The notes under the pieces: model-generated
The model's database searches: none
The model's input: the letters and a program-made list of their open reading frames with translations, nothing else
What the model was told of the DNA's origin: nothing
From: Rhodanobacteraceae bacterium
GTDB taxonomy: Bacteria; Pseudomonadota; Gammaproteobacteria; Xanthomonadales; Rhodanobacteraceae
Length of the DNA stretch: 64,000 nt
NCBI GenBank assembly: GCA_021325475.1
Contig: JAJPHA010000044.1
Span: 26,328-90,327 of the forward strand
Reading direction: 5' to 3'
Shown here: positions 1-64,000 of the stretch, piece after piece
Numbering within the stretch: position 1 is the first letter of the stretch
Layout of the letters: each line of letters opens with the position of its first letter
Made by a program: the position numbers and the translations under genes

Positions 1-1
1 C

Positions 2-46
2 ATGCTCGCGGCGATCAAGCAGCACGCCCGCCAGGCGCTCGCCTGA
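2..46 (+). CDS. C-terminal tail of a CDS truncated by the window edge (unidentified)
   Basis: Open frame ...MLAAIKQHARQALA* ending TGA at 44-46; too short to identify. Confidence 0.3.
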   Translation: MLAAIKQHARQALA

Positions 47-109
47 GCCGCGCTCGATGGCGCGCGAAGCTTCGTCGTTTCGCGTTGTGGAGCGAACGCC
101 GGCGCCGGC

Positions 110-898
110 TCAGTCGCCCATCTGCTTCTGGCGATGCTCCCAGCGCTCCTGCGCGTCGAGGCAGAGCGTCGCGATCGGACGCGCCTCCAGCCGTTCGAGG
201 CCGATTTCCTCGTCGGTCTCCTCGCAGTACCCGTAGCGGCCTTCCTCGATCCGCTTGAGCGCCTTGTCGATCTTGGCGATCAGCTTGCGGTAGCGGTCGC
301 GCGTGCGCAGTTCCAGCGAATTCTCGGTCTCGCGCGTGGCGCGCTCGGCCTCGTCGCCGACGTCGCGCACTTCCTCGCGCAGGTTGTCGATGGTCTGCTT
401 CGACTCCTCGACCAGGTCCTCACGCCAGCGCAACAGCTTGGCGCGGAAATAGGCGAGCTGCCGCGGGTTCATGTATTCCTCGCGCGGCGACGGCCGATAG
501 TTCGGCGGCAGGGTGACGACCACCGTGCTCGGCAGCGCATAGCGGCCGTCTTCGCGGGTGATCGTGTCCTTGTCCTTCTTCGCGACCGCGGCGGCCACCT
601 TGCCCGCCGCGACGGACGTCGCCTTCGGTTTCGCCGCGGCGACCGGCGGCGTCTTCACCGGTTTGCCCGTCGGCTTCGCGGTTCGGGCCGGCGCCTTCTT
701 CGGCGCGGCGACGCGCTTGACCGGTTTCGCCGGCCGGGTCGCGGTCGCGCCGCGCCGCGCCTTGCCCTTCGTCGCCGCCGGCTTCTGCGGCTTGCGCGCC
801 GGCGCCTTCCTGGGCGGCGCCTTCGGCTTGGCCGCGGCCTTCTTCTTCGCGGCGGGCTTGCGCGCCGCGGCGGCGGGTTTGCGTTTGGATTGGGCCAT
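110..898 (-). CDS. dksA: DksA/TraR-family RNA polymerase-binding protein with long Lys/Ala/Pro-rich N-terminal extension
   Basis: C-terminal GYCEETDEEIGLERLEARPIATLCLDAQERWEHRQKQMGD; CxxT-x17-CxxA in place of the four-Cys zinc finger; N-terminal ~110 aa histone H1-like basic repeats. Confidence 0.88.
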   Translation of the reverse strand: MAQSKRKPAAAARKPAAKKKAAAKPKAPPRKAPARKPQKPAATKGKARRGATATRPAKPVKRVAAPKKAPARTAKPTGKPVKTPPVAAAKPKATSVAAGKVAAAVAKKDKDTITREDGRYALPSTVVVTLPPNYRPSPREEYMNPRQLAYFRAKLLRWREDLVEESKQTIDNLREEVRDVGDEAERATRETENSLELRTRDRYRKLIAKIDKALKRIEEGRYGYCEETDEEIGLERLEARPIATLCLDAQERWEHRQKQMGD

Positions 899-982
899 GG
901 GCATTCACCATTGTCCTCAGGCGGTCGCGTGTTATAGCCTAAGTGCCCACCTGCGGCAACCACTTGCGCCGCCGGAATCCAC

Positions 983-1225
983 GTGACTCGATTCCTGCTC
1001 CTGCTGCTTGCCGCCTACCGACGCTGGCTGAGTCCGCTGTTCGGGACCCGCTGCCGCTTCCATCCGAGTTGTTCGGAATACGCCCGCATCGCGGTCGCGC
1101 GCTTCGGCGCCGGACGCGGCGGCGTGCTCGCGCTGTGGCGCATCGCCCGCTGCCAGCCGCTGTGCGCCGGCGGACTCGACCCGGTGCCGGAAACCTTCGC
1201 GCTGCGCTGCCGCCCGCAGCCGTAA
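983..1225 (+). CDS. yidD: membrane protein insertion efficiency factor YidD
   Basis: 80 aa; [23 protein letters not shown]...[24 protein letters not shown]. Confidence 0.9.
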
Positions 1226-1259
1226 CCGTGCTCTTCCCCGCCACGCAAGGATCCCCCGC

Positions 1260-2603
1260 ATGAGCGACTGGCTGATCGTCAACGCCGAACTGGTCAACGA
1301 AGGTCGCCGCTACGCCGGCGACGTGCGCGTGCGCAACGGCCGCATCGAGGCCATCGCACCGTCGCTCGCCGCGCGGCCGCAGGAGCGCGTGTTCGACGCG
1401 CGCGGGCGGCTGCTGCTGCCCGGCATGATCGACGACCAGGTGCATTTCCGCGAACCCGGACTCGAGCACAAAGGGGATTTTTATACCGAATCGCGCGCGG
1501 CCGTGGCCGGCGGCGTCACCAGCTACATGGAGATGCCGAACTCGAAACCGCCGACCACCGACTTCGCCGCGCTCGCCGACAAGTACGCGCGGGCGGCGCA
1601 AAAGTCGCTCGCCAACTACGCGTTCTATTTCGGCGCCACCAACGACAACCTCGAGCAGGTCCGCACGCTCGATCCGCACGCCGCCTGCGGCATCAAGGTG
1701 TTCATGGGCGCCTCCACCGGCAACATGCTGGTCGACGACCCGGCCACGCTGGAGGCGATCTTCCGCGAGGCGCGCGTGCCGGTGGTGACGCACTGCGAGG
1801 ACACGCCGACGATCGAGGCGAATCTCGCCGCCGCGCGCGCCGACTACGGCGCGGACATCCCGGTGCGCTGCCATCCCTACATCCGCTCGCGCGAGGCCTG
1901 CCTGAAATCGACGCGCCTGGCGATCGCGCTGGCGCGGCGCCACGGCACGCGCCTGCACGTGCTGCACATCTCCACCGCCGACGAACTGGAGCTGTTCGAA
2001 CCGGGACCGCTGGAGCGCAAGCGCATCACCGCCGAAACCTGCGTCCATTTCCTGCACTTCAGCGAGGCGGACTATGCTGAAAAAGGGAATTTTATAAAAT
2101 GCAACCCGGCGATCAAGACCGCCGGCGACCGCGCGGCGCTGATCGAGGCGCTGAAGAGCGGCCGCATCGACGTGCTCGCCACCGACCACGCGCCGCACAC
2201 GCTCGCCGAGAAGCAGCTACCCTACGAGCAGGCGCCGTCCGGCCTGCCGCTGGTGCAGTTCGTGCTGCAATGCGCGCTGGAGAACTGGTTCAGCCGGCTG
2301 TTGCCGCTGGAACTGATCGTGGAGAAGACCGCGCATGCGCCGGCCAAGCTGTTCGGCGTGCGCGAGCGCGGCTTCCTGCGCGAGGGCTACCACGCCGATC
2401 TGGTGCTGATCGATCCGCAGACGCCGCAGACCGTCGCCCGCGAGGCGGTGCTGTCCAAATGCGGCTGGTCGCCGTTCGAGGGCTACACGTTCCGCAGCAG
2501 CGTCGCCGCGACCTGGGTCAACGGCCACCTCGCCTGGCACGAGGGCCGGCTCGACGACAGCGAACTCGGCCGACGCCTGGAATTCGATCGGCCGAAGAGC
2601 TGA
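1260..2603 (+). CDS. pyrC: dihydroorotase
   Basis: LLLPGMIDDQVHFREPGLEHKGDFYTESRAAVAGGVTSYMEMPNSKPPT; amidohydrolase metal motifs; ATDHAPHT. Confidence 0.9.
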   Translation: MSDWLIVNAELVNEGRRYAGDVRVRNGRIEAIAPSLAARPQERVFDARGRLLLPGMIDDQVHFREPGLEHKGDFYTESRAAVAGGVTSYMEMPNSKPPTTDFAALADKYARAAQKSLANYAFYFGATNDNLEQVRTLDPHAACGIKVFMGASTGNMLVDDPATLEAIFREARVPVVTHCEDTPTIEANLAAARADYGADIPVRCHPYIRSREACLKSTRLAIALARRHGTRLHVLHISTADELELFEPGPLERKRITAETCVHFLHFSEADYAEKGNFIKCNPAIKTAGDRAALIEALKSGRIDVLATDHAPHTLAEKQLPYEQAPSGLPLVQFVLQCALENWFSRLLPLELIVEKTAHAPAKLFGVRERGFLREGYHADLVLIDPQTPQTVAREAVLSKCGWSPFEGYTFRSSVAATWVNGHLAWHEGRLDDSELGRRLEFDRPKS

Positions 2604-2604
2604 C

Positions 2605-3411
2605 ATGCTCCTCGGCCTCGTCTGCGCCGTCGGATGCGCCGCCGCAGCCGCGGATGCCGGCGTGCGCCTGCCGCCGCGACTCGAACAGGGCCAACTGGTC
2701 ATCGGCCATGCGCCGCCGGGTGTCACGCTCGAGTACGCCGGCCGTGCGCTCCACATCGGCAAGGACGGCGTGTTCGTGTTCGGGCTGGAGCGCGATGCGC
2801 CGCCACGGGTCGCGCTCACCCTGCGCGCGAGCGGCGGTCCGCCGCGCACGCTCACCCTCACCGTCGCGCAGCGCCGGTATCCGCTCGAACGCATCGAGGG
2901 CCTGCCGCAGCGGACGGTGACGCCCGACCCGGAAACCGCCGCGCGGATCGAACGCGAGCAGGCGCGCGTGGCCGCGGCGCGCCAGCGCGACGACGACCGC
3001 GAGGATTTCCTGCACGGCTTCGCGTTGCCGGTGGACGGCGCGCGCATCAGCGGCGTCTACGGCAGTCAACGCATCGACAACGGCACGCCGAAAGCGCCGC
3101 ATCTCGGCCTCGATCTCGCGGTGCCCGAAGGTACGCCGATCCACGCGCCGGCGCCGGGCATCGTCAGCTTCGCCGAGCCCGATCTCGTGTTGACCGGCGG
3201 CACGGTGCTGATCGATCACGGCTTCGGCTTGAGCTCGTCGTTCCTGCACCTGAGCCGCATCGACGTGAAGGTCGGCGAGCGCGTCGCGCGCGGCCAGGTG
3301 ATCGGTGCGGCGGGCATGACCGGGCGCGCCAGCGGGCCGCATGTGCATTGGGGATTCAATTGGTTTGAGGTCCGCCTCGACCCCGCCCTGCTGCCGAAGC
3401 CGCGTTCCTGA
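2605..3411 (+). CDS. M23 family metallopeptidase (LytM domain), secreted
   Basis: HLGLDLAVPEGTPIHAPAPGIV...GPHVHWGFNW; N-terminal hydrophobic signal. Confidence 0.88.
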   Translation: MLLGLVCAVGCAAAAADAGVRLPPRLEQGQLVIGHAPPGVTLEYAGRALHIGKDGVFVFGLERDAPPRVALTLRASGGPPRTLTLTVAQRRYPLERIEGLPQRTVTPDPETAARIEREQARVAAARQRDDDREDFLHGFALPVDGARISGVYGSQRIDNGTPKAPHLGLDLAVPEGTPIHAPAPGIVSFAEPDLVLTGGTVLIDHGFGLSSSFLHLSRIDVKVGERVARGQVIGAAGMTGRASGPHVHWGFNWFEVRLDPALLPKPRS

Positions 3412-3510
3412 GCATCGGTTCGATACCCTGGGGACTCGAATCCGACCTTCCGACGCGGAGACCTGATAAGCATCGAACCTCAGCAAGCGGTCCCCTTCTC
3501 CCGCCACAAG

Positions 3511-3885
3511 AGCAGAGCTTCCGCTCGGCCGAAGGCCGAGCGGGTTACTTCTTTGCTGGTGCAAAGAAGTAACCAAGAAACACCTCGAAAGCAGAGCATC
3601 CCTCGGAGGACCTGCACGAAGATTTTGCGAGGGGATGAAAGCTCCGTCTACGACTCGTCCGCCGTAGGCGGAAACGCCATTCGCTTCGCATGCAGGTCTT
3701 CTGTCGCAAGCGAAGCGAAAAGCCGTCCGACCGGGAGCGACCGAGTTGTACTGGAACATTCATCCGACTGGGAACCGTCGTGCAGGTCCTCCGGGGGATG
3801 CTCTGCTTGAACGTGCTTTCTCTTGGTTACTTCTCTTTGCACGAGCAAAGAGAAGTAACCCGCTCGCCGGATGCGAGCGGAAAAC
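3511..3885. repeat. Dispersed non-coding repeat, copy A: imperfect inverted-repeat unit with nested hairpins
   Basis: CCGCTCGGCCGAAGGCCGAGCGG, GGTTACTTCTTTGC-TGGT-GCAAAGAAGTAACC and a second arm (3755-3885) that is a diverged reverse complement; shares a ~70-nt near-identical block with 58870-58950. Confidence 0.85.
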
Positions 3886-4025
3886 CGCAGGATGCGCTTG
3901 GAGAACAGAACGAGATGACTGCCGTGCCACCCTCACCCGAAGCCGCTCTGCGGTTTCGGCCTCTCCCGCCGCGGGGAGAAGCGGCAGACGGAATTTCAGC
4001 GCTAATCAGATGCGGAGCAAACCCC

Positions 4026-5924
4026 ATGAAGCGTGCGTTCGCCCTCGTTGCCTTCCTTGCTGCCATAGGGTCCGACGGCGTCGCCGGCGCCGAGCCGGAC
4101 GCGCAGCCGTATCCCGGCACGATCGCGCTCGCGGTCGATCTCACCGATGCAGCGCGCAAGATCTTCCGCGTCACCGAAACCGTACCGGTGCGCGCCGGCG
4201 CCTTGGCACTGCGTTATCCGAAGTGGGTGCCGGGCGAGCATTCGCCGAGCGGGCCGATCACCGGCGTCAGCGGCCTCGTGATCCGCGCCGGCAACGATCG
4301 GCTCGCCTGGCGCCGCGACCGGGTGGACATGTATACCATCCACCTCGACGTGCCGGCCGGCGTCGACGCGATCGAGCTCTCGTTCCAGTTCCTGTCGCCG
4401 ACCGAAGGCGGCGAATTCGGCCAGAGCGTGTCGGCGACGAGCAAGCTCGTCGATCTCGAATGGAACCAGGTCGTGTTCTATCCGGCCGGCCCTCCCGCCA
4501 ACGCGATCTCGATCGCCCCGAGCGCACGGCTGCCGGCGGACTGGGGCTACGGCACCGCGCTCGCCGTGGCCGGCGGCAGCGGCGGCGAAGTGCGCTTCGC
4601 GCCGGTCTCGCTCGAGACCCTGGTCGATTCGCCGCTGCTCGCCGGACGCCATTTCCAGCGCGTCGATCTCGCGCCCGGCGCGCGCACGCCGGTGCATCTC
4701 GACATCGCCGCCGATCATCCGCAGGACCTCGTCATCCGTCCCGCCCAGCTCGCCGCGCACCGCAATCTGGTGACGCAGGCGGAGAAGCTGTTCGGCGCGC
4801 GTCACTACGATCACTACGATTTCCTGCTGACGCTGTCGGACGACGTCGGCCACTTCGGTCTGGAACATCATCGCTCCAGTGACGACCGCAGCCGGGCGCG
4901 CTATTTCACCGACGACGACACGTATCTGGCCGGCGGCGGCTTGCTGCCGCACGAATTCGTGCATTCGTGGAACGGCAAGTTCCGCCGTCCGGCGGGCCTC
5001 GCCACGCCGAATTTCGACGTGCCGATGCAGGGCGATCTGCTCTGGGTGTACGAGGGCCTGACCCAGTACTACGGCGAAGTGCTGGCGGCGCGCGCCGGCA
5101 TCCGCACGGCCGGACAGTACCGCGACGATCTCGCGCTCACCGCCGCGACCATGGCCGCGCGCGCCGGCCGCGCCTGGCGGCCGCTGCAGGATACCGCCGA
5201 CGAGGCGCAGATCCTCTACTACGCGCCGGCGGCGTGGCAGTCGTGGCGGCGGCTGGTGGACTTCTACCCGGAAGGCTCGCTGCTGTGGCTCGACGTCGAC
5301 ACCACGATCCGCGAGCTGTCCGGCGGCACGCGCTCGCTCGACGATTTCGCGCGTGCCTTCTACGGCATGGACGACGGCCGCTACGAAGTGAAAACGTATA
5401 CTTTCGACGACGTCGTCGCCGCGCTCGCCGCGGTGCAGCCGCACGACTGGGCGGCGTTCCTGCGCACGCGGCTCGAATCCACCGATCCCGCCGCGCCGCT
5501 CGACGGCCTGGCGCGCGGCGGCTGGCGACTGGTGTATACCGATACGCCGACGGCGCTGTTCCAGGCCAACGAGAAGGTGCGCAAGCTCGTGGATCTTTCC
5601 TATTCGCTCGGCCTCGTGATCGACGCCGACAAGGCGCCCGGCAAACTCATCGACGTGATCTGGAACAGCCCGGCGTTCGTCGCTGGCCTCGCCCCGGGGA
5701 TGCACCTCGTCGCCGTGGACGACGAAACCTACGACGCCGAACGCCTGCGCGAGACGGTCAAGGCCGCGGCCGCCGCGCACCGGCCGATCAAGCTGCTGGC
5801 ACGGAACCTCGACAGCTTCTTCACCTTCACGGTCGAGGATCGCGACGGGCCGAGGTATCCGCGTCTCGAGCGCGTGCCGGGCACGCCCGATCGCCTGGAC
5901 GATATCCTCCGCGCGCGCCAGTGA
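4026..5924 (+). CDS. M61 family metallopeptidase (glycyl aminopeptidase-like) with C-terminal PDZ
   Basis: HEFVHSWNGKFRRP zinc motif; signal peptide MKRAFALVAFLAAIGSDGVAGA; C-terminal PDZ-like NSPAFVAGLAPGMHLVAVDDE. Confidence 0.85.
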   Translation: MKRAFALVAFLAAIGSDGVAGAEPDAQPYPGTIALAVDLTDAARKIFRVTETVPVRAGALALRYPKWVPGEHSPSGPITGVSGLVIRAGNDRLAWRRDRVDMYTIHLDVPAGVDAIELSFQFLSPTEGGEFGQSVSATSKLVDLEWNQVVFYPAGPPANAISIAPSARLPADWGYGTALAVAGGSGGEVRFAPVSLETLVDSPLLAGRHFQRVDLAPGARTPVHLDIAADHPQDLVIRPAQLAAHRNLVTQAEKLFGARHYDHYDFLLTLSDDVGHFGLEHHRSSDDRSRARYFTDDDTYLAGGGLLPHEFVHSWNGKFRRPAGLATPNFDVPMQGDLLWVYEGLTQYYGEVLAARAGIRTAGQYRDDLALTAATMAARAGRAWRPLQDTADEAQILYYAPAAWQSWRRLVDFYPEGSLLWLDVDTTIRELSGGTRSLDDFARAFYGMDDGRYEVKTYTFDDVVAALAAVQPHDWAAFLRTRLESTDPAAPLDGLARGGWRLVYTDTPTALFQANEKVRKLVDLSYSLGLVIDADKAPGKLIDVIWNSPAFVAGLAPGMHLVAVDDETYDAERLRETVKAAAAAHRPIKLLARNLDSFFTFTVEDRDGPRYPRLERVPGTPDRLDDILRARQ

Positions 5925-5940
5925 TCGCCGCGGCGGCGGA

Positions 5941-6882
5941 TCACGCCATGTAGCCGCCGGCCACGCCCTTGGTCGCCACCGCCACGGCATCGTGCGGATG
6001 CAGGCTTTCGTGGTGGGTGGCGCGGATGTGGAAATCGGCGATGCGCGGATCGGCGTCGAGGGCGTGCTGGATGCGGCGCGCGGCGTCCTCGCAGAACATC
6101 AGATTCTCGCCGTTGAGGCGCGCGAACGCCTGCTCGTCCTCGCGCTTGACCGCGGTCTGCACCGGCGTCTGCAGCGCCCGCTCGACGCGGTCGATCAGCT
6201 CGGCGATCGGCAGATCGAAGCCCGGCGCGAGCCGCACCCGCACCGCCGCGGCGCTGCGCTGACTGTGCGGCGTGGCGCAGATGCCGCGTTCGCTGCCGAG
6301 CCAGGCGAGCACGGCCGCGTGCTCGAGCGGCCGTTCGCGCGGGAAGTCCGCGGCGAAGCGCTCCTGGATCAACTGCCGCGCCAGCGCCGCCGAACACGGG
6401 CAGGTGCTCGAATACAGCACCTCGACGCCGAGTTCGAGCGTGAACTGGCCCTGCGCCAGCGTCGCCTCGATCGTCACCGGGTAGGCTTTCCAGCCGCGGT
6501 GGTCGCTCACCAGGGCCGGCCGCCGCAGCAGATGCTGGAAGGCGATGCACAGATGGGCGCGGTCGGACAGCCCGGCGTGCGAATCGAGAAACTCGCGCAG
6601 CAGACGGCGCAGCACGCAGGGCGTCAGCGGCTCGGCGCCGAGCACCCGGTCGAGGTGCAGATACAGCCGCGACATGTGGATGCCGCGCGCCTCCGGCCGG
6701 GTCAGATTGACGAACGCGGCCACCCGCGCCGGCACCTGTACCACCGCGCCATCGGCACCGACCACGCGCACCGGCACGTCGATCTCGTCCATGCCGACCC
6801 GGTCGAGCGTGCCGGCGACCGCCGGTTCCGCGTCCTTGGCGACGTCGGGCATGGCGCGCAGGGTACCGTCGGGAAAACGCAT
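5941..6882 (-). CDS. folE2: GTP cyclohydrolase I type IB (FolE2)
   Basis: MPDVAKD...; YSSTCPCSAALARQLIQE; NLMFCEDAARRI. Confidence 0.9.
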   Translation of the reverse strand: MRFPDGTLRAMPDVAKDAEPAVAGTLDRVGMDEIDVPVRVVGADGAVVQVPARVAAFVNLTRPEARGIHMSRLYLHLDRVLGAEPLTPCVLRRLLREFLDSHAGLSDRAHLCIAFQHLLRRPALVSDHRGWKAYPVTIEATLAQGQFTLELGVEVLYSSTCPCSAALARQLIQERFAADFPRERPLEHAAVLAWLGSERGICATPHSQRSAAAVRVRLAPGFDLPIAELIDRVERALQTPVQTAVKREDEQAFARLNGENLMFCEDAARRIQHALDADPRIADFHIRATHHESLHPHDAVAVATKGVAGGYMA

Positions 6883-6903
6883 GATCTTCTCCTCGAGCCG
6901 GCG

Positions 6904-6953
6904 TCGCCGGCGGGTGAGCCGTCGAGCGCAGCAGATTTTGAAAACAGGTTCTA
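6904..6953 (-). repeat. Truncated copy (~50 nt) of the TIR-bounded MITE-like element found at 56431-56576
   Basis: GCCGGCGGGTGAGCCGTCGAGCGCAGCAGATTTTGAaaacAGGTTCTA matches the reverse complement of 56431-56480. Confidence 0.75.
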
Positions 6954-6955
6954 GT

Positions 6956-7780
6956 CTACCAGCCGCCCGCGGTTCGGCGGGCCTCGCGCCAGGCGAGCCA
7001 CAGCGTGCGCCACGGATGGCGGCGGCGCAGCGCCGCGGCCGGGTCCGCCGCGCGCGCGGCACGTTCCGCGCGTTCCAGGTCCAGCCGCGCGCGCACGCGC
7101 ACGCCGAGACCGGGACCGGCGTCGGCGCGCAATGCTTGCGCCAGGAGCTCGCCGACCCGCGCCGTATGCTCGCGCAACGCCGCTCGCGCCGCGGCGCCGC
7201 CGCGGCCGAGGTCGGCGCGCGTCACGCCGTGCCGGGCGAGCAGGTCGAGCGGCACGGCGACGCTGCGCTCCGGCGCGAATTCCATGCCGGCGGCCGCGCG
7301 CCGCAGGTGCGAGCCGATCCACAATTGGGAATTTGCCTCATTGTATACGACGCCCAACAGCGCCGCTTCCAGCGCCGCCACCGGCCGGTAGAACGATGCC
7401 AGCGCGCCGCACAGCGCGGCGAAGCTCGGCGCCGGCGGCGCCTCGAGCTGCGCCATCGCGCCGGCAGTGAGCTCGCTCCAGCGCGACGGCGCGATCGCCC
7501 GGACCTGCGGCGCGGCGAACAGCGTCTGCGTGATCGGATGGCGCGCCGTGCCGGCGCTCGCGCCGAGCAGTTCCTGGCGCCACCATTCGAGCTTGGCCGC
7601 GGCCACCTCGGGTTCGCGGATGGCGAAACAGCAGAGTTCCAGCTCGTGCACCAGGCTGCCGAACGCGCTCGCCGTGCGGCGCTGCGCCGGGGCGACGAAC
7701 AGCGCCACGACGATCTGCTCGGGGTGGGCCTCGAGCCATTTCCGTTCGAAGGCGTCGAACGGCGCGTCGGCGTGTGCCAT
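6956..7780 (-). CDS. squalene/phytoene synthase family protein
   Basis: LCCFAIREPEVAAAKLEWWRQEL...LWIGSHLRRAAAG; trans-isoprenyl synthase-like fold pattern. Confidence 0.7.
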   Translation of the reverse strand: MAHADAPFDAFERKWLEAHPEQIVVALFVAPAQRRTASAFGSLVHELELCCFAIREPEVAAAKLEWWRQELLGASAGTARHPITQTLFAAPQVRAIAPSRWSELTAGAMAQLEAPPAPSFAALCGALASFYRPVAALEAALLGVVYNEANSQLWIGSHLRRAAAGMEFAPERSVAVPLDLLARHGVTRADLGRGGAAARAALREHTARVGELLAQALRADAGPGLGVRVRARLDLERAERAARAADPAAALRRRHPWRTLWLAWREARRTAGGW

Positions 7781-7786
7781 CGCGGC

Positions 7787-8470
7787 TCAGACCAGCCCGA
7801 GCACGTCGAGCAACTCGTGCGGCGTGGCCGCCACGACGTCGGCCTGCCAGGCGTGCGGATCGGCGCCGTCGAGATAGCCCCAGCCGGCGGCGACGGTGCG
7901 CGTCCCGGCGCGACGGCCGGCCTCGATGTCGCGCGGGTCGTCGCCGACGTAGACGCTGCGATTCGCGCGCACGCGCGCCAGCGCGCAGGCGTGCAGGATC
8001 GGCTCCGGGTCCGGCTTGCGGGTCGCCAGGCAATCGCCCGTCACCAGCGCCGCGCAGCGCGCTTCGAGCGCGAGCGCGGCGAGCAGCGCCCGCGCCAGCC
8101 AGCCCGGCTTGTTGGTCACCACGCCCCAGCGCCAACCGCGCGCCTCGATCGCGCCGAGCACCGCGTCCATGCCCGGATAGGTGCGCGTGTGCGTGGCGAT
8201 CGCCTCGGCATAGAGTTCGAGAAAGCGCGGCAGCAGGGTCTCGATGCGCGCCTCGTCCGCGTCGGGAAAACCGCGGCGCAGCATGGCGCGGCCGCCCTTG
8301 GAAACCACCGCGCCGATCGCCGCGGCCTCGGCCGGCGGCTCGCCCTGCTCGGCGCGCAGGCGCTGCATGGCCACGATCAGGTCGGGCGCCGAATCGACCA
8401 GCGTGCCGTCGAGATCGAACAGCACCGCCTCGATCGCGCCACGCAGGCGCAGGTCAGGGTTTGCGCGCAC
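7787..8470 (-). CDS. gph: phosphoglycolate phosphatase, HAD family
   Basis: EAVLFDLDGTLVDSAPDL...WGVVTNKPGWLA...YVGDDPRDIEAGRRAGT. Confidence 0.9.
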   Translation of the reverse strand: MRANPDLRLRGAIEAVLFDLDGTLVDSAPDLIVAMQRLRAEQGEPPAEAAAIGAVVSKGGRAMLRRGFPDADEARIETLLPRFLELYAEAIATHTRTYPGMDAVLGAIEARGWRWGVVTNKPGWLARALLAALALEARCAALVTGDCLATRKPDPEPILHACALARVRANRSVYVGDDPRDIEAGRRAGTRTVAAGWGYLDGADPHAWQADVVAATPHELLDVLGLV

Positions 8471-9161
8471 AGGCGAGATAGTTCACTTGTACACTTTGCG
8501 TGAGCCAGGCGCGCCGGCGCAGCGGATCGTAGGCGAGCCCGCGCAGATCGACCAGCGCCAGTCCGGCCGCGCGCAGCGCCGCGGCGAGCTCCGACGGCCG
8601 CAGGAACTGCGCATAGTGGTGCGTGCCGCGCGGCAGCAGACGCAGCACGTATTCGGCGCCGACGATCGCCGCGGCGAAGGCGAGCGGCGTGCGGTTGAGC
8701 GTCGAGAAGAACGCGCTGCCGCCGGGCGTGAGCAGGGTCGCGATCGCGCCGATGAGACGCACCGGATCGGGCACGTGTTCGAGCAGTTCCATGCAGGTGA
8801 CGACGTCGAACGCGCCGGGCGCCTCGGCGGCCAGCGCCTCGGCATCGATCTCGCGATAGGCCACGCGCAGACCGGATTCGTGCAGATGCAGCCGAGCCAC
8901 TTCCAGCACGCGCGGCGCGAGGTCGATGCCGGTCACCTCGGCGCCGGCGCGCGCCAGCGCTTCGGCGAGAATCCCGCCGCCGCAGCCGACGTCGAGCACG
9001 CGCGCGCCGCGCAACACGACGCGCTCGGCGATGTAGTCGAACCGCACCGGATTGAGATCGTGCAGCGGCCGCGACTCGCCCTCCGGATCCCACCAGCCGC
9101 GCGCGAGCTTGTCGAATTTCGCGGTCTCCGCCGGATCGACGTTGGCCGCCGTATTGGTCAT
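8454..9161 (-). CDS. ubiG: bifunctional 2-polyprenyl-6-hydroxyphenol methylase / 3-demethylubiquinol 3-O-methyltransferase UbiG
   Basis: WWDPEGESRPLHDLNPVRFDYI...VLDVGCGGGILAEALARAGAEVTGIDLA; overlaps gph. Confidence 0.93.
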   Translation of the reverse strand: MTNTAANVDPAETAKFDKLARGWWDPEGESRPLHDLNPVRFDYIAERVVLRGARVLDVGCGGGILAEALARAGAEVTGIDLAPRVLEVARLHLHESGLRVAYREIDAEALAAEAPGAFDVVTCMELLEHVPDPVRLIGAIATLLTPGGSAFFSTLNRTPLAFAAAIVGAEYVLRLLPRGTHHYAQFLRPSELAAALRAAGLALVDLRGLAYDPLRRRAWLTQSVQVNYLACARKP

Positions 9162-9177
9162 CATCAATGGTTTCGGT

Positions 9178-9810
9178 CTAGGGACAATCCACCGCCGCCC
9201 GCACCTGCAACCGCGCCTCGATATCGCGCCACTCGGTGTCGGGCTGCTCGACCGCGAAGTGTACCGTGTAGTGCGCGCCGCGTCGCGGCGTGAACGCCGT
9301 GCCCCAACTGTCGTCCATGCCGATCGGAAAACGCTCGACGCGGACGAACCCCGGCGCGACGGCGATTTCGGCCTCGGTGCCGCGCTGATAGAGAAAGACG
9401 TGATCGGCGTCGTCGAGCGCATGCAGGGCGATCCATTGCGTCAGCGACTCGCGACGCGCGAGCACCAGCCTGCCCTGCGCGTCGTGCACCGCAAGTTCGA
9501 TCCCTGCCGCCGGCCGCTCCGCGGCGACGACCTCGCCGTCCGTCGCCGTCGGCTGCGCCTTGCGCCTCAGCGCGAGACCGATGCGCGCCTCGATCGGCGG
9601 CAGGCCGGCGAGTACGCGCGTGACGCTGCCGGCCGTGGTCAAATCCACCGCGCCGAGATCGACCGTGTAGCCGTCCCGGCACAGCGCGCTCGGCGCCGGC
9701 TGCGGCGTGAACGTGCCGTCGCCGCGATAGCCGGTGTACTGCGCAAGCCGCATCGTACAGCCGGCCAAAGCGGCGATCGCCAGCGCGAACGCAACCGGGC
9801 GTGTCTTCAT
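9178..9810 (-). CDS. putative lipoprotein of unknown function
   Basis: Lipobox LAGC after MKTRPVAFALAIAA; ATG overlaps upstream stop (ATGA). Confidence 0.65.
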   Translation of the reverse strand: MKTRPVAFALAIAALAGCTMRLAQYTGYRGDGTFTPQPAPSALCRDGYTVDLGAVDLTTAGSVTRVLAGLPPIEARIGLALRRKAQPTATDGEVVAAERPAAGIELAVHDAQGRLVLARRESLTQWIALHALDDADHVFLYQRGTEAEIAVAPGFVRVERFPIGMDDSWGTAFTPRRGAHYTVHFAVEQPDTEWRDIEARLQVRAAVDCP

Positions 9811-11138
9811 CCGCCGAAACCGTCCGCGAAGATCCAATCCGGCAAGGTCTGATCGGCGCCGATGTCGGACCGGTTCGTGCCGGGCGGACGCGATTGCGCG
9901 TCGAAGTCGTCGCTGGCATCGGCGAGCGCCGTGGCGTGGCCGATCGCGGCGCCGGCCAGCGCGGTCAGATGCAGGTCGCCGGCAGCGGGATCGACGAACC
10001 AGCCGGGCGGCGCGGCAGTGAGATTGTTGCTGAGTGTGGGCGCGGCGCCATCGCGCGGCTGGATCGCGGCGTCGAGCAGATTGTTGATCACCTGCACCCC
10101 GGTGGCGCCGCTGTAACGCACCTCGATCGCGTTCGGATACCGGCCCGCAGTGAGCGCGGTGTTGTTGAGCAACTCGGCGTTCGGCGAGGTGGTGTAGATC
10201 GGCACGTCCACGGCGTAGTTCGCGTTCGCATCCCAGTGCACGAAGTTGTTGCGCACGATGCCGCGCAGGTGATCCGTCGACCCGGTGAGCCCGAGCGCGA
10301 TGCCGCGCGAGGAATCAATGATGGTGTTGCGTTCGACGAGCGAGTCGCTTGAACCCTGCCACAGCAGGATCGCCGGCCCGGCGAGCGTGAGATCCTGGCA
10401 GCGGATGCCGTGAATGAGGTTGTCGCGCACGATCCAGCGCGCCACGGTGACACCGTCCACCGCGTTGGTGTAGCAGGTGTTGCCGACCGCCGGATGATCG
10501 ACCGCGCCCGCGGTGAAGAACAGTTCGGAGTATTCGACGCTGACGTCGTCCGCGGCCGGCACGCCCTTCACCAGTTGTTCGCCGGCATCGTACAGGCGCA
10601 GATGATACAGATGCACCTGATGCGCGCCCTGGTCGCCCTGCACGGCGACGTCGTGATAGTACACATCGTGCACCGAAAGATCGGCGATGACGACGTCGCT
10701 GGCGGTGAAGATCTGGAAGCCGAACGGCACCAGCGGATCGGTCATGCCGGCGCCGACGAGAACCACATCGGCCGGATTGCCGGTCGCGCCGCGGATCTGG
10801 ATGTGACGGATCGGCGAGGCACCGTAGCGCCCCACGGTGAGACGGCCGTCCACGCCATTCGGAAAGTTCACGCTGGCGAGATCGTACGTGCCCGGCGCGA
10901 TCACGATCGCCTGATTGCTGGCGAGATTCCAGCACGCATCCGCGAGTTGCTGCGCGGTCGAGACCGGGACGACCGTGTAACTGGCGTCCGGCGGCGGCAG
11001 CGCCGGCGCATCTCGCGGCAGACGCGCACACGCGGGACGCACCGCAGCCAGGATCGCCAGCAAGACGCCGCCGCAGGCCGCGGCGATGCGCGATCCGCAC
11101 GTGGTGGGTACTGCGACCGGGAAACCGCCCGGGTTCAT
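9807..11138 (-). CDS. secreted right-handed parallel beta-helix repeat protein with C-terminal WIFADGFGG tag
   Basis: Signal peptide; GTYDLASVNFPNG, repeated IRGATGNPADVVLVG / NNLLDAAIQ-type rungs; C-terminus DWIFADGFGG*. Confidence 0.75.
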   Translation of the reverse strand: MNPGGFPVAVPTTCGSRIAAACGGVLLAILAAVRPACARLPRDAPALPPPDASYTVVPVSTAQQLADACWNLASNQAIVIAPGTYDLASVNFPNGVDGRLTVGRYGASPIRHIQIRGATGNPADVVLVGAGMTDPLVPFGFQIFTASDVVIADLSVHDVYYHDVAVQGDQGAHQVHLYHLRLYDAGEQLVKGVPAADDVSVEYSELFFTAGAVDHPAVGNTCYTNAVDGVTVARWIVRDNLIHGIRCQDLTLAGPAILLWQGSSDSLVERNTIIDSSRGIALGLTGSTDHLRGIVRNNFVHWDANANYAVDVPIYTTSPNAELLNNTALTAGRYPNAIEVRYSGATGVQVINNLLDAAIQPRDGAAPTLSNNLTAAPPGWFVDPAAGDLHLTALAGAAIGHATALADASDDFDAQSRPPGTNRSDIGADQTLPDWIFADGFGG

Positions 11139-11233
11139 GTTCGCCGTCCGTCTCGGTGCGCGCTCGCCCGCAAGCTTCGCCCGATTCCCCGCCGGGGTCC
11201 GTGACGCGGCGCACGCCGCGGCGCGATGCCTGC

Positions 11234-12553
11234 TCACGCATTCTCCGCCATGCGCTCGCGCCAGGTCTCGGCGGTCGCGCGCAGCGCCGTCGCATCGATC
11301 CCGAGCAATGCGCCATTTTCCACTTTGCGCACTCCCGCGATCCAGACATCGCTCACCTGGTGCCGACCGGTCGCGTAGACGAGCTGCGAGATCACGTGAT
11401 AGACCGGCTGCGTCTCCAGCGCATCGAGGCGCACGGCGACGAGATCGGCCTGTTTGCCGGGGACGATCGAGCCGATCCGGTCGGCGAGCCCGAGCGCGCG
11501 CGCGCCGTTGAGCGTGGCCGCGCGCAGGACGGCGGCGGCGTCGAAGGCGCTGGCATCGCCGGCCACGCCCTTGGCGAGCAGCGCGGCGGTGCGCATCTCG
11601 CCGAACATGTCGAGGTCGTTGTTGCTGGCGCAGCCGTCGGTGCCGAGCGCCAGGTTGACGCCGGCGCGGCGCAGCTTCTCCGCCGGGCAGAAGCCGCTGG
11701 CCAGTTTCAGGTTCGATTCCGGACAGTGCACCACCGAGGCGCCGGCCTCGGCGAGCTCGGCGATCTCGCCGTCGGTGAGCTGGGTCATGTGCACGGCGAT
11801 CAGATGATCGTTCACCAGACCGAGCGCGCGCAGCCGCGCCAGCGGCCGCACGCCGTGGCGCTGCTTCGATTCCTCCACCTCGTGCGCGGTCTCGTGGACG
11901 TGGATGTGCACCGGCACGTCGAGCTGATCGGCGAGCACGCGGATGCGGTGGAAACTCTCGTCGGCCACCGTGTACGGCGCGTGCGGCGCGAGCGCGGTGG
12001 CGATCAGCGACTCGCCCTTGAACTCGTCATGCACGGCGAGGTTCTTGGCGAAGTATTCGTCGCGGCTCTTCGCCCAGGCGCTCGGGAACTCGATGAACGG
12101 CAGTCCGACCACGGCGCGAAAGCCGTGCTGCAGGTAGGTGGCCGCCTGCACGTCCGGGAAGAAATAGTTCTCGTTGCAGCAGGTGGTGCCGCCGCGCAGC
12201 ATCTCGGCGATGGCCAGCTCGACGCCGTCGCGCACGAACTCGGCACCGACCGCGCGCGCCTCGGCCGGCCAGATGTGCTGCTCGAGCCAGGTCATCAGCG
12301 GCAGATCGTCCGCCAGGCCGCGCATCAACGTCATCGGGTTGTGCGTGTGGGCGTTGACCAGGCCCGGAATCAGCGCGTGCGCCGGCAGCGCGATGCGCGG
12401 TACATTCGTATACTTTTCCCGCGCGGCTTCGATCGGCAGCACCTCGGCGATCGTCGCGCCGGCCAGCGCCACCGCGTGATCCTCGAGCACCGCGCCGTGC
12501 GGCTCGACCGGGACCACCCAGCGGGCTTCGAGAAGGGTGTCGACGGGGGGCAT
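11234..12553 (-). CDS. mtaD: TRZ/ATZ-family amidohydrolase (methylthioadenosine/S-adenosylhomocysteine deaminase-like)
   Basis: ALIPGLVNAHTHNPMTLMRGLADDLPLMTWLEQHIWPAE...HVHETAHEVEES...ALGTDGCASNNDLDMFGEM. Confidence 0.85.
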   Translation of the reverse strand: MPPVDTLLEARWVVPVEPHGAVLEDHAVALAGATIAEVLPIEAAREKYTNVPRIALPAHALIPGLVNAHTHNPMTLMRGLADDLPLMTWLEQHIWPAEARAVGAEFVRDGVELAIAEMLRGGTTCCNENYFFPDVQAATYLQHGFRAVVGLPFIEFPSAWAKSRDEYFAKNLAVHDEFKGESLIATALAPHAPYTVADESFHRIRVLADQLDVPVHIHVHETAHEVEESKQRHGVRPLARLRALGLVNDHLIAVHMTQLTDGEIAELAEAGASVVHCPESNLKLASGFCPAEKLRRAGVNLALGTDGCASNNDLDMFGEMRTAALLAKGVAGDASAFDAAAVLRAATLNGARALGLADRIGSIVPGKQADLVAVRLDALETQPVYHVISQLVYATGRHQVSDVWIAGVRKVENGALLGIDATALRATAETWRERMAENA

Positions 12554-12554
12554 G

Positions 12555-12677
12555 GGGCTGAGGGCTGAGGGTTGAGGGCTGAGGGCGGAGGGCGGAGGGC
12601 TGAGGGCGGAGGGTTGAGGGTTGAGTGCCAAGGGCTGAACGGCTCGTCCCGCTCACCGCTCACTGCTGACCGCTCAC
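12555..12677. repeat. Heptanucleotide array locus 1: 10 consecutive GGGYKGA-type units followed by ~3 CCGCTCA-type units
   Basis: 12555-12624 reads as ten 7-mers (GGGCTGA/GGGTTGA/GGGCGGA); CCGCTCACCGCTCACTGCTGACCGCTCA at ~12649-12677. Confidence 0.93.
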
Positions 12678-12701
12678 AGTTGCCCCCCCTCCGCCCCGCT
12701 C

Positions 12702-13268
12702 TCACTTGACCCGGCCGACGTACTCGCCGGTGCGCGTGTCCACCTTGATCTTCTCGCCCTGCTGCACGAACAGCGGCACGCGCACCACCGCGCCGGTTTC
12801 GAGCTTGGCCGGCTTGCCGCCGCCGCCGGAGGTGTCGCCGCGCACGCCGGGATCGGTCTCGACGATGTCGAGTTCGACGAAGGTCGGCGGCGTCACCGTG
12901 AGCGGCGCGCCGTTCCACAACGTGACGATGCAGGTCTCGTTGCCCTTCAGCCACTGCGCCGCCTCGCCCATTGCGGCCTTGTCCGCAGCGAGCTGCTCGT
13001 GCGTGTCCGGGTGCATGAAGTGCCAGAACTCGCCGTCGCTGTACAGGTATTCCATGTCGGTATCGACGACGTCGGCGGCCTCGACCGAATCGGTCGACTT
13101 CATCGTCATTTCCACCACGCGGCCGGTCTTGAGGTTGCGGTACTTGACGCGGGTGAACGCCTGGCCCTTGCCCGGCTTGATGTATTCGGTGTCGACGATC
13201 GTGCACGGATAGCCGTCCACGATGATCTTCATGCCGTTCTTGACGTCGTTCATGCCATAGCTGGCCAT
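12702..13268 (-). CDS. efp: translation elongation factor P
   Basis: [46 protein letters not shown]; modification-site Lys in KPGKG. Confidence 0.97.
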
Positions 13269-13333
13269 CGGAAGCTCCTTGGGCGCCGCGCGCAGGAAAG
13301 CGGCTACAATGGAAAAGTTTTTTCTCGCGCCGG

Positions 13334-14359
13334 ATGCCGGCGGACGGAACCGCAATGATACCCGCAAGCCCCCATCGCGCGCAGCCTCGCCCGTGGCAGC
13401 AACTCTGGCGCGAGGCGATCACCGACCCGCGCGAACTGCTTGATCTGCTCGATCTCGGCCACCTCGCCGACCGGCTGCTGCCGGGCGCGGACACCGGTTT
13501 TCCGATGCGGGTGCCGCGCGGCTACGCCGCGCGCATGCGGCGCGGCGATCCGGCCGATCCGCTGCTGCGGCAGGTGCTGCCGCTCGCCGCCGAGCTCGCA
13601 CCGACGCCGGGCTACGTCGATGACGCAGTCGGCGATCTCGCCGCGCGCGCGGCGCCAGGCGTGCTGCGCAAGTACCGTGGCCGCGCGCTGCTGATCGCCA
13701 CCGGCTCCTGCGCAGTGCATTGCCGCTACTGCTTCCGGCGGCATTTCCCCTACGCCGAGGAAACCGCCGCGGCAGGACAGTGGCATGCCGCGATCGCGCA
13801 CCTGCGCGCGGACAGCGCCATCGAGGAAGTGATCCTGTCCGGCGGCGATCCGTGGTCGCTCGCCACGCCGAAGCTCGCGGAGCTGACCGCGGCGCTGGCG
13901 CCGATCGCGCACCTGCGGCGGCTGCGCATCCACACGCGGCTGCCGGTGGTGCTACCGGAACGGGTGGACGCGGCGCTCTGCGCCTGGCTCGAACGCCTGC
14001 CGTGGCCGGTCGCGGTCGTGCTGCACGCCAATCACGCCAACGAACTCGACGCCGCCGTCGCCGCAGCCTGCGGCCGACTGCGCGCCGCGGGCGCGACGCT
14101 GCTGAACCAGTCGGTTTTGCTGCGCGGCGTCAACGACGACGTCGAAACTCTCGCCGCGCTGTCCGAACGCCTGTTCGCCTGCGGCGTCGTGCCCTACTAC
14201 CTGCATCAGCTCGATCCGGTCGCCGGCGCGGCGCACTTCGCCGTGCCCGACGCGCGCGCACGCCAGCTCGTCGAAGACCTGCGCGCACGTCTGTCCGGCT
14301 ATCTGCTGCCGCGGCTGGTGCGCGAGGTTCCCGGCGCCATCGCCAAGCTGCCCGTGTAA
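13334..14359 (+). CDS. epmB: EF-P beta-lysylation protein EpmB (KamA-like radical SAM aminomutase)
   Basis: [20 protein letters not shown] (CxxxCxxC); divergent from efp. Confidence 0.93.
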
Positions 14360-14447
14360 AGCCGGGCAAGCCCGCCGCGGCCGGTACGAACGGCGCTGGA
14401 AATGCGTGGCGGAATCGAGTAAAAGCTCTCTGCGAGCGCGCCTGCCC

Positions 14448-16520
14448 ATGAGCAAACAAGACAACGTCATCAAACTGCTACTGATCGAGGATTCGGTCGA
14501 GGAAGCCGAGCAATTGATCAGCATGCTGCGCAACGGCGGCATCGCCGTGCGCCCGGCGCGCGCGGGCAACGCGGCCGAGCTCGAGGCGCAGCTCGCCGGG
14601 ACCACGCCAGACCTGATCCTGGTCAATCTGAACGCCAAGACGCTCACCCTCGCCGACGTCGCCACCGCGGCGAACCGCACCGGCAAGGACATCGCCGTGA
14701 TCGCCGTCGCCGGCGGGGTGAACGAAGAAGTCATCGCCAGCGCGTTCCGCGACGGCGCGCGCGCGCTGGCGCTGCGCAACCGCGCCGACCACGTGCAGTC
14801 GATCGTGCGCCGCGAATTCGAGAGTCTGAACATGCGCCGCAGCGTGCGGCGGCTGGAAACCGCGCTGCGCGAGACCGAGCGCCGCTGCGACGCCCTGCTC
14901 GACTCCTCGCGCGATCCGATCGCCTACGTGCACGAAGGCATGCACGTGCGCGCCAACAAGGCGTATCTCGACATGTTCGGCTTCGAGGAGTTCGACGAGC
15001 TGCAGGGCATGTCACTGCTCGACATGATCGCGCCGGACGATGCCGAGGACTTCAAGGCGCTGCTGAAGAAACTGTCGAAGGGCGAGAAGCCGCCGCAGAA
15101 ACTGAATCTGAAGGCGCAACGCGCCGATGGCACCACGTTCGACGCGACGATGGAATTCGCCGAGGCCAGCTACGAGGGCGAACCCTGCCAGCAGATCATC
15201 TTCCGCCAGCAGACGGTGAGCGTGGAGCTGGCCAGGGAACTGGACGTGCTGCGTTCGAAGGATCTCGTCACCGATCTGTTCAACCGCCAGTACTGCCTCA
15301 CCGAACTCGAGCGCGCCGTCGGCGAGGCGGCCAAGGGCCGCAACGATCGGGCGCTGCTGCTGCTCGAGCCGGACAATTTCAAGCAGTTGCTCGATACCGT
15401 CGGTCTCGGCAACGCCGATCTGCTGCTCGGCGACATGGCCAATCTGATGCGCCGGCACATCCACGAGGCCGACGTCGCCGGCCGGTTCGGCGAGCACACC
15501 TTCGGCGTGCTGGTGAGTCGGCGCAGCCCCGAGGAAATCCGGCAACTCGGCGAAACCCTGCGCAAGGCGTTCGAGGAACGCATCTTCGAGGTCGGCAAGC
15601 AGTCGCTCACGGTCAACGTCAGCATCGGCGGTGCGCTGATCGGCGAGAAGAACGCCAACGTGCAGGCCGTGCTGACCCAGGCCACGAACGCGCTGCGCGG
15701 CGCGCAGACCGAGGGCGGCAACCGCGTCCACGTATTCGATCCAGCGGCCAAGGACCGCGCCGACGAGGAGAAGAATCGCCACTGGCTCACGCTGGTCAAG
15801 GACGCGCTGGCCAACGACGGCTTCGTGCTGTTCTATCAGCCGATCATCAGCCTGCACGGCGCCGAGGGCGAGTTCTACGAGATCCTCCTGCGCATGCAGG
15901 GCCCGAAGGGCGAGATCACGCCGAATTTCTTCCTGCCCGTCGCCGAACAGCACGGCCTGATGCCCGCGATCGACCGCTGGGTGATCGGCCACGCGATCAA
16001 GGCGCTGGCCGAACGCGAGAAGGCCGGCCACAAGACCACGTTCTTCGTCAAACTCACGCCACAGTCGCTCGACGACCAGACCCTGGTGCCGTGGATCGCG
16101 CAACAGTTGAAGAATGCGCGCCTGCGCGGCGATGCGCTGGTGTTCGAGATGCCGGAAAGCAAGGTGGTCACCAGCCTCAAACCGGCGCGCGCCTTCGTCA
16201 CCGGATTGAAGCAGGTGCATTGCGGCTTCGCCCTGGAACAGTTCGGCTCGGGCCTGAACTCGTTCCAGTTGCTCAAGCACGTCGATGCGGATTACCTCAA
16301 GATCGACCGCAACTTCATGGCCGAGCTGCCGAAGAACAAGGAAAACCAGGAGAAGATCAAGGAGCTCTGCGACCAGGCGCACCATGCCGGCAAGCTCACC
16401 GTCGCCGAGTTCGTCGAGGACGCTGCCAGCATGTCGATCCTGTTCACCTGCGGCGTGAACTTCGTGCAGGGCAATTTCCTGCAGGAACCCGAGAAGGTGA
16501 TGGCTTACGAGACGGCGTGA
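14448..16520 (+). CDS. FimX-like REC-PAS-GGDEF-EAL protein with degenerate catalytic motifs
   Basis: REC phospho-site LILVNLN (D->N), GGDEF->GEHTF, EAL->EIL in EFYEILLRM; C-terminal EAL-like HVDADYLKIDRNFM...VQGNFLQEP. Confidence 0.85.
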   Translation: MSKQDNVIKLLLIEDSVEEAEQLISMLRNGGIAVRPARAGNAAELEAQLAGTTPDLILVNLNAKTLTLADVATAANRTGKDIAVIAVAGGVNEEVIASAFRDGARALALRNRADHVQSIVRREFESLNMRRSVRRLETALRETERRCDALLDSSRDPIAYVHEGMHVRANKAYLDMFGFEEFDELQGMSLLDMIAPDDAEDFKALLKKLSKGEKPPQKLNLKAQRADGTTFDATMEFAEASYEGEPCQQIIFRQQTVSVELARELDVLRSKDLVTDLFNRQYCLTELERAVGEAAKGRNDRALLLLEPDNFKQLLDTVGLGNADLLLGDMANLMRRHIHEADVAGRFGEHTFGVLVSRRSPEEIRQLGETLRKAFEERIFEVGKQSLTVNVSIGGALIGEKNANVQAVLTQATNALRGAQTEGGNRVHVFDPAAKDRADEEKNRHWLTLVKDALANDGFVLFYQPIISLHGAEGEFYEILLRMQGPKGEITPNFFLPVAEQHGLMPAIDRWVIGHAIKALAEREKAGHKTTFFVKLTPQSLDDQTLVPWIAQQLKNARLRGDALVFEMPESKVVTSLKPARAFVTGLKQVHCGFALEQFGSGLNSFQLLKHVDADYLKIDRNFMAELPKNKENQEKIKELCDQAHHAGKLTVAEFVEDAASMSILFTCGVNFVQGNFLQEPEKVMAYETA

Positions 16521-16526
16521 GGGTTC

Positions 16527-16626
16527 GGGCTGAGGGCTGAGGGCTGAGGGCTGAGGGCTGAGGGCTGAGGGCTCTTTCCGCTCACCGCTCACCGCTCACC
16601 GCTCACCGCTCACCGCTCACCGCTCA
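16527..16626. repeat. Heptanucleotide array locus 2: (GGGCTGA)6 then (CCGCTCA)7
   Basis: 16527-16568 six perfect GGGCTGA; 16578-16626 seven perfect CCGCTCA. Confidence 0.97.
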
Positions 16627-16671
16627 CCACCCTCCACCCCCCACCCACCGCTGACCCATCGCCATTCCACC

Positions 16672-17544
16672 TCACCCCATCGCGCGCAACGCGGCGATGC
16701 GTTCCTCGATCGGCGGATGGCTCAGGAACAGCCGCGCCACGCCGCTCTCGCCGGAGATGCCGAACGCCTGGAACGCCTTCGGCAACGAGCTTTCGCCGCG
16801 ATTGCCGGCCAGCGTCTGCAGCGCCGAGATCATGCCCTCGCGGCTGCCGAGCCGGGCGCCGCCGGCGTCGGCGCGGAATTCGCGCCAGCGCGAGAACCAC
16901 ATGACGATGATCGTGGCCAGCACGCCGAGTACCGTCTGCAACAGCATGACGATGAGGAAGTAGGCGAAGCCGCCGCCGCGGTCGTCGTCGCGATCGCCGC
17001 GCAGCGCGCCGTCGATGATGCCGCCGATCACGCGCGCCAGGAACATCACGAACGTGTTGAGCACGCCCTGGATCAGCGCCAGCGTGACCATGTCGCCGTT
17101 GGCGATGTGTGTGATCTCATGCCCGAGCACGGCCTCGACTTCTGTGCGATTCATGTTGCGCAGCAGGCCGGTGCTGACGGCGACGAGGGCGTGATTCCGG
17201 CTCATGCCGGTGGCGAAGGCGTTCATGTCGGGCGCGTCGTACAACGCGATTTCCGGCATGCCGATGCCGGCGTTCTGGGCGTGCCGGCGCACGGTGTCGA
17301 ACAGCCAGCGCTCGTCGGCGTCGCGCGGCTCGGCGATCACCTGCGCGCCGACCGACATCTTCGCCAGCGTCTTCGACAACGCCAGCGAGATGAACGCGCC
17401 GCCCATGCCGAACACGGCGCACCATACCAGCAATCCCTGCAGATTCATGCCGGCGACACGGTCGATGCCGAACAGCGAAACGATCACGCTCAGCACGAGC
17501 ATGATCGCGAGGTTGGTGGCGACGAACAGCAGAATGCGCAGCAT
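16672..17544 (-). CDS. htpX: membrane metalloprotease HtpX
   Basis: VEAVLGHEITHIANGDMVTLALIQGVLNTFVMFLAR; multi-TM. Confidence 0.95.
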   Translation of the reverse strand: MLRILLFVATNLAIMLVLSVIVSLFGIDRVAGMNLQGLLVWCAVFGMGGAFISLALSKTLAKMSVGAQVIAEPRDADERWLFDTVRRHAQNAGIGMPEIALYDAPDMNAFATGMSRNHALVAVSTGLLRNMNRTEVEAVLGHEITHIANGDMVTLALIQGVLNTFVMFLARVIGGIIDGALRGDRDDDRGGGFAYFLIVMLLQTVLGVLATIIVMWFSRWREFRADAGGARLGSREGMISALQTLAGNRGESSLPKAFQAFGISGESGVARLFLSHPPIEERIAALRAMG

Positions 17545-17577
17545 CGGATCCCTCGTCAGTGACTTGTTGGCGAAACC

Positions 17578-18585
17578 TTGGGTAAGCTCGGCCGGTTTTC
17601 AAGCACGCTCGCCCGCCCCGTGTCCGCGCCCGAACCTGCACCGTCCCGACCGGATCGCACCGTGTATCGCGGCCGCTTCGCGCCCTCGCCCACCGGGCCG
17701 CTGCATCTCGGTTCGCTGGTGGCGGCGCTCGGCAGTTGGCTGCGGGCGCGTGCCGCCGGCGGCGTGTGGCTGGTGCGCATGGAAGACCTCGATCCGCCGC
17801 GTGAGGTTCCCGGCGCGGCCGCTGACATCCTCGCCACGCTCGCCGCGTTCGGACTGGAATCCGACGAACCGGTGCTCCACCAGAGCCGGCGCGAGGGCAC
17901 CTATCGCGAGGCGTTCGAGCGCCTGCATCGCGCCGGTCACGTCTATCCGTGCTGGTGCAGCCGGCGCGATCTCGAACCGTGGGCCGGTCGCCATCCCGCC
18001 GCGTGCCCCGCGCCAGCCGATCCGTCGCGGCCGCCGGCGTGGCGTCTGCGTGTGCCCGACGCCGACATCGCCTTCACCGATGCCCTGTACGGCGCGCAGC
18101 ATCAGAATCTGCGCCGCGCCGTCGGCGATTTCGTGATCCGGCGCGTCGAGGGCTGGTTCGCCTATCAACTTGCCGTGGTCGTCGACGACGCCGCGCAGGG
18201 CATCAGCGAGGTCGTGCGCGGTGCCGATCTGCTCGATTCCACGCCACGCCAGATCCATCTACAACGCCTGCTCGGCCTGCCGACGCCGCAGTATCTGCAC
18301 CTGCCGCTGGTGCGCGACCGCCAGGGCCGCAAGCTGTCGAAGCAGGACCGGGCGCGACCGGTCGACCGCCGCGATCCGCTGCCGGCGCTGCGTGCGGCGC
18401 TCACGTTCCTCGGCGTGCGCGTCCGGCGCGGCGCGGGCGGCATCGACGCGCTGCTCGCCGAGGGCGTGCGTCGATTCGATCCCGCGCGGCTCGCCGCCGA
18501 CCCGCCGCCGGCCGCGCTTGGGCCGCAATCCGAGCCGTGTACAATCGGACCACGACGGCTTGGCAACCACGGGAGGGCATCATGA
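17578..18585 (+). CDS. gluQ: glutamyl-Q tRNA(Asp) synthetase
   Basis: [29 protein letters not shown]...RKLSKQDRA; lacks anticodon-binding domain. Confidence 0.93.
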   Translation: MGKLGRFSSTLARPVSAPEPAPSRPDRTVYRGRFAPSPTGPLHLGSLVAALGSWLRARAAGGVWLVRMEDLDPPREVPGAAADILATLAAFGLESDEPVLHQSRREGTYREAFERLHRAGHVYPCWCSRRDLEPWAGRHPAACPAPADPSRPPAWRLRVPDADIAFTDALYGAQHQNLRRAVGDFVIRRVEGWFAYQLAVVVDDAAQGISEVVRGADLLDSTPRQIHLQRLLGLPTPQYLHLPLVRDRQGRKLSKQDRARPVDRRDPLPALRAALTFLGVRVRRGAGGIDALLAEGVRRFDPARLAADPPPAALGPQSEPCTIGPRRLGNHGRAS

Positions 18586-19322
18586 CGTCTCGCGTAGCAC
18601 TCGTTACCGGCGGCACCGGCGGCATCGGCACCGCCATCGTCAAACGTCTGGCTTCGCTCGGCCACAAGGTCGCGACCAACTACCGCGACGAAGCCAAGGC
18701 CAAGGCCTGGCAGCAGAAGCTAAAGGCCGAGGGGGTCGATGCGACGATCGTCCCGGGCGACGTCAGCGACACCGCCTCCGCCGAAGGCATCGTGCGCGCC
18801 GTGGAACAACGGCTCGGACCGGTGGAGATTCTGATCAACAACGCCGGCATCACCCGCGACACCACGTTCCACAAGATGACCGCGGCGCAATGGCACGAGG
18901 TCATCAACACCAATCTCAACTCCTGCTTCAACATGACCCGGCCGGTGATCGACGGCATGCGCGCGCGCAAGTGGGGACGCATCGTGCAGATCAGCTCGAT
19001 CAACGGCCAGAAGGGCCAGTACGGTCAGGCAAATTACGCCGCGTCCAAGGCCGGCATGCACGGCTTCACCATCTCGCTGGCGCAGGAGAACGCCAAGTTC
19101 GGCATCACCGTCAACACCGTGTCGCCGGGCTACGTGGCCACGGAAATGGTGATGGCCGTGCCGGAGGACGTCCGCAACAAGATCGCGGCACAGATTCCGA
19201 TCGGCCGCCTCGGCGAGCCGGACGAGATCGCCTACGCGGTCGCGTTCTTCGTCAACGAGGAGGCGCGCTGGATCACTGGCGCCAACCTGGCCATCAACGG
19301 CGGTCAATACATGGGCTGGTAG
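18582..19322 (+). CDS. phaB: acetoacetyl-CoA reductase (PhaB, copy 1)
   Basis: SDR: VALVTGGTGGIGTAI, INNAGITRDTTFHKM, YAASKAGMHGFT, NGGQYMGW. Confidence 0.88.
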   Translation: MTSRVALVTGGTGGIGTAIVKRLASLGHKVATNYRDEAKAKAWQQKLKAEGVDATIVPGDVSDTASAEGIVRAVEQRLGPVEILINNAGITRDTTFHKMTAAQWHEVINTNLNSCFNMTRPVIDGMRARKWGRIVQISSINGQKGQYGQANYAASKAGMHGFTISLAQENAKFGITVNTVSPGYVATEMVMAVPEDVRNKIAAQIPIGRLGEPDEIAYAVAFFVNEEARWITGANLAINGGQYMGW

Positions 19323-19436
19323 CTTCCGCTCGCGCCGCGCTTGCGGCCTGTCTACCGAAGCAGGACACTGTCACGGGGCATTGCAACCGTGCATGATCGG
19401 GGCTGGGGGACACCACACCTTGAGGAGCCCATTGCC

Positions 19437-19712
19437 ATGAAAGCGAAATTCGTACTGGGCGCATTTGCGCTCGCCTTGCTCGCCGCCGGCGCCGTCGCCA
19501 AACCGCCGGCCGACAATGTCAGTCGCGCGCGTCATCCGAATCTGGCGGCCGCGCAACACCTCTCGACGGAGGCCTACGAAAAAATCCTGGCCGCGCAGCG
19601 CGCCAACGAGTTCGATCTCGGCGGCCATGCGCAGAAGGCCAAGGAACTGCTGGAACAGGTCAACCGCGAGCTCAAGGCCGCGGCGGAAGTCTCCAACGAG
19701 CACGGCCACTGA
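19437..19712 (+). CDS. small secreted protein of unknown function (91 aa)
   Basis: Signal peptide MKAKFVLGAFALALLAAGAVA; helical mature part. Confidence 0.65.
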   Translation: MKAKFVLGAFALALLAAGAVAKPPADNVSRARHPNLAAAQHLSTEAYEKILAAQRANEFDLGGHAQKAKELLEQVNRELKAAAEVSNEHGH

Positions 19713-19718
19713 TCGTTC

Positions 19719-19750
19719 GGCGCAGGACCTGTGGCTGCCGGTCCTGCGCC
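19719..19750 (+). terminator. Hairpin terminator candidate
   Basis: GGCGCAGGACC-N10-GGTCCTGCGCC followed by TTCCC. Confidence 0.65.
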
Positions 19751-19821
19751 TTCCCTGCCCCGCCATTTGCTGCGCAGCAATCCCGCTGGTGCGGCGCCGC
19801 ACATTCTGCTAACTTTGCCGC

Positions 19822-20307
19822 ATGGCACAAGTGCGCATCATCAAGAAATACCCGAACCGTCGGCTGTACGACACCGAGATTTCGAGCTACATCACGCTCG
19901 AGGAAGTGCGTCAGCTCGTGCTCGACGGCGAGGAGCTCGAGGTCCGCGACGCCAAGACCGGCGAGGACCTCACCCGCTCGGTGCTGCTGCAGATCATCGC
20001 CGAGCACGAGGAGACCGGGCAGCCGATGTTCACCACCCAGCTGCTGTCGCAGATCATCCGCTTCTACGGCGACTCGATGCAGGGCTTCATGGGCAGCTAT
20101 CTCGAGAAGAGCCTGCAGATCTTCCTCGACCAGCAGCAGAAGTTCCGCAGCCAGCTCAACAACATCCTTGGCCAGACGCCCTGGTCGATGCTGAACGAAC
20201 TCACCGAACGCAACATGGATTTGTGGAAATCGGTGCAGGAAGGCTTCCTCAACGCGGCGGCGGGATCGGCCAAGGCCAAGTCCGACGGCAAGGAACCGAA
20301 GGCCTGA
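19822..20307 (+). CDS. phaR: polyhydroxyalkanoate synthesis repressor PhaR
   Basis: IIKKYPNRRLYDTEISSYITLEEVRQLVLDGEELEVRDAKTGEDLTRSVLLQIIAE. Confidence 0.95.
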   Translation: MAQVRIIKKYPNRRLYDTEISSYITLEEVRQLVLDGEELEVRDAKTGEDLTRSVLLQIIAEHEETGQPMFTTQLLSQIIRFYGDSMQGFMGSYLEKSLQIFLDQQQKFRSQLNNILGQTPWSMLNELTERNMDLWKSVQEGFLNAAAGSAKAKSDGKEPKA

Positions 20308-20435
20308 GCGCCGCCGGCGTTTGACAGCGCCCCACTTGCTGCTACCATCGCGCGCTTGTTGCGCCGCGCCATCGTGGGCGACGCAATAACGCAAGCCGTT
20401 TTCGTGATCGCGAGCATCCAGAGGAATCCCACTCC

Positions 20436-21182
20436 ATGACGACACGTGTAGCGCTGGTGACCGGCGGTATCGGCGGTCTGGGTACGGAAATCTGCAAGCA
20501 CCTGGCGCGTTCGGGCCGGCGCGTGATCGCGGCGGATCTGGCGAGCCGCACGGAACGGGTCGCCGAATTCGAGCGCGAGGTCGCGGCGTACGACGGCGCG
20601 ATCCGCTTCGAGCCGATCAACGTCGCCGACTTCGATGCCTGCGCGGCGACGGTCAGGACGGTCGAGGCGAACTACGGCCCGATCGACATTCTGGTCAACG
20701 CCGCCGGCATCACCCGCGACACCACCCTGCGCAAGATGGCGCCGGCGCATTGGCGCGACGTGGTCGAGATCAATCTCAGCGGCGTGTTCAACACCTGCCG
20801 CAACGTGGTCGAGGGCATGAGCGAGCGCGGCTTCGGCCGCATCGTCAACATCTCCTCGGTGAACGGCCAGACCGGCCAATTCGGGCAGACCAACTACTCC
20901 GCGGCGAAGGCCGGCATGCACGGCTTCACCATGGCGCTCGCCCGCGAGGTCGCGCGCAAGGGCGTCACCGTCAACAGCGTCTCGCCGGGCTACTGCCGCA
21001 CGGCGATGGTGGCGGCGATCCCGGAGAACATCCGCAACCAGATCATCGCCAACATCCCGGTCGGCCGGCTCGGCGAGCCGTCGGAGGTGGCGCGCGTCGT
21101 GGATTTTCTCTGCGCCGACGAATCCGGCTTCATCACCGGCGCCAACATCCCGGTGAACGGCGGCTATTTCATGGATTTCTGA
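20436..21182 (+). CDS. phaB: acetoacetyl-CoA reductase-like SDR (PhaB, copy 2)
   Basis: VALVTGGIGGLGTEI, VNAAGITRDTTLRKMAPAHW, YSAAKAGMHGFTMALA; paralogue of 18582-19322. Confidence 0.85.
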   Translation: MTTRVALVTGGIGGLGTEICKHLARSGRRVIAADLASRTERVAEFEREVAAYDGAIRFEPINVADFDACAATVRTVEANYGPIDILVNAAGITRDTTLRKMAPAHWRDVVEINLSGVFNTCRNVVEGMSERGFGRIVNISSVNGQTGQFGQTNYSAAKAGMHGFTMALAREVARKGVTVNSVSPGYCRTAMVAAIPENIRNQIIANIPVGRLGEPSEVARVVDFLCADESGFITGANIPVNGGYFMDF

Positions 21183-21212
21183 GGCGGCTCCCGCCGGACC
21201 GGAAGCCGCCTC
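21181..21212. terminator. Bidirectional terminator-like hairpin between convergent genes
   Basis: GAGGCGGCT-N14-AGCCGCCTC. Confidence 0.55.
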
Positions 21213-22246
21213 TACCAGTTGTAGCCGTCGGCGAAGATCACATCGTCGCCGAAACCGTTGCGGGTGCAATCGCTGACCGTGTACACGGTACCGAGCGGCA
21301 TCACGTCGAAATCGCCGAGGGCGACGCCGAACAGGGAATGCGAGTCGATGGCGATGTCGGGGTCGGTCCACTGGTGGACGGTGAACAGGCCGTCGTCCGC
21401 AGTGAGCGGCACGCTGCCGCCGTCCGACAGGAACATGCCGTACTTCTTGAGCGTGCGCAGGATCACCTGCGCGGCGGCGTTGTAGCCGCTGATGTCGAAA
21501 TTGGCGCGCAGCCGGAGTCGCGCACCGTAGGGAATCGCGTTCGCCGGGCCGCTGGGACCGCCGTAATGGCTGGCCGGGTGCACGAAGCTGTTCGCGCGCA
21601 TACGCGGGTTCGGCAGGACGAAACGGATCGCGTGGCCGAGGTCACCGTTGGTCACCTGCATCGCCGCGTACACCTCGTCCGGACTGAAGATCAACGGCGC
21701 CATCGGAAAACCTGCCGCATCCGCGCTGGTGCAGCCATCGCCGCGTCCGTCGGGTGGATACACCAGATTGAGATGCCACTTCACCAGACAGAGCGAATTC
21801 AGTCCGCTCGTGTCGATGGAGGTCGCAAAGGATTCGTACAGGGTGTCGCCGGCGACGATGAACAGATGGCAATCGTTGTTGGCGTAGTCGCAGGTATAGT
21901 CGGTCGATCCCTCGATCGCCCCGATCGATGGGACAGGCACGCCGTAACCGGTGTCGCAATCCGGGAGATAGTAACCCTGCTCCTGCACCAGCGGCTGCTG
22001 CGTGACGCCACCCCAGGAGGCATACACCCTGTGCATGGAGAAATCGATCTGGAAGGCGGTGGTGCCGGTGCCCCAGCCGATGCTCGCGGCGGTCATGGTC
22101 GCGGAGTTCGGGTCCGGCGTCAGCGCGGAGATGTCCTGATACCACACCGCGCCCGCCGGGAAACGCGGCACATCGCGCGGTGGCGGCGTCTGCGCCTGGA
22201 CCAGGGTCGCCAACACGTACAACGCCAGCGGAATCGAAGCGCGCAT
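21212..22246 (-). CDS. secreted protein of unknown function with C-terminal VIFADGYNW tag
   Basis: Signal peptide MRASIPLALYVLATLVQA; C-terminus CTRNGFGDDVIFADGYNW*. Confidence 0.7.
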   Translation of the reverse strand: MRASIPLALYVLATLVQAQTPPPRDVPRFPAGAVWYQDISALTPDPNSATMTAASIGWGTGTTAFQIDFSMHRVYASWGGVTQQPLVQEQGYYLPDCDTGYGVPVPSIGAIEGSTDYTCDYANNDCHLFIVAGDTLYESFATSIDTSGLNSLCLVKWHLNLVYPPDGRGDGCTSADAAGFPMAPLIFSPDEVYAAMQVTNGDLGHAIRFVLPNPRMRANSFVHPASHYGGPSGPANAIPYGARLRLRANFDISGYNAAAQVILRTLKKYGMFLSDGGSVPLTADDGLFTVHQWTDPDIAIDSHSLFGVALGDFDVMPLGTVYTVSDCTRNGFGDDVIFADGYNW

Positions 22247-22322
22247 AGCTATCCCCCTCCATGACTCAGTCTATGGCATGCGCCGTGATCATTTCGTGTG
22301 CCGCGTCACGTCGACGCTAGCA

Positions 22323-22853
22323 TCACCACACCAGATCCGCCGGCACGTCGTCGTCCGCCGGCGCGGCGGGGTCGCACAGCAGGACCAGCGCCTCGGGCTG
22401 GATCGCCTGCGCCTGCAGGGCCACGTCGCGTTCGACCAGCAGATACCTTCCGGCCAGTTGCACCACGGCGAGTTCGCCGCGATTGAGCCGCGCGAGCTGT
22501 TCCGGCGTGCAGTACACGCGGCGGATCTTGCCGCCGTGCGGAAAATGCCGTGGCAGGTCGGCGTCGGCCGCATTGAGCGCACGGCCGGCGAGCAGCGCGG
22601 CGAGTTTCTGCTTGCGTTCCTTCTTCTCGCGCGCCAGCCGCTCGGCCTCGCGCCGCGCGGTTTCGCGCTCCTGCTTTTCCCGCTGCGCGCGCAACGCCCA
22701 GGCGCGGGCCAGATCCATCTCCGCGCCGTCGCGGCGAGCGGGCTGCGCCCGCGGTGCCGGCGTCGAGGCCGGTCGTGCGGAGGCGGCGGCGGGTTTCTTC
22801 AGGCGGTCGGCGAGACCGCTCTTCAGCAACTGATCGCGCAACGATTCGGACAT
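22323..22853 (-). CDS. DUF2058 family protein (YaiL-like)
   Basis: SLRDQLLKSGL...NAADADLPRHFPHGGKIRRVYCTPEQLARLNRGELAVV. Confidence 0.8.
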   Translation of the reverse strand: MSESLRDQLLKSGLADRLKKPAAASARPASTPAPRAQPARRDGAEMDLARAWALRAQREKQERETARREAERLAREKKERKQKLAALLAGRALNAADADLPRHFPHGGKIRRVYCTPEQLARLNRGELAVVQLAGRYLLVERDVALQAQAIQPEALVLLCDPAAPADDDVPADLVW

Positions 22854-22931
22854 GGCGGTGCGTCGGCGAAGCGGATGCGAACAGGAACCGGAGGCGTTCG
22901 GCGGTGGTTGCGTCGGCTCCCCGCGCCGCCG

Positions 22932-23147
22932 TCAATAATGCGGCGGTGGCGGTTCCTCGGCAACGTCGTGACTCAAGCCGATCTTGATCTGCACGAGCTC
23001 GCCGCGCAGCGCCTCGAATTCGCGCCGCAGCTCCATGATCGTGCGCTCGTGCGCGACGACCGTCGCGTCGAGCGCCTGCGTGGTCTGCTCGAGGAAGGCG
23101 ATGCGCACTTCCAGTTCGGTCAGGCGTTGGTCCAGAGATGTGCTCAT
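22932..23147 (-). CDS. slyX: SlyX family protein
   Basis: 71 aa; LTELEVRIAFLEQTTQALDATVVAHERTIMELRREFEAL...EEPPPPHY. Confidence 0.88.
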   Translation of the reverse strand: MSTSLDQRLTELEVRIAFLEQTTQALDATVVAHERTIMELRREFEALRGELVQIKIGLSHDVAEEPPPPHY

Positions 23148-23153
23148 CGGCTT

Positions 23154-24437
23154 CTACAGGCGGCCATCGACGGCTTCGGCGGGCAGGACGTACTTGACGT
23201 CGTAGAGTACCGCATTGCGCTTGGCGAAGGCACGGATCCCGGCCACGCCGAGCTCGCGGAATTCGCGGTGGGCGACGGCGACGACGACGGCATCGTACGC
23301 CTCCGGTGCGGGCCGCGACACCGGCCGGATGCCGCATTCGCGCTCGCACGCGTCGGGGTCGGCGTGCGGATCGTACACGTCCACCTGCGCATGACAGGCG
23401 CGCAACTCCTCGACGATCTCGCGCACGCGGGTGTTGCGCAAGTCCGGGCAGTTCTCCTTGAACGTGATGCCGAGCACCAGCACGCGGCTGCCGACGACGT
23501 TGATCTGCTTGAGCGCCATCAGCCGCAGCACCTGCGCGCTGACGTAGGCGCTCATGCCCTCGTTGATGCGCCGCGCGGCGCTGATCAGCTCGGGATGGAG
23601 CCGAACTTCCTGCGCCTTGTGGATCAGATAGTACGGATCCACGCCGATGCAATGCCCGCCGACCAGGCCGGGCGTGAACGGCAGGAAATTCCATTTCGTC
23701 GCCGCCGCCTTCAACACCTGTTCGGTATCGATGCCGAGACGCGCGAAGATCAGCGCCAGTTCGTTCATCAGCGCGATGTTGACGTCGCGCTGGGTGTTCT
23801 CGATCGCCTTCGCCGCCTCGGCGACACGGATGCTCGGCGCGCGGTAGGTGCCGGCGCGGATGATGCGCCGGTACAGCGCGTCGACGAACGCGGCGGCCTC
23901 CGGCGTCGAGCCCGACGTCACCTTGACGATGTCCGCGAGCCGGTGCGCCCGGTCGCCCGGATTGATCCGCTCGGGGCTGTAGCCGACGAAGAAATCCGCA
24001 TTCAGCCGCAGCCCCGAGGCGCGTTCCAGCGCCGGCACGCAGACTTCCTCGGTCGCGCCGGGATACACGGTGGATTCGTAGATCACCACCGTGCCGCGAC
24101 CGAGCACGCGCCCGACCGCCTCGCTCGCCGCCACCAGCGGCGCCAGGTCCGGCCACTTGTGCGGGGTCACCGGCGTCGGCACGGCGACGATGTATACATT
24201 GCAACCTTGCAGTTCGGCGGCGTCCGCGCTGAAGCGCAGCCGCGTCGCCTCGGCGAGTTCCGCCGCGCCGAGCTCGCCGGTGCCGTCGCGCCCGCCGCGC
24301 AGTTCGGCCACGCGCGCCGCGTCGGTGTCGAAGCCGAGCGTGGGGAATTCGCGGCCGAGCGCCACGGCCAGCGGCAGCCCGACATAGCCGAGACCGAGCA
24401 CGGCGATGCGCGCCTGCTCCAGCGCGAGGAAACTCAT
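23154..24437 (-). CDS. nucleotide sugar dehydrogenase, TviB/WbpO-like (UDP-HexNAc 6-dehydrogenase type)
   Basis: [55 protein letters not shown]. Confidence 0.85.
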
Positions 24438-25786
24438 GCGTGCGCACCCGCGCGACGCACGCTGCGACCGCGGCCGATGCCGTAATAGGCGATGCCCGCA
24501 GCCTCGACCGCGCTCGGTTCGTAGATGTTGCGGCCGTCGAAGATCACTGGCATGCGCAGGCTGGCGCGGATGCGGGCAAAGTCCGGACTCCAGAACGCCT
24601 TCCACTCGGTGACGATGGCCAGCGCATCGGCGCCGTCGAGCGCGGCGTAGGCCTCATCGCAGAGCACGAGGTCGCCGCGTTTGCCGTACAGGCGGCGCGC
24701 CTCGTTGCGCGCCTCGGGATCGTAGGCGCGCACGCGTGCGCCGGCGGCCCACAACTGTTCGAGCAGCCGGCGACTCGGCGCCTCGCGCATGTCGTCCGTG
24801 TTCGGCTTGAACGCGAGTCCCCACACGGCGAAGGTCTTGCCGCCGAGCGCGCCGTCGAAATGGCGGTGGATGAGCTCGAACAGCTTTTCCTTCTGCGCCC
24901 GATTGACCGCCTCGACCGCGGTGAGCAGGCGCGCCTCGTAGGCGTGGCCGCGCGCCATGCGCTCGAGCGCCTGGACGTCCTTGGGAAAGCACGAACCGCC
25001 GTAGCCGGCGCCCGGATAGATGAACGAGTAGCCGATGCGCGGATCCGAGCCGATGCCATGGCGCACGAGCTCGATGTCCGCGCCGACGCGTTCGGCGATG
25101 TTGGCCATCTCGTTCATGAAACTGATCTTGGTCGCGAGCATCGCGTTGGCGGCGTACTTGGTCAGCTCGGCCGAACGCGCGTCCATCAGCACGATGCGTT
25201 CGTGGTTGCGATTGAACGGCGCGTACAGCGTCTTCAGCGCCTCGACCGCGCGCGGGCTGTCGGCGCCGATGATGATCCGGTCCGGTCGCATGCAGTCCTT
25301 GACCGCGTCGCCTTCCTTCAGGAATTCCGGGTTGGAAACGACGTCGAATTCGACGGCCGCGCCGCGCGCGGCCAGTTCCGCGGCGATGGTCTCGCGCACG
25401 CGGTCCGCGGTGCCCACCGGCACCGTGGATTTGTTGACGACGATGCCGTAGCGATCGAGATGGCGGCCGATGGTACGCGCGACCGTGAGCACGTGGGACA
25501 GGTCGGCGCTGCCGTCCTCGTCTGGCGGCGTGCCGACGGCGATGAACAGCAGTTGGCCGTGCGCGATCGCGGCGGCGGCATCGGTCGTGAAGCGCAGGCG
25601 GCCGGCGCCGCGGTTGGCGGCGACCAGTTCGGCGAGGCCCGGTTCGAAGATCGGCATCTCGCCGCGATCGAGGCCGGCGATCTTCGCCGCATCGACATCG
25701 ACGCAGACCACTTCGTTGCCGACTTCCGCCAGACACGTGCCGGTGACGAGACCGACGTAGCCGGTGCCGAAGATGGTGATACGCAT
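24434..25786 (-). CDS. ugd: UDP-glucose 6-dehydrogenase
   Basis: [32 protein letters not shown]...[22 protein letters not shown] overlap with downstream gene. Confidence 0.93.
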
Positions 25787-25860
25787 GCCGATTCCCGCAG
25801 CGCGACAGGGACGCGCATTGTATGCAATCCGGCGGACAAAAGTGCGCGCAGCGGCCGGAC

Positions 25861-25892
25861 GAAAAAAAGAGGCGCGGATCGCTCCGCGCCTC
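25861..25892 (-). terminator. Rho-independent terminator (minus strand)
   Basis: Minus strand GAGGCGCGGAGCGATCCGCGCCTCTTTTTTTC. Confidence 0.85.
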
Positions 25893-25929
25893 GTGGGTAC
25901 CGTGCCGTGACGCTCGGGGAAACTTCTGA

Positions 25930-26065
25930 TCAAGTCTCCATGGCGCCTGTCTTCGGCTGCGGCGCCGCACTTCCACAACCCCCATCAAACCCTTGCTGCG
26001 CAAGGGTTTGATCGCCCCCTTGACTCAAGGGGGCGGAAAAGCAAGCTGGAGCGGCACAGTCCAGT
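25930..26065. repeat. Dispersed intergenic repeat family 2, copy 1, with two tandem hairpins
   Basis: CCTGTCTTCGGC..GGCGCC..CCACAACCCC..ATCAAACCCTTG-CTGCG-CAAGGGTTTGAT and CGCCCCCTTGACTCAAGGGGGCG; colinear with 45145-45230. Confidence 0.75.
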
Positions 26066-26077
26066 TGCAGGGGTTGC

Positions 26078-26947
26078 TTAGTGTTTCTCGGCGTCCGGCT
26101 TGGCGTCGGCCGGCTTCGGCGGCACGATCGCCGGCTTGGCCGGCTCGGGCGCCTTCGGCGTCTCGATGCCGAGCAGCTTGACGTCGAAGATCAGCGTCGC
26201 GTTGGGGCCGATGCTCGGCGGCGCGCGATCCTTGTAGGCGAGATTCGCCGGGATGTAGAACTTGTACTCCGAACCCACCGGCATCAACTGCATGCCCTCG
26301 GTCCAGCCGGGGATCACGCCGTTGAGCGGAAACGTCGCCGGACCCGGCGGCGTGTGGTCGGCGGTCGAATCGAACTTGGTGCCGTCGATCTTGGTGCCGG
26401 TGTATTCGACCTTGACGGTGTCGGTTGCCTTCGGCTTCGGGCCGCTGCCTTCCTTGACCACCTCGTACTGCAAGCCCGAAGCGGTGACCTTGACGCCCTT
26501 GCGGGTCTTGTTCTTGGCCAGGAACTCGTCGCCTTCCTTCTGGTTCTTCTCGGCTTCTTCCTTGCTCTTGGCCATCTGCTTGGCCTGCAGCTTCTGGATG
26601 AATTCCTGACGCACGGCGAGCGCTTCCTGTTCGGTGAGCGTGGTCTTCTCGCCCTTCATCGCGGCCTGCAGGGCCTGGATCACGGTGGCGAGATCGACTT
26701 CGTCCTTGATCGAGTTCAAGCCGCGCGCCACGTCCATGCCGACCATGTAGCTGTACTCGGCCTTCTTGTCGCCCTTGAACTTCGCATCGATGGCGGCGGA
26801 GTCGACCGCCGGCTTGGCCGGCGCGGCAGCCGCGGGTTTGGCCGGTTCGCTCTTGGCCGGCGTATCGGCGGCGCCGGCGAACGCGCTGCCGGCCAGGGCC
26901 GCGGCGATGGCTGCGGCGGTCAATGTCTTGCGCAAGAAATGGCTCAT
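26078..26947 (-). CDS. fkpA: FKBP-type peptidyl-prolyl cis-trans isomerase (FkpA/Mip-like)
   Basis: Signal peptide; VKVEYTGTKIDGTKFDST...GVIPGWTEGMQLMPVGSEYKFYIPANLAY. Confidence 0.92.
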   Translation of the reverse strand: MSHFLRKTLTAAAIAAALAGSAFAGAADTPAKSEPAKPAAAAPAKPAVDSAAIDAKFKGDKKAEYSYMVGMDVARGLNSIKDEVDLATVIQALQAAMKGEKTTLTEQEALAVRQEFIQKLQAKQMAKSKEEAEKNQKEGDEFLAKNKTRKGVKVTASGLQYEVVKEGSGPKPKATDTVKVEYTGTKIDGTKFDSTADHTPPGPATFPLNGVIPGWTEGMQLMPVGSEYKFYIPANLAYKDRAPPSIGPNATLIFDVKLLGIETPKAPEPAKPAIVPPKPADAKPDAEKH

Positions 26948-27226
26948 GAATGCTCCTGAACAATGGGGATACGGCGACTACGGCCGGTCATCGGGTTGAC
27001 GGCGCCGCCCAATCCCGGCGGGACCGGCGACGGGGCGGCTATTGTGCGGTCGTTGGCGCGCGAAGGCAAACCGCGGCGGGGTTGGACTGCGCACGCCGCG
27101 CAAGGTTCCGCGAGCGCGCCCAGCGGCCGCACGGCATGACGATATACCCGCAGCACCCGGCGGCGCCTTCGGGTTTGCGTATAATTCGCGGTTTGGCCGC
27201 CCGGCCGCCCGAACCGGAAGTTTCCG

Positions 27227-28951
27227 ATGTCCGACCTGATCGCGCCGCACGGCGGCCGCCTGATCGACCTGCTCGCTGTCACCGACGCCGAACGCCTGGC
27301 GTTGAAACGCGAAGCCGTGCACTTGCCGGCCTGGGACCTGACGCCGCGTCAGCTTTGCGATCTCGAGCTCATCATGAACGGTGCGTTCTCGCCGCTGACG
27401 GGGTTCATGACGCGCGCCGACCACGAGCGCGTCTGCCGCGAGATGCGGCTCGCCTCGGGCGTGCTCTGGCCGATACCGATCACGCTCGACGTCAGCCGCG
27501 AGTTCGCCGAGCGTCTCGGCGGCGCCACGCGCATCGCGCTGCGCGACGCCGAAGGCGTGACCCTGGCCGTGCTCGACCTCGAGGACCGCTTCGAGCCCGA
27601 CCGCGAGCGTGAAGCGCGCGAGGTGTTCGGCACGACGGACCGCCTGCACGCCGGCGTGAACTACCTGCTCGGCAAGGCGCATCCGGTGTATCTCGGCGGC
27701 CGCGTGCATGCGCTGGCAGCGCCGCACCACTACGATTTCCGCCATCTGCGCAAGACCCCGCGCGAACTGCGCGAGACCTTCGCCAAGCTCGGCTGGCGGC
27801 GCGTGGTCGCGTTCCAGACGCGCAACCCCATGCACCGCGCCCACCTCGAACTCACCTACCGCGCCGCGCAGATCGCCGAGGCGAACCTGCTGATTCACCC
27901 CAGCGTCGGCATGACCAAACCGGGCGACATCGACCACTACACGCGGGTGCGCTGCTACGAAAAGCTGATCGCGCATTACCCGGAACAGACCACCATGCTC
28001 AGTCTGCTGCCACTCGCCATGCGCATGGGTGGGCCGCGCGAGGCGCTGTGGCACGCGATCATCCGCAAGAACTTCGGCTGCACGCACTTCATCGTCGGGC
28101 GCGATCATGCCGGTCCCGGCAAGGGCGCCGACGGCAAGCCGTTCTACGGGCCCTACGATGCGCAGGACCTGGTGAGCCGGCACCAGGACGAACTCGGCAT
28201 CGTCATGGTGCCGTTCCAGGAGATGGTGTATGTCCAGGAACGCGCGCAGTACGTTCCGGCGAACGAGGTGGCGGCGGGCGAGACCGTGCTCAATCTTTCC
28301 GGTACGGAACTGCGCCGCCGCCTGCACGAGGGTCTCGACATCCCGGAGTGGTTCACCTATCCGGAAGTGATCGAGGAACTGCGCCGCACCCATCCGCCGC
28401 GCCACAAGCAGGGCTTCACCGTGTTCTTCACCGGGCTGTCCGGCGCCGGCAAGTCGACGCTGGCAAACGCCCTGCTGGTGCGGCTGCTGGAACTCGGCAC
28501 CCGTCCGGTGACCCTGCTCGACGGCGATGTGGTGCGCAAGCACCTGTCGAGCGAGCTCGGCTTCTCGAAGGAGCACCGCAATCTCAACGTGCAACGCATC
28601 GGCTATGTCGCGAGCGAGATCACCAAGAACGGCGGCGTGGCGATCTGCGCGCCGATCGCGCCCTACGCGCAGGCGCGGCGCGCCGTGCGCGAGATGATCG
28701 AAGCGCACGGCATGTTCGTGGAGATTTACGTCTCCACACCGATCGCGGTGTGCGAGACGCGCGACCGCAAGGGTCTCTACGCCTTGGCCCGCGCCGGCAA
28801 GATCAAGGAATTCACCGGCATCAGCGATCCCTACGAGGTGCCGGACGACGCCGAGATGTCGATCGACACCAGCGACGTCACGCCGGACGAAGCGGTGCAG
28901 CGGATCATCCTCAAACTCGAAGCGCTGGGCCTGATCCGGCCGCGCGAATAG
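27227..28951 (+). CDS. sat/cysC: bifunctional sulfate adenylyltransferase / adenylylsulfate kinase fusion
   Basis: N-terminal QTRNPMHRAHLEL, VGRDHAGPG (ATP sulfurylase); C-terminal FFTGLSGAGKSTLANAL, DGDVVRKHLSSELGFSKEHRN (APS kinase). Confidence 0.95.
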   Translation: MSDLIAPHGGRLIDLLAVTDAERLALKREAVHLPAWDLTPRQLCDLELIMNGAFSPLTGFMTRADHERVCREMRLASGVLWPIPITLDVSREFAERLGGATRIALRDAEGVTLAVLDLEDRFEPDREREAREVFGTTDRLHAGVNYLLGKAHPVYLGGRVHALAAPHHYDFRHLRKTPRELRETFAKLGWRRVVAFQTRNPMHRAHLELTYRAAQIAEANLLIHPSVGMTKPGDIDHYTRVRCYEKLIAHYPEQTTMLSLLPLAMRMGGPREALWHAIIRKNFGCTHFIVGRDHAGPGKGADGKPFYGPYDAQDLVSRHQDELGIVMVPFQEMVYVQERAQYVPANEVAAGETVLNLSGTELRRRLHEGLDIPEWFTYPEVIEELRRTHPPRHKQGFTVFFTGLSGAGKSTLANALLVRLLELGTRPVTLLDGDVVRKHLSSELGFSKEHRNLNVQRIGYVASEITKNGGVAICAPIAPYAQARRAVREMIEAHGMFVEIYVSTPIAVCETRDRKGLYALARAGKIKEFTGISDPYEVPDDAEMSIDTSDVTPDEAVQRIILKLEALGLIRPRE

Positions 28952-29056
28952 CGCGGCGGGTTCTCGGATTGTTCTCACGAATCCGAGCCAATCCACTGAT
29001 CGAAAAACCAAAGATTCCTTCCTCGAGCGAACTCTAGCGACTGTGCTCGCCGGGGG

Positions 29057-29084
29057 TTGACAAGCGTCGATCTAGTGTTATACT
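29057..29084 (+). promoter_or_regulatory. Sigma70-type promoter
   Basis: TTGACA-16 nt-TATACT upstream of the 29126 gene. Confidence 0.75.
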
Positions 29085-29098
29085 TACATACAACACTA
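29073..29098. promoter_or_regulatory. Palindromic operator candidate for the operon's GntR (YtrA-like) regulator
   Basis: TAGTGTT-ATACTTACATAC-AACACTA, 7-bp perfect arms spanning the -10 box. Confidence 0.6.
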
Positions 29099-29125
29099 TA
29101 ACGACAAATCACCAAGGACATCGCC

Positions 29126-29473
29126 ATGAACCTGCACGCAATCCTCGCTCGCGGCGTACTGATGTTGTTGTTCGGCCTGGGTCTCGCGATCGCGGTGGCC
29201 TACCAGCGCCATGCCGGCGCCGCCGGCGAACGGGATCGACTCCTCGAACCGGTGCTGTTGCCGACCGTCATCGTGCGGCCCACCGCCGCCGACCTCGCCA
29301 TGGCGCAAAACGACGCAGCCGAGTCGAGGGTCGTGATCGCGCCGCTCGCACAAGCGACGCCACGGCAGCGCGCGCCGCAGGCGCAGCTCGGTGCACCGCT
29401 GCTGCCGCGGCTTGGTCTGGACATGCCCTACTATTCCTTCGGCAAGGCCATGCCGCGAATGCGCAAGGAATGA
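29126..29473 (+). CDS. small membrane-anchored/secreted protein of unknown function
   Basis: N-terminal TM ARGVLMLLFGLGLAIAVAY; first gene of a GntR-ABC operon. Confidence 0.6.
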   Translation: MNLHAILARGVLMLLFGLGLAIAVAYQRHAGAAGERDRLLEPVLLPTVIVRPTAADLAMAQNDAAESRVVIAPLAQATPRQRAPQAQLGAPLLPRLGLDMPYYSFGKAMPRMRKE

Positions 29474-29474
29474 C

Positions 29475-29849
29475 ATGAGCATCACCTGGAACGACAACAC
29501 TCCGATCTACCGCCAACTGCGCGATCACGTGGTGGCGATGATCCTCGACGGCGTGCTCAAGCAGGGCGACGCCCTGCCGTCGGTGCGCCAGGTCGCGGCG
29601 GATTTCCAGCTCAATCCGATCACCGTGTCGAAGGCGTATCAGGAGCTGGTGGACGAACAACTGGTCGAAAAACGGAGAGGTCTCGGCATGTACGTCACCG
29701 AAGGGGCGCGCGCTGCCCTGCTGCGCTCGGAGCGCGAGCGGTTCCTCCGCGAGGAATGGCCGCAGCTCCATGCCCGTCTCAAGCGCCTGAATCTGGATCT
29801 GCAAACCCTGCTCGAACACGCCGAACACGGCAAGGGAGCCCAAGCATGA
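29475..29849 (+). CDS. GntR family transcriptional regulator (YtrA-type)
   Basis: PIYRQLRDHVVAMILDGVLKQGDALPSVRQVAADFQLNPITVSKAYQELVDEQLVEKRRGLGMYV. Confidence 0.93.
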   Translation: MSITWNDNTPIYRQLRDHVVAMILDGVLKQGDALPSVRQVAADFQLNPITVSKAYQELVDEQLVEKRRGLGMYVTEGARAALLRSERERFLREEWPQLHARLKRLNLDLQTLLEHAEHGKGAQA

Positions 29850-30703
29850 GCGCGATCGTCGTCGCCCGCGGCCTCTGCAAGCGTTACGGCACGACCGTCG
29901 CGCTCGATCACGTGAATCTCAACATCGAGGCCGGACGCATCGTCGGCCTGGTCGGGCCGAACGGCGCCGGCAAGACCACCGCGCTCAAGGCGATCCTGGG
30001 TCTGGCCGAATTCGACGGCGAACTGTCGGTGCTCGGCATGGATCCGCGCACGCACCGCGACGAGCTGATGCAGCAGGTGTGTTTCATCGCCGACGTCGCC
30101 GTGCTGCCGCGCTGGATCCGCGTGGCCGAGCTGGTGGATTTCGTCGGCGGCGTGCATCCGCGCTTTTCGCGCGAGAAGTGCCAGGCATTTCTGGCCCGCA
30201 CCAAGATCCAGCCGACGCAGCGCGTGCGCGAGCTGTCCAAGGGCATGATCGTGCAGTTGCATCTGGCCCTGGTCATGGCGATCGACGCGAAGCTGCTGGT
30301 GCTCGATGAGCCCACGCTCGGCCTCGACATCCTCTATCGCAAGGAGTTCTACAACCGCCTGCTGAGCGACTACTTCGACCACGAGAAGACGATCCTGGTG
30401 ACCACGCACCAGATCGAGGAGGTCGAACACATCCTCACCGATCTCCTGTTCATCCGCGAGGGCCGCATCGTGCTCGACGCCAGCATGGACGCGGTCGGCG
30501 AGCGCTTCGCCGAGGTGATGGTCCATCCCGATCAGGCGGAAGCGGCGCGCGCGCTCAAGCCGCTGCACGAGCGCCAGATCTTCGGCAAGTACATTTTCCT
30601 GTTCGACGGCGCCGACCGCGCCCGGCTCGCGCAACTCGGCGAGCTGCACAAACCGAGTGTGGCCGATTTGTTCGTCGCCACGATGCAAGGAACCTACGCA
30701 TGA
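29846..30703 (+). CDS. ABC transporter ATP-binding protein
   Basis: GLVGPNGAGKTTALKAILGL, LSKGMIVQLHLALVMAIDAKLLVLDEPTLGLD. Confidence 0.95.
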   Translation: MSAIVVARGLCKRYGTTVALDHVNLNIEAGRIVGLVGPNGAGKTTALKAILGLAEFDGELSVLGMDPRTHRDELMQQVCFIADVAVLPRWIRVAELVDFVGGVHPRFSREKCQAFLARTKIQPTQRVRELSKGMIVQLHLALVMAIDAKLLVLDEPTLGLDILYRKEFYNRLLSDYFDHEKTILVTTHQIEEVEHILTDLLFIREGRIVLDASMDAVGERFAEVMVHPDQAEAARALKPLHERQIFGKYIFLFDGADRARLAQLGELHKPSVADLFVATMQGTYA

Positions 30704-31686
30704 ACGCCAACCGATTCCTCTGGCTGCTGAAACGCGAATTCTGGGAATACCGCGGCAGCTTCTTCTGGGCGCCGCTGATCACGGCCATGGCCATGCTCGG
30801 GCTGTGCCTGATGGCCATCGTCAGCGCCGAGGTGCTCGGCCATCGGCACGGCGTCGAACTGAGCGGCATCCATCTCGATATGCTCACCCAACACCTGAGC
30901 GACGCCGACATCGCCAAGGCGCACCGCGCCATGGACCTCGGCCTGCTCAGCCTCGGCTTTCCGCTCGCCATCACCCTGTTCTTCGTGACGTTCTTCTACT
31001 GTCTCGGCGCGCTCTACAATGATCGCGCCGATCGCAGCGTGCTGTTCTGGAAATCGCTGCCGCTGTCCGACACCGAGACGGTGCTCGCCAAGGTCGTGAC
31101 GGTCGCCTTGATCGCGCCGGCGTTCGCGGTCGCCGCGCTGATCGCCCTGCAGCTCGGCTTTCTCCTGCTGCTCAGCGCGTACACGTTGGCGCACGGCGTG
31201 AATGCGCTCGTGCTGCTGTGGTCGCCGACCCATCTGCTCGCGTTGTGGCTCAAGCTGATCGCGCTGATCCCGCTCAACGCGCTGTGGGCGCTGCCCTCGA
31301 TCGGCTGGCTGCTGCTGTGTTCGAGCTACGCCCGTTCCAAGCCGTTCCTGTGGGCGGTGCTGCTGCCGATCGTGACCGGCTTCTTCGTCTGGTGGTTCGA
31401 CCTGATGCGGCTGCTGTCGCTGTCGGCCAGCTGGTTCTGGCACCACGTCGTCGGCCGCCTGCTGCTCAGCCTGGCGCCGGCGAGCTGGATGGATGCGAAG
31501 CTGCTCAAGGACGAGATCGTCATCGGTGGCGGCCCGGACAGCTTCGAATTGCTCCTGCCGATTCCGCTCGATCGGCTGCGCGACGTGCTCGCCACGCCGA
31601 ATCTCTGGATCGGCGCCGCGGCCGGCGCCGCCATGATCGCGGCGGCGATCTGGTTCCGCCGCAGCCGCATCGAGTGCTATGCCTGA
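30700..31686 (+). CDS. ABC-2 type transporter permease
   Basis: Multi-TM; ATGA overlap with the ATPase gene. Confidence 0.85.
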   Translation: MNANRFLWLLKREFWEYRGSFFWAPLITAMAMLGLCLMAIVSAEVLGHRHGVELSGIHLDMLTQHLSDADIAKAHRAMDLGLLSLGFPLAITLFFVTFFYCLGALYNDRADRSVLFWKSLPLSDTETVLAKVVTVALIAPAFAVAALIALQLGFLLLLSAYTLAHGVNALVLLWSPTHLLALWLKLIALIPLNALWALPSIGWLLLCSSYARSKPFLWAVLLPIVTGFFVWWFDLMRLLSLSASWFWHHVVGRLLLSLAPASWMDAKLLKDEIVIGGGPDSFELLLPIPLDRLRDVLATPNLWIGAAAGAAMIAAAIWFRRSRIECYA

Positions 31687-31693
31687 AGCGAAG

Positions 31694-31725
31694 GCGCCCC
31701 GGCGCGCGCACGGCGGCCGGGGCGC
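31694..31725. terminator. Bidirectional terminator-like hairpin between convergent genes
   Basis: GCGCCCCGG-N14-CCGGGGCGC. Confidence 0.55.
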
Positions 31726-31743
31726 ACGCGGCGATCGGCCGGA

Positions 31744-32907
31744 CTACTTGATCGTGTCGGACAGCACGCGGTAGGCGTTGGCTGCCTGCTTCGTCAGGCC
31801 GGTCTGGGCGAGATTGAGATCGCCATCGAGCCAGAAGCGCGAGACCAGCGTGCCGGAACGACGCACCACCACCGCCGCCGACTGTCCGGTGAAGACGACG
31901 TCGCCGGCGCGCAGGTCCGCCGGATGCAGCGTTTCGGTGACCTCGCGACCTTCGGCATACTGATCCTGCAGCGTCTTGCGCTCGGCGGCATCCGCCGCGG
32001 GCACGCGGCCGACGAAGTGGCCGCTCAAGCCGCGCGTGCGCAGCACCGGATTGGCGGTCTCGCGGATCGGCTCGGCGATCTTGTAATGGTCCTCGCCCAC
32101 CGGGACCAGTTCCACGCGTTCCAGGTTGAGCTCGCCCTCCAGCCAGAACAACTGCCGATGCGCGCCGCTCAGACGCACCACGCCGCGCACGCCGTCGTCG
32201 ACGAAGAGCTGATCGTCCTTCTGCAATTGCGCCACCGTCAGCGCGCCTTCGGCCGGCTTGCCTTCGTTGAGATTCTTCTCCATGCGCTGCCGGATCTGCG
32301 CGACATGGTCCGCGGCCGCCTTCGCCGCCGCCTTTTCCGCCTCGGCCTTGGCCGCGGCCGCCTTCGCCGCGGCTTCCTTCTCCGCTTCGATGCGTGCGGC
32401 TTCCGCGCGGGCCGCGGCCTCCTTCGCCGCGCGTTCGGCTTCGATGCGCGCGGCTGCGGCGCGCTCGGCCTCCAGACGCGCCGCCTCGGCGCGTTCGGCC
32501 TCGGCCTTGGCCGCCGCCGCGCGCGCCGCTTCGGCCTTGGCGGCTTCGGCCTTCGCCGCGTCCGCCTTGGCGGTGTCCGGCTTGGCCGCTTCGGTCTTCG
32601 GCGCCTCTGCCTTGGCGGCCGCGGGCTTGGCGTCCTCGATGCGCACCAGCACGTTCTCGAAGAAGCCTTCCTTCATCTGCACCTCGACGTTGGCCGCGCC
32701 GGCGTGCAGCTTGTCCGCCACCTTGCCCTGCCAGTACGGCGGCGCCGTGACCACCAGACGCTTGCCCTGCGCCGCCGCCTGGCGGGCGATGTCGGCCAGA
32801 CGCGCGTCGCCGGCGCCGGAGAGGAAGTCCTTGCCGGCGATGTCGACCTGCTGGGCGAACGCGGCGGAGGAGAACAGCAATGCGGCAAAAAATATACGTT
32901 TATACAT
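31744..32907 (-). CDS. secreted coiled-coil protein with Ala/Lys/Glu-rich central helix and duplicated C-terminal module
   Basis: Signal peptide MYKRIFFAALLFSSAAFAQ; long (K/E/A)n helix; two copies of RxSGxxxxxFWLxGxLNL module. Confidence 0.75.
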   Translation of the reverse strand: MYKRIFFAALLFSSAAFAQQVDIAGKDFLSGAGDARLADIARQAAAQGKRLVVTAPPYWQGKVADKLHAGAANVEVQMKEGFFENVLVRIEDAKPAAAKAEAPKTEAAKPDTAKADAAKAEAAKAEAARAAAAKAEAERAEAARLEAERAAAARIEAERAAKEAAARAEAARIEAEKEAAAKAAAAKAEAEKAAAKAAADHVAQIRQRMEKNLNEGKPAEGALTVAQLQKDDQLFVDDGVRGVVRLSGAHRQLFWLEGELNLERVELVPVGEDHYKIAEPIRETANPVLRTRGLSGHFVGRVPAADAAERKTLQDQYAEGREVTETLHPADLRAGDVVFTGQSAAVVVRRSGTLVSRFWLDGDLNLAQTGLTKQAANAYRVLSDTIK

Positions 32908-33030
32908 CGTCATCTCCAGATCACCCCTGTGCATGAAACCCAGCGGACGTCAGCATGCCGTCGACGACGTGCAATTCATGTGCCGTTCGCCATGTCCACT
33001 TCGCGTTTACACTCCTTCACAGCGCCGCTG

Positions 33031-35909
<2,879 letters not shown>

Positions 35910-35963
35910 AATGTTCGGCCAGCGATGCCGGGCGGACGATCGCGCGCCCGCTCGGCGCGGGCA

Positions 35964-36584
35964 TCACGCCGCTTTCTGCTTGATCAGGCCTTCCGCCACC
36001 AGCGCCGCCTGCACGGCGGGCCGCGCCGCGACACGCTGCTGGAACGCGAGCAGGGCCGGGAAACCGGACAGATCGAGCTTCACGAACTCCGCCCAGCGCG
36101 TCACCGTGAACAGATAGGCATCGGCCACGGTGAACCGCTCGCCGAGCAACCAGGTCTGCCGGGCGAGAACCTTCTCGATCAGCTCGTAGCGCCGACGCAG
36201 ATACGCCTGCCGCTCCTCGCGCGTTTCCGCCGGCGTCTCTGCCCGGAACAGCGGGCTGTAGGTCTTGTGCAGCTCGGAATTGATGTAGCCCAACATCTCC
36301 TGCAGCCGATAGCGGGCCGGCGTGCCATTGGCCGGCGCGAGCTGCGCCTCGGGCTTGCGATCGGCGAGATATTGCATGATCGCCGGCCCCTCGGTCAGCA
36401 CTTCGCCGTTGTCCAGTTCGAGCGCGGGCACGTAGCCCTTGGGATTGATCTCGAGGTAGTCGCGACCGCTTTCGGTGCGCTTGGCTTTCGTGTCGACCCG
36501 TTCCAGGGCCAGCGCCAGGTCGAGCTCGCGCGCGACGATGTGCGGCGCGAGCGAACAGGCACCGGGCGAGTAATACAGTTTCAT
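35964..36584 (-). CDS. gstA: glutathione S-transferase
   Basis: MKLYYSPGACSLAPHIVARELDLALALERVD...NPKGYVPALELDNGEVLTEGPAIMQYLAD. Confidence 0.93.
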   Translation of the reverse strand: MKLYYSPGACSLAPHIVARELDLALALERVDTKAKRTESGRDYLEINPKGYVPALELDNGEVLTEGPAIMQYLADRKPEAQLAPANGTPARYRLQEMLGYINSELHKTYSPLFRAETPAETREERQAYLRRRYELIEKVLARQTWLLGERFTVADAYLFTVTRWAEFVKLDLSGFPALLAFQQRVAARPAVQAALVAEGLIKQKAA

Positions 36585-36653
36585 GCGGATTCTCCTTTCT
36601 GGTTTGGGGATGCTGCGGTAGGGCCTCGGCTCGAGGCTTGAGAAGTATCCTAC

Positions 36654-36730
36654 ACCAAGTTGGTATCTAATGGTTATCACGTACCTGTCATTTACCATGA
36701 AAATGTGGTATCTATGCGGTTACCTGGTTA
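36654..36730. promoter_or_regulatory. Divergent gst/HxlR regulatory region with repeated motifs
   Basis: ACCAAGTTGGT palindrome (36654-36664) and GGTATCTA direct repeats at 36662 and 36707. Confidence 0.5.
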
Positions 36731-36746
36731 CTGCCGCGAGACACCC

Positions 36747-37112
36747 ATGGGCCTGCCCCTGCGCAAGAGCAAGGTCGCGCCGCCGCCGATCTGCCCGCTG
36801 ACCGAGTGCATGGCGCTGCTGCGCGGCGCCTGGGCGCCGAACGTGATCTGGTGGCTGCGTGCCGGACCGCGCCGCTTCGGCGAACTGCGCCACGACATCC
36901 CGCGCATTTCTGCGCGCGTGCTGTCGGCGCGACTGCGCGAACTGGAGTCGCGCGGCATGATCACCCGCCGCGTGCTCGACACCTCGCCGCCGTCGGCCGA
37001 ATACGAACTGACCGAACTCGGGCTCGAGCTGCTGCCGGCGATCGACGCCATCGTCAAGGTCGGCATGAAGCTCAAGCACGAGCCGCGCGCGCGGCGCCGC
37101 GCGAACGCGTGA
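36747..37112 (+). CDS. HxlR family transcriptional regulator
   Basis: CPLTECMALLRGAWAPNVIWWLRAGPRRFGELRHDIPRISARVLSARLRELESRGMI; alternative start at 36714. Confidence 0.9.
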   Translation: MGLPLRKSKVAPPPICPLTECMALLRGAWAPNVIWWLRAGPRRFGELRHDIPRISARVLSARLRELESRGMITRRVLDTSPPSAEYELTELGLELLPAIDAIVKVGMKLKHEPRARRRANA

Positions 37113-38311
37113 TGCGCGCGCGCCCGCGCCGCACGCCGGCGCTCGAAGTCCGCGCCACGCGCACCCAACCGCTCGGCATGCCACCCACGCGGTTCCTGCG
37201 CGACTACTGGCAGAAGCGGCCGCTGCTCGTCCGCGGCGCCTTCGCCGGGCGGCACGACTGGCTGACGCCAAACGATCTCGCCGGCCTCGCCTGCGAGGCA
37301 ACGGCGCTGGCGCGGCTGGTGCGCCACGACGTCCGCCGCGATCGCTGGCAGGTGCGTCACGGTCCGTTCCGCGCCGCCGATTTCGCCCGGCTGCCGAAGA
37401 CGCACTGGACGCTGCTGGTCCAGGACGTCGACAAGTGGGACGCCGACGTCGCCGCCCTGCTCGATGCCTTCGCGTTCCTGCCATCGTGGCGCATCGACGA
37501 TGTGATGGTGAGCTACGCCGTCGACGGCGGCGGCGTGGGACCGCACCTCGATCAGTACGACGTGTTCCTGGTGCAGGGGCTGGGTCGGCGCCGCTGGCGG
37601 ATCGGCGCGGACGCGGCCGTGCCGAAGGAATTCCGCGCCGATGTCGAACTCAAGCTGCTGCGCGAATTCGCGCCGACCCACGAGTGGCTGCTCGAACCCG
37701 GCGACGTGCTGTATCTGCCGCCCGGCGTGCCGCACGAGGGCGTCGCGGTCGGCGCGTGCCTGACCTACTCGGTCGGCATGCGCGCGCCGTCGCAGGCGGA
37801 GCTGCTGCTCGATCTCGCCGAATTCCTCGCCGAACCGCTCGGCGAGGAGGCGCGCTATGGCGATCCCGATCTGCGCCCCGCGCGGCACGCCGGCGAGATC
37901 GACGCCGCCGCGCTCGCCCGTGTGCGCCGGGCGCTGCCGCTGGGTATCCAAGTGGACGATGCGACATTGTCGCGCTGGTTCGGCGCCTTCATCACCCGCT
38001 ATCGCAGCGCGCTCGACGCCGCACCGGTGGCGCGGCCCCGGCGCGCCGAGGCGCTCGCACGCCGGCTGCCGAATTCGGTGCTGCTGCGCCATCCGTGGAG
38101 TCGCGTGGCATGGACGCGGCACGGCCGCGGCGCCCTGCTGTTCGTCGCCGGCCTCGCCTACCCGTGCGCGCCGGCGCTCGCCCAGGCGCTGTGCGCGCGG
38201 CGTGCCGTCGACGGCGCCGCCCTCGCCGCGCTGTGTCGCACGAACGCGGCACTGGAATTGCTCACAACGCTGCTGAACGCCGGTCATTGGCGGCTGGCGG
38301 CGCGGCGCTGA
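37112..38311 (+). CDS. roxA: cupin/JmjC ribosomal oxygenase (RoxA/YcfD-like, L16 arginine hydroxylase)
   Basis: YWQKRPLLVRGAF; VGPHLDQYDVFLVQGLGRRRW; EPGDVLYLPPGVPHEGVA. Confidence 0.88.
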   Translation: MRARPRRTPALEVRATRTQPLGMPPTRFLRDYWQKRPLLVRGAFAGRHDWLTPNDLAGLACEATALARLVRHDVRRDRWQVRHGPFRAADFARLPKTHWTLLVQDVDKWDADVAALLDAFAFLPSWRIDDVMVSYAVDGGGVGPHLDQYDVFLVQGLGRRRWRIGADAAVPKEFRADVELKLLREFAPTHEWLLEPGDVLYLPPGVPHEGVAVGACLTYSVGMRAPSQAELLLDLAEFLAEPLGEEARYGDPDLRPARHAGEIDAAALARVRRALPLGIQVDDATLSRWFGAFITRYRSALDAAPVARPRRAEALARRLPNSVLLRHPWSRVAWTRHGRGALLFVAGLAYPCAPALAQALCARRAVDGAALAALCRTNAALELLTTLLNAGHWRLAARR

Positions 38312-38348
38312 GCGCGCCGGCGCATGCCCCAGCTACAATGGGGTCGCC

Positions 38349-39311
38349 ATGATCCCGAACGATTTCACCGTCAGCACCGCCGACTGGGCCAACGCCGACG
38401 ACCGCGCCGCCTGCCGTGCGGTGCGCGAGGCGGTATTCGTCGAGGAACAGCAGGTGCCGCGCGAGGACGAATGGGATGCGCTGGACGAGGTCTCGCGTCA
38501 CGCGCTGGCGCGCGACGCGAACGGCCGGCCGATCGGCACCGGACGGCTGACGCCGCAACAGACGATCGGCCGCATGGCGGTGCTGCGCGATTGGCGCGGC
38601 CGCGGGGTCGGCGGCGCGATCCTGCACCTGCTGCTGGAACAGGCGCAGGCGATGCACTACCCGCACGTCGAGATGCATGCGCAGATCCACGCCGTGCCGT
38701 TCTACGAGAAATTCGGCTTCCGCACCTACGGCGAGGAGTTCCTCGAGTGCGGCATCCGCCATTTCCACATGCGCCGCGAGCTGACGCCGCCGACGCCGCC
38801 GGCGCGTCCCGCGCCGGGCGAGCGTCCGGACGTGCGCAGCGTCGTCGTCGCCTCGCGCGACGAAGCACTGAGCGAAACGCTGCGCCTGCTCGCGGCGGCA
38901 AAACGCGAAGTCGCGATCTACACGCGCGACCTCGACGCGGCGCTGTACGACAACGACGCCGTGCTGGACGCGCTGAAGCAGCTCGCCATCCGCGGGCGCG
39001 GCGTCGCCATCCGCATCCTGGTGCAGGAGCCGCGCACGCCGGCGCAGGATGGCCACCGCCTGATCGGCCTGGCACAACGCCTGTCGAGCGTGTTCGCGCT
39101 GCGCACACCGGTGCAGGAAGAGGATCGCCAATACCCGTCCGCGTTTCTGCTCAACGACGCGCGCGGCTACTACTTCCGCACCCTCGGCAGCCGCTACGAA
39201 GGCGAGGCGGTGAACTACGCGCCCGGCAAGCACGCGCAATTGCTCGAATTCTTCAACCAGGTGTGGGAGCGCTCCGAACCGAGCGAGGAACTGCGCCAAT
39301 TGAGCCTGTAG
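38349..39311 (+). CDS. GNAT acetyltransferase fused to an uncharacterised C-terminal domain (PLD/DUF-like)
   Basis: N-terminal MAVLRDWRGRGVGGAILHLLLEQAQ...VPFYEKFGF; C-terminal VAIYTRDLDAALYDNDAVLDALKQLAIRGRGVAIRILVQEP. Confidence 0.8.
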   Translation: MIPNDFTVSTADWANADDRAACRAVREAVFVEEQQVPREDEWDALDEVSRHALARDANGRPIGTGRLTPQQTIGRMAVLRDWRGRGVGGAILHLLLEQAQAMHYPHVEMHAQIHAVPFYEKFGFRTYGEEFLECGIRHFHMRRELTPPTPPARPAPGERPDVRSVVVASRDEALSETLRLLAAAKREVAIYTRDLDAALYDNDAVLDALKQLAIRGRGVAIRILVQEPRTPAQDGHRLIGLAQRLSSVFALRTPVQEEDRQYPSAFLLNDARGYYFRTLGSRYEGEAVNYAPGKHAQLLEFFNQVWERSEPSEELRQLSL

Positions 39312-39440
39312 CTGCGGCGCGCCCTTCGCTCACGCCGCGCGGCGGCGGCACGATCGATGCTTGCTTTGACGGCCCCGCCGCGGAAGCGTAGCGTCCACCC
39401 ACCGCCCGCACTCCGCGGCGGCATTTCCCGGGAGACTTCC

Positions 39441-39878
39441 ATGAAGACGAGATTCATGCTCGCGGCGGCGCTCACCTGCGCGTTCGCCGTCCAGGCCAGC
39501 GCCGACGACGGCCGCGCCTACAAGGAAGGCCCCGTCACCGAGGTCACCTACGTCAAGATCAAGCCCGGCCAGTTCGACAATTACATGAAGTGGCTCGACA
39601 CCCACTTCAAGCCGGAAAACGAGGAGTTCATCAAGGCCAAGATCATCCTCGGCTACAAGGTCTACGCGCAGCAGGCGCGCGATCCGCGCGATCCCGACCT
39701 GATCCTGTCGATCACCTACCCGAACATGGCGGCGCTGGACAATCTCGAGGAGCGCACCGACGCCATCGTCGAGAAGTTCGAGGGCAACCTCGACAAGCAG
39801 AATCAGGGTTTCGCCGACCGCGGCTCGATGCGCGAGATCCTCGGCTCGAAATACATCCGCGAGCTGATTCTGAAGTAG
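39441..39878 (+). CDS. secreted protein of unknown function
   Basis: Signal peptide MKTRFMLAAALTCAFAVQASA; EVTYVKIKPGQFDNYMKWLDTHFKPENEEFIKAK. Confidence 0.75.
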   Translation: MKTRFMLAAALTCAFAVQASADDGRAYKEGPVTEVTYVKIKPGQFDNYMKWLDTHFKPENEEFIKAKIILGYKVYAQQARDPRDPDLILSITYPNMAALDNLEERTDAIVEKFEGNLDKQNQGFADRGSMREILGSKYIRELILK

Positions 39879-39897
39879 GCGATCACCAGGCGACCAT

Positions 39898-39924
39898 GCG
39901 ACCGGCGCGCTGCCGGCCGGTCGC
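39898..39924. terminator. Bidirectional terminator-like hairpin
   Basis: GCGACCGG-N11-CCGGTCGC between convergent genes. Confidence 0.55.
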
Positions 39925-39939
39925 ACCTTGCCGCGTCGC

Positions 39940-40995
39940 TCAGCGCAACGCGGCGTTGATCTTCGCCAGCGTCGCCGCGCCGGGACTGAGTTCCTTCGCG
40001 CCGAGGCGATGGAACGGTGTCGGCACGGTGTTGAGGTGCCGATGCAGGTCCTCGGCCTCGGCGTCCACGTACAGCAGACCGGTCACCACCTCGCCCTTGG
40101 CCTGGCGCTCGTGCACGTAGGCGAGCGCGGCCACGCGGTCGTGCGGATCATGGTTGGCGTGCAGCTTGCGCAGCCGCAGCACGCTGCCGTCGTGCTGGGT
40201 GATGTCGATCAGCTCGCCGGCGGCGTAATCCACCACGATCTCGTCGCGCACGTCGATGAAGTCGAGCCGGTTCGCCGCCTCGTTGTGCTCGCGCACGTAG
40301 TCGTAGCTCTTGGTGCTGCCGGGATGGTTGTTGAACGCCACGCACGGGCTGATCACGTCCAGCACCGCCGGGCCGCGGTGCTTGATCGCCGCCTTGATCA
40401 GCGGCACGAGCTGCTTCTTGTCGCCGGAAAAGCCGCGCGCGACGAAGCTCGCGCCGAGCTGCAGCGCGAGACCGACCAGATCGAGCGGACTGTCGGTGTT
40501 GACCACGCCCTTCTTCGACTTCGAACCCAGGTCCGCGGTGGCGGAGAACTGGCCCTTGGTCAGGCCGTAGACACCGTTGTTCTCGACGATGTAGACCATG
40601 TTCACGCCGCGGCGGATGGCGTGCACGAACTGGCCGATGCCGATCGACGCGGAATCGCCGTCGCCGGAGACGCCGAGATAGATGAGTTCGCGATTCGCCA
40701 GATTGGCACCGGTCAACACCGACGGCATGCGCCCGTGCACGGTGTTGAAGCCGTGCGACTGGCCGAGGAAATAGTCCGGCGTCTTGCTGCTGCAACCGAT
40801 GCCGGAGAGCTTGGCCACGCGATGCGGTTCGATGTCGAGTTCCCAGCACGCCTGGATGATCGCGGCCGAGATCGAGTCGTGGCCGCAGCCGGCGCACAGC
40901 GTGGAAATCTTGCCTTCGTAGTCGCGGCGGGTGAAGCCGATCGCATTGCAGGCGAGCGTGGGATGGTGCAGTTTCGGTTTGGCGATGTAGGTCAT
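39940..40995 (-). CDS. korB: 2-oxoacid:acceptor oxidoreductase, beta subunit (KorB-like, TPP-binding)
   Basis: CAGCGHDSISAAIIQACWE; GIGCSSKTPDYFLGQ; SGDGDSASIGIGQFVHAIRRGVNMVYIVENNGVYGLTKGQ. Confidence 0.93.
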   Translation of the reverse strand: MTYIAKPKLHHPTLACNAIGFTRRDYEGKISTLCAGCGHDSISAAIIQACWELDIEPHRVAKLSGIGCSSKTPDYFLGQSHGFNTVHGRMPSVLTGANLANRELIYLGVSGDGDSASIGIGQFVHAIRRGVNMVYIVENNGVYGLTKGQFSATADLGSKSKKGVVNTDSPLDLVGLALQLGASFVARGFSGDKKQLVPLIKAAIKHRGPAVLDVISPCVAFNNHPGSTKSYDYVREHNEAANRLDFIDVRDEIVVDYAAGELIDITQHDGSVLRLRKLHANHDPHDRVAALAYVHERQAKGEVVTGLLYVDAEAEDLHRHLNTVPTPFHRLGAKELSPGAATLAKINAALR

Positions 40996-41282
40996 GACTT
41001 CGCACTCCGCTGCGCGGCTTGGTATTCCGTCCAGGCGTGGCCGGCGAGGCCGATCGCGAACACCAGCACGCCCACCGGCCAGATCACCCGCAGCAGCGGC
41101 AGCCGGGCGAACCCGTCCGGAACGAACAGCACGAGCCGGCACACCACCGCGACGAGTTGTCCGGCCAGCGCCAGCGACGGCCAGAGCGTCTGGTGGCGCA
41201 GCCACAGCAGTACACACGCGCCGAGCACGAGCAGCCCGGCGATCACGGAAACCAGATTGGCGAGGTCCAGGGGAATCGTCAT
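40992..41282 (-). CDS. 3-TM small membrane protein encoded between korA and korB
   Basis: 96 aa MTIPLDLANLVSVIAGLLVLGACVLLWLRHQ...; ATGA overlaps with both neighbours. Confidence 0.8.
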   Translation of the reverse strand: MTIPLDLANLVSVIAGLLVLGACVLLWLRHQTLWPSLALAGQLVAVVCRLVLFVPDGFARLPLLRVIWPVGVLVFAIGLAGHAWTEYQAAQRSAKS

Positions 41283-43120
41283 GCGACCTTGTCCTTGCCG
41301 ATCGGCGCTACCCGCGCGGCGCGCAGGTGCGCGCCGATCGCCTCGGCGATGAAGCGCGCCGTGATCGGCGTGCCGTCGTAGTGCAGGATCGGCACGAGCT
41401 TGGCGGGGTCGATGCCGAATTCGTTGACGAGCAGCGTGCGCAACTGGCCGTCGCGGTTCTGCTCGACGACGAACACCGCCTCGTGCGCGGCGATGAACTC
41501 GGCCACGCTGTCGGCGAACGGGAACGCGCGCACGCGCAGCGTGTCGAGATTGAGGCCGTCGTCCTCCAGCGCCGCGATCGCCTCGTCCATCGCCGGGCTG
41601 GTCGAGCCGTAGTAGATCGCGCCGTGCCGTGTCTTCTGCCGCGCCGCGCGCGGCACCGGCGCCGGCACCAGGGTCCTGGCGGTGGCGAACTTCTTCAGCA
41701 GACGCTGCATGTTGTAGACGTAATCCGGCCCGCGCTCGGAATAGCGCGCGTAGGGGTCGCGCGAGGTGCCGCGGGTGAAGTACGCGCCCTTGCTCGGGTG
41801 CGTGCCGGGATAGGTGCGGTACGGAATGCCGTCGCCATCGACGTCCTTGTAGCGCGCGAATTCCTTGCCCGCTTCGAGCTCCGCGGCGGTCATCACCTTG
41901 CCGCGATCGTATTCGCGCGCATCGTCCCAGACGAACGGCGCGGTGAGCCGCTGGTTCATGCCGATGTCGAGGTCGCTCAGCACGAAGATCGGCGTCTGCA
42001 GGCGGTCGGCGAGATCGAGCGCCAGCGCCGAGAACTCGAAGCACTCGTGCGGATCCTCGGGGAACAGCAGCACGTGCTTGGTGTCGCCGTGCGAGGCGTA
42101 GGCGCAGGCGAGCACGTCGGACTGCTGCGTGCGCGTCGGCATGCCGGTGGACGGGCCGCCGCGCTGCACGTCGATGATGGTCACCGGAATCTCGGCGAAA
42201 TAGGCGAGCCCGATGAATTCGTTCATCAGCGAAATGCCGGGACCGGAGGTGGTGGTGAACGCGCGCGCGCCGTTCCAGCCGGCGCCGACCACGATGCCGA
42301 TCGAGGCGATCTCGTCCTCGGCCTGGACGATGGCGAACTTGTTCGCTCCGGTCTCCGCATCGACGCGATATTTCATGCAGTACTTCTGGAATGCCTCGGC
42401 CAGCGACGACGACGGCGTGATCGGATACCACGCGCATACGGTCGCGCCGCCGTACACGCAGCCGAGCGCGGCGGCCGAGTTGCCGTCGACGAAGATGCGC
42501 TCGCCCACCGCATCCGCGCGCCGCACCTGCAATCCGATGGGATGGGCGAGATGCTCGCGCGCGTAGTCGCGGCCGAGCTCCAGCGCCTTGACGTTGGAGT
42601 CCAGCAGTTTCTCCTTGCCCTTGTACTGCTCGCCGAACAGCTTGCGGATTTCCGCATCGTCGATGCCGAGCAGCACCGACAGCGCGCCGACGTACATGAT
42701 GTTCTTGAACAACTGACGCTGGCGCGCATCCGCGTAGGTGCGGTTGCAGATCGCGGTCAGCGGCATGCCGATGACGACGATGTCGTCGCGGAACTTCGAC
42801 GGCGGCAGCGGCTTGGTGCTGTCGTAGAACAGGTACCCGCCGGGCGCGAGCTCCTTGACGTCGGCGTCCCAGGTCTGCGGATTCATCGCCACCATCATGT
42901 CCACGCCGCCGCGCCGGCCGAGCCAGCCGCGCTCGTTGACGCGCACCTCGTACCAGGTCGGCAGGCCCTGGATGTTCGAGGGAAAGATGTTGCGCGGACT
43001 CACCGGCACGCCCATGCGCAGGATTGCCTTGGCGAACAGCTCGTTGGCGGAGGCCGAGCCCGAGCCGTTGACGTTGGCGAACTTGATGACGAAGTCGTTG
43101 GTGGCGGTGATGGGTTTCAT
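41279..43120 (-). CDS. korA: 2-oxoacid:acceptor oxidoreductase, alpha subunit (fused gamma/alpha, KorA-like)
   Basis: VCAWYPITPSSSLAEAFQKY; VQAEDEIASIGIVVGAGWNGARAFTTTSGPGISLMNEFIGLAYFAEIPVTIIDVQRGGPSTGMPTRTQQSD. Confidence 0.93.
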   Translation of the reverse strand: MKPITATNDFVIKFANVNGSGSASANELFAKAILRMGVPVSPRNIFPSNIQGLPTWYEVRVNERGWLGRRGGVDMMVAMNPQTWDADVKELAPGGYLFYDSTKPLPPSKFRDDIVVIGMPLTAICNRTYADARQRQLFKNIMYVGALSVLLGIDDAEIRKLFGEQYKGKEKLLDSNVKALELGRDYAREHLAHPIGLQVRRADAVGERIFVDGNSAAALGCVYGGATVCAWYPITPSSSLAEAFQKYCMKYRVDAETGANKFAIVQAEDEIASIGIVVGAGWNGARAFTTTSGPGISLMNEFIGLAYFAEIPVTIIDVQRGGPSTGMPTRTQQSDVLACAYASHGDTKHVLLFPEDPHECFEFSALALDLADRLQTPIFVLSDLDIGMNQRLTAPFVWDDAREYDRGKVMTAAELEAGKEFARYKDVDGDGIPYRTYPGTHPSKGAYFTRGTSRDPYARYSERGPDYVYNMQRLLKKFATARTLVPAPVPRAARQKTRHGAIYYGSTSPAMDEAIAALEDDGLNLDTLRVRAFPFADSVAEFIAAHEAVFVVEQNRDGQLRTLLVNEFGIDPAKLVPILHYDGTPITARFIAEAIGAHLRAARVAPIGKDKVA

Positions 43121-43129
43121 GCGAGCTCC

Positions 43130-43282
43130 CCGCCCCACCCTTCTCCCATCGGGAGAAGGTGGCGCGAAGCGCCGGATGAGGGTTCGACATCGACAACCGG
43201 CAACACCGAGCTCGGACCCTCACCCCTGCCCCTCGCCCGGCGGGAGCGGGGTGCAAGCGACGCGAGTGGATTGAGTGCCGGG
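43130..43282. repeat. Intergenic palindromic repeat-like sequence inside the kor operon
   Basis: CTTCTCCCATCGGGAGAAG hairpin, GGCGCGAAGCGCC, ACCCTCACCCCTGCCCCTCGCCCGGCGGGAGCGGGG; partial resemblance to 3938-3990. Confidence 0.55.
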
Positions 43283-43286
43283 CGCA

Positions 43287-45113
43287 TCACGCCGCCTCCC
43301 GCCGCGCCGGCTTGTGGCACGCGGGCCCGGCATGCGTCATCTCGAGCAGGAACTTGCGCATGTCCCAGGCGCCGGTGGGGCAGCGCTCCGCGCACAGGCC
43401 GCAGTGCAGGCAGACGTCCTCGTCCTTGACCATCACCCGGCCGGTCTTGAGCGTATCGGAAACGTACAGCGCCTGGTCGAGGTTCCGCGCCGGCGCGGTC
43501 AGGCGCTGGCGCAGCTCGGTCTCCTCGTCGTTCCAGGTGAAGGTGATGCAGTCCATCGGACAGATGTCGACGCAGGCGTCGCATTCGATGCAGACGTCCC
43601 TGGTGAACACGGTCTGCACATCGCAGTTGAGACAGCGCTCGGCCTCCTTGAACGCGGTCGCCGGATCGAAGCCGAGCTCGACTTCCACTATGATACTTTT
43701 CAGCGTTTTTTCCTTTTCCCGCCACGGCACCGCGTAGCGCGCGTCGGCGGAGACGTCGTTGTCGTAGCTCCATTCGTGGATGCCCATCTTCTGCGAGATC
43801 AGGCTCACCGACGGCTCCGGGCGCTGGCGGATGTCCTCGCCGTTGAGCAGCTTGTCGATCGACACCGCCGCCTCGTGGCCGTGCGCCACCGCCCAGATGA
43901 TGTTCTTCGGGCCGAACGCCGCGTCGCCGCCGAAGAACACGGTCGGGTGGGTCGATTGCAACGTCGTCGCATCGACCACCGGCAAGCCCCACTCGTCGAA
44001 GCGGATGCCGAGATCGCGCTCGATCCACGGAAAGGCGTTCTCCTGGCCGATCGCGATCAGCACGTCGTCGCATTCGAAGAACGCGTCCGGCTCGCCGGTC
44101 GGCACGAGCTGGCGACGCCCCTTGGCGTCGCGCTCGGCGCGCACCTTCTCGAAGGTCATGCCGATCAACTTGCCGTCGCGGTGCGCGAAGGTCTTGGGCA
44201 CGAGGTAGTTGAGGATCGGAATGCCCTCGTGCATGGCGTCTTCCTTCTCCCACGGCGAGGCCTTCATTTCCTCGAAACCGGACCGCACGATCACCTTGAC
44301 GTCCTCGCCGCCGAGGCGACGCGCCGAGCGGCAGCAGTCCATCGCCGTGTTGCCGCCGCCGAGCACGATCACGCGCTTGCCGATCGACTTGACGTGCTCG
44401 AAATACACCGAGGCGAGCCAGTCGAGGCCGATGTGGATGTTGGCCGCGGCTTCCCGGCGGCCGGGGATGTCGAGGTCGCGCCCGCGCGGCGCGCCCGAGC
44501 CGACGAACACCGCGTCGAACCCTTGCGCGAGCAGATCACGCAGCGAGTCGATCCGCGTGTTGCCGCGGAACTCGACGCCGAGATCGAGGATGTAGCCGAC
44601 CTCCTCGTCGATCACTTTCTCGGGCAGACGGAAGCGCGGCACCTGGGTGCGCATGAAGCCGCCGGCCTTGGCATCGGCCTCGAACACGACCACGTGATAG
44701 CCGAGCGGCGCCAGATCGCGCGCCACGGTGAGCGAGGCGGGACCGGCGCCGACGCAGGCGATGCGCTTGCCGTTCTGCTTCGTCGCCGGCTTCGGCAGGC
44801 GCGCGCGGATGTCGTCCTTGAAGTCGGCGGCGACGCGCTTCAGCCGGCAGATCGCCACCGGCTCGGGCTTCTCGCCGTTGTTCTGCTCGACGCGGCCGCG
44901 CCGGCACGCCGGTTCGCACGGCCGATCGCAGGTGCGGCCGAGGATTCCCGGAAACACGTTGGATTTCCAGTTCACCAGGTAGGCGTCGGAATAGCGCCCG
45001 GCGGCAATGAGACGGATGTACTCGGGAACCGGCGTGTGCGCGGGACAGGCCCACTGGCAATCGACGACCTTGTGAAAATAGTCGGGAACGCGGATATCGG
45101 TCGGCTTCACCAC
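43287..45113 (-). CDS. FAD/NAD(P)-dependent, GltD-like oxidoreductase with two 4Fe-4S clusters (KorC-like third subunit)
   Basis: GTG start; CQWACPAHTPVPEYIRLI; GKRIACVGAGPASLTVARDLA; GGGNTAMDCCRSARRLGG; C-terminal CIECDACVDICPMDC and CLHCGLCAERCPTGA. Confidence 0.9.
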   Translation of the reverse strand: MVKPTDIRVPDYFHKVVDCQWACPAHTPVPEYIRLIAAGRYSDAYLVNWKSNVFPGILGRTCDRPCEPACRRGRVEQNNGEKPEPVAICRLKRVAADFKDDIRARLPKPATKQNGKRIACVGAGPASLTVARDLAPLGYHVVVFEADAKAGGFMRTQVPRFRLPEKVIDEEVGYILDLGVEFRGNTRIDSLRDLLAQGFDAVFVGSGAPRGRDLDIPGRREAAANIHIGLDWLASVYFEHVKSIGKRVIVLGGGNTAMDCCRSARRLGGEDVKVIVRSGFEEMKASPWEKEDAMHEGIPILNYLVPKTFAHRDGKLIGMTFEKVRAERDAKGRRQLVPTGEPDAFFECDDVLIAIGQENAFPWIERDLGIRFDEWGLPVVDATTLQSTHPTVFFGGDAAFGPKNIIWAVAHGHEAAVSIDKLLNGEDIRQRPEPSVSLISQKMGIHEWSYDNDVSADARYAVPWREKEKTLKSIIVEVELGFDPATAFKEAERCLNCDVQTVFTRDVCIECDACVDICPMDCITFTWNDEETELRQRLTAPARNLDQALYVSDTLKTGRVMVKDEDVCLHCGLCAERCPTGAWDMRKFLLEMTHAGPACHKPARREAA

Positions 45114-45139
45114 TGGCTCCAGGGAAGGCGCAATTGAAT

Positions 45140-45232
45140 CACCATGTTCCTGTCTTCGGCGGCGGCGCCCCCACAACCCCATCGAACCCTTGACTCAAGG
45201 GGCGCAAAGAGCCGGAGCGATGTACTCCAAAT
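45140..45232. repeat. Dispersed intergenic repeat family 2, copy 2 (lacks one internal hairpin)
   Basis: CCATGTTCCTGTCTTCGGCGGCGGCGCCCCCACAACCCCATCGAACCCTTGACTCAAGGGGCGCAAAGAGCCGGAGCG colinear with 25935-26055. Confidence 0.75.
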
Positions 45233-45322
45233 GCTTCCGAGGTTCCACAGGATTGCGGAAGAGCCCGCGAGCAATCCGAGTCTACTCGCGGTGCCGCGCG
45301 CTGAAAAGCCGCGGCGCGCGCC

Positions 45323-45715
45323 TCAGCCGCGCCAGGCGATGCACTCGATCTCCACGCGCGCGCCGAGCGCCAGCCCGGCGGTGGCGAACGCGCTGCGCGC
45401 GGGCAGATGGCGCGGAAAGAACCGCAGGTACTCGGCGTTCATCGCCGGCCATTCGGCGATGTCGGCGAGCATGACCGTCACCTTGACCACGCGCTCGAGC
45501 GACGCGCCGCCGCGCACCAGTGCAGCGCGCAGATTCGCGAGCGCCTGGCGCGTCTCCGCGGCGATGCCGCCCGGCACCAGCGCGCCGCTCGCGTCGGTGC
45601 CGATCTGGCCGGACAGGAACAGCCAGTCGCCGGCCGCCACGGACTCGCTGAACGGCAGGCCGGGGACGGCGAGAAAAGGCCGCCGCAGGATCGATCGGAA
45701 GGTTCGAGCGAACAT
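45323..45715 (-). CDS. RidA family protein (reactive intermediate/imine deaminase-like)
   Basis: LPFSESVAAGDWLFLSGQIGTDASG...ETRQALANLRAALVRGG...VKVTVMLADIAEWPAMN...ARVEIECIA. Confidence 0.88.
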   Translation of the reverse strand: MFARTFRSILRRPFLAVPGLPFSESVAAGDWLFLSGQIGTDASGALVPGGIAAETRQALANLRAALVRGGASLERVVKVTVMLADIAEWPAMNAEYLRFFPRHLPARSAFATAGLALGARVEIECIAWRG

Positions 45716-45825
45716 GAGCTTTTCTCCCTGGAGCGCTGAATGCGCGGCGATTGTCGCAATGCCGCAGGAAATCTTGCACAATCCTTGCTTGGCTCAGGCG
45801 AATCGTCGCCGTTCGAGGATAGCGG

Positions 45826-47067
45826 ATGCTGTACCAATTGCACGAATTCAACCGCGCCCTGCTGCGGCCGCTGGTGTCGTGGTCGCAGGCCAGCGCGAGG
45901 ATGTTTTCCGCACCCGACAGTTGGCTGTCGCACCTGCCCGAGGCCAACCGGGTGGCCGCCAACTACGAGCTGCTCTACCGGCTCGGCAAGGAGTACGAGA
46001 AGCCGGCCTTCGCCATCGATCGCGTGCACGCCCACGGCGCCGAACTGCCGGTGGTGGAACGCTGCGCGCTGTCCCGGCCGTTCTGCAATCTGCTGCGCTT
46101 CAAGCGCTATGCCGACGATGCGGCGACGCTCGAGAAACTCAAGGACGATCCGACCGTGCTCGTGGTCGCGCCGTTGTCCGGCCACCACGCCACCCTGCTG
46201 CGCGACACGGTGGCGACGCTGTTGCGCGATCACAAGGTCTACCTCACCGACTGGATCGACGCGCGCATGGTTCCGGTCGCGGCCGGCGCGTTCCATCTCG
46301 ACGACTACGTCGCCTACATGCAGGACTTCATCCGCCACATCGGCGCGGCCGAGCTGCACGTGATCAGCGTCTGCCAGCCGACCGTGCCGGTGCTCGCGGC
46401 GGTGGCGCTGATGGCGGCGGCGGGCGAGCCGGTGCCGCGCACGCTGACGCTGATGGGCGGGCCGATCGACACGCGCCGCAGTCCGACCGAGGTCAACGAT
46501 CTCGCCGCCACCAAGCCGCTGTCCTGGTTCGAGAACACGCTGGTGCAGGAAGTGCCGCAGAACTATCCCGGTCGCGGCCGCCGGGTGTATCCGGGTTTCC
46601 TGCAGCACGCCGGATTCATCGCCATGAATCCCGGCCGGCATTTCATGTCGCACTGGGATTTCTACGAGAAGCTCTGCCGCGGCGACCTCGAGGACGCCGA
46701 CAGCCACCGCCGCTTCTACGACGAATACAACGCCGTGCTCGACATGCCCGCCGAGTACTACCTCGACACCATCCGCATCGTGTTCCAGGAACATCTGCTG
46801 CCGCGCGGCCTGTGGCAGGTCGGCGGCCGGCGCGTCGCGCCGGAGGCGATCGAGACCAGCGCGCTGTTCACCATCGAGGGCGAGCTCGACGACATCTCCG
46901 GCCCCGGCCAGACCGAGGCCGCGCACGAGTTGTGTACCAGTATACCGGCCACGCGCAAGCGCCATCTCACCGTCAAGGGCGCCGGCCACTACGGCATCTT
47001 CAGCGGCCGGCGCTGGCGCAACGTGGTCTATCCGGAAGTACGCGAGTTCATCCGCGCGCATGCGTGA
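45826..47067 (+). CDS. phaZ: intracellular polyhydroxyalkanoate depolymerase
   Basis: MLYQLHEFNRALLRPL; HLDDYVAYMQDFIRHIGAAELHVISVCQPTVPVLAAVALMA; MGGPIDTRRSPTEVN. Confidence 0.93.
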   Translation: MLYQLHEFNRALLRPLVSWSQASARMFSAPDSWLSHLPEANRVAANYELLYRLGKEYEKPAFAIDRVHAHGAELPVVERCALSRPFCNLLRFKRYADDAATLEKLKDDPTVLVVAPLSGHHATLLRDTVATLLRDHKVYLTDWIDARMVPVAAGAFHLDDYVAYMQDFIRHIGAAELHVISVCQPTVPVLAAVALMAAAGEPVPRTLTLMGGPIDTRRSPTEVNDLAATKPLSWFENTLVQEVPQNYPGRGRRVYPGFLQHAGFIAMNPGRHFMSHWDFYEKLCRGDLEDADSHRRFYDEYNAVLDMPAEYYLDTIRIVFQEHLLPRGLWQVGGRRVAPEAIETSALFTIEGELDDISGPGQTEAAHELCTSIPATRKRHLTVKGAGHYGIFSGRRWRNVVYPEVREFIRAHA

Positions 47068-47114
47068 GCCCGGCATCGCGCCAGCGTCACGCGCCGGCGC
47101 CCAACCAAACCGCG

Positions 47115-48599
47115 ATGAGCGACCGCCTCGATCCGCGCACTGAGGCCGCGCGCCGGGCGGCGCTGTTCTACCTCGTCGGCGGCCTGCTTGCCGTCAGTCT
47201 CGGCCTCGGTCTGGCCGAGGCCGGCGCGCAACGCACGGCCTTCGTCCTGCTGGGATCGCTCGATCTCCTGATCGCGGCGCTGTTGCACGTCCTGCCGTGG
47301 CGGCGCTGGCCGGTGGCCGCGTTGTACGCGCTGATTCCACCCACCCTCGCGGTGATCGTGCTGTTCGAGCTGTTCGGCCGCGAGCCGCCGGAGGTCTATT
47401 TCGCCTTCTTCATGGTGGTCGGCATCTGGATCGGCTTGTCGCTGCCGCGATTCGCCGCGCTCAAGGTCTCGCCGCTGCTGTTCGTCGCCTACCTCGCACC
47501 GGCGCTGATCCGCGGCGAAGGACACGGCGCGCTGCTCGCGGCGCTCACCGACATCCCGCTCTGCGTGGTCACCGCCGAGGTGATCGCGCGCGTGGTGGCC
47601 GATCTGGAAGGGGCCCGCGGCGAGGCCGAACGCCGTGCCCGCATCCTGCACGCGATCACGCTGGCCAGCCGCGACATCAGCCGCCTGAGCAGCGCCGAGG
47701 TGATCGCCCGGGTGTTCGATTCCGTGCGCATGCTCGGCTTCGAGGCGGCGGCGCTGACCGTCGCCGAGCCGGAACGCGGCGTGTTCCGCATCGCCCACTG
47801 CTTCGGCTTTCCCGAGGAATTCACGCAGGGCGTCTACCCATTGCAGGACGGCGTCACCGGCCAGGTCTGGCGCGAGGCGCAGACCGTGGTGGTGGCGAAT
47901 TACCGCGCCTACCCGGCCGCGGTGCCGGCGCTGCGCGACAGCGGCTTCGATTTCCTGATCGCCGCGCCGGCCACGCCGGTGCCGCCGCCGCGATCGGTGC
48001 TGATCGCCGGTCACCGCCGGCACTATCGGCTGACCGACGAGCTGCGCGACGCCTTCGAGCTGCTCGCCGCCCACGCCGGCATCGCCCTCGAAAACGCGCG
48101 GCAGTTCGAGCAGGAACAGGACAGGGCGCGCGCGTTCCGCGAAAGCGCGCTGCGCGACGCACTCACCGGCCTCGGCAACCGGCGTCACGCCGATGCCGTC
48201 CTCGCCAACCTGCAGCCGGCGGACGGCGTGGTCATGCTCGATCTCGATCGTTTCAAGGAGGTCAACGATCGCGACGGCCACGCCGCCGGCGATGCGCTGC
48301 TGCGCGAGCTCGGCGAGTTCCTGCGCCTGTCGCTGCGCCCGCAGGACCTCGCCGCGCGCTACGGCGGCGAGGAATTCGTGCTCGTCATCCCCGCCATCGG
48401 CGCCGGACTGGGCCACGTCGTCGAGCGCCTGCTCGCCGCCTGGCGCGCGCGCACACCGCGCACCACGCTGAGCGCAGGCTTCGCCTTGCACCGGTCGGGC
48501 GATTCGCCGCAGGAGACCTTGCGCCGCGCCGACGCCGCGCTGTATCAGGCCAAGCGCTCCGGCCGCGACCGCGCCTGCGGCGAATCGGCCGCGTGGTAG
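47115..48599 (+). CDS. membrane GAF-GGDEF diguanylate cyclase
   Basis: N-terminal TMs; GAF; DALTGLGNRRHADAVL; ARYGGEEFVLVIP. Confidence 0.93.
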   Translation: MSDRLDPRTEAARRAALFYLVGGLLAVSLGLGLAEAGAQRTAFVLLGSLDLLIAALLHVLPWRRWPVAALYALIPPTLAVIVLFELFGREPPEVYFAFFMVVGIWIGLSLPRFAALKVSPLLFVAYLAPALIRGEGHGALLAALTDIPLCVVTAEVIARVVADLEGARGEAERRARILHAITLASRDISRLSSAEVIARVFDSVRMLGFEAAALTVAEPERGVFRIAHCFGFPEEFTQGVYPLQDGVTGQVWREAQTVVVANYRAYPAAVPALRDSGFDFLIAAPATPVPPPRSVLIAGHRRHYRLTDELRDAFELLAAHAGIALENARQFEQEQDRARAFRESALRDALTGLGNRRHADAVLANLQPADGVVMLDLDRFKEVNDRDGHAAGDALLRELGEFLRLSLRPQDLAARYGGEEFVLVIPAIGAGLGHVVERLLAAWRARTPRTTLSAGFALHRSGDSPQETLRRADAALYQAKRSGRDRACGESAAW

Positions 48600-48624
48600 C
48601 GGCGGGCTCGCTCAATCGACCTCG

Positions 48625-49563
48625 CTATTTGCCCGTGGCCACCGGACGCACCGGAATCGGCACGCTGCACACGTCGATGTAGCCGGCCGGCACCTTGTAC
48701 CACGCCTCGCGGCGATTGCGCCGCGCCTCGATCAGGGCGGCGAAGGCGGCGCTGTCGGTGCGCAATACCTCGAGCGGGATGCGCTGCTCCGGCGGCAGGT
48801 CGGCGGCGAGACGGATGCGTTCGATCGGCACGCGCTGTTCGGCCTTCTCGTAGAAGCCGAGCGGCCCGTTGCCGCGCGGCAGGCTCGACAACAATTCCAT
48901 GCCCTGCACCACGCGGCCGACCACGGTGATGTTGCGATCGAGCCAGCGCGGCGAGGCGCCGATCACGGCGTAGAGCTCGGTGCCGCCGCCGGAATCGGCG
49001 TCCTCGTCGCGGCCGACGCCGACCGTGCCGTAGCAATGCGTCAGCCACGCCGTGCGCGACTTCGGATCGCGCGCGGCGGGGAAATCGCCGGAAAAGCCGG
49101 TCTGCGGCGCGTAGCCGTCGCGATCCGGCAGCGGCACGAACGGCAGATCCGCGCGCAGCGGCACGGTGAATTCGGCCTTGAGCGTGCGCGCGGCGTGGCG
49201 GATCGGCCTTGGCACCGCGGCCTCGCCGGCGCGGGCATCGGCGTTCGGATCGCCCCATTGCGCGACGTAGTTGTCCTGCACGCGCAGGAAGGCGAGACCA
49301 TCGAAATACTTTTCCCGCACCAGCGCCTTGATGTTGGCGACATGCCGCGGCGCGAACGCCGGCGCCAGTTCGATCACCACGCGCCCGCGCGCGAACTCGA
49401 GGATCAGCGTGTTCTCCGGATCGAGCGCGTGCCAGTCGTCGGGCTTGGCGGCGGCGAGCACCTCGGCCATCGTCAGCGGCGCGGTGGCGGCGCTGGCGAC
49501 CATGCCGGCGGCACCGCCGCACACGGCGCCGATGATGGCGAACAGGAAACGGATGCGGGGCAT
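48625..49563 (-). CDS. cyclophilin-type peptidyl-prolyl isomerase, secreted
   Basis: [45 protein letters not shown]; signal peptide. Confidence 0.88.
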
Positions 49564-49590
49564 GCGCAACTCCAGGGGAAATATACTTGT

Positions 49591-50299
49591 CTACTTGTTC
49601 ACATCGTCCAGCGTGCCCAACCGCACCAATCGGTCGAACACCGCGCCGTCGCGGCGAATGGTGAGGACGACGCGCCGACCCTGATGGCTCTGCAACAGCG
49701 CCTGGAATGCGGCCTTGTCGCGCAGCGCGAGGTGGTTGAAACGCAGCACGAGATCGCCGCTGCGCAGATTCGCCGCCGCGGCCGGGGTGCCGCCGATCAC
49801 CACACCGAGGCACACGCCGTCCGCGCCGAGTTCGGCGCGCTCCGCCTCGGTCAGATCGCGGAACTCCGCGCCGAACGGCAGCCGCAGGCGCGCATAGTAG
49901 GCCGCGCTCCATTCGCCGCCGGCGGTCGCCGGCGCATAAAGCAGGAAGCGATCCGCACCGACGCCGCGCGCCAGGTGCCGTGCCTGCGCGCGGGCCGCGT
50001 CCGCATCGGCGGCGACGAAGCGCGCGCTGCCGATCCGCACATAGCCCTGCGCGCCCTGCACGTCCTCGTCGTTCTGCGGATTGCCCGCCGGCGACTCCTC
50101 CGGTTCCGCCGGCGCCGGTTCGGCACGCAGTCGCGCCACGACCTCCGGCGTGCGTCCGGCGACGGGCTCGTACCGCGCGGTGGGCGTCGCTGGCGTCGGC
50201 GTCGGTCGCGCCGGCGGCAGCGGCAGTGACGCGCAGGCGGCGAGCGCGAGCGTTGCGGCCAGCGCCGCGCCGCGAACGACGACGCCCGCCGCGTCCACG
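49591..50299 (-). CDS. putative PDZ-domain lipoprotein (GTG start, approximate)
   Basis: LALAACASL lipobox; [55 protein letters not shown]. Confidence 0.7.
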
Positions 50300-50306
50300 G
50301 CGCGCC

Positions 50307-50801
50307 TCAGCGCACGGGCGGCGGAGTCAGCGCCGGCGCCGGGCGCTTCAGCGCGAGATCGACGTCGAGCAGCCGTTCGATGCGGGCGAACACCTCGGCG
50401 CGCGAGAACGGCTTCTTCATGAAATCGTCGGCGCCGATGCGCTGGGCGTAGAACTGCTCGGTGGCCTGCTCGTTGCCACTGATCATGATCACCGGAATGT
50501 CGCGCGTGGCCGGATCGCGCCGCAACTGGCGCAGCGCGGCGAAGCCGTTCATGCCGGGCAGGACGATGTCGAGAAAGATCAGGTCCGGCCGCTCGGCGCG
50601 CGCGATCTCGATGCCCTTCTCCGCATCGCCGGCCTCGAGCGTCTGGTAGCCGTTCTGCTGCAGGAACTTGCGCAGCATGGCAACGATGGTCGGCGAATCG
50701 TCCACGATCAGCATGCGCGTGCCCTCGCGCGCGTTGACGCGCGGCTTTTCGCGGCGTTCCTGGGGTCCGAAGAAGCGCTTGAACAGTTCGAAGGTGGCCA
50801 C
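50307..50801 (-). CDS. response regulator, single REC domain (PilH/PilG-like), GTG start
   Basis: RMLIVDDSPTIVAMLRKFLQQNGY...PDLIFLDIVLPGMNGFAALRQLR...IPVIMISG...ADDFMKKPFS. Confidence 0.9.
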   Translation of the reverse strand: MATFELFKRFFGPQERREKPRVNAREGTRMLIVDDSPTIVAMLRKFLQQNGYQTLEAGDAEKGIEIARAERPDLIFLDIVLPGMNGFAALRQLRRDPATRDIPVIMISGNEQATEQFYAQRIGADDFMKKPFSRAEVFARIERLLDVDLALKRPAPALTPPPVR

Positions 50802-51011
50802 GATCGACAGTCCCGGTCCGAGTCCGGCGGACAGTTTCCGTGTTGCCGCGCGCGCTGACAAGCCCCGCGCCGCGGCACGGCTGCCGCCCGCGCATGCTGT
50901 AAACGATTCCATTCCCGTTCCGGTCGCGCTTCGACGCGCACGCGCCGGTTCGGTCAACCCCGCAACGCTCGCGCTATCGTTGCAACGCCAACCCATCCCG
51001 AGGAGATCGCC

Positions 51012-52508
51012 ATGTTCCGACCGCTCGCCGCGGCCATCGCCGCCAGTCTCGTCGCCTCTGCCTCCGCCGCCGACGCGCCGGACTATTCGCTGACCGTCTA
51101 CAGCGCGGCGCAACCGGGCCAGCTCAGCACCGCGAATCTCGCCAACTACGGCGCCAATCTGCCGGGGTACGCGCTGGTGCGCGACGCGCGGCGCATGAAC
51201 CTGCCCGCGGGCGTCGGCGAGCTGCGCTTCACCGACGTCGCCAAGCGCATCGACCCGACCACGGTCGCGTTCGAGTCGCTGTCCGATCCCGCCGGCACGC
51301 GCGTGATGGAGCAGAACTACCAGTACGACCTGGTCGACAACGCCAAGCTGCTCGACCGCTACCTCGGCCAGACGATCAGCGTCACCCAGGTGCACGGCGA
51401 CAAGACCGAGCAGATCGGCGGCCGGTTGCTGTCGGCAAGCGGCGGCTTGATCCTGCAACGCGACTCGGGCGAAGTCGTGACGCTCGGCAACTACAGCAGC
51501 ATCCAGTTCCCCGCCCTGCCCGGCGGCCTGATCACGCGGCCGACGCTGGTGTGGAAGGTGACGAGCAAGACCGGCGGCGCGCAGGACACGCGCGTCAGCT
51601 ACCAGACCCAGGGCCTCACCTGGTGGAGCGATTACAACGTGACCCTGCGCGAGGCCGGCGGCAACTGCGCGATGGACCTCGCCGCCTGGGTCACGTTGGT
51701 CAACCAGTCCGGCGGCAGTTATCCGAACGCGCAGCTCAAGCTCGTCGCCGGCGAGGTCAACCGCGCACCGGCGGCGCCGCAGGCCGCGGGCCTGGCGATG
51801 AAGCGCGCCGCGGCGATGGCGCTGGAGGAAGCCAAGGACGGTTTCACCGAGTCCGGCCTGTCCGAGTATCACTTGTATACTCTGGGGCGCCGCACCGATC
51901 TGCCGGACAATTCGACCAAGCAGCTCGAACTGTTCCCGGCGGTCCACGAGGTCGCCTGCCGCAAGCAGCTCGTATTCACCGCGGCCCCGCAACCCGGCAG
52001 CTACTGGTCGGCGCCGATCGAGGACCAGGGCTACGCCGCGACCGCGCAGGGCACGGTCGGCGCCTATCTCGAATTCGACAACAAGGAAGCGAACCGGCTC
52101 GGCGTGCCGCTGCCGGCCGGCCGGGTGCGCGTCAACCAGGCGAATGCGAGCGACGGCGCGCTCGAATTCATCGGCGAGGACGTGATCAAGCATACGCCGC
52201 GCAACGAGACGCTGCGGATCAAGCTCGGCAACGCCTTCGACGTCGTCGGCGAGCGCAAGCAGACCAACTTCCACGTCGATACCAGCGCCAGGATCATCGA
52301 CGAGAGCTTCGAGATCAGCGTGCGCAACCGCAAGAAGGAGCCGGCGAACGTGATCGTGCGCGAATATCTGTACCGCTGGAGCCGCTGGGAGATCCGCGAC
52401 CAGAGCCACGACTACGCCAAGCGCGACGCGCAGACCATCGACTTCCCGGTCGCGATCGCCGCCGACGGCGAGGCCCGGATCCGCTACACCGTGCGCTACC
52501 GCTGGTGA
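51012..52508 (+). CDS. DUF4139 domain-containing secreted protein
   Basis: Signal peptide; [23 protein letters not shown]...[29 protein letters not shown]. Confidence 0.85.
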
Positions 52509-53221
52509 GGCGCGCGCGCATCGCGCCGCGACGCCAGCCGGTCGGCCAGCCGTGTGGGCTCCGGCAGACGGTAGCGCGTGACGCAGGCGAGCACGAGTTC
52601 GGGCGCGCGCGCCACGCTCACGCGATGGCCGGGCGAGACGATCAGCGGCCGCACGCCATCGCGGCTGCGCAGCACCGTGCCGACCACCCGGCCGGCATGG
52701 CGCAAGTCGCTGCGGTCGCCACGGCGCGGCCCGACCGGGGTGTGCTCGCCGACGAGTATACTTTTTGCCACGCCGATCGTGGCCAGACCGCTCGCCACGC
52801 CGAGATGCGCGGCGATGCCGAGTCCGCGCGGATGGGCGATGCCCTGGCCATCGACCAGCACCAGATCGGGTCGCTCCGGCAACCGTTCGAGCGCGGCCAG
52901 CACCGCCGGCAGCTCGCGGAACGACAGCAGACCCGGCACGTACGGCATGCGCGTCGGCCGGCGCGCGATGGCCTGCGCCAGCGGTTGCAGCGTGCGCGCA
53001 TCGACCAGCACCGCCGCGGCGCGAGTCACGCGGCCGGCGTCCGCGAAGCCGACATCCACACCGGCGATCCGCCGCAGCGGCGGAAACTCGTCGCTGAGGA
53101 TCACCCGTGCGGCGAGCTCGGCCTGCAGGGCGCGCGCGCCGGCGACGCTGCCGTCCCAGCCCGCGAAGGGATCGATCGCCGCAATCGCGCGCACGTCGGC
53201 GAGACCTCGTCGCGCCGCCAC
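52496..53221 (-). CDS. nfi: endonuclease V
   Basis: [67 protein letters not shown]. Confidence 0.95.
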
Positions 53222-53224
53222 GCG

Positions 53225-53710
53225 CTAGCCGCGCAGGTCGGCGCGCGCGGTCGCGGCGAAATCCTTGCCCAGGCGCACGGCGTCCTCGCGATCGGCGTAA
53301 TAGCGCGGCAGCCGCGCCAGCTCGCGGTAACCGTGGGCACGGTAGAACGCGCGCGCGGCGGTATTGCCGAGCCGCGCCTCGAGAAAAATCAGCTCGATCC
53401 CGGCAGTGCGCGCGGCCTGCTCGAGCCAGGCGAGCAGGTGCGAGCCCAAGCCGCGGCGCCGCTGCGCAGGCGCGACCGCGAACAGCAGCAGATGCGCCTC
53501 GTCGTCGGCGTAGCGCATGATGCCGAAGCCGGCGAGCGCACCGTCGGCCTCGGCCAGGGCGACGTTGGTGTCGCGGTCGCGGATCATGCGCAACACCCGC
53601 GCCGGCGTCCAGCGCCAACCGAGACCGGCCTCGACGTAGTCGCGCGACATCGCGGCGATGCGCGCCGCGTCCGCCGGCCGCGCGAGGCGGATGTCGCCCG
53701 CGCCGCTCAT
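53225..53710 (-). CDS. GNAT family N-acetyltransferase (RimI-like)
   Basis: LLLFAVAPAQRRRGLGSHLLAWLEQAARTAGIELIFLEARLGNTAARAFYRAHGY. Confidence 0.9.
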   Translation of the reverse strand: MSGAGDIRLARPADAARIAAMSRDYVEAGLGWRWTPARVLRMIRDRDTNVALAEADGALAGFGIMRYADDEAHLLLFAVAPAQRRRGLGSHLLAWLEQAARTAGIELIFLEARLGNTAARAFYRAHGYRELARLPRYYADREDAVRLGKDFAATARADLRG

Positions 53711-53976
53711 ATGGCCAACGTCGCCGCGTGGATCGGCGGCCGGTGCGCGCCGGCGACTTCGCATGCGAGCGCGCGAGCGAGAATTACACTGGGCATAGCC
53801 CTTCCTCCTCGACCCGAGCCTACTGCCGCGCCGGGCGATTCTCAAACGCGGCGGCTGACAAGTGTCATGCACCGCGCCTGGCGTTCACCAGTGGGCGCGG
53901 CGGCGCAGCGCTGCTACGGTATCGCACCGACTCGAACCGGATCGTTCCATGCACGACCTCACCCAGGGGCCGACAC

Positions 53977-54096
53977 GTGTGGCTGGTGTCGATCGCGAGC
54001 GTCGCCACGCAGGCCGCACTCAGCCTGTGGCTGCTGCGCCGGGAATTCCGCACGCGCTTGCGCGCGGCGCCCGAGGCCGGCCTGGCGCCGGCCTAG
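53977..54096 (+). CDS. possible 39-aa single-TM protein (GTG start)
   Basis: VWLVSIASVATQAALSLWLLRREFRTRLRAAPEAGLAPA; upstream AGGGG; tail overlaps zur 3' end. Confidence 0.35.
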   Translation: MWLVSIASVATQAALSLWLLRREFRTRLRAAPEAGLAPA

Positions 54097-54569
54097 GCCG
54101 CGTCGCAGCGCTTGCACACGCCGTGCACTTCCAGGGTCTGCGCGCGCGGCCGGAAACCGAGCGCGCGGGCCTGGTCGTTGAGCAGGCCGGCGACGCGCTC
54201 GTCGCAGATCTCGGTGGCGGAATGGCACACGTCGCAGATCAGGAACGGCACCTGATGCACCACGCTCGGATGGTGGCAACCGACGTAGGCGTTGATCGAC
54301 TGCAGCTTGTGGATGAAGCCGTGCTCGAGCAGGAAGTCGAGCGCACGGTACACCGTCGGCGGTGCGGCGTTGCCGCGATCGTCCTTCAGCCGGTCGAGCA
54401 GGTCGTAGGCCTTGATCGGTTTGTCGGCACGCGCGATCAGCTCCAGCACCTGCAGGCGGATCTCGGTCAGGCGCAAACCACGCATCTCGCACGCCGCCGC
54501 GACCTCGCGCACGAACGCGCGCGCGTCGTGCGTATGGTGATGGTGCACGCGAGCGGTGCGGACGGACAT
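54093..54569 (-). CDS. zur: Fur family regulator, Zur-like
   Basis: LRLTEIRLQVLELIARADKPIKAYDLLDRLK...PPTVYRALDFLLEHGFIHKLQSINAYVGCHHP...CDVCHSATEI; C-terminal CKRCDAA. Confidence 0.9.
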   Translation of the reverse strand: MSVRTARVHHHHTHDARAFVREVAAACEMRGLRLTEIRLQVLELIARADKPIKAYDLLDRLKDDRGNAAPPTVYRALDFLLEHGFIHKLQSINAYVGCHHPSVVHQVPFLICDVCHSATEICDERVAGLLNDQARALGFRPRAQTLEVHGVCKRCDAA

Positions 54570-54621
54570 GGCACCATCATAGCGCGCTTTCCTCCGCGCT
54601 CGGCGGCGCCGGCGGCCGCGT

Positions 54622-54963
54622 TCAGGCGTCCAGCCTGGCCCCGCAATGACGGCAATGCCGGTCGCCCGCGGCCACCGTCCGCGCGCAGGCCGGACAGGTC
54701 GGCGGCGGCTTCGGCGTCGGCAGGCACAGCGAGATGATCCAGCCGATCGGGCCGAGCGCGGCGCCGAGGATGGCGTCGCGCACGACGGCGTTCTTGTAGC
54801 GGCCGATCAGCGCCCCGACCGCGGCGCCGACCACGGTCAGCGCGATCGTCCACAGCCACAGACTCGGGTCCTCGAGCACGGCCGTGCATTCGCGCAGCAG
54901 CGCCGCGACCTGCTCCGGATCGGAACCGTCGAGATTCGCCAGCGCCCGTAGATCGCAGGCCAT
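54622..54963 (-). CDS. small membrane protein with C-terminal zinc ribbon
   Basis: LWTIALTVVGAAVGALIG; CPACARTVAAGDRHCRHCGARLDA. Confidence 0.7.
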   Translation of the reverse strand: MACDLRALANLDGSDPEQVAALLRECTAVLEDPSLWLWTIALTVVGAAVGALIGRYKNAVVRDAILGAALGPIGWIISLCLPTPKPPPTCPACARTVAAGDRHCRHCGARLDA

Positions 54964-54969
54964 GGTGGC

Positions 54970-56373
54970 TCAGGCGCCGGCCTTGGCCAGCGCGTCCTCG
55001 ATGCGCTTGAGCGCACGCTGGCGGCCGGCGAGGTACACGGTCTGATCGATCGACGGCGACACCTGGGTGCCGGTCATGGCCACGCGCAACGGCTGCGCCA
55101 CCTTGCCCATGCCCTGGCCGAGCGACGCTGCCGCGGCCTCGATCGCCTGGTGCACGGCACTCACCGTCCATTCCGGCACGATGGCGAGCTGTTCGTGCGC
55201 CGCGGTGAGCGCCGCCGCCGCAGTCGGTGTCTTCAGGTGCTTGGCGACGGCGGCCTCGTCCCAGTGCGTGATCGGGCCGTACCAGACGCTCGCCTTGTCG
55301 GCCATCTCCTTGAGCGTGCGCGCGCGGTCGCGCAGCGCGACGACGACATCCGCGGGCTGCGGCCCGTGCGCCGGATCGAAGCCCTGCTGGCGCAGTTGCC
55401 ATTCCAGATGCGGCGCGATCTCCTCCGGATCGTCGTGCTTGAGGTAATGCTGGTTGAGCCAGCAGAGCTTCTCCAGATCGAAGCGCGCCGCCGCCTTGTT
55501 GACCTCGGCGACGTCGAACAGCGCGATCATCTGCTCGATCGAGAAGATCTCCTGGTCGCCGTGCGACCAGCCGAGCCGTACCAGATAGTTGAGCAGCGCA
55601 TGCGGCAGGAAGCCGTCGTCGCGGTACTGCATGACGCTCACCGCGCCGTGCCGCTTCGACAGCTTCTGGCCGTCCGGGCCGAGGATCATCGGCAGGTGCG
55701 CGAACTCCGGGATCGCCGCGCCGAGCGCGTGGTAGATGTTGATCTGGCGCGGCGTGTTGTTGACGTGGTCGTCGCCGCGGATCACTTCGCTGATGCGCAT
55801 GTCGATGTCGTCGACGACGACGGCGAAGTTGTAGGTCGGGAAGCCGTCCGAGCGCACCATGACGAGATCATCGAGCTCCTCGTTGCTCCACTCGATGCGG
55901 CCCTTGACCTTGTCGTGGAACACGACCGATCCCGTGGCCGGATTGCGAAACCGGATCACCCGGTTCGGATCCTCGCGATACGGCTCGTTGCGTTCGCGGT
56001 AGATCCCGGCGTAGCGCGGCTTGAGGCCGCGTTCCATCTGCGCCGCGCGCATCGCGTCGAGTTCCTCGCGGGTCTCGTAGGCGTAGTACGCCTTGCCGGC
56101 GCGCACCAGCTCCTCGGCCACCTGGCGATAGCGATCCATGCGCAGGGTCTGGTAGTACGGACCCTCGTCGTAGGACAGACCGAGCCAGCCCATGCCGTCG
56201 AGGATCGCCCGGACCGCCTCCTCGGTGGAACGCTCGCGATCGGTGTCCTCGATGCGCAGGATGAATTCGCCGCCGCGGTGCCGCGCCTCCAGCCAGCAGT
56301 ACAGCGCGGTGCGCGCGCCGCCGATGTGCAGATAGCCGGTCGGGCTCGGGGCGAAACGGGTGCGGACGCTCAT
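54970..56373 (-). CDS. gltX: glutamyl-tRNA synthetase
   Basis: [47 protein letters not shown]. Confidence 0.97.
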
Positions 56374-56430
56374 GCCGGAATGATCTGCCGAAACGGCCGG
56401 CAAGGGTAGCAGATGCGTCGCGAAGATCGG

Positions 56431-56576
56431 TAGAACCTATCTCAAAATCTGCTGCGCTCGACGGCTCACGCGCCGGCGGTGCTGGGACTCCTCATTTACT
56501 ACCAGTAAACTCCGGGTCCTGCGCTCCGGCGGCGCGCAATCCGTCCTCGCTCGCGATGATTTCGAGATAGGTTCTA
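56431..56576. mobile_element. MITE-like element with 19-bp terminal inverted repeats (1 mismatch), TA at both ends
   Basis: TAGAACCTATCTCAAAATC ... GATTTCGAGATAGGTTCTA (reverse complement TAGAACCTATCTCGAAATC), 146 bp, no ORF; truncated relative at 6904-6953. Confidence 0.78.
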
Positions 56577-56611
56577 ATAATCGCGCTTCGAGCAGACCGA
56601 GAACCTCCGCC

Positions 56612-58606
56612 ATGCACCTGCATCGCTTCACCTTCCTCGCCGCCCTGCTCGTCGCGTCCTGCGCCGCGCCGCCGCGCGCGCCCGTGCCCGCGCCGGCCGA
56701 CGGCACGCGCGCCGAGATCGGCGTGCTCGAGACGACCGATCTGCACTCGAACGTGATGAGCTACGACTACTACCGGCTCGCGCCGGACGACACGCTCGGC
56801 CTCGAGCGCGCCGCCAGCCTGATCCGGGCTGCGCGCACGGACTTCCCGAACACGCTCCTGTTCGACGACGGCGACACCATCCAGGGCAGCGCGCTCGCCG
56901 ATTACCAGGCGCTGGTCGCGCCGCCGCCGTGCGACGCAGAACTCGCCGTGTACCGGGCGATGGACGCGCTCGGCTACGATGCCGGCACGATCGGCAACCA
57001 CGAGTTCAACTACGGCCTGGCGTATCTCAGCCGCGTCACCGGCACGCCGTTCCCCGGCATCCAGGGGGAAACCTGCCGCGGTCCGCATTTCCCGCTGGTG
57101 CTGTCGAACGTGTTCCGCGCCGCGGACGAGGCGCCGCTGTATGCGCCGTGGCGCGTGCTCACGCGCCGCATCCGCGCGCGCGCGCCGGACGGTCGCGAAG
57201 TCGCCGCAGAAATCCGCATCGGCCTGCTCGGTTTCACCCCGCCGCCGATCCTGCAGTGGGACAAGCGCAATCTCGAAGGTCGCGTGCGCGTGCTCGGCGT
57301 GGTCGAGGCGGCGCAACGCTACGTGCCGGAGGTGCGCCGCGCCGGCGCCGACATCGTCATCGCCTTGCTGCACGGCGGACTCAACGCCGCGCCGTACACG
57401 CCGGACATGGAGAACGCCGGCTGGCATCTCGCCGGCGTGCCGGGTATCGACCTGATCCTGCTCGGCCACTCGCACGATGCGTTCCCGAATCCGGCCGACC
57501 CGAAATCGCGTTTCGCCCATCTGCCCGAGGTGGACAATGTGCAGGGCAACGTGCGCGGCGTGCCGGCGGTGATGGGCGGCTACTTCGGCAAGGGCATCGG
57601 CGTGATCGATCTCGCGCTGGTGCGGCGCGACGGCCGCTGGCAGGTGGATCGCGCGGCGACGCGGGCCGAGGTGCGTCGGCTGCGCGCCGCCGCCGGCGCC
57701 GCGGCGGCGCCCGATCCCGCCATCGCCCGCGCCGTCGCGGCCGAACACGCGGCGACGATCGCCTGGGTGCAGACGCCGATCGGCCGCAGCGATTTCGCGC
57801 TCACCACCTACTTCGTCGCCGCCGGCGACGTCTCCGCGTTGCAGATCGTCAACCAGGCGCAACGCGACTATGTGGAAAAGTATATAAAGGAAAATCTTCC
57901 CGCGCTCGCCGGCATTCCCGTGCTGTCGGCCGCGGCGCCGTTCAAGGCCGGGTTCGGCGGCCCGCGCGACTACACCGACGTCCCCGCCGGTCCGCTCGCG
58001 ATCCGCCATGCCGCCGATCTGTATCTCTATCCGAACACCCTCGCCGTGGTGCGGCTCGACGGCGCCGGCGTGCGCGCCTGGCTGGAGAAATCCGCAGCCT
58101 GGTTCAATCGCATCGACCCGGCCCGGCGCGAACCACAGGAACTGGTCAACCGCCGCGTCCCGACCTACGACTTCGACGTGATCCAGGGCGGCCTGAGCTA
58201 CGCGATCGACGTCACCCGGCCCGAAGGGCAACGCATCGTCGATCTGCGCTACCAGGGTCAGCCGGTGCGCGATGCGCAGCCATTCCTGGTCGTGACCAAC
58301 AACTATCGCGCCGCCGGCGGCGGCAAGTTCCCGGGCCTCGACGGCGGCAACATCGTGCTGTCCGCACCCGACGCCAACCGCGACGTGCTGATCGCCTATC
58401 TGCGCGCGGCCGGCGACATCACCCGCGCGCGCCACGGCAGCGACCGCAACTGGCGATTCGTGCGCGTCAAGACGGCCGGGCCGGTGGTGTTCACCTCCGC
58501 CGCCGGCAAACTCGAGCTCGCCCGCGCGGCCGGCCTCGACAACGTCAGCTTGTGGCGGGACAACGGCGACGGCAGCGCCGTCTATGCCGTCGATCTCGGG
58601 CGCTGA
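56612..58606 (+). CDS. cpdB: bifunctional 2',3'-cyclic-nucleotide 2'-phosphodiesterase/3'-nucleotidase
   Basis: IGVLETTDLHSNVMSYDYY; TLLFDDGDTIQGSALADY; GTIGNHEFNYGL; VTNNYRAAGGGKFPGL. Confidence 0.94.
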   Translation: MHLHRFTFLAALLVASCAAPPRAPVPAPADGTRAEIGVLETTDLHSNVMSYDYYRLAPDDTLGLERAASLIRAARTDFPNTLLFDDGDTIQGSALADYQALVAPPPCDAELAVYRAMDALGYDAGTIGNHEFNYGLAYLSRVTGTPFPGIQGETCRGPHFPLVLSNVFRAADEAPLYAPWRVLTRRIRARAPDGREVAAEIRIGLLGFTPPPILQWDKRNLEGRVRVLGVVEAAQRYVPEVRRAGADIVIALLHGGLNAAPYTPDMENAGWHLAGVPGIDLILLGHSHDAFPNPADPKSRFAHLPEVDNVQGNVRGVPAVMGGYFGKGIGVIDLALVRRDGRWQVDRAATRAEVRRLRAAAGAAAAPDPAIARAVAAEHAATIAWVQTPIGRSDFALTTYFVAAGDVSALQIVNQAQRDYVEKYIKENLPALAGIPVLSAAAPFKAGFGGPRDYTDVPAGPLAIRHAADLYLYPNTLAVVRLDGAGVRAWLEKSAAWFNRIDPARREPQELVNRRVPTYDFDVIQGGLSYAIDVTRPEGQRIVDLRYQGQPVRDAQPFLVVTNNYRAAGGGKFPGLDGGNIVLSAPDANRDVLIAYLRAAGDITRARHGSDRNWRFVRVKTAGPVVFTSAAGKLELARAAGLDNVSLWRDNGDGSAVYAVDLGR

Positions 58607-58654
58607 CGGTCGCTCTTTCCGGGACGCGGCGCGCGCGGATCGCGGTCGAAAGCA

Positions 58655-58998
58655 AGAGTTTCCGATCGGCCGCAGGCCGAGCGGGTAACTTTTCCTTGCT
58701 CGTGCACTGCGCCGCAGGAGCAGCGCGAACAGCGGCGCTGGCCGCGCAGCGGCGGAGGGCAGACTGATACGTTGTCCGCTTCGCTTGCGACCGAAGACCT
58801 GCATGCGAAGCGAATGACGTTTCAGGTCGGAACGACCGAGTTGTCCGTGGAATATTCATCCCTTCGCGAATTCGTTGTGCAGGTCCTCCGAGGGATGCTC
58901 TGCTTTCGAGGTGTTTCTTGGTTACTTCTTTGCACCAGCAAAGAAGTGACCCGCTCGGCCTGCGGCCGAGCGGAAGCTTTGGCTGTCGAAAGTAACCC
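58655..58998. repeat. Dispersed non-coding repeat, copy B (opposite orientation to copy A)
   Basis: GTGCAGGTCCTCCGAGGGATGCTCTGCTTTCGAGGTGTTTCTTGGTTACTTCTTTGCACCAGCAAAGAAGT identical to reverse complement of 3563-3635; also CGCTTCGCTTGCGACcGAAGACCTGCATGCGAAGCGAATG. Confidence 0.88.
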
Positions 58999-59051
58999 GC
59001 GCGCCGGGCGGGAGGCGGGATGGCCGCAGGCCGAACATGCGGCACGCCGCC

Positions 59052-59486
59052 TCATTTCACATGAATCCTGATCTTCCTCGAAACGATGGGCGGATCGAAC
59101 TGCATGTGCGCGGCGTCGGCGAAATCGAGCTGCAGGGTGTGATCGCCGGGGCTGAGGTGAATCGTGTCCTCGGTCTGGCCCTTGCCGTAGTGCTTGTGCT
59201 GCTCGTCGTTCGGAATCGGCTGGTCGAGCGGCGGCAGTTGCTTCTGGTCGATCAGCAGATGGTGGTGGCCGGTGCCGGGCGTGGTGTCGGTCGAGGGCGC
59301 CACTTTGATGCCGCTCGCGCCGAACTTCACCAGCACGTCCTGACCGACCGTGGCGCCGTTCTTCGGCGCGACGATGAACACCTTCGCCCCGTGCGGCGCC
59401 TTCGGCCGTGGCGGCGCGGCGTTCTGCGCGAAGGCGCTGCCGCCGAGCAAGGCGAGGCCGGCGGCGATCAGCAGCGTATGACGCAT
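59052..59486 (-). CDS. DUF4399 domain-containing periplasmic protein
   Basis: VFIVAPKNGATVGQDVLVKFGASGIKVAP...GTGHHHLLID; QTEDTIHLSPGDHTLQLDFADAAHMQF. Confidence 0.85.
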   Translation of the reverse strand: MRHTLLIAAGLALLGGSAFAQNAAPPRPKAPHGAKVFIVAPKNGATVGQDVLVKFGASGIKVAPSTDTTPGTGHHHLLIDQKQLPPLDQPIPNDEQHKHYGKGQTEDTIHLSPGDHTLQLDFADAAHMQFDPPIVSRKIRIHVK

Positions 59487-59577
59487 GGCCCTGTCTCCGG
59501 TCGTTGCGATGCTGGCATGATACGCCAGACGACCGCGGCCGGCTTGTGCCGGCGACTTCCGCCCCGATATCACGACG

Positions 59578-61383
59578 ATGACCCGAGCCTCCCACGCCGC
59601 GACGGCGACCGTATCCGCCACGCTGCGCCGCCTGGCGCCGTACGTCTGGCACTACCGCCGGCGCGTGCTGATCGCGCTCGTCCTGCTCGTCGCCGGCAAG
59701 CTCGCCAGCATCGGCGTGCCGGTGGTCCTCAAATGGCTGGTCGACCGGCTGGATCTGAAACCGGTCCCGCTGACCATCCCGGTACTGCTGCTGCTCGCCT
59801 ACGGCGCGCTGCGGCTGTCCACCTCGTTCTTCCAGGAGCTGCGCCAGGTCGTGTTCGCGCGCGTGCTGGCGCGCACCTCGCGCGAGATCACGCTGCAGGT
59901 GTTCGCGCATCTGCACGCGCTCAGCCTGCGCTTCCACCTCGATCGCCGCACCGGCGGCGTGGCGCGTGAGGTCGAACGCGGCATGGTGTCGGTGGCGGAT
60001 CTGCTCGACTGGACGATCTACACGATCCTGCCGACCGGGCTCGAGATCGCGCTGATCAGCGCGATCCTGATCGTGCACTACGACCTCGGCTTCGCCGCGA
60101 TCACGCTCGCCACGCTCGCCGCCTACATCGCCTTCACGTTCTCGATCACCGAATGGCGCCTGCGCTACTACCGCGCCAAGAACGAGGCCGACACCGAGGC
60201 GAACGCGCGCTCGGTGGATTCGCTGCTCAATTACGAGACGGTGAAATACTTCAACAACGAGGCGCACGAACTCGCCCGGTTCGACGTCGCCCTGCGCGCC
60301 TACGAGGAAGCCACGGTGATGAGCCAGAAGACGCTCGCCGTGCTCAACGTCGGCCAGGCCGGCATCGTCGCGATCGGTCTGACCCTGCTGCTGTGGCGCG
60401 CCGCTGCCGGCGTCGTCGCCGGCAAGCTGACGCTCGGCGATCTCGTGCTGGTCAACGCCTTCCTGCTGCAACTGGCCATTCCGCTGAACTACCTCGGCAT
60501 GGTGTACCGCGAGGTCAAGCAGGCGCTGATCAACATCGAGCACATGTTCGCGCTGCTCGAACAGCCGCGCGAAGTGCGCGACGCGCCCGGCGCGCGGCCG
60601 CTCGTCGTGCGCGGCGGCGAGGTGCGCTTCGAGCGCGTCTCGTTCCACTACGAGCCGGAACGTGCGATCCTGCGCGAGGTGGATTTCGTCATTCCGCCCG
60701 GCAAGACCGTGGCGGTGGTCGGCACCACCGGCGCCGGCAAGTCGACGCTGGCGCGGCTGCTGTACCGCTTCTACGACGTCAGCGGCGGGCGCATTCTGAT
60801 CGACGGTCAGGACCTCCGCGAGGTCACCCAGGACTCGCTGCGCGCGGCGATCGGCATCGTGCCGCAGGACACCGTGCTGTTCAACGACACGATTTACTAC
60901 AACATCGCCTACGGCCGACCGCAGGCGACACGCGCGGAGATCGTCGCCGCGGCGCAGGCGGCGCACATCCACGAGTTCATCCAGAGCCTGCCGCTGGGCT
61001 ACGAGACGCGGGTCGGCGAACGCGGACTGAAATTGTCCGGCGGCGAGAAGCAGCGCGTGGCGATCGCCCGCACCCTGCTCAAGAATCCGGCGATCCTGGT
61101 GTTCGACGAGGCCACCAGTGCGCTCGATACGCGCACCGAGAAGATCATCCAGGCGGAACTGGCCGAGATCGCGCGCGAGCGCACCACGCTGATCATCGCC
61201 CATCGCCTGTCGACCATCGTCGATGCCGACGAGATCCTGGTGCTCGAGCACGGCCGCATCGTCGAGCGCGGCACGCACGCGCAATTGCTCACGGAGCGCG
61301 GCCGCTACGCCGCGCTGTGGACGATGCAGCAGCAGGCGCAGCAGACCGAGCCGGCCGCGCGCGAGACCGCGCTCGTTTCCTGA
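59578..61383 (+). CDS. Atm1/ABCB7-type ABC transporter (fused TMD-NBD)
   Basis: NYETVKYFNNEAHELARFD; VVGTTGAGKSTLARLLYRFYD; LKLSGGEKQRVAIARTLLKNPAILVFDEATSALDTRTE. Confidence 0.92.
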   Translation: MTRASHAATATVSATLRRLAPYVWHYRRRVLIALVLLVAGKLASIGVPVVLKWLVDRLDLKPVPLTIPVLLLLAYGALRLSTSFFQELRQVVFARVLARTSREITLQVFAHLHALSLRFHLDRRTGGVAREVERGMVSVADLLDWTIYTILPTGLEIALISAILIVHYDLGFAAITLATLAAYIAFTFSITEWRLRYYRAKNEADTEANARSVDSLLNYETVKYFNNEAHELARFDVALRAYEEATVMSQKTLAVLNVGQAGIVAIGLTLLLWRAAAGVVAGKLTLGDLVLVNAFLLQLAIPLNYLGMVYREVKQALINIEHMFALLEQPREVRDAPGARPLVVRGGEVRFERVSFHYEPERAILREVDFVIPPGKTVAVVGTTGAGKSTLARLLYRFYDVSGGRILIDGQDLREVTQDSLRAAIGIVPQDTVLFNDTIYYNIAYGRPQATRAEIVAAAQAAHIHEFIQSLPLGYETRVGERGLKLSGGEKQRVAIARTLLKNPAILVFDEATSALDTRTEKIIQAELAEIARERTTLIIAHRLSTIVDADEILVLEHGRIVERGTHAQLLTERGRYAALWTMQQQAQQTEPAARETALVS

Positions 61384-61455
61384 ACGCCGCGCCGACGCGC
61401 CCCGGCGCGCGTTTTGAAGTATATTTCTCGTCACCAACCGGAGCGACGCCGCAAC

Positions 61456-62724
61456 ATGGTGCGGCCGAGGGATCGCAGCGTGGCGAGCGAAAAATACCTG
61501 GCGGTGGTGGGTCTGGGCGAGGAGGACACTGCGCATCTTCGCCTGCTGCTGCGCGCCGCGGCGGGTCAGCTCGAGCATCGCTGGCGCTGGGGCACCGAGG
61601 ACAACGCCGATCTGGTGATCGTCGATCCGTCCCAGCTCGCCGGCCAGATCGCGCGCAATCGCGCCTTTTCCAGTGGCCGCCGCTGCGTCGTGTTCAGCGA
61701 CGGCGAACCGCTGCGCGACGGCGAGGTGCGTCTGACTCGGCCGCTCAAGGGCGAAAGCGTCGTCGCCGCGCTCAACGGCACGGCCTCGGCCGGCGCCGCC
61801 ACCGGCGCGCCGGTCGCGCAGTTCAAGAACGATTTCTACGACGTCGAGGCGTTCAATCCGGCGTTCGAGCTCGAGGACACCGAATCCGCCGAGGCGCGCG
61901 CGCAGCGGCGCGATGCCACGCCCGCCCCCGGCCTCGACGAATTGTTCAAACCCGATACCGAGGCGCTGAAGCCGCAGTTCGCCGTGCCGGTCAAGCTCGA
62001 CGCCGACACCGGCATCCAGGCCGGCGGCGGCCGCTCCGCACGCAGCGAACGGCGCGTGGCCGATTCGGTGCACGGCATCCGCGCCACCGACGCCAAGCCG
62101 GAGGGCATCAATCTCGGCTCGCGCCTGGCCGGCGTCACCGTCGCCGGCGACGTCGGCGCGCATCGGCTGCGCGAGTATCTCGATCGCAATCTGCTCGGCG
62201 GACCGGCGACGCTCGGCCTGCCCGCGGTGCCGGCGCTCACGCTCGACCCGAAGGAGCGGGTGTTCCACAGCGCCGGCAGCCTGTGCAGCCTGACGCCGTA
62301 CTGCCGGCAGGAATTTCCGCGCGACGCCTGGCGGGCGATTACCACGCAGGAGCTCGCCCGGCTGCGCACCGAGCAGCCGGCGCAGCCCTACGCGCGGCTG
62401 ATCTGGCTCGACGTGCTGGTGCATTCCAACGGCCAGCTCGCGCGCCATCTCGATCCCGGCGGCCGTTACCGCCTCAAGCAGCGCGTGCACGCGGAACCGG
62501 ACTTCCCGGCCCACGCCCGCATCGTCGCCGCGATGGACGTGCCGCGCAAACTCAACGAGATCGCCGCGGCCAGCGGCGCGTCGATGGCCGAGGTGTTCGA
62601 TCTCATCAACGCCTACGACGCGATCGGGCTCGTCGAGGTCGAACAACGCCTGCCGCGCGGCGCGCCGCCGCCGCGATCCGGCGGTCTGCTGTCGCGTCTG
62701 CGCAAACCCTTCGGCAAGGGGTGA
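61456..62724 (+). CDS. uncharacterised pseudo-receiver protein (paralogue 1) with C-terminal LLSRLRKPFGKG
   Basis: ADLVIVDPSQ ... LTRPL pseudo-REC; C-terminal domain shared with 62791-63783. Confidence 0.8.
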   Translation: MVRPRDRSVASEKYLAVVGLGEEDTAHLRLLLRAAAGQLEHRWRWGTEDNADLVIVDPSQLAGQIARNRAFSSGRRCVVFSDGEPLRDGEVRLTRPLKGESVVAALNGTASAGAATGAPVAQFKNDFYDVEAFNPAFELEDTESAEARAQRRDATPAPGLDELFKPDTEALKPQFAVPVKLDADTGIQAGGGRSARSERRVADSVHGIRATDAKPEGINLGSRLAGVTVAGDVGAHRLREYLDRNLLGGPATLGLPAVPALTLDPKERVFHSAGSLCSLTPYCRQEFPRDAWRAITTQELARLRTEQPAQPYARLIWLDVLVHSNGQLARHLDPGGRYRLKQRVHAEPDFPAHARIVAAMDVPRKLNEIAAASGASMAEVFDLINAYDAIGLVEVEQRLPRGAPPPRSGGLLSRLRKPFGKG

Positions 62725-62790
62725 GCCAGCGCGACTGGCCAATCGCGCCGGTTGCGGCATAGAATTTGGTGCAGCAACGACGGGGGAACT

Positions 62791-63783
62791 ATGGTCCGGC
62801 TTCTCGCACTGCAGGGCGCGAGCGACGAAGACAGCGCGCGTCTGCGCGAACTGTTGCCGCAGGCGACGACGAATCTCGATGCGGCATGGATGATCGGCGC
62901 CGGCGACGACGCCGATCTGCTCGTCATCGACATCGACTCGGTGTACGGCCACATGGACTGGCTGCGCGCGCAGAGCAGCGGCCGGCTGGTGGCGGTGCTG
63001 ACCGAGCACGCCCAGTTCGAGGACGCCGACCTCGTCCTGCACAAGCCGCTCGAGCTCGCCAATCTGGTCGAGGTGCTGCAGCGCGCCGCCGAACGGGTGC
63101 CGGCGCGGCCCGCGCCGATGCCTGCCGCCGCCGCGCCGCCGAAACCGGCCGCCGTCGCGTCGCCCGCATCGGCCGCCGCGCCTGCGCCGATGCCGGAGCC
63201 GCCGCGTGAACGGCGTCTCGCCGACTGGCTGGCCGATGGCGCCCTGACCTCGGCGGTGCGGTTGTGCGCGACGGGCGCGCCGGACCTCGTGCTCGATCCG
63301 CAGACGAAAACCTATTTCGCCGACGGCGCGCTGCGCGCGCTCGCGCCGTACTGCAGCCGCGTCATCGCCGCCGACGAATGGCAGCCGCTGCCGGCGGCGG
63401 AGCTCGTCGAGCTGCAAGCCGGCGGCAAGGGACAGCCGTTCGCGCGCCTGCTGTGGCTGTGCCACGCGCTCGGCTCGAACGGCCAGCTCGATCCGGCGCT
63501 CGACATCAACGCCCGCTACAAGCTCGCGCGCTGGCCGCAGATCGAACGCGAATTCCCGAAGCATTTCCGCATCGCCACCGTGATGATGAAACAGGCGGCG
63601 ACGCTCACCGAGATCGCCGAACAGAGCGGTGCGACGCTCGCCGACGTGATCGACTTCACCAACGCCTACAACGCCACCGGCCACATCGAGACCGAAGCCA
63701 CGCCGGCCGCACCGCCCGCTGCGCGGGACACCGGCCGTGGCGCGATCCTCGCTCGCCTGCGCAATCCGTTCGGCGGCGGCTGA
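62791..63783 (+). CDS. uncharacterised pseudo-receiver protein (paralogue 2) with C-terminal ILARLRNPFGGG
   Basis: ADLLVIDIDSVYG ... LHKPL pseudo-REC; LVLDPQTKTYFADGALRALAPYC; LTEIAEQSGATLADVIDFTNAYNATG. Confidence 0.82.
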   Translation: MVRLLALQGASDEDSARLRELLPQATTNLDAAWMIGAGDDADLLVIDIDSVYGHMDWLRAQSSGRLVAVLTEHAQFEDADLVLHKPLELANLVEVLQRAAERVPARPAPMPAAAAPPKPAAVASPASAAAPAPMPEPPRERRLADWLADGALTSAVRLCATGAPDLVLDPQTKTYFADGALRALAPYCSRVIAADEWQPLPAAELVELQAGGKGQPFARLLWLCHALGSNGQLDPALDINARYKLARWPQIEREFPKHFRIATVMMKQAATLTEIAEQSGATLADVIDFTNAYNATGHIETEATPAAPPAARDTGRGAILARLRNPFGGG

Positions 63784-63870
63784 GTCCCCGCCGTCACGCC
63801 GACGTCATCCGCGCGTCACCGCCGCGCCACGCGCCCGCCCTAGCCTGCCCGCGCCATGCGGAGCCGGGCC

Positions 63871-64000
63871 ATGCGCGTCGCCATCGTCACCGAAACCTAT
63901 CCGCCGGAAGTCAACGGCGTGGCGCTCACCGTCGCCGGCCTGGCGCACGGCCTGCGCGCGACCGGCCACGAGGTCCAACTCATCCGCCCGCGCCAGCCGC
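63871..64000 (+). CDS. glycosyltransferase family 4-like, N-terminus only (truncated by window end)
   Basis: MRVAIVTETYPPEVNGVALTVAGLAHGLRATGHEVQLIRPRQ. Confidence 0.85.
   Translation, partial: MRVAIVTETYPPEVNGVALTVAGLAHGLRATGHEVQLIRPRQP

Follow-up and report, generated by a model that had tools for sequence, protein, structure and literature searches.

A short tail at the C-terminus of many unrelated secreted proteins of Xanthomonadales is best interpreted as a transferable signal that lacks a transmembrane (TM) segment and directs Sec-exported proteins into one class of type II secretion system (T2SS), the class A (GspC-PDZ) system; the probability of this reading is put at roughly 0.6. 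Because the tail is carried by unrelated exoproteins and a class A T2SS is present with it almost constantly, it is probably an address label for the T2SS. The co-distribution of tag and class A T2SS was observed; secretion of the carriers by the T2SS through recognition of the tail is inferred, and the link to the T2SS itself is correlative and could be indirect. The first-pass annotation of the window, the 64,000-nucleotide stretch of Rhodanobacteraceae DNA analysed here, had proposed from two such tails an undescribed C-terminal sorting or export signal without a TM helix. This proposal is supported by the recurrence of the tag, its enrichment on Sec-signal proteins and the co-distributed T2SS.

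The choice of substrates by the T2SS has long been unresolved; it is believed to depend on three-dimensional recognition of an unclear nature (PMC7325957; PMC12369372). If our reading is correct, T2SS recognition becomes a peptide-binding problem, the secretomes of many genomes could be predicted from sequence alone, and the tail would provide a portable secretion tag.

The tag and its carriers

Two proteins encoded on the minus strand of the window bear the tag. The first (9807..11138) is a secreted right-handed beta-helix protein of 443 residues if translated from the ATG at 11138. Its open reading frame (ORF) was listed as 9807-11237; the GTG start at 11237 is probably wrong, and translation from the ATG yields a signal peptide (MNPGGFPVAV...). 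Its only family match, to the Pfam Beta_helix model, was below the cutoff (E = 6e-4), and its orthologs are 31-62% identical. The protein ends in ...LPDWIFADGFGG, with the tag DWIFADGFGG encoded at 9810..9839 of the minus strand. The second (21212..22246) is a secreted, Cys-containing protein of 344 residues that ends in ...GDDVIFADGYNW, the tag DVIFADGYNW being encoded at 21215..21244, also on the minus strand. It had no match at all among the Pfam and NCBIfam families. The family to which it belongs has many invariant Cys, Gly and Pro residues, is matched in 23 of 151 genomes of the order and is without a Pfam or NCBIfam model. As had been claimed in the first-pass annotation, both tails are located at the C-termini of proteins that open with a Sec-like signal peptide and are otherwise dissimilar, with no Pfam or NCBIfam family in common.

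The tag recurs in the source genome (2.9 Mb). The strict pattern WTHTTYNNNGAYGGNTWY, i.e. [IFL]-F-x-D-G-[FY] searched as a degenerate DNA pattern, gave 16 matches and its reversed control none; 15 of the 16 are in frame and no more than 13 codons before the end of an ORF. A looser pattern gave 58 matches versus 10 in the control, from which C-terminal tails were recognised in about 31 ORFs, mostly with a signal peptide; four obvious chance ends are left out of this count. The tails have the consensus D-x-[IL]-F-x-[DN]-G-F-[E/G/D], followed by 0-6 residues and rarely by more. These counts are not due to chance. In addition to the 31 tails of the source genome, roughly 10-110 matches were obtained per tagged relative, which is the recurrence on which the earlier proposal depended.

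In a scan of named genomes, ORFs ending in D-x-I-F-x-[DN]-G-F-E-stop were found in Marinicella, Dokdonella, Tahibacter, Rudaea, Pseudofulvimonas and many Lysobacterales MAGs. A simple test revealed a signal peptide in 86 of 123 such ORFs, and another 26 are cut off at the locus boundary. By a stricter, yet still crude, heuristic, 73 of 99 carriers have a signal peptide without a later TM segment, compared with 141 of 503 neighbours (28%; p = 2e-17), which is the enrichment on Sec-signal proteins anticipated for an export signal in the first-pass annotation. A TM-like stretch after residue 60 was present in only 2 of the 99 carriers. Since most positions of the 123 tails were fixed by the pattern that selected them, the informative features are the absence of any conserved position upstream of the last nine residues and the free position -8, which is mostly L, V or I. 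Among the carriers are peptidases (trypsin-like, subtilase, M12B and M64), endonuclease I, ExeM-type DNase, arylsulfotransferase, FG-GAP propellers and beta-helix proteins.

Tandem duplicated tails were observed at L133:2653-4968 and L203:5427-7721 (e.g. ...DLIFKNGFESDIIFKDGFE at the end of the protein), and several motif pairs in genome G489 are 27-33 bp apart (C3, C33, C44 and C55). Only rarely does a secreted protein carry the motif internally (minus strands of L046 and L194); an example is HPDAIFVGGFESGEIA, shortly after the signal peptide. An origin of the tail from a FESGDxxAW jelly-roll start was considered and rejected, with 7 internal versus 211 C-terminal copies in partly preselected loci.

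A choice-of-anchor Q domain is contained in 12 of 55 carriers at E <= 0.001. Five carriers of the source genome exceed the 25-bit cutoff of the corresponding model (NF041518), and in four of them the domain ends just before the tail; the beta-helix protein of the window does not match NF041518. Elsewhere, choice-of-anchor Q domains precede different C-terminal anchors, as can be gathered in part from the NCBIfam name, and the tail occupies the place that these anchors have in other genomes. That such domains normally precede anchoring signals is also an argument for the main rival explanation, namely that an unlinked enzyme or receptor uses the tail to retain the protein at the surface or to process it, either after or before T2SS export, and that the T2SS is merely needed for crossing the outer membrane. 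The occurrence of tandem duplicated tails is in keeping with it, as is the finding that V. cholerae uses GlyGly-CTERM jointly with a separate T2SS signal (PMC13393428), but the motif has no TM segment, Cys or basic tail, and no recurrent peptidase was found beside tagged genes or class A gspD, a result limited to the neighbourhoods. Retention or processing is an unlikely explanation that nevertheless has to be kept in mind. Clustering of 692 neighbouring ORFs disclosed no dedicated enzyme or recurrent peptidase adjoining tagged genes, the clusters consisting only of carriers, an ECF-like sigma factor, kinases and housekeeping genes. Genes for the ECF-like sigma factor and Ser/Thr kinase-TPR-like genes adjoin tagged genes in 7 and 9 loci, respectively (L199:1034-1603 and others).

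Co-distribution of the tag with a class A T2SS

A GspD (TIGR02517) search in 76 genomes yielded two score classes. Compared with the class A GspD of the source genome, the GspD proteins of tagged lineages score 484-1213 bits and those of class B at most 180; a Xanthomonas-like GspD copy (G056a) is an outlier with 402 bits. The GspD tree splits class A from class B at 100/100 support, and among solved structures, canonical T2SS secretins are the nearest to class A GspD. The gene upstream of class A gspD encodes GspC, with an HR domain and a C-terminal PDZ domain related to OutC and PulC. T2SSC and PDZ_2 were identified in 35 of 35 class A GspCs, and GspC is the only gene cluster of the gspD neighbourhoods that occurs in 35 of 35 class A loci and is absent from all class B loci; a recurrent peptidase beside class A gspD was not found in the neighbourhoods examined. 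The possibility that any T2SS serves as the partner was rejected because class B GspD occurs in untagged genomes too. The high TIGR02517 scores of three untagged genomes of family f2 (G047, G056 and G511) were assigned to class B or, for one G056 copy, to a distant outlier.

When genomes with at least five tags are counted as tagged, 59 of the 151 genomes of the order have both the tag and class A, 63 have neither, 23 have only class A and 6 have only the tag (Fisher p = 6e-16). This p value was not corrected for phylogeny and ignores common ancestry, so that contrasts within clades weigh more. A full-length class A GspC is encoded by all 10 tagged genomes of the window's genus (g1; E <= 6e-98) and is missing from five of its six untagged genomes; the sixth, G012, has a class A-like GspC in two frames and no tags. 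Outside this genus, class A GspC was found in all four tagged genera of family f1 and is absent from 17 untagged genera. In family f2, tag and class A are both limited to one genome, G482, and the only genome of the tagged family f9 without any GspD (G053) is untagged. The co-distributed partner that was to be expected of the export pathway envisaged in the first-pass annotation was thus found in the class A T2SS. Tags without class A occur in G443, G453 and G508, all incomplete or fragmented MAGs, and in G456 and G512, in each of which the single sampled [RS]F match is internal. G513 is rescued by its GspC; G480, with few tags, is a further mismatch.

Class A genomes without GF tails mostly use a variant tail, Fx[DN][RS]FE, which meets an out-of-sample prediction. 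Seventeen of the 23 genomes with only class A belong to family f10, where orthologs of the 21212 protein end in DRFE. The variant was matched 92 times versus 2 in the control in G433, 43 versus 1 in G044, 55 versus 1 in G490, and 7 versus 0-1 in two genomes of family f7; with few exceptions, untagged genomes lacking class A showed no more than background. Sampled [RS]F matches from class A genomes of families f7, f8 and f10 are mostly C-terminal (IFKDRFEM-stop, LFRDRFEP-stop, VFKNSFE-stop), and those sampled where class A is missing lie inside the protein or at least 24 residues before its end. Since the variant tail was searched mainly in class A genomes, a Fisher test that adds the variants is biased; the value to rely on is p = 6e-16.

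The tag occurs only in Xanthomonadales/Lysobacterales, for instance in Dokdonella, Tahibacter and Marinicella, and its distribution there is patchy, even inside one genus. The exact GFE-stop pattern was found in 27 of 60 relatives, with up to 42 per genome and no control matches, and did not rise above noise in other Gammaproteobacteria (matches in 9 of 369 genomes, including two from the window's own family, with 4 control matches). Outside the order, where canonical T2SSs are common, this survey of the class met with no such tag, which rules out a general T2SS signal. Tagged MAGs named Alcanivoracaceae, Bacillota or Planctomycetales (L124, L130, L131, L160, L189, L208, L210, L176 and L211) are possibly misnamed or mis-binned contigs.

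The distribution also bears on the idea that PDZ proteases such as DegP, DegQ or Prc recognise the tail as a mark for quality control or degradation in the periplasm. Proteases of this kind bind C-terminal hydrophobic motifs, but the weak PDZ-only matches to the GspC profile that are expected of DegP-type proteins occur in tagged and untagged genomes alike, and the tag instead tracks the class A T2SS, which renders a role in degradation very improbable.

How the tail might be read, and its relation to known systems

If the tail is a signal for the class A T2SS, its best description is D-x-[ILV]-F-x-[DN]-[G/S/R]-F-[E/D/G]. The N-terminal signal peptide would export the carriers to the periplasm, where they would fold in such a way that the short tail protrudes, as is predicted for one carrier. 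Periplasmic parts of the class A T2SS would then recognise the tail, and the carrier would be passed through the GspD secretin. Sec export and folding in the periplasm are established for T2SS substrates. The carriers fit what such substrates require, inasmuch as the heuristic assigned signal peptides to the 73 of 99 and tagged genomes encode a canonical GspD and a PDZ-bearing GspC.

PDZ domains bind C-terminal peptides. One V. cholerae substrate is not secreted without the PDZ domain of EpsC, which also captures a chimera containing the secretion domain of that substrate (PMC12369372). Together, these properties make the PDZ domain of GspC the likeliest reader of the tail, a conjecture for which there are no binding data. 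The 1-6 extra residues that often trail the motif fit poorly into a classical PDZ carboxylate pocket. The more specific proposal of a nine-residue, TM-free linear T2SS signal that dozens of unrelated Xanthomonadales exoproteins have acquired and that the PDZ domain of GspC reads is possible but remains doubtful at present. Whether the tail is cleaved is a matter of conjecture.

GlyGly-CTERM, which is read by rhombosortase in Vibrio, PEP-CTERM with exosortase and MYXO-CTERM with myxosortase resemble the tag in that they are short, transferable C-terminal homologies shared within one genome by many unrelated Sec-exported proteins and occupy the same position after choice-of-anchor domains. They are composed of a motif, a TM helix and a basic tail and have a dedicated intramembrane peptidase, whereas the tag consists of nine residues without TM helix or basic tail, and no peptidase was found beside tagged genes or class A gspD. 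Among the hits listed for the window proteins and the carriers, there was no match of an NCBIfam CTERM model at the tail, nor did any match listed involve a Pfam or NCBIfam model that covers the tail. The resemblance to PEP-CTERM and the T9SS suggested in the first-pass annotation therefore holds as a functional analogy and not as a structural likeness, given that no TM helix, no C-terminal domain (CTD) and no peptidase were found. The T9SS CTD is a C-terminal secretion signal on Sec-exported proteins as well, but it is folded, comprises about 80 residues and is read by the Por machinery of Bacteroidota; conservation of the tag is limited to nine residues, the tail is predicted to be disordered, and it belongs to Gammaproteobacteria. 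Type I secretion signals, which are uncleaved and C-terminal with acidic or hydrophobic residues, are similar, but T1SS substrates lack the Sec signal peptide that the carriers have. Known substrates of the Xcp, Out, Pul and Eps T2SSs are Sec-exported folded exoenzymes, and the canonical GspC (T2SSC plus PDZ) and GspD of those systems are found in tagged genomes; the known substrates differ in having no linear signal in common. Searches of open-access papers yielded no description of the motif, of Marinicella, Dokdonella or Wenzhouxiangella tags, or of C-terminal T2SS signals.

Conservation and predicted placement of the tail

Orthologs of both window proteins (roughly 30-66% identity) retain the tail, and the linker preceding it diverges. 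All 12 close orthologs of the 9807 protein end in a recognisable tail after a differing linker; for the 21212 protein, the tag or a close variant (such as LFANGFE, IFADGLE or IFLDRFEF) closes 16 of the 18 full-length ortholog loci. In a structure predicted by AlphaFold2 for an FG-GAP propeller carrier from only five sequences (mean pLDDT 80), residues 424-432, exactly DIIFSDGFE, lie outside the propeller with pLDDT <50. The tail is accordingly predicted to sit outside the carrier fold, a placement that rests on the propeller model alone since the model of a beta-helix carrier was too poor to use. That the motif merely forms the last strand of a single common fold, named in the first-pass annotation as a finding that would refute its proposal, is scarcely tenable, for although x-[DN]-G can make a tight turn and rare internal copies exist, the carriers have many folds, the tail is predicted outside the propeller, nothing upstream is conserved, and the distribution is set by the genome and not by the fold.

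G007 and G511 encode the two 21212-protein orthologs without a tail, and neither genome has a class A T2SS; G488 lacks it too, yet its ortholog ends in FKDGFE. The ortholog in G007 (L237), a genome of the same genus, is 67% identical, untagged and fused to another C-terminal domain.
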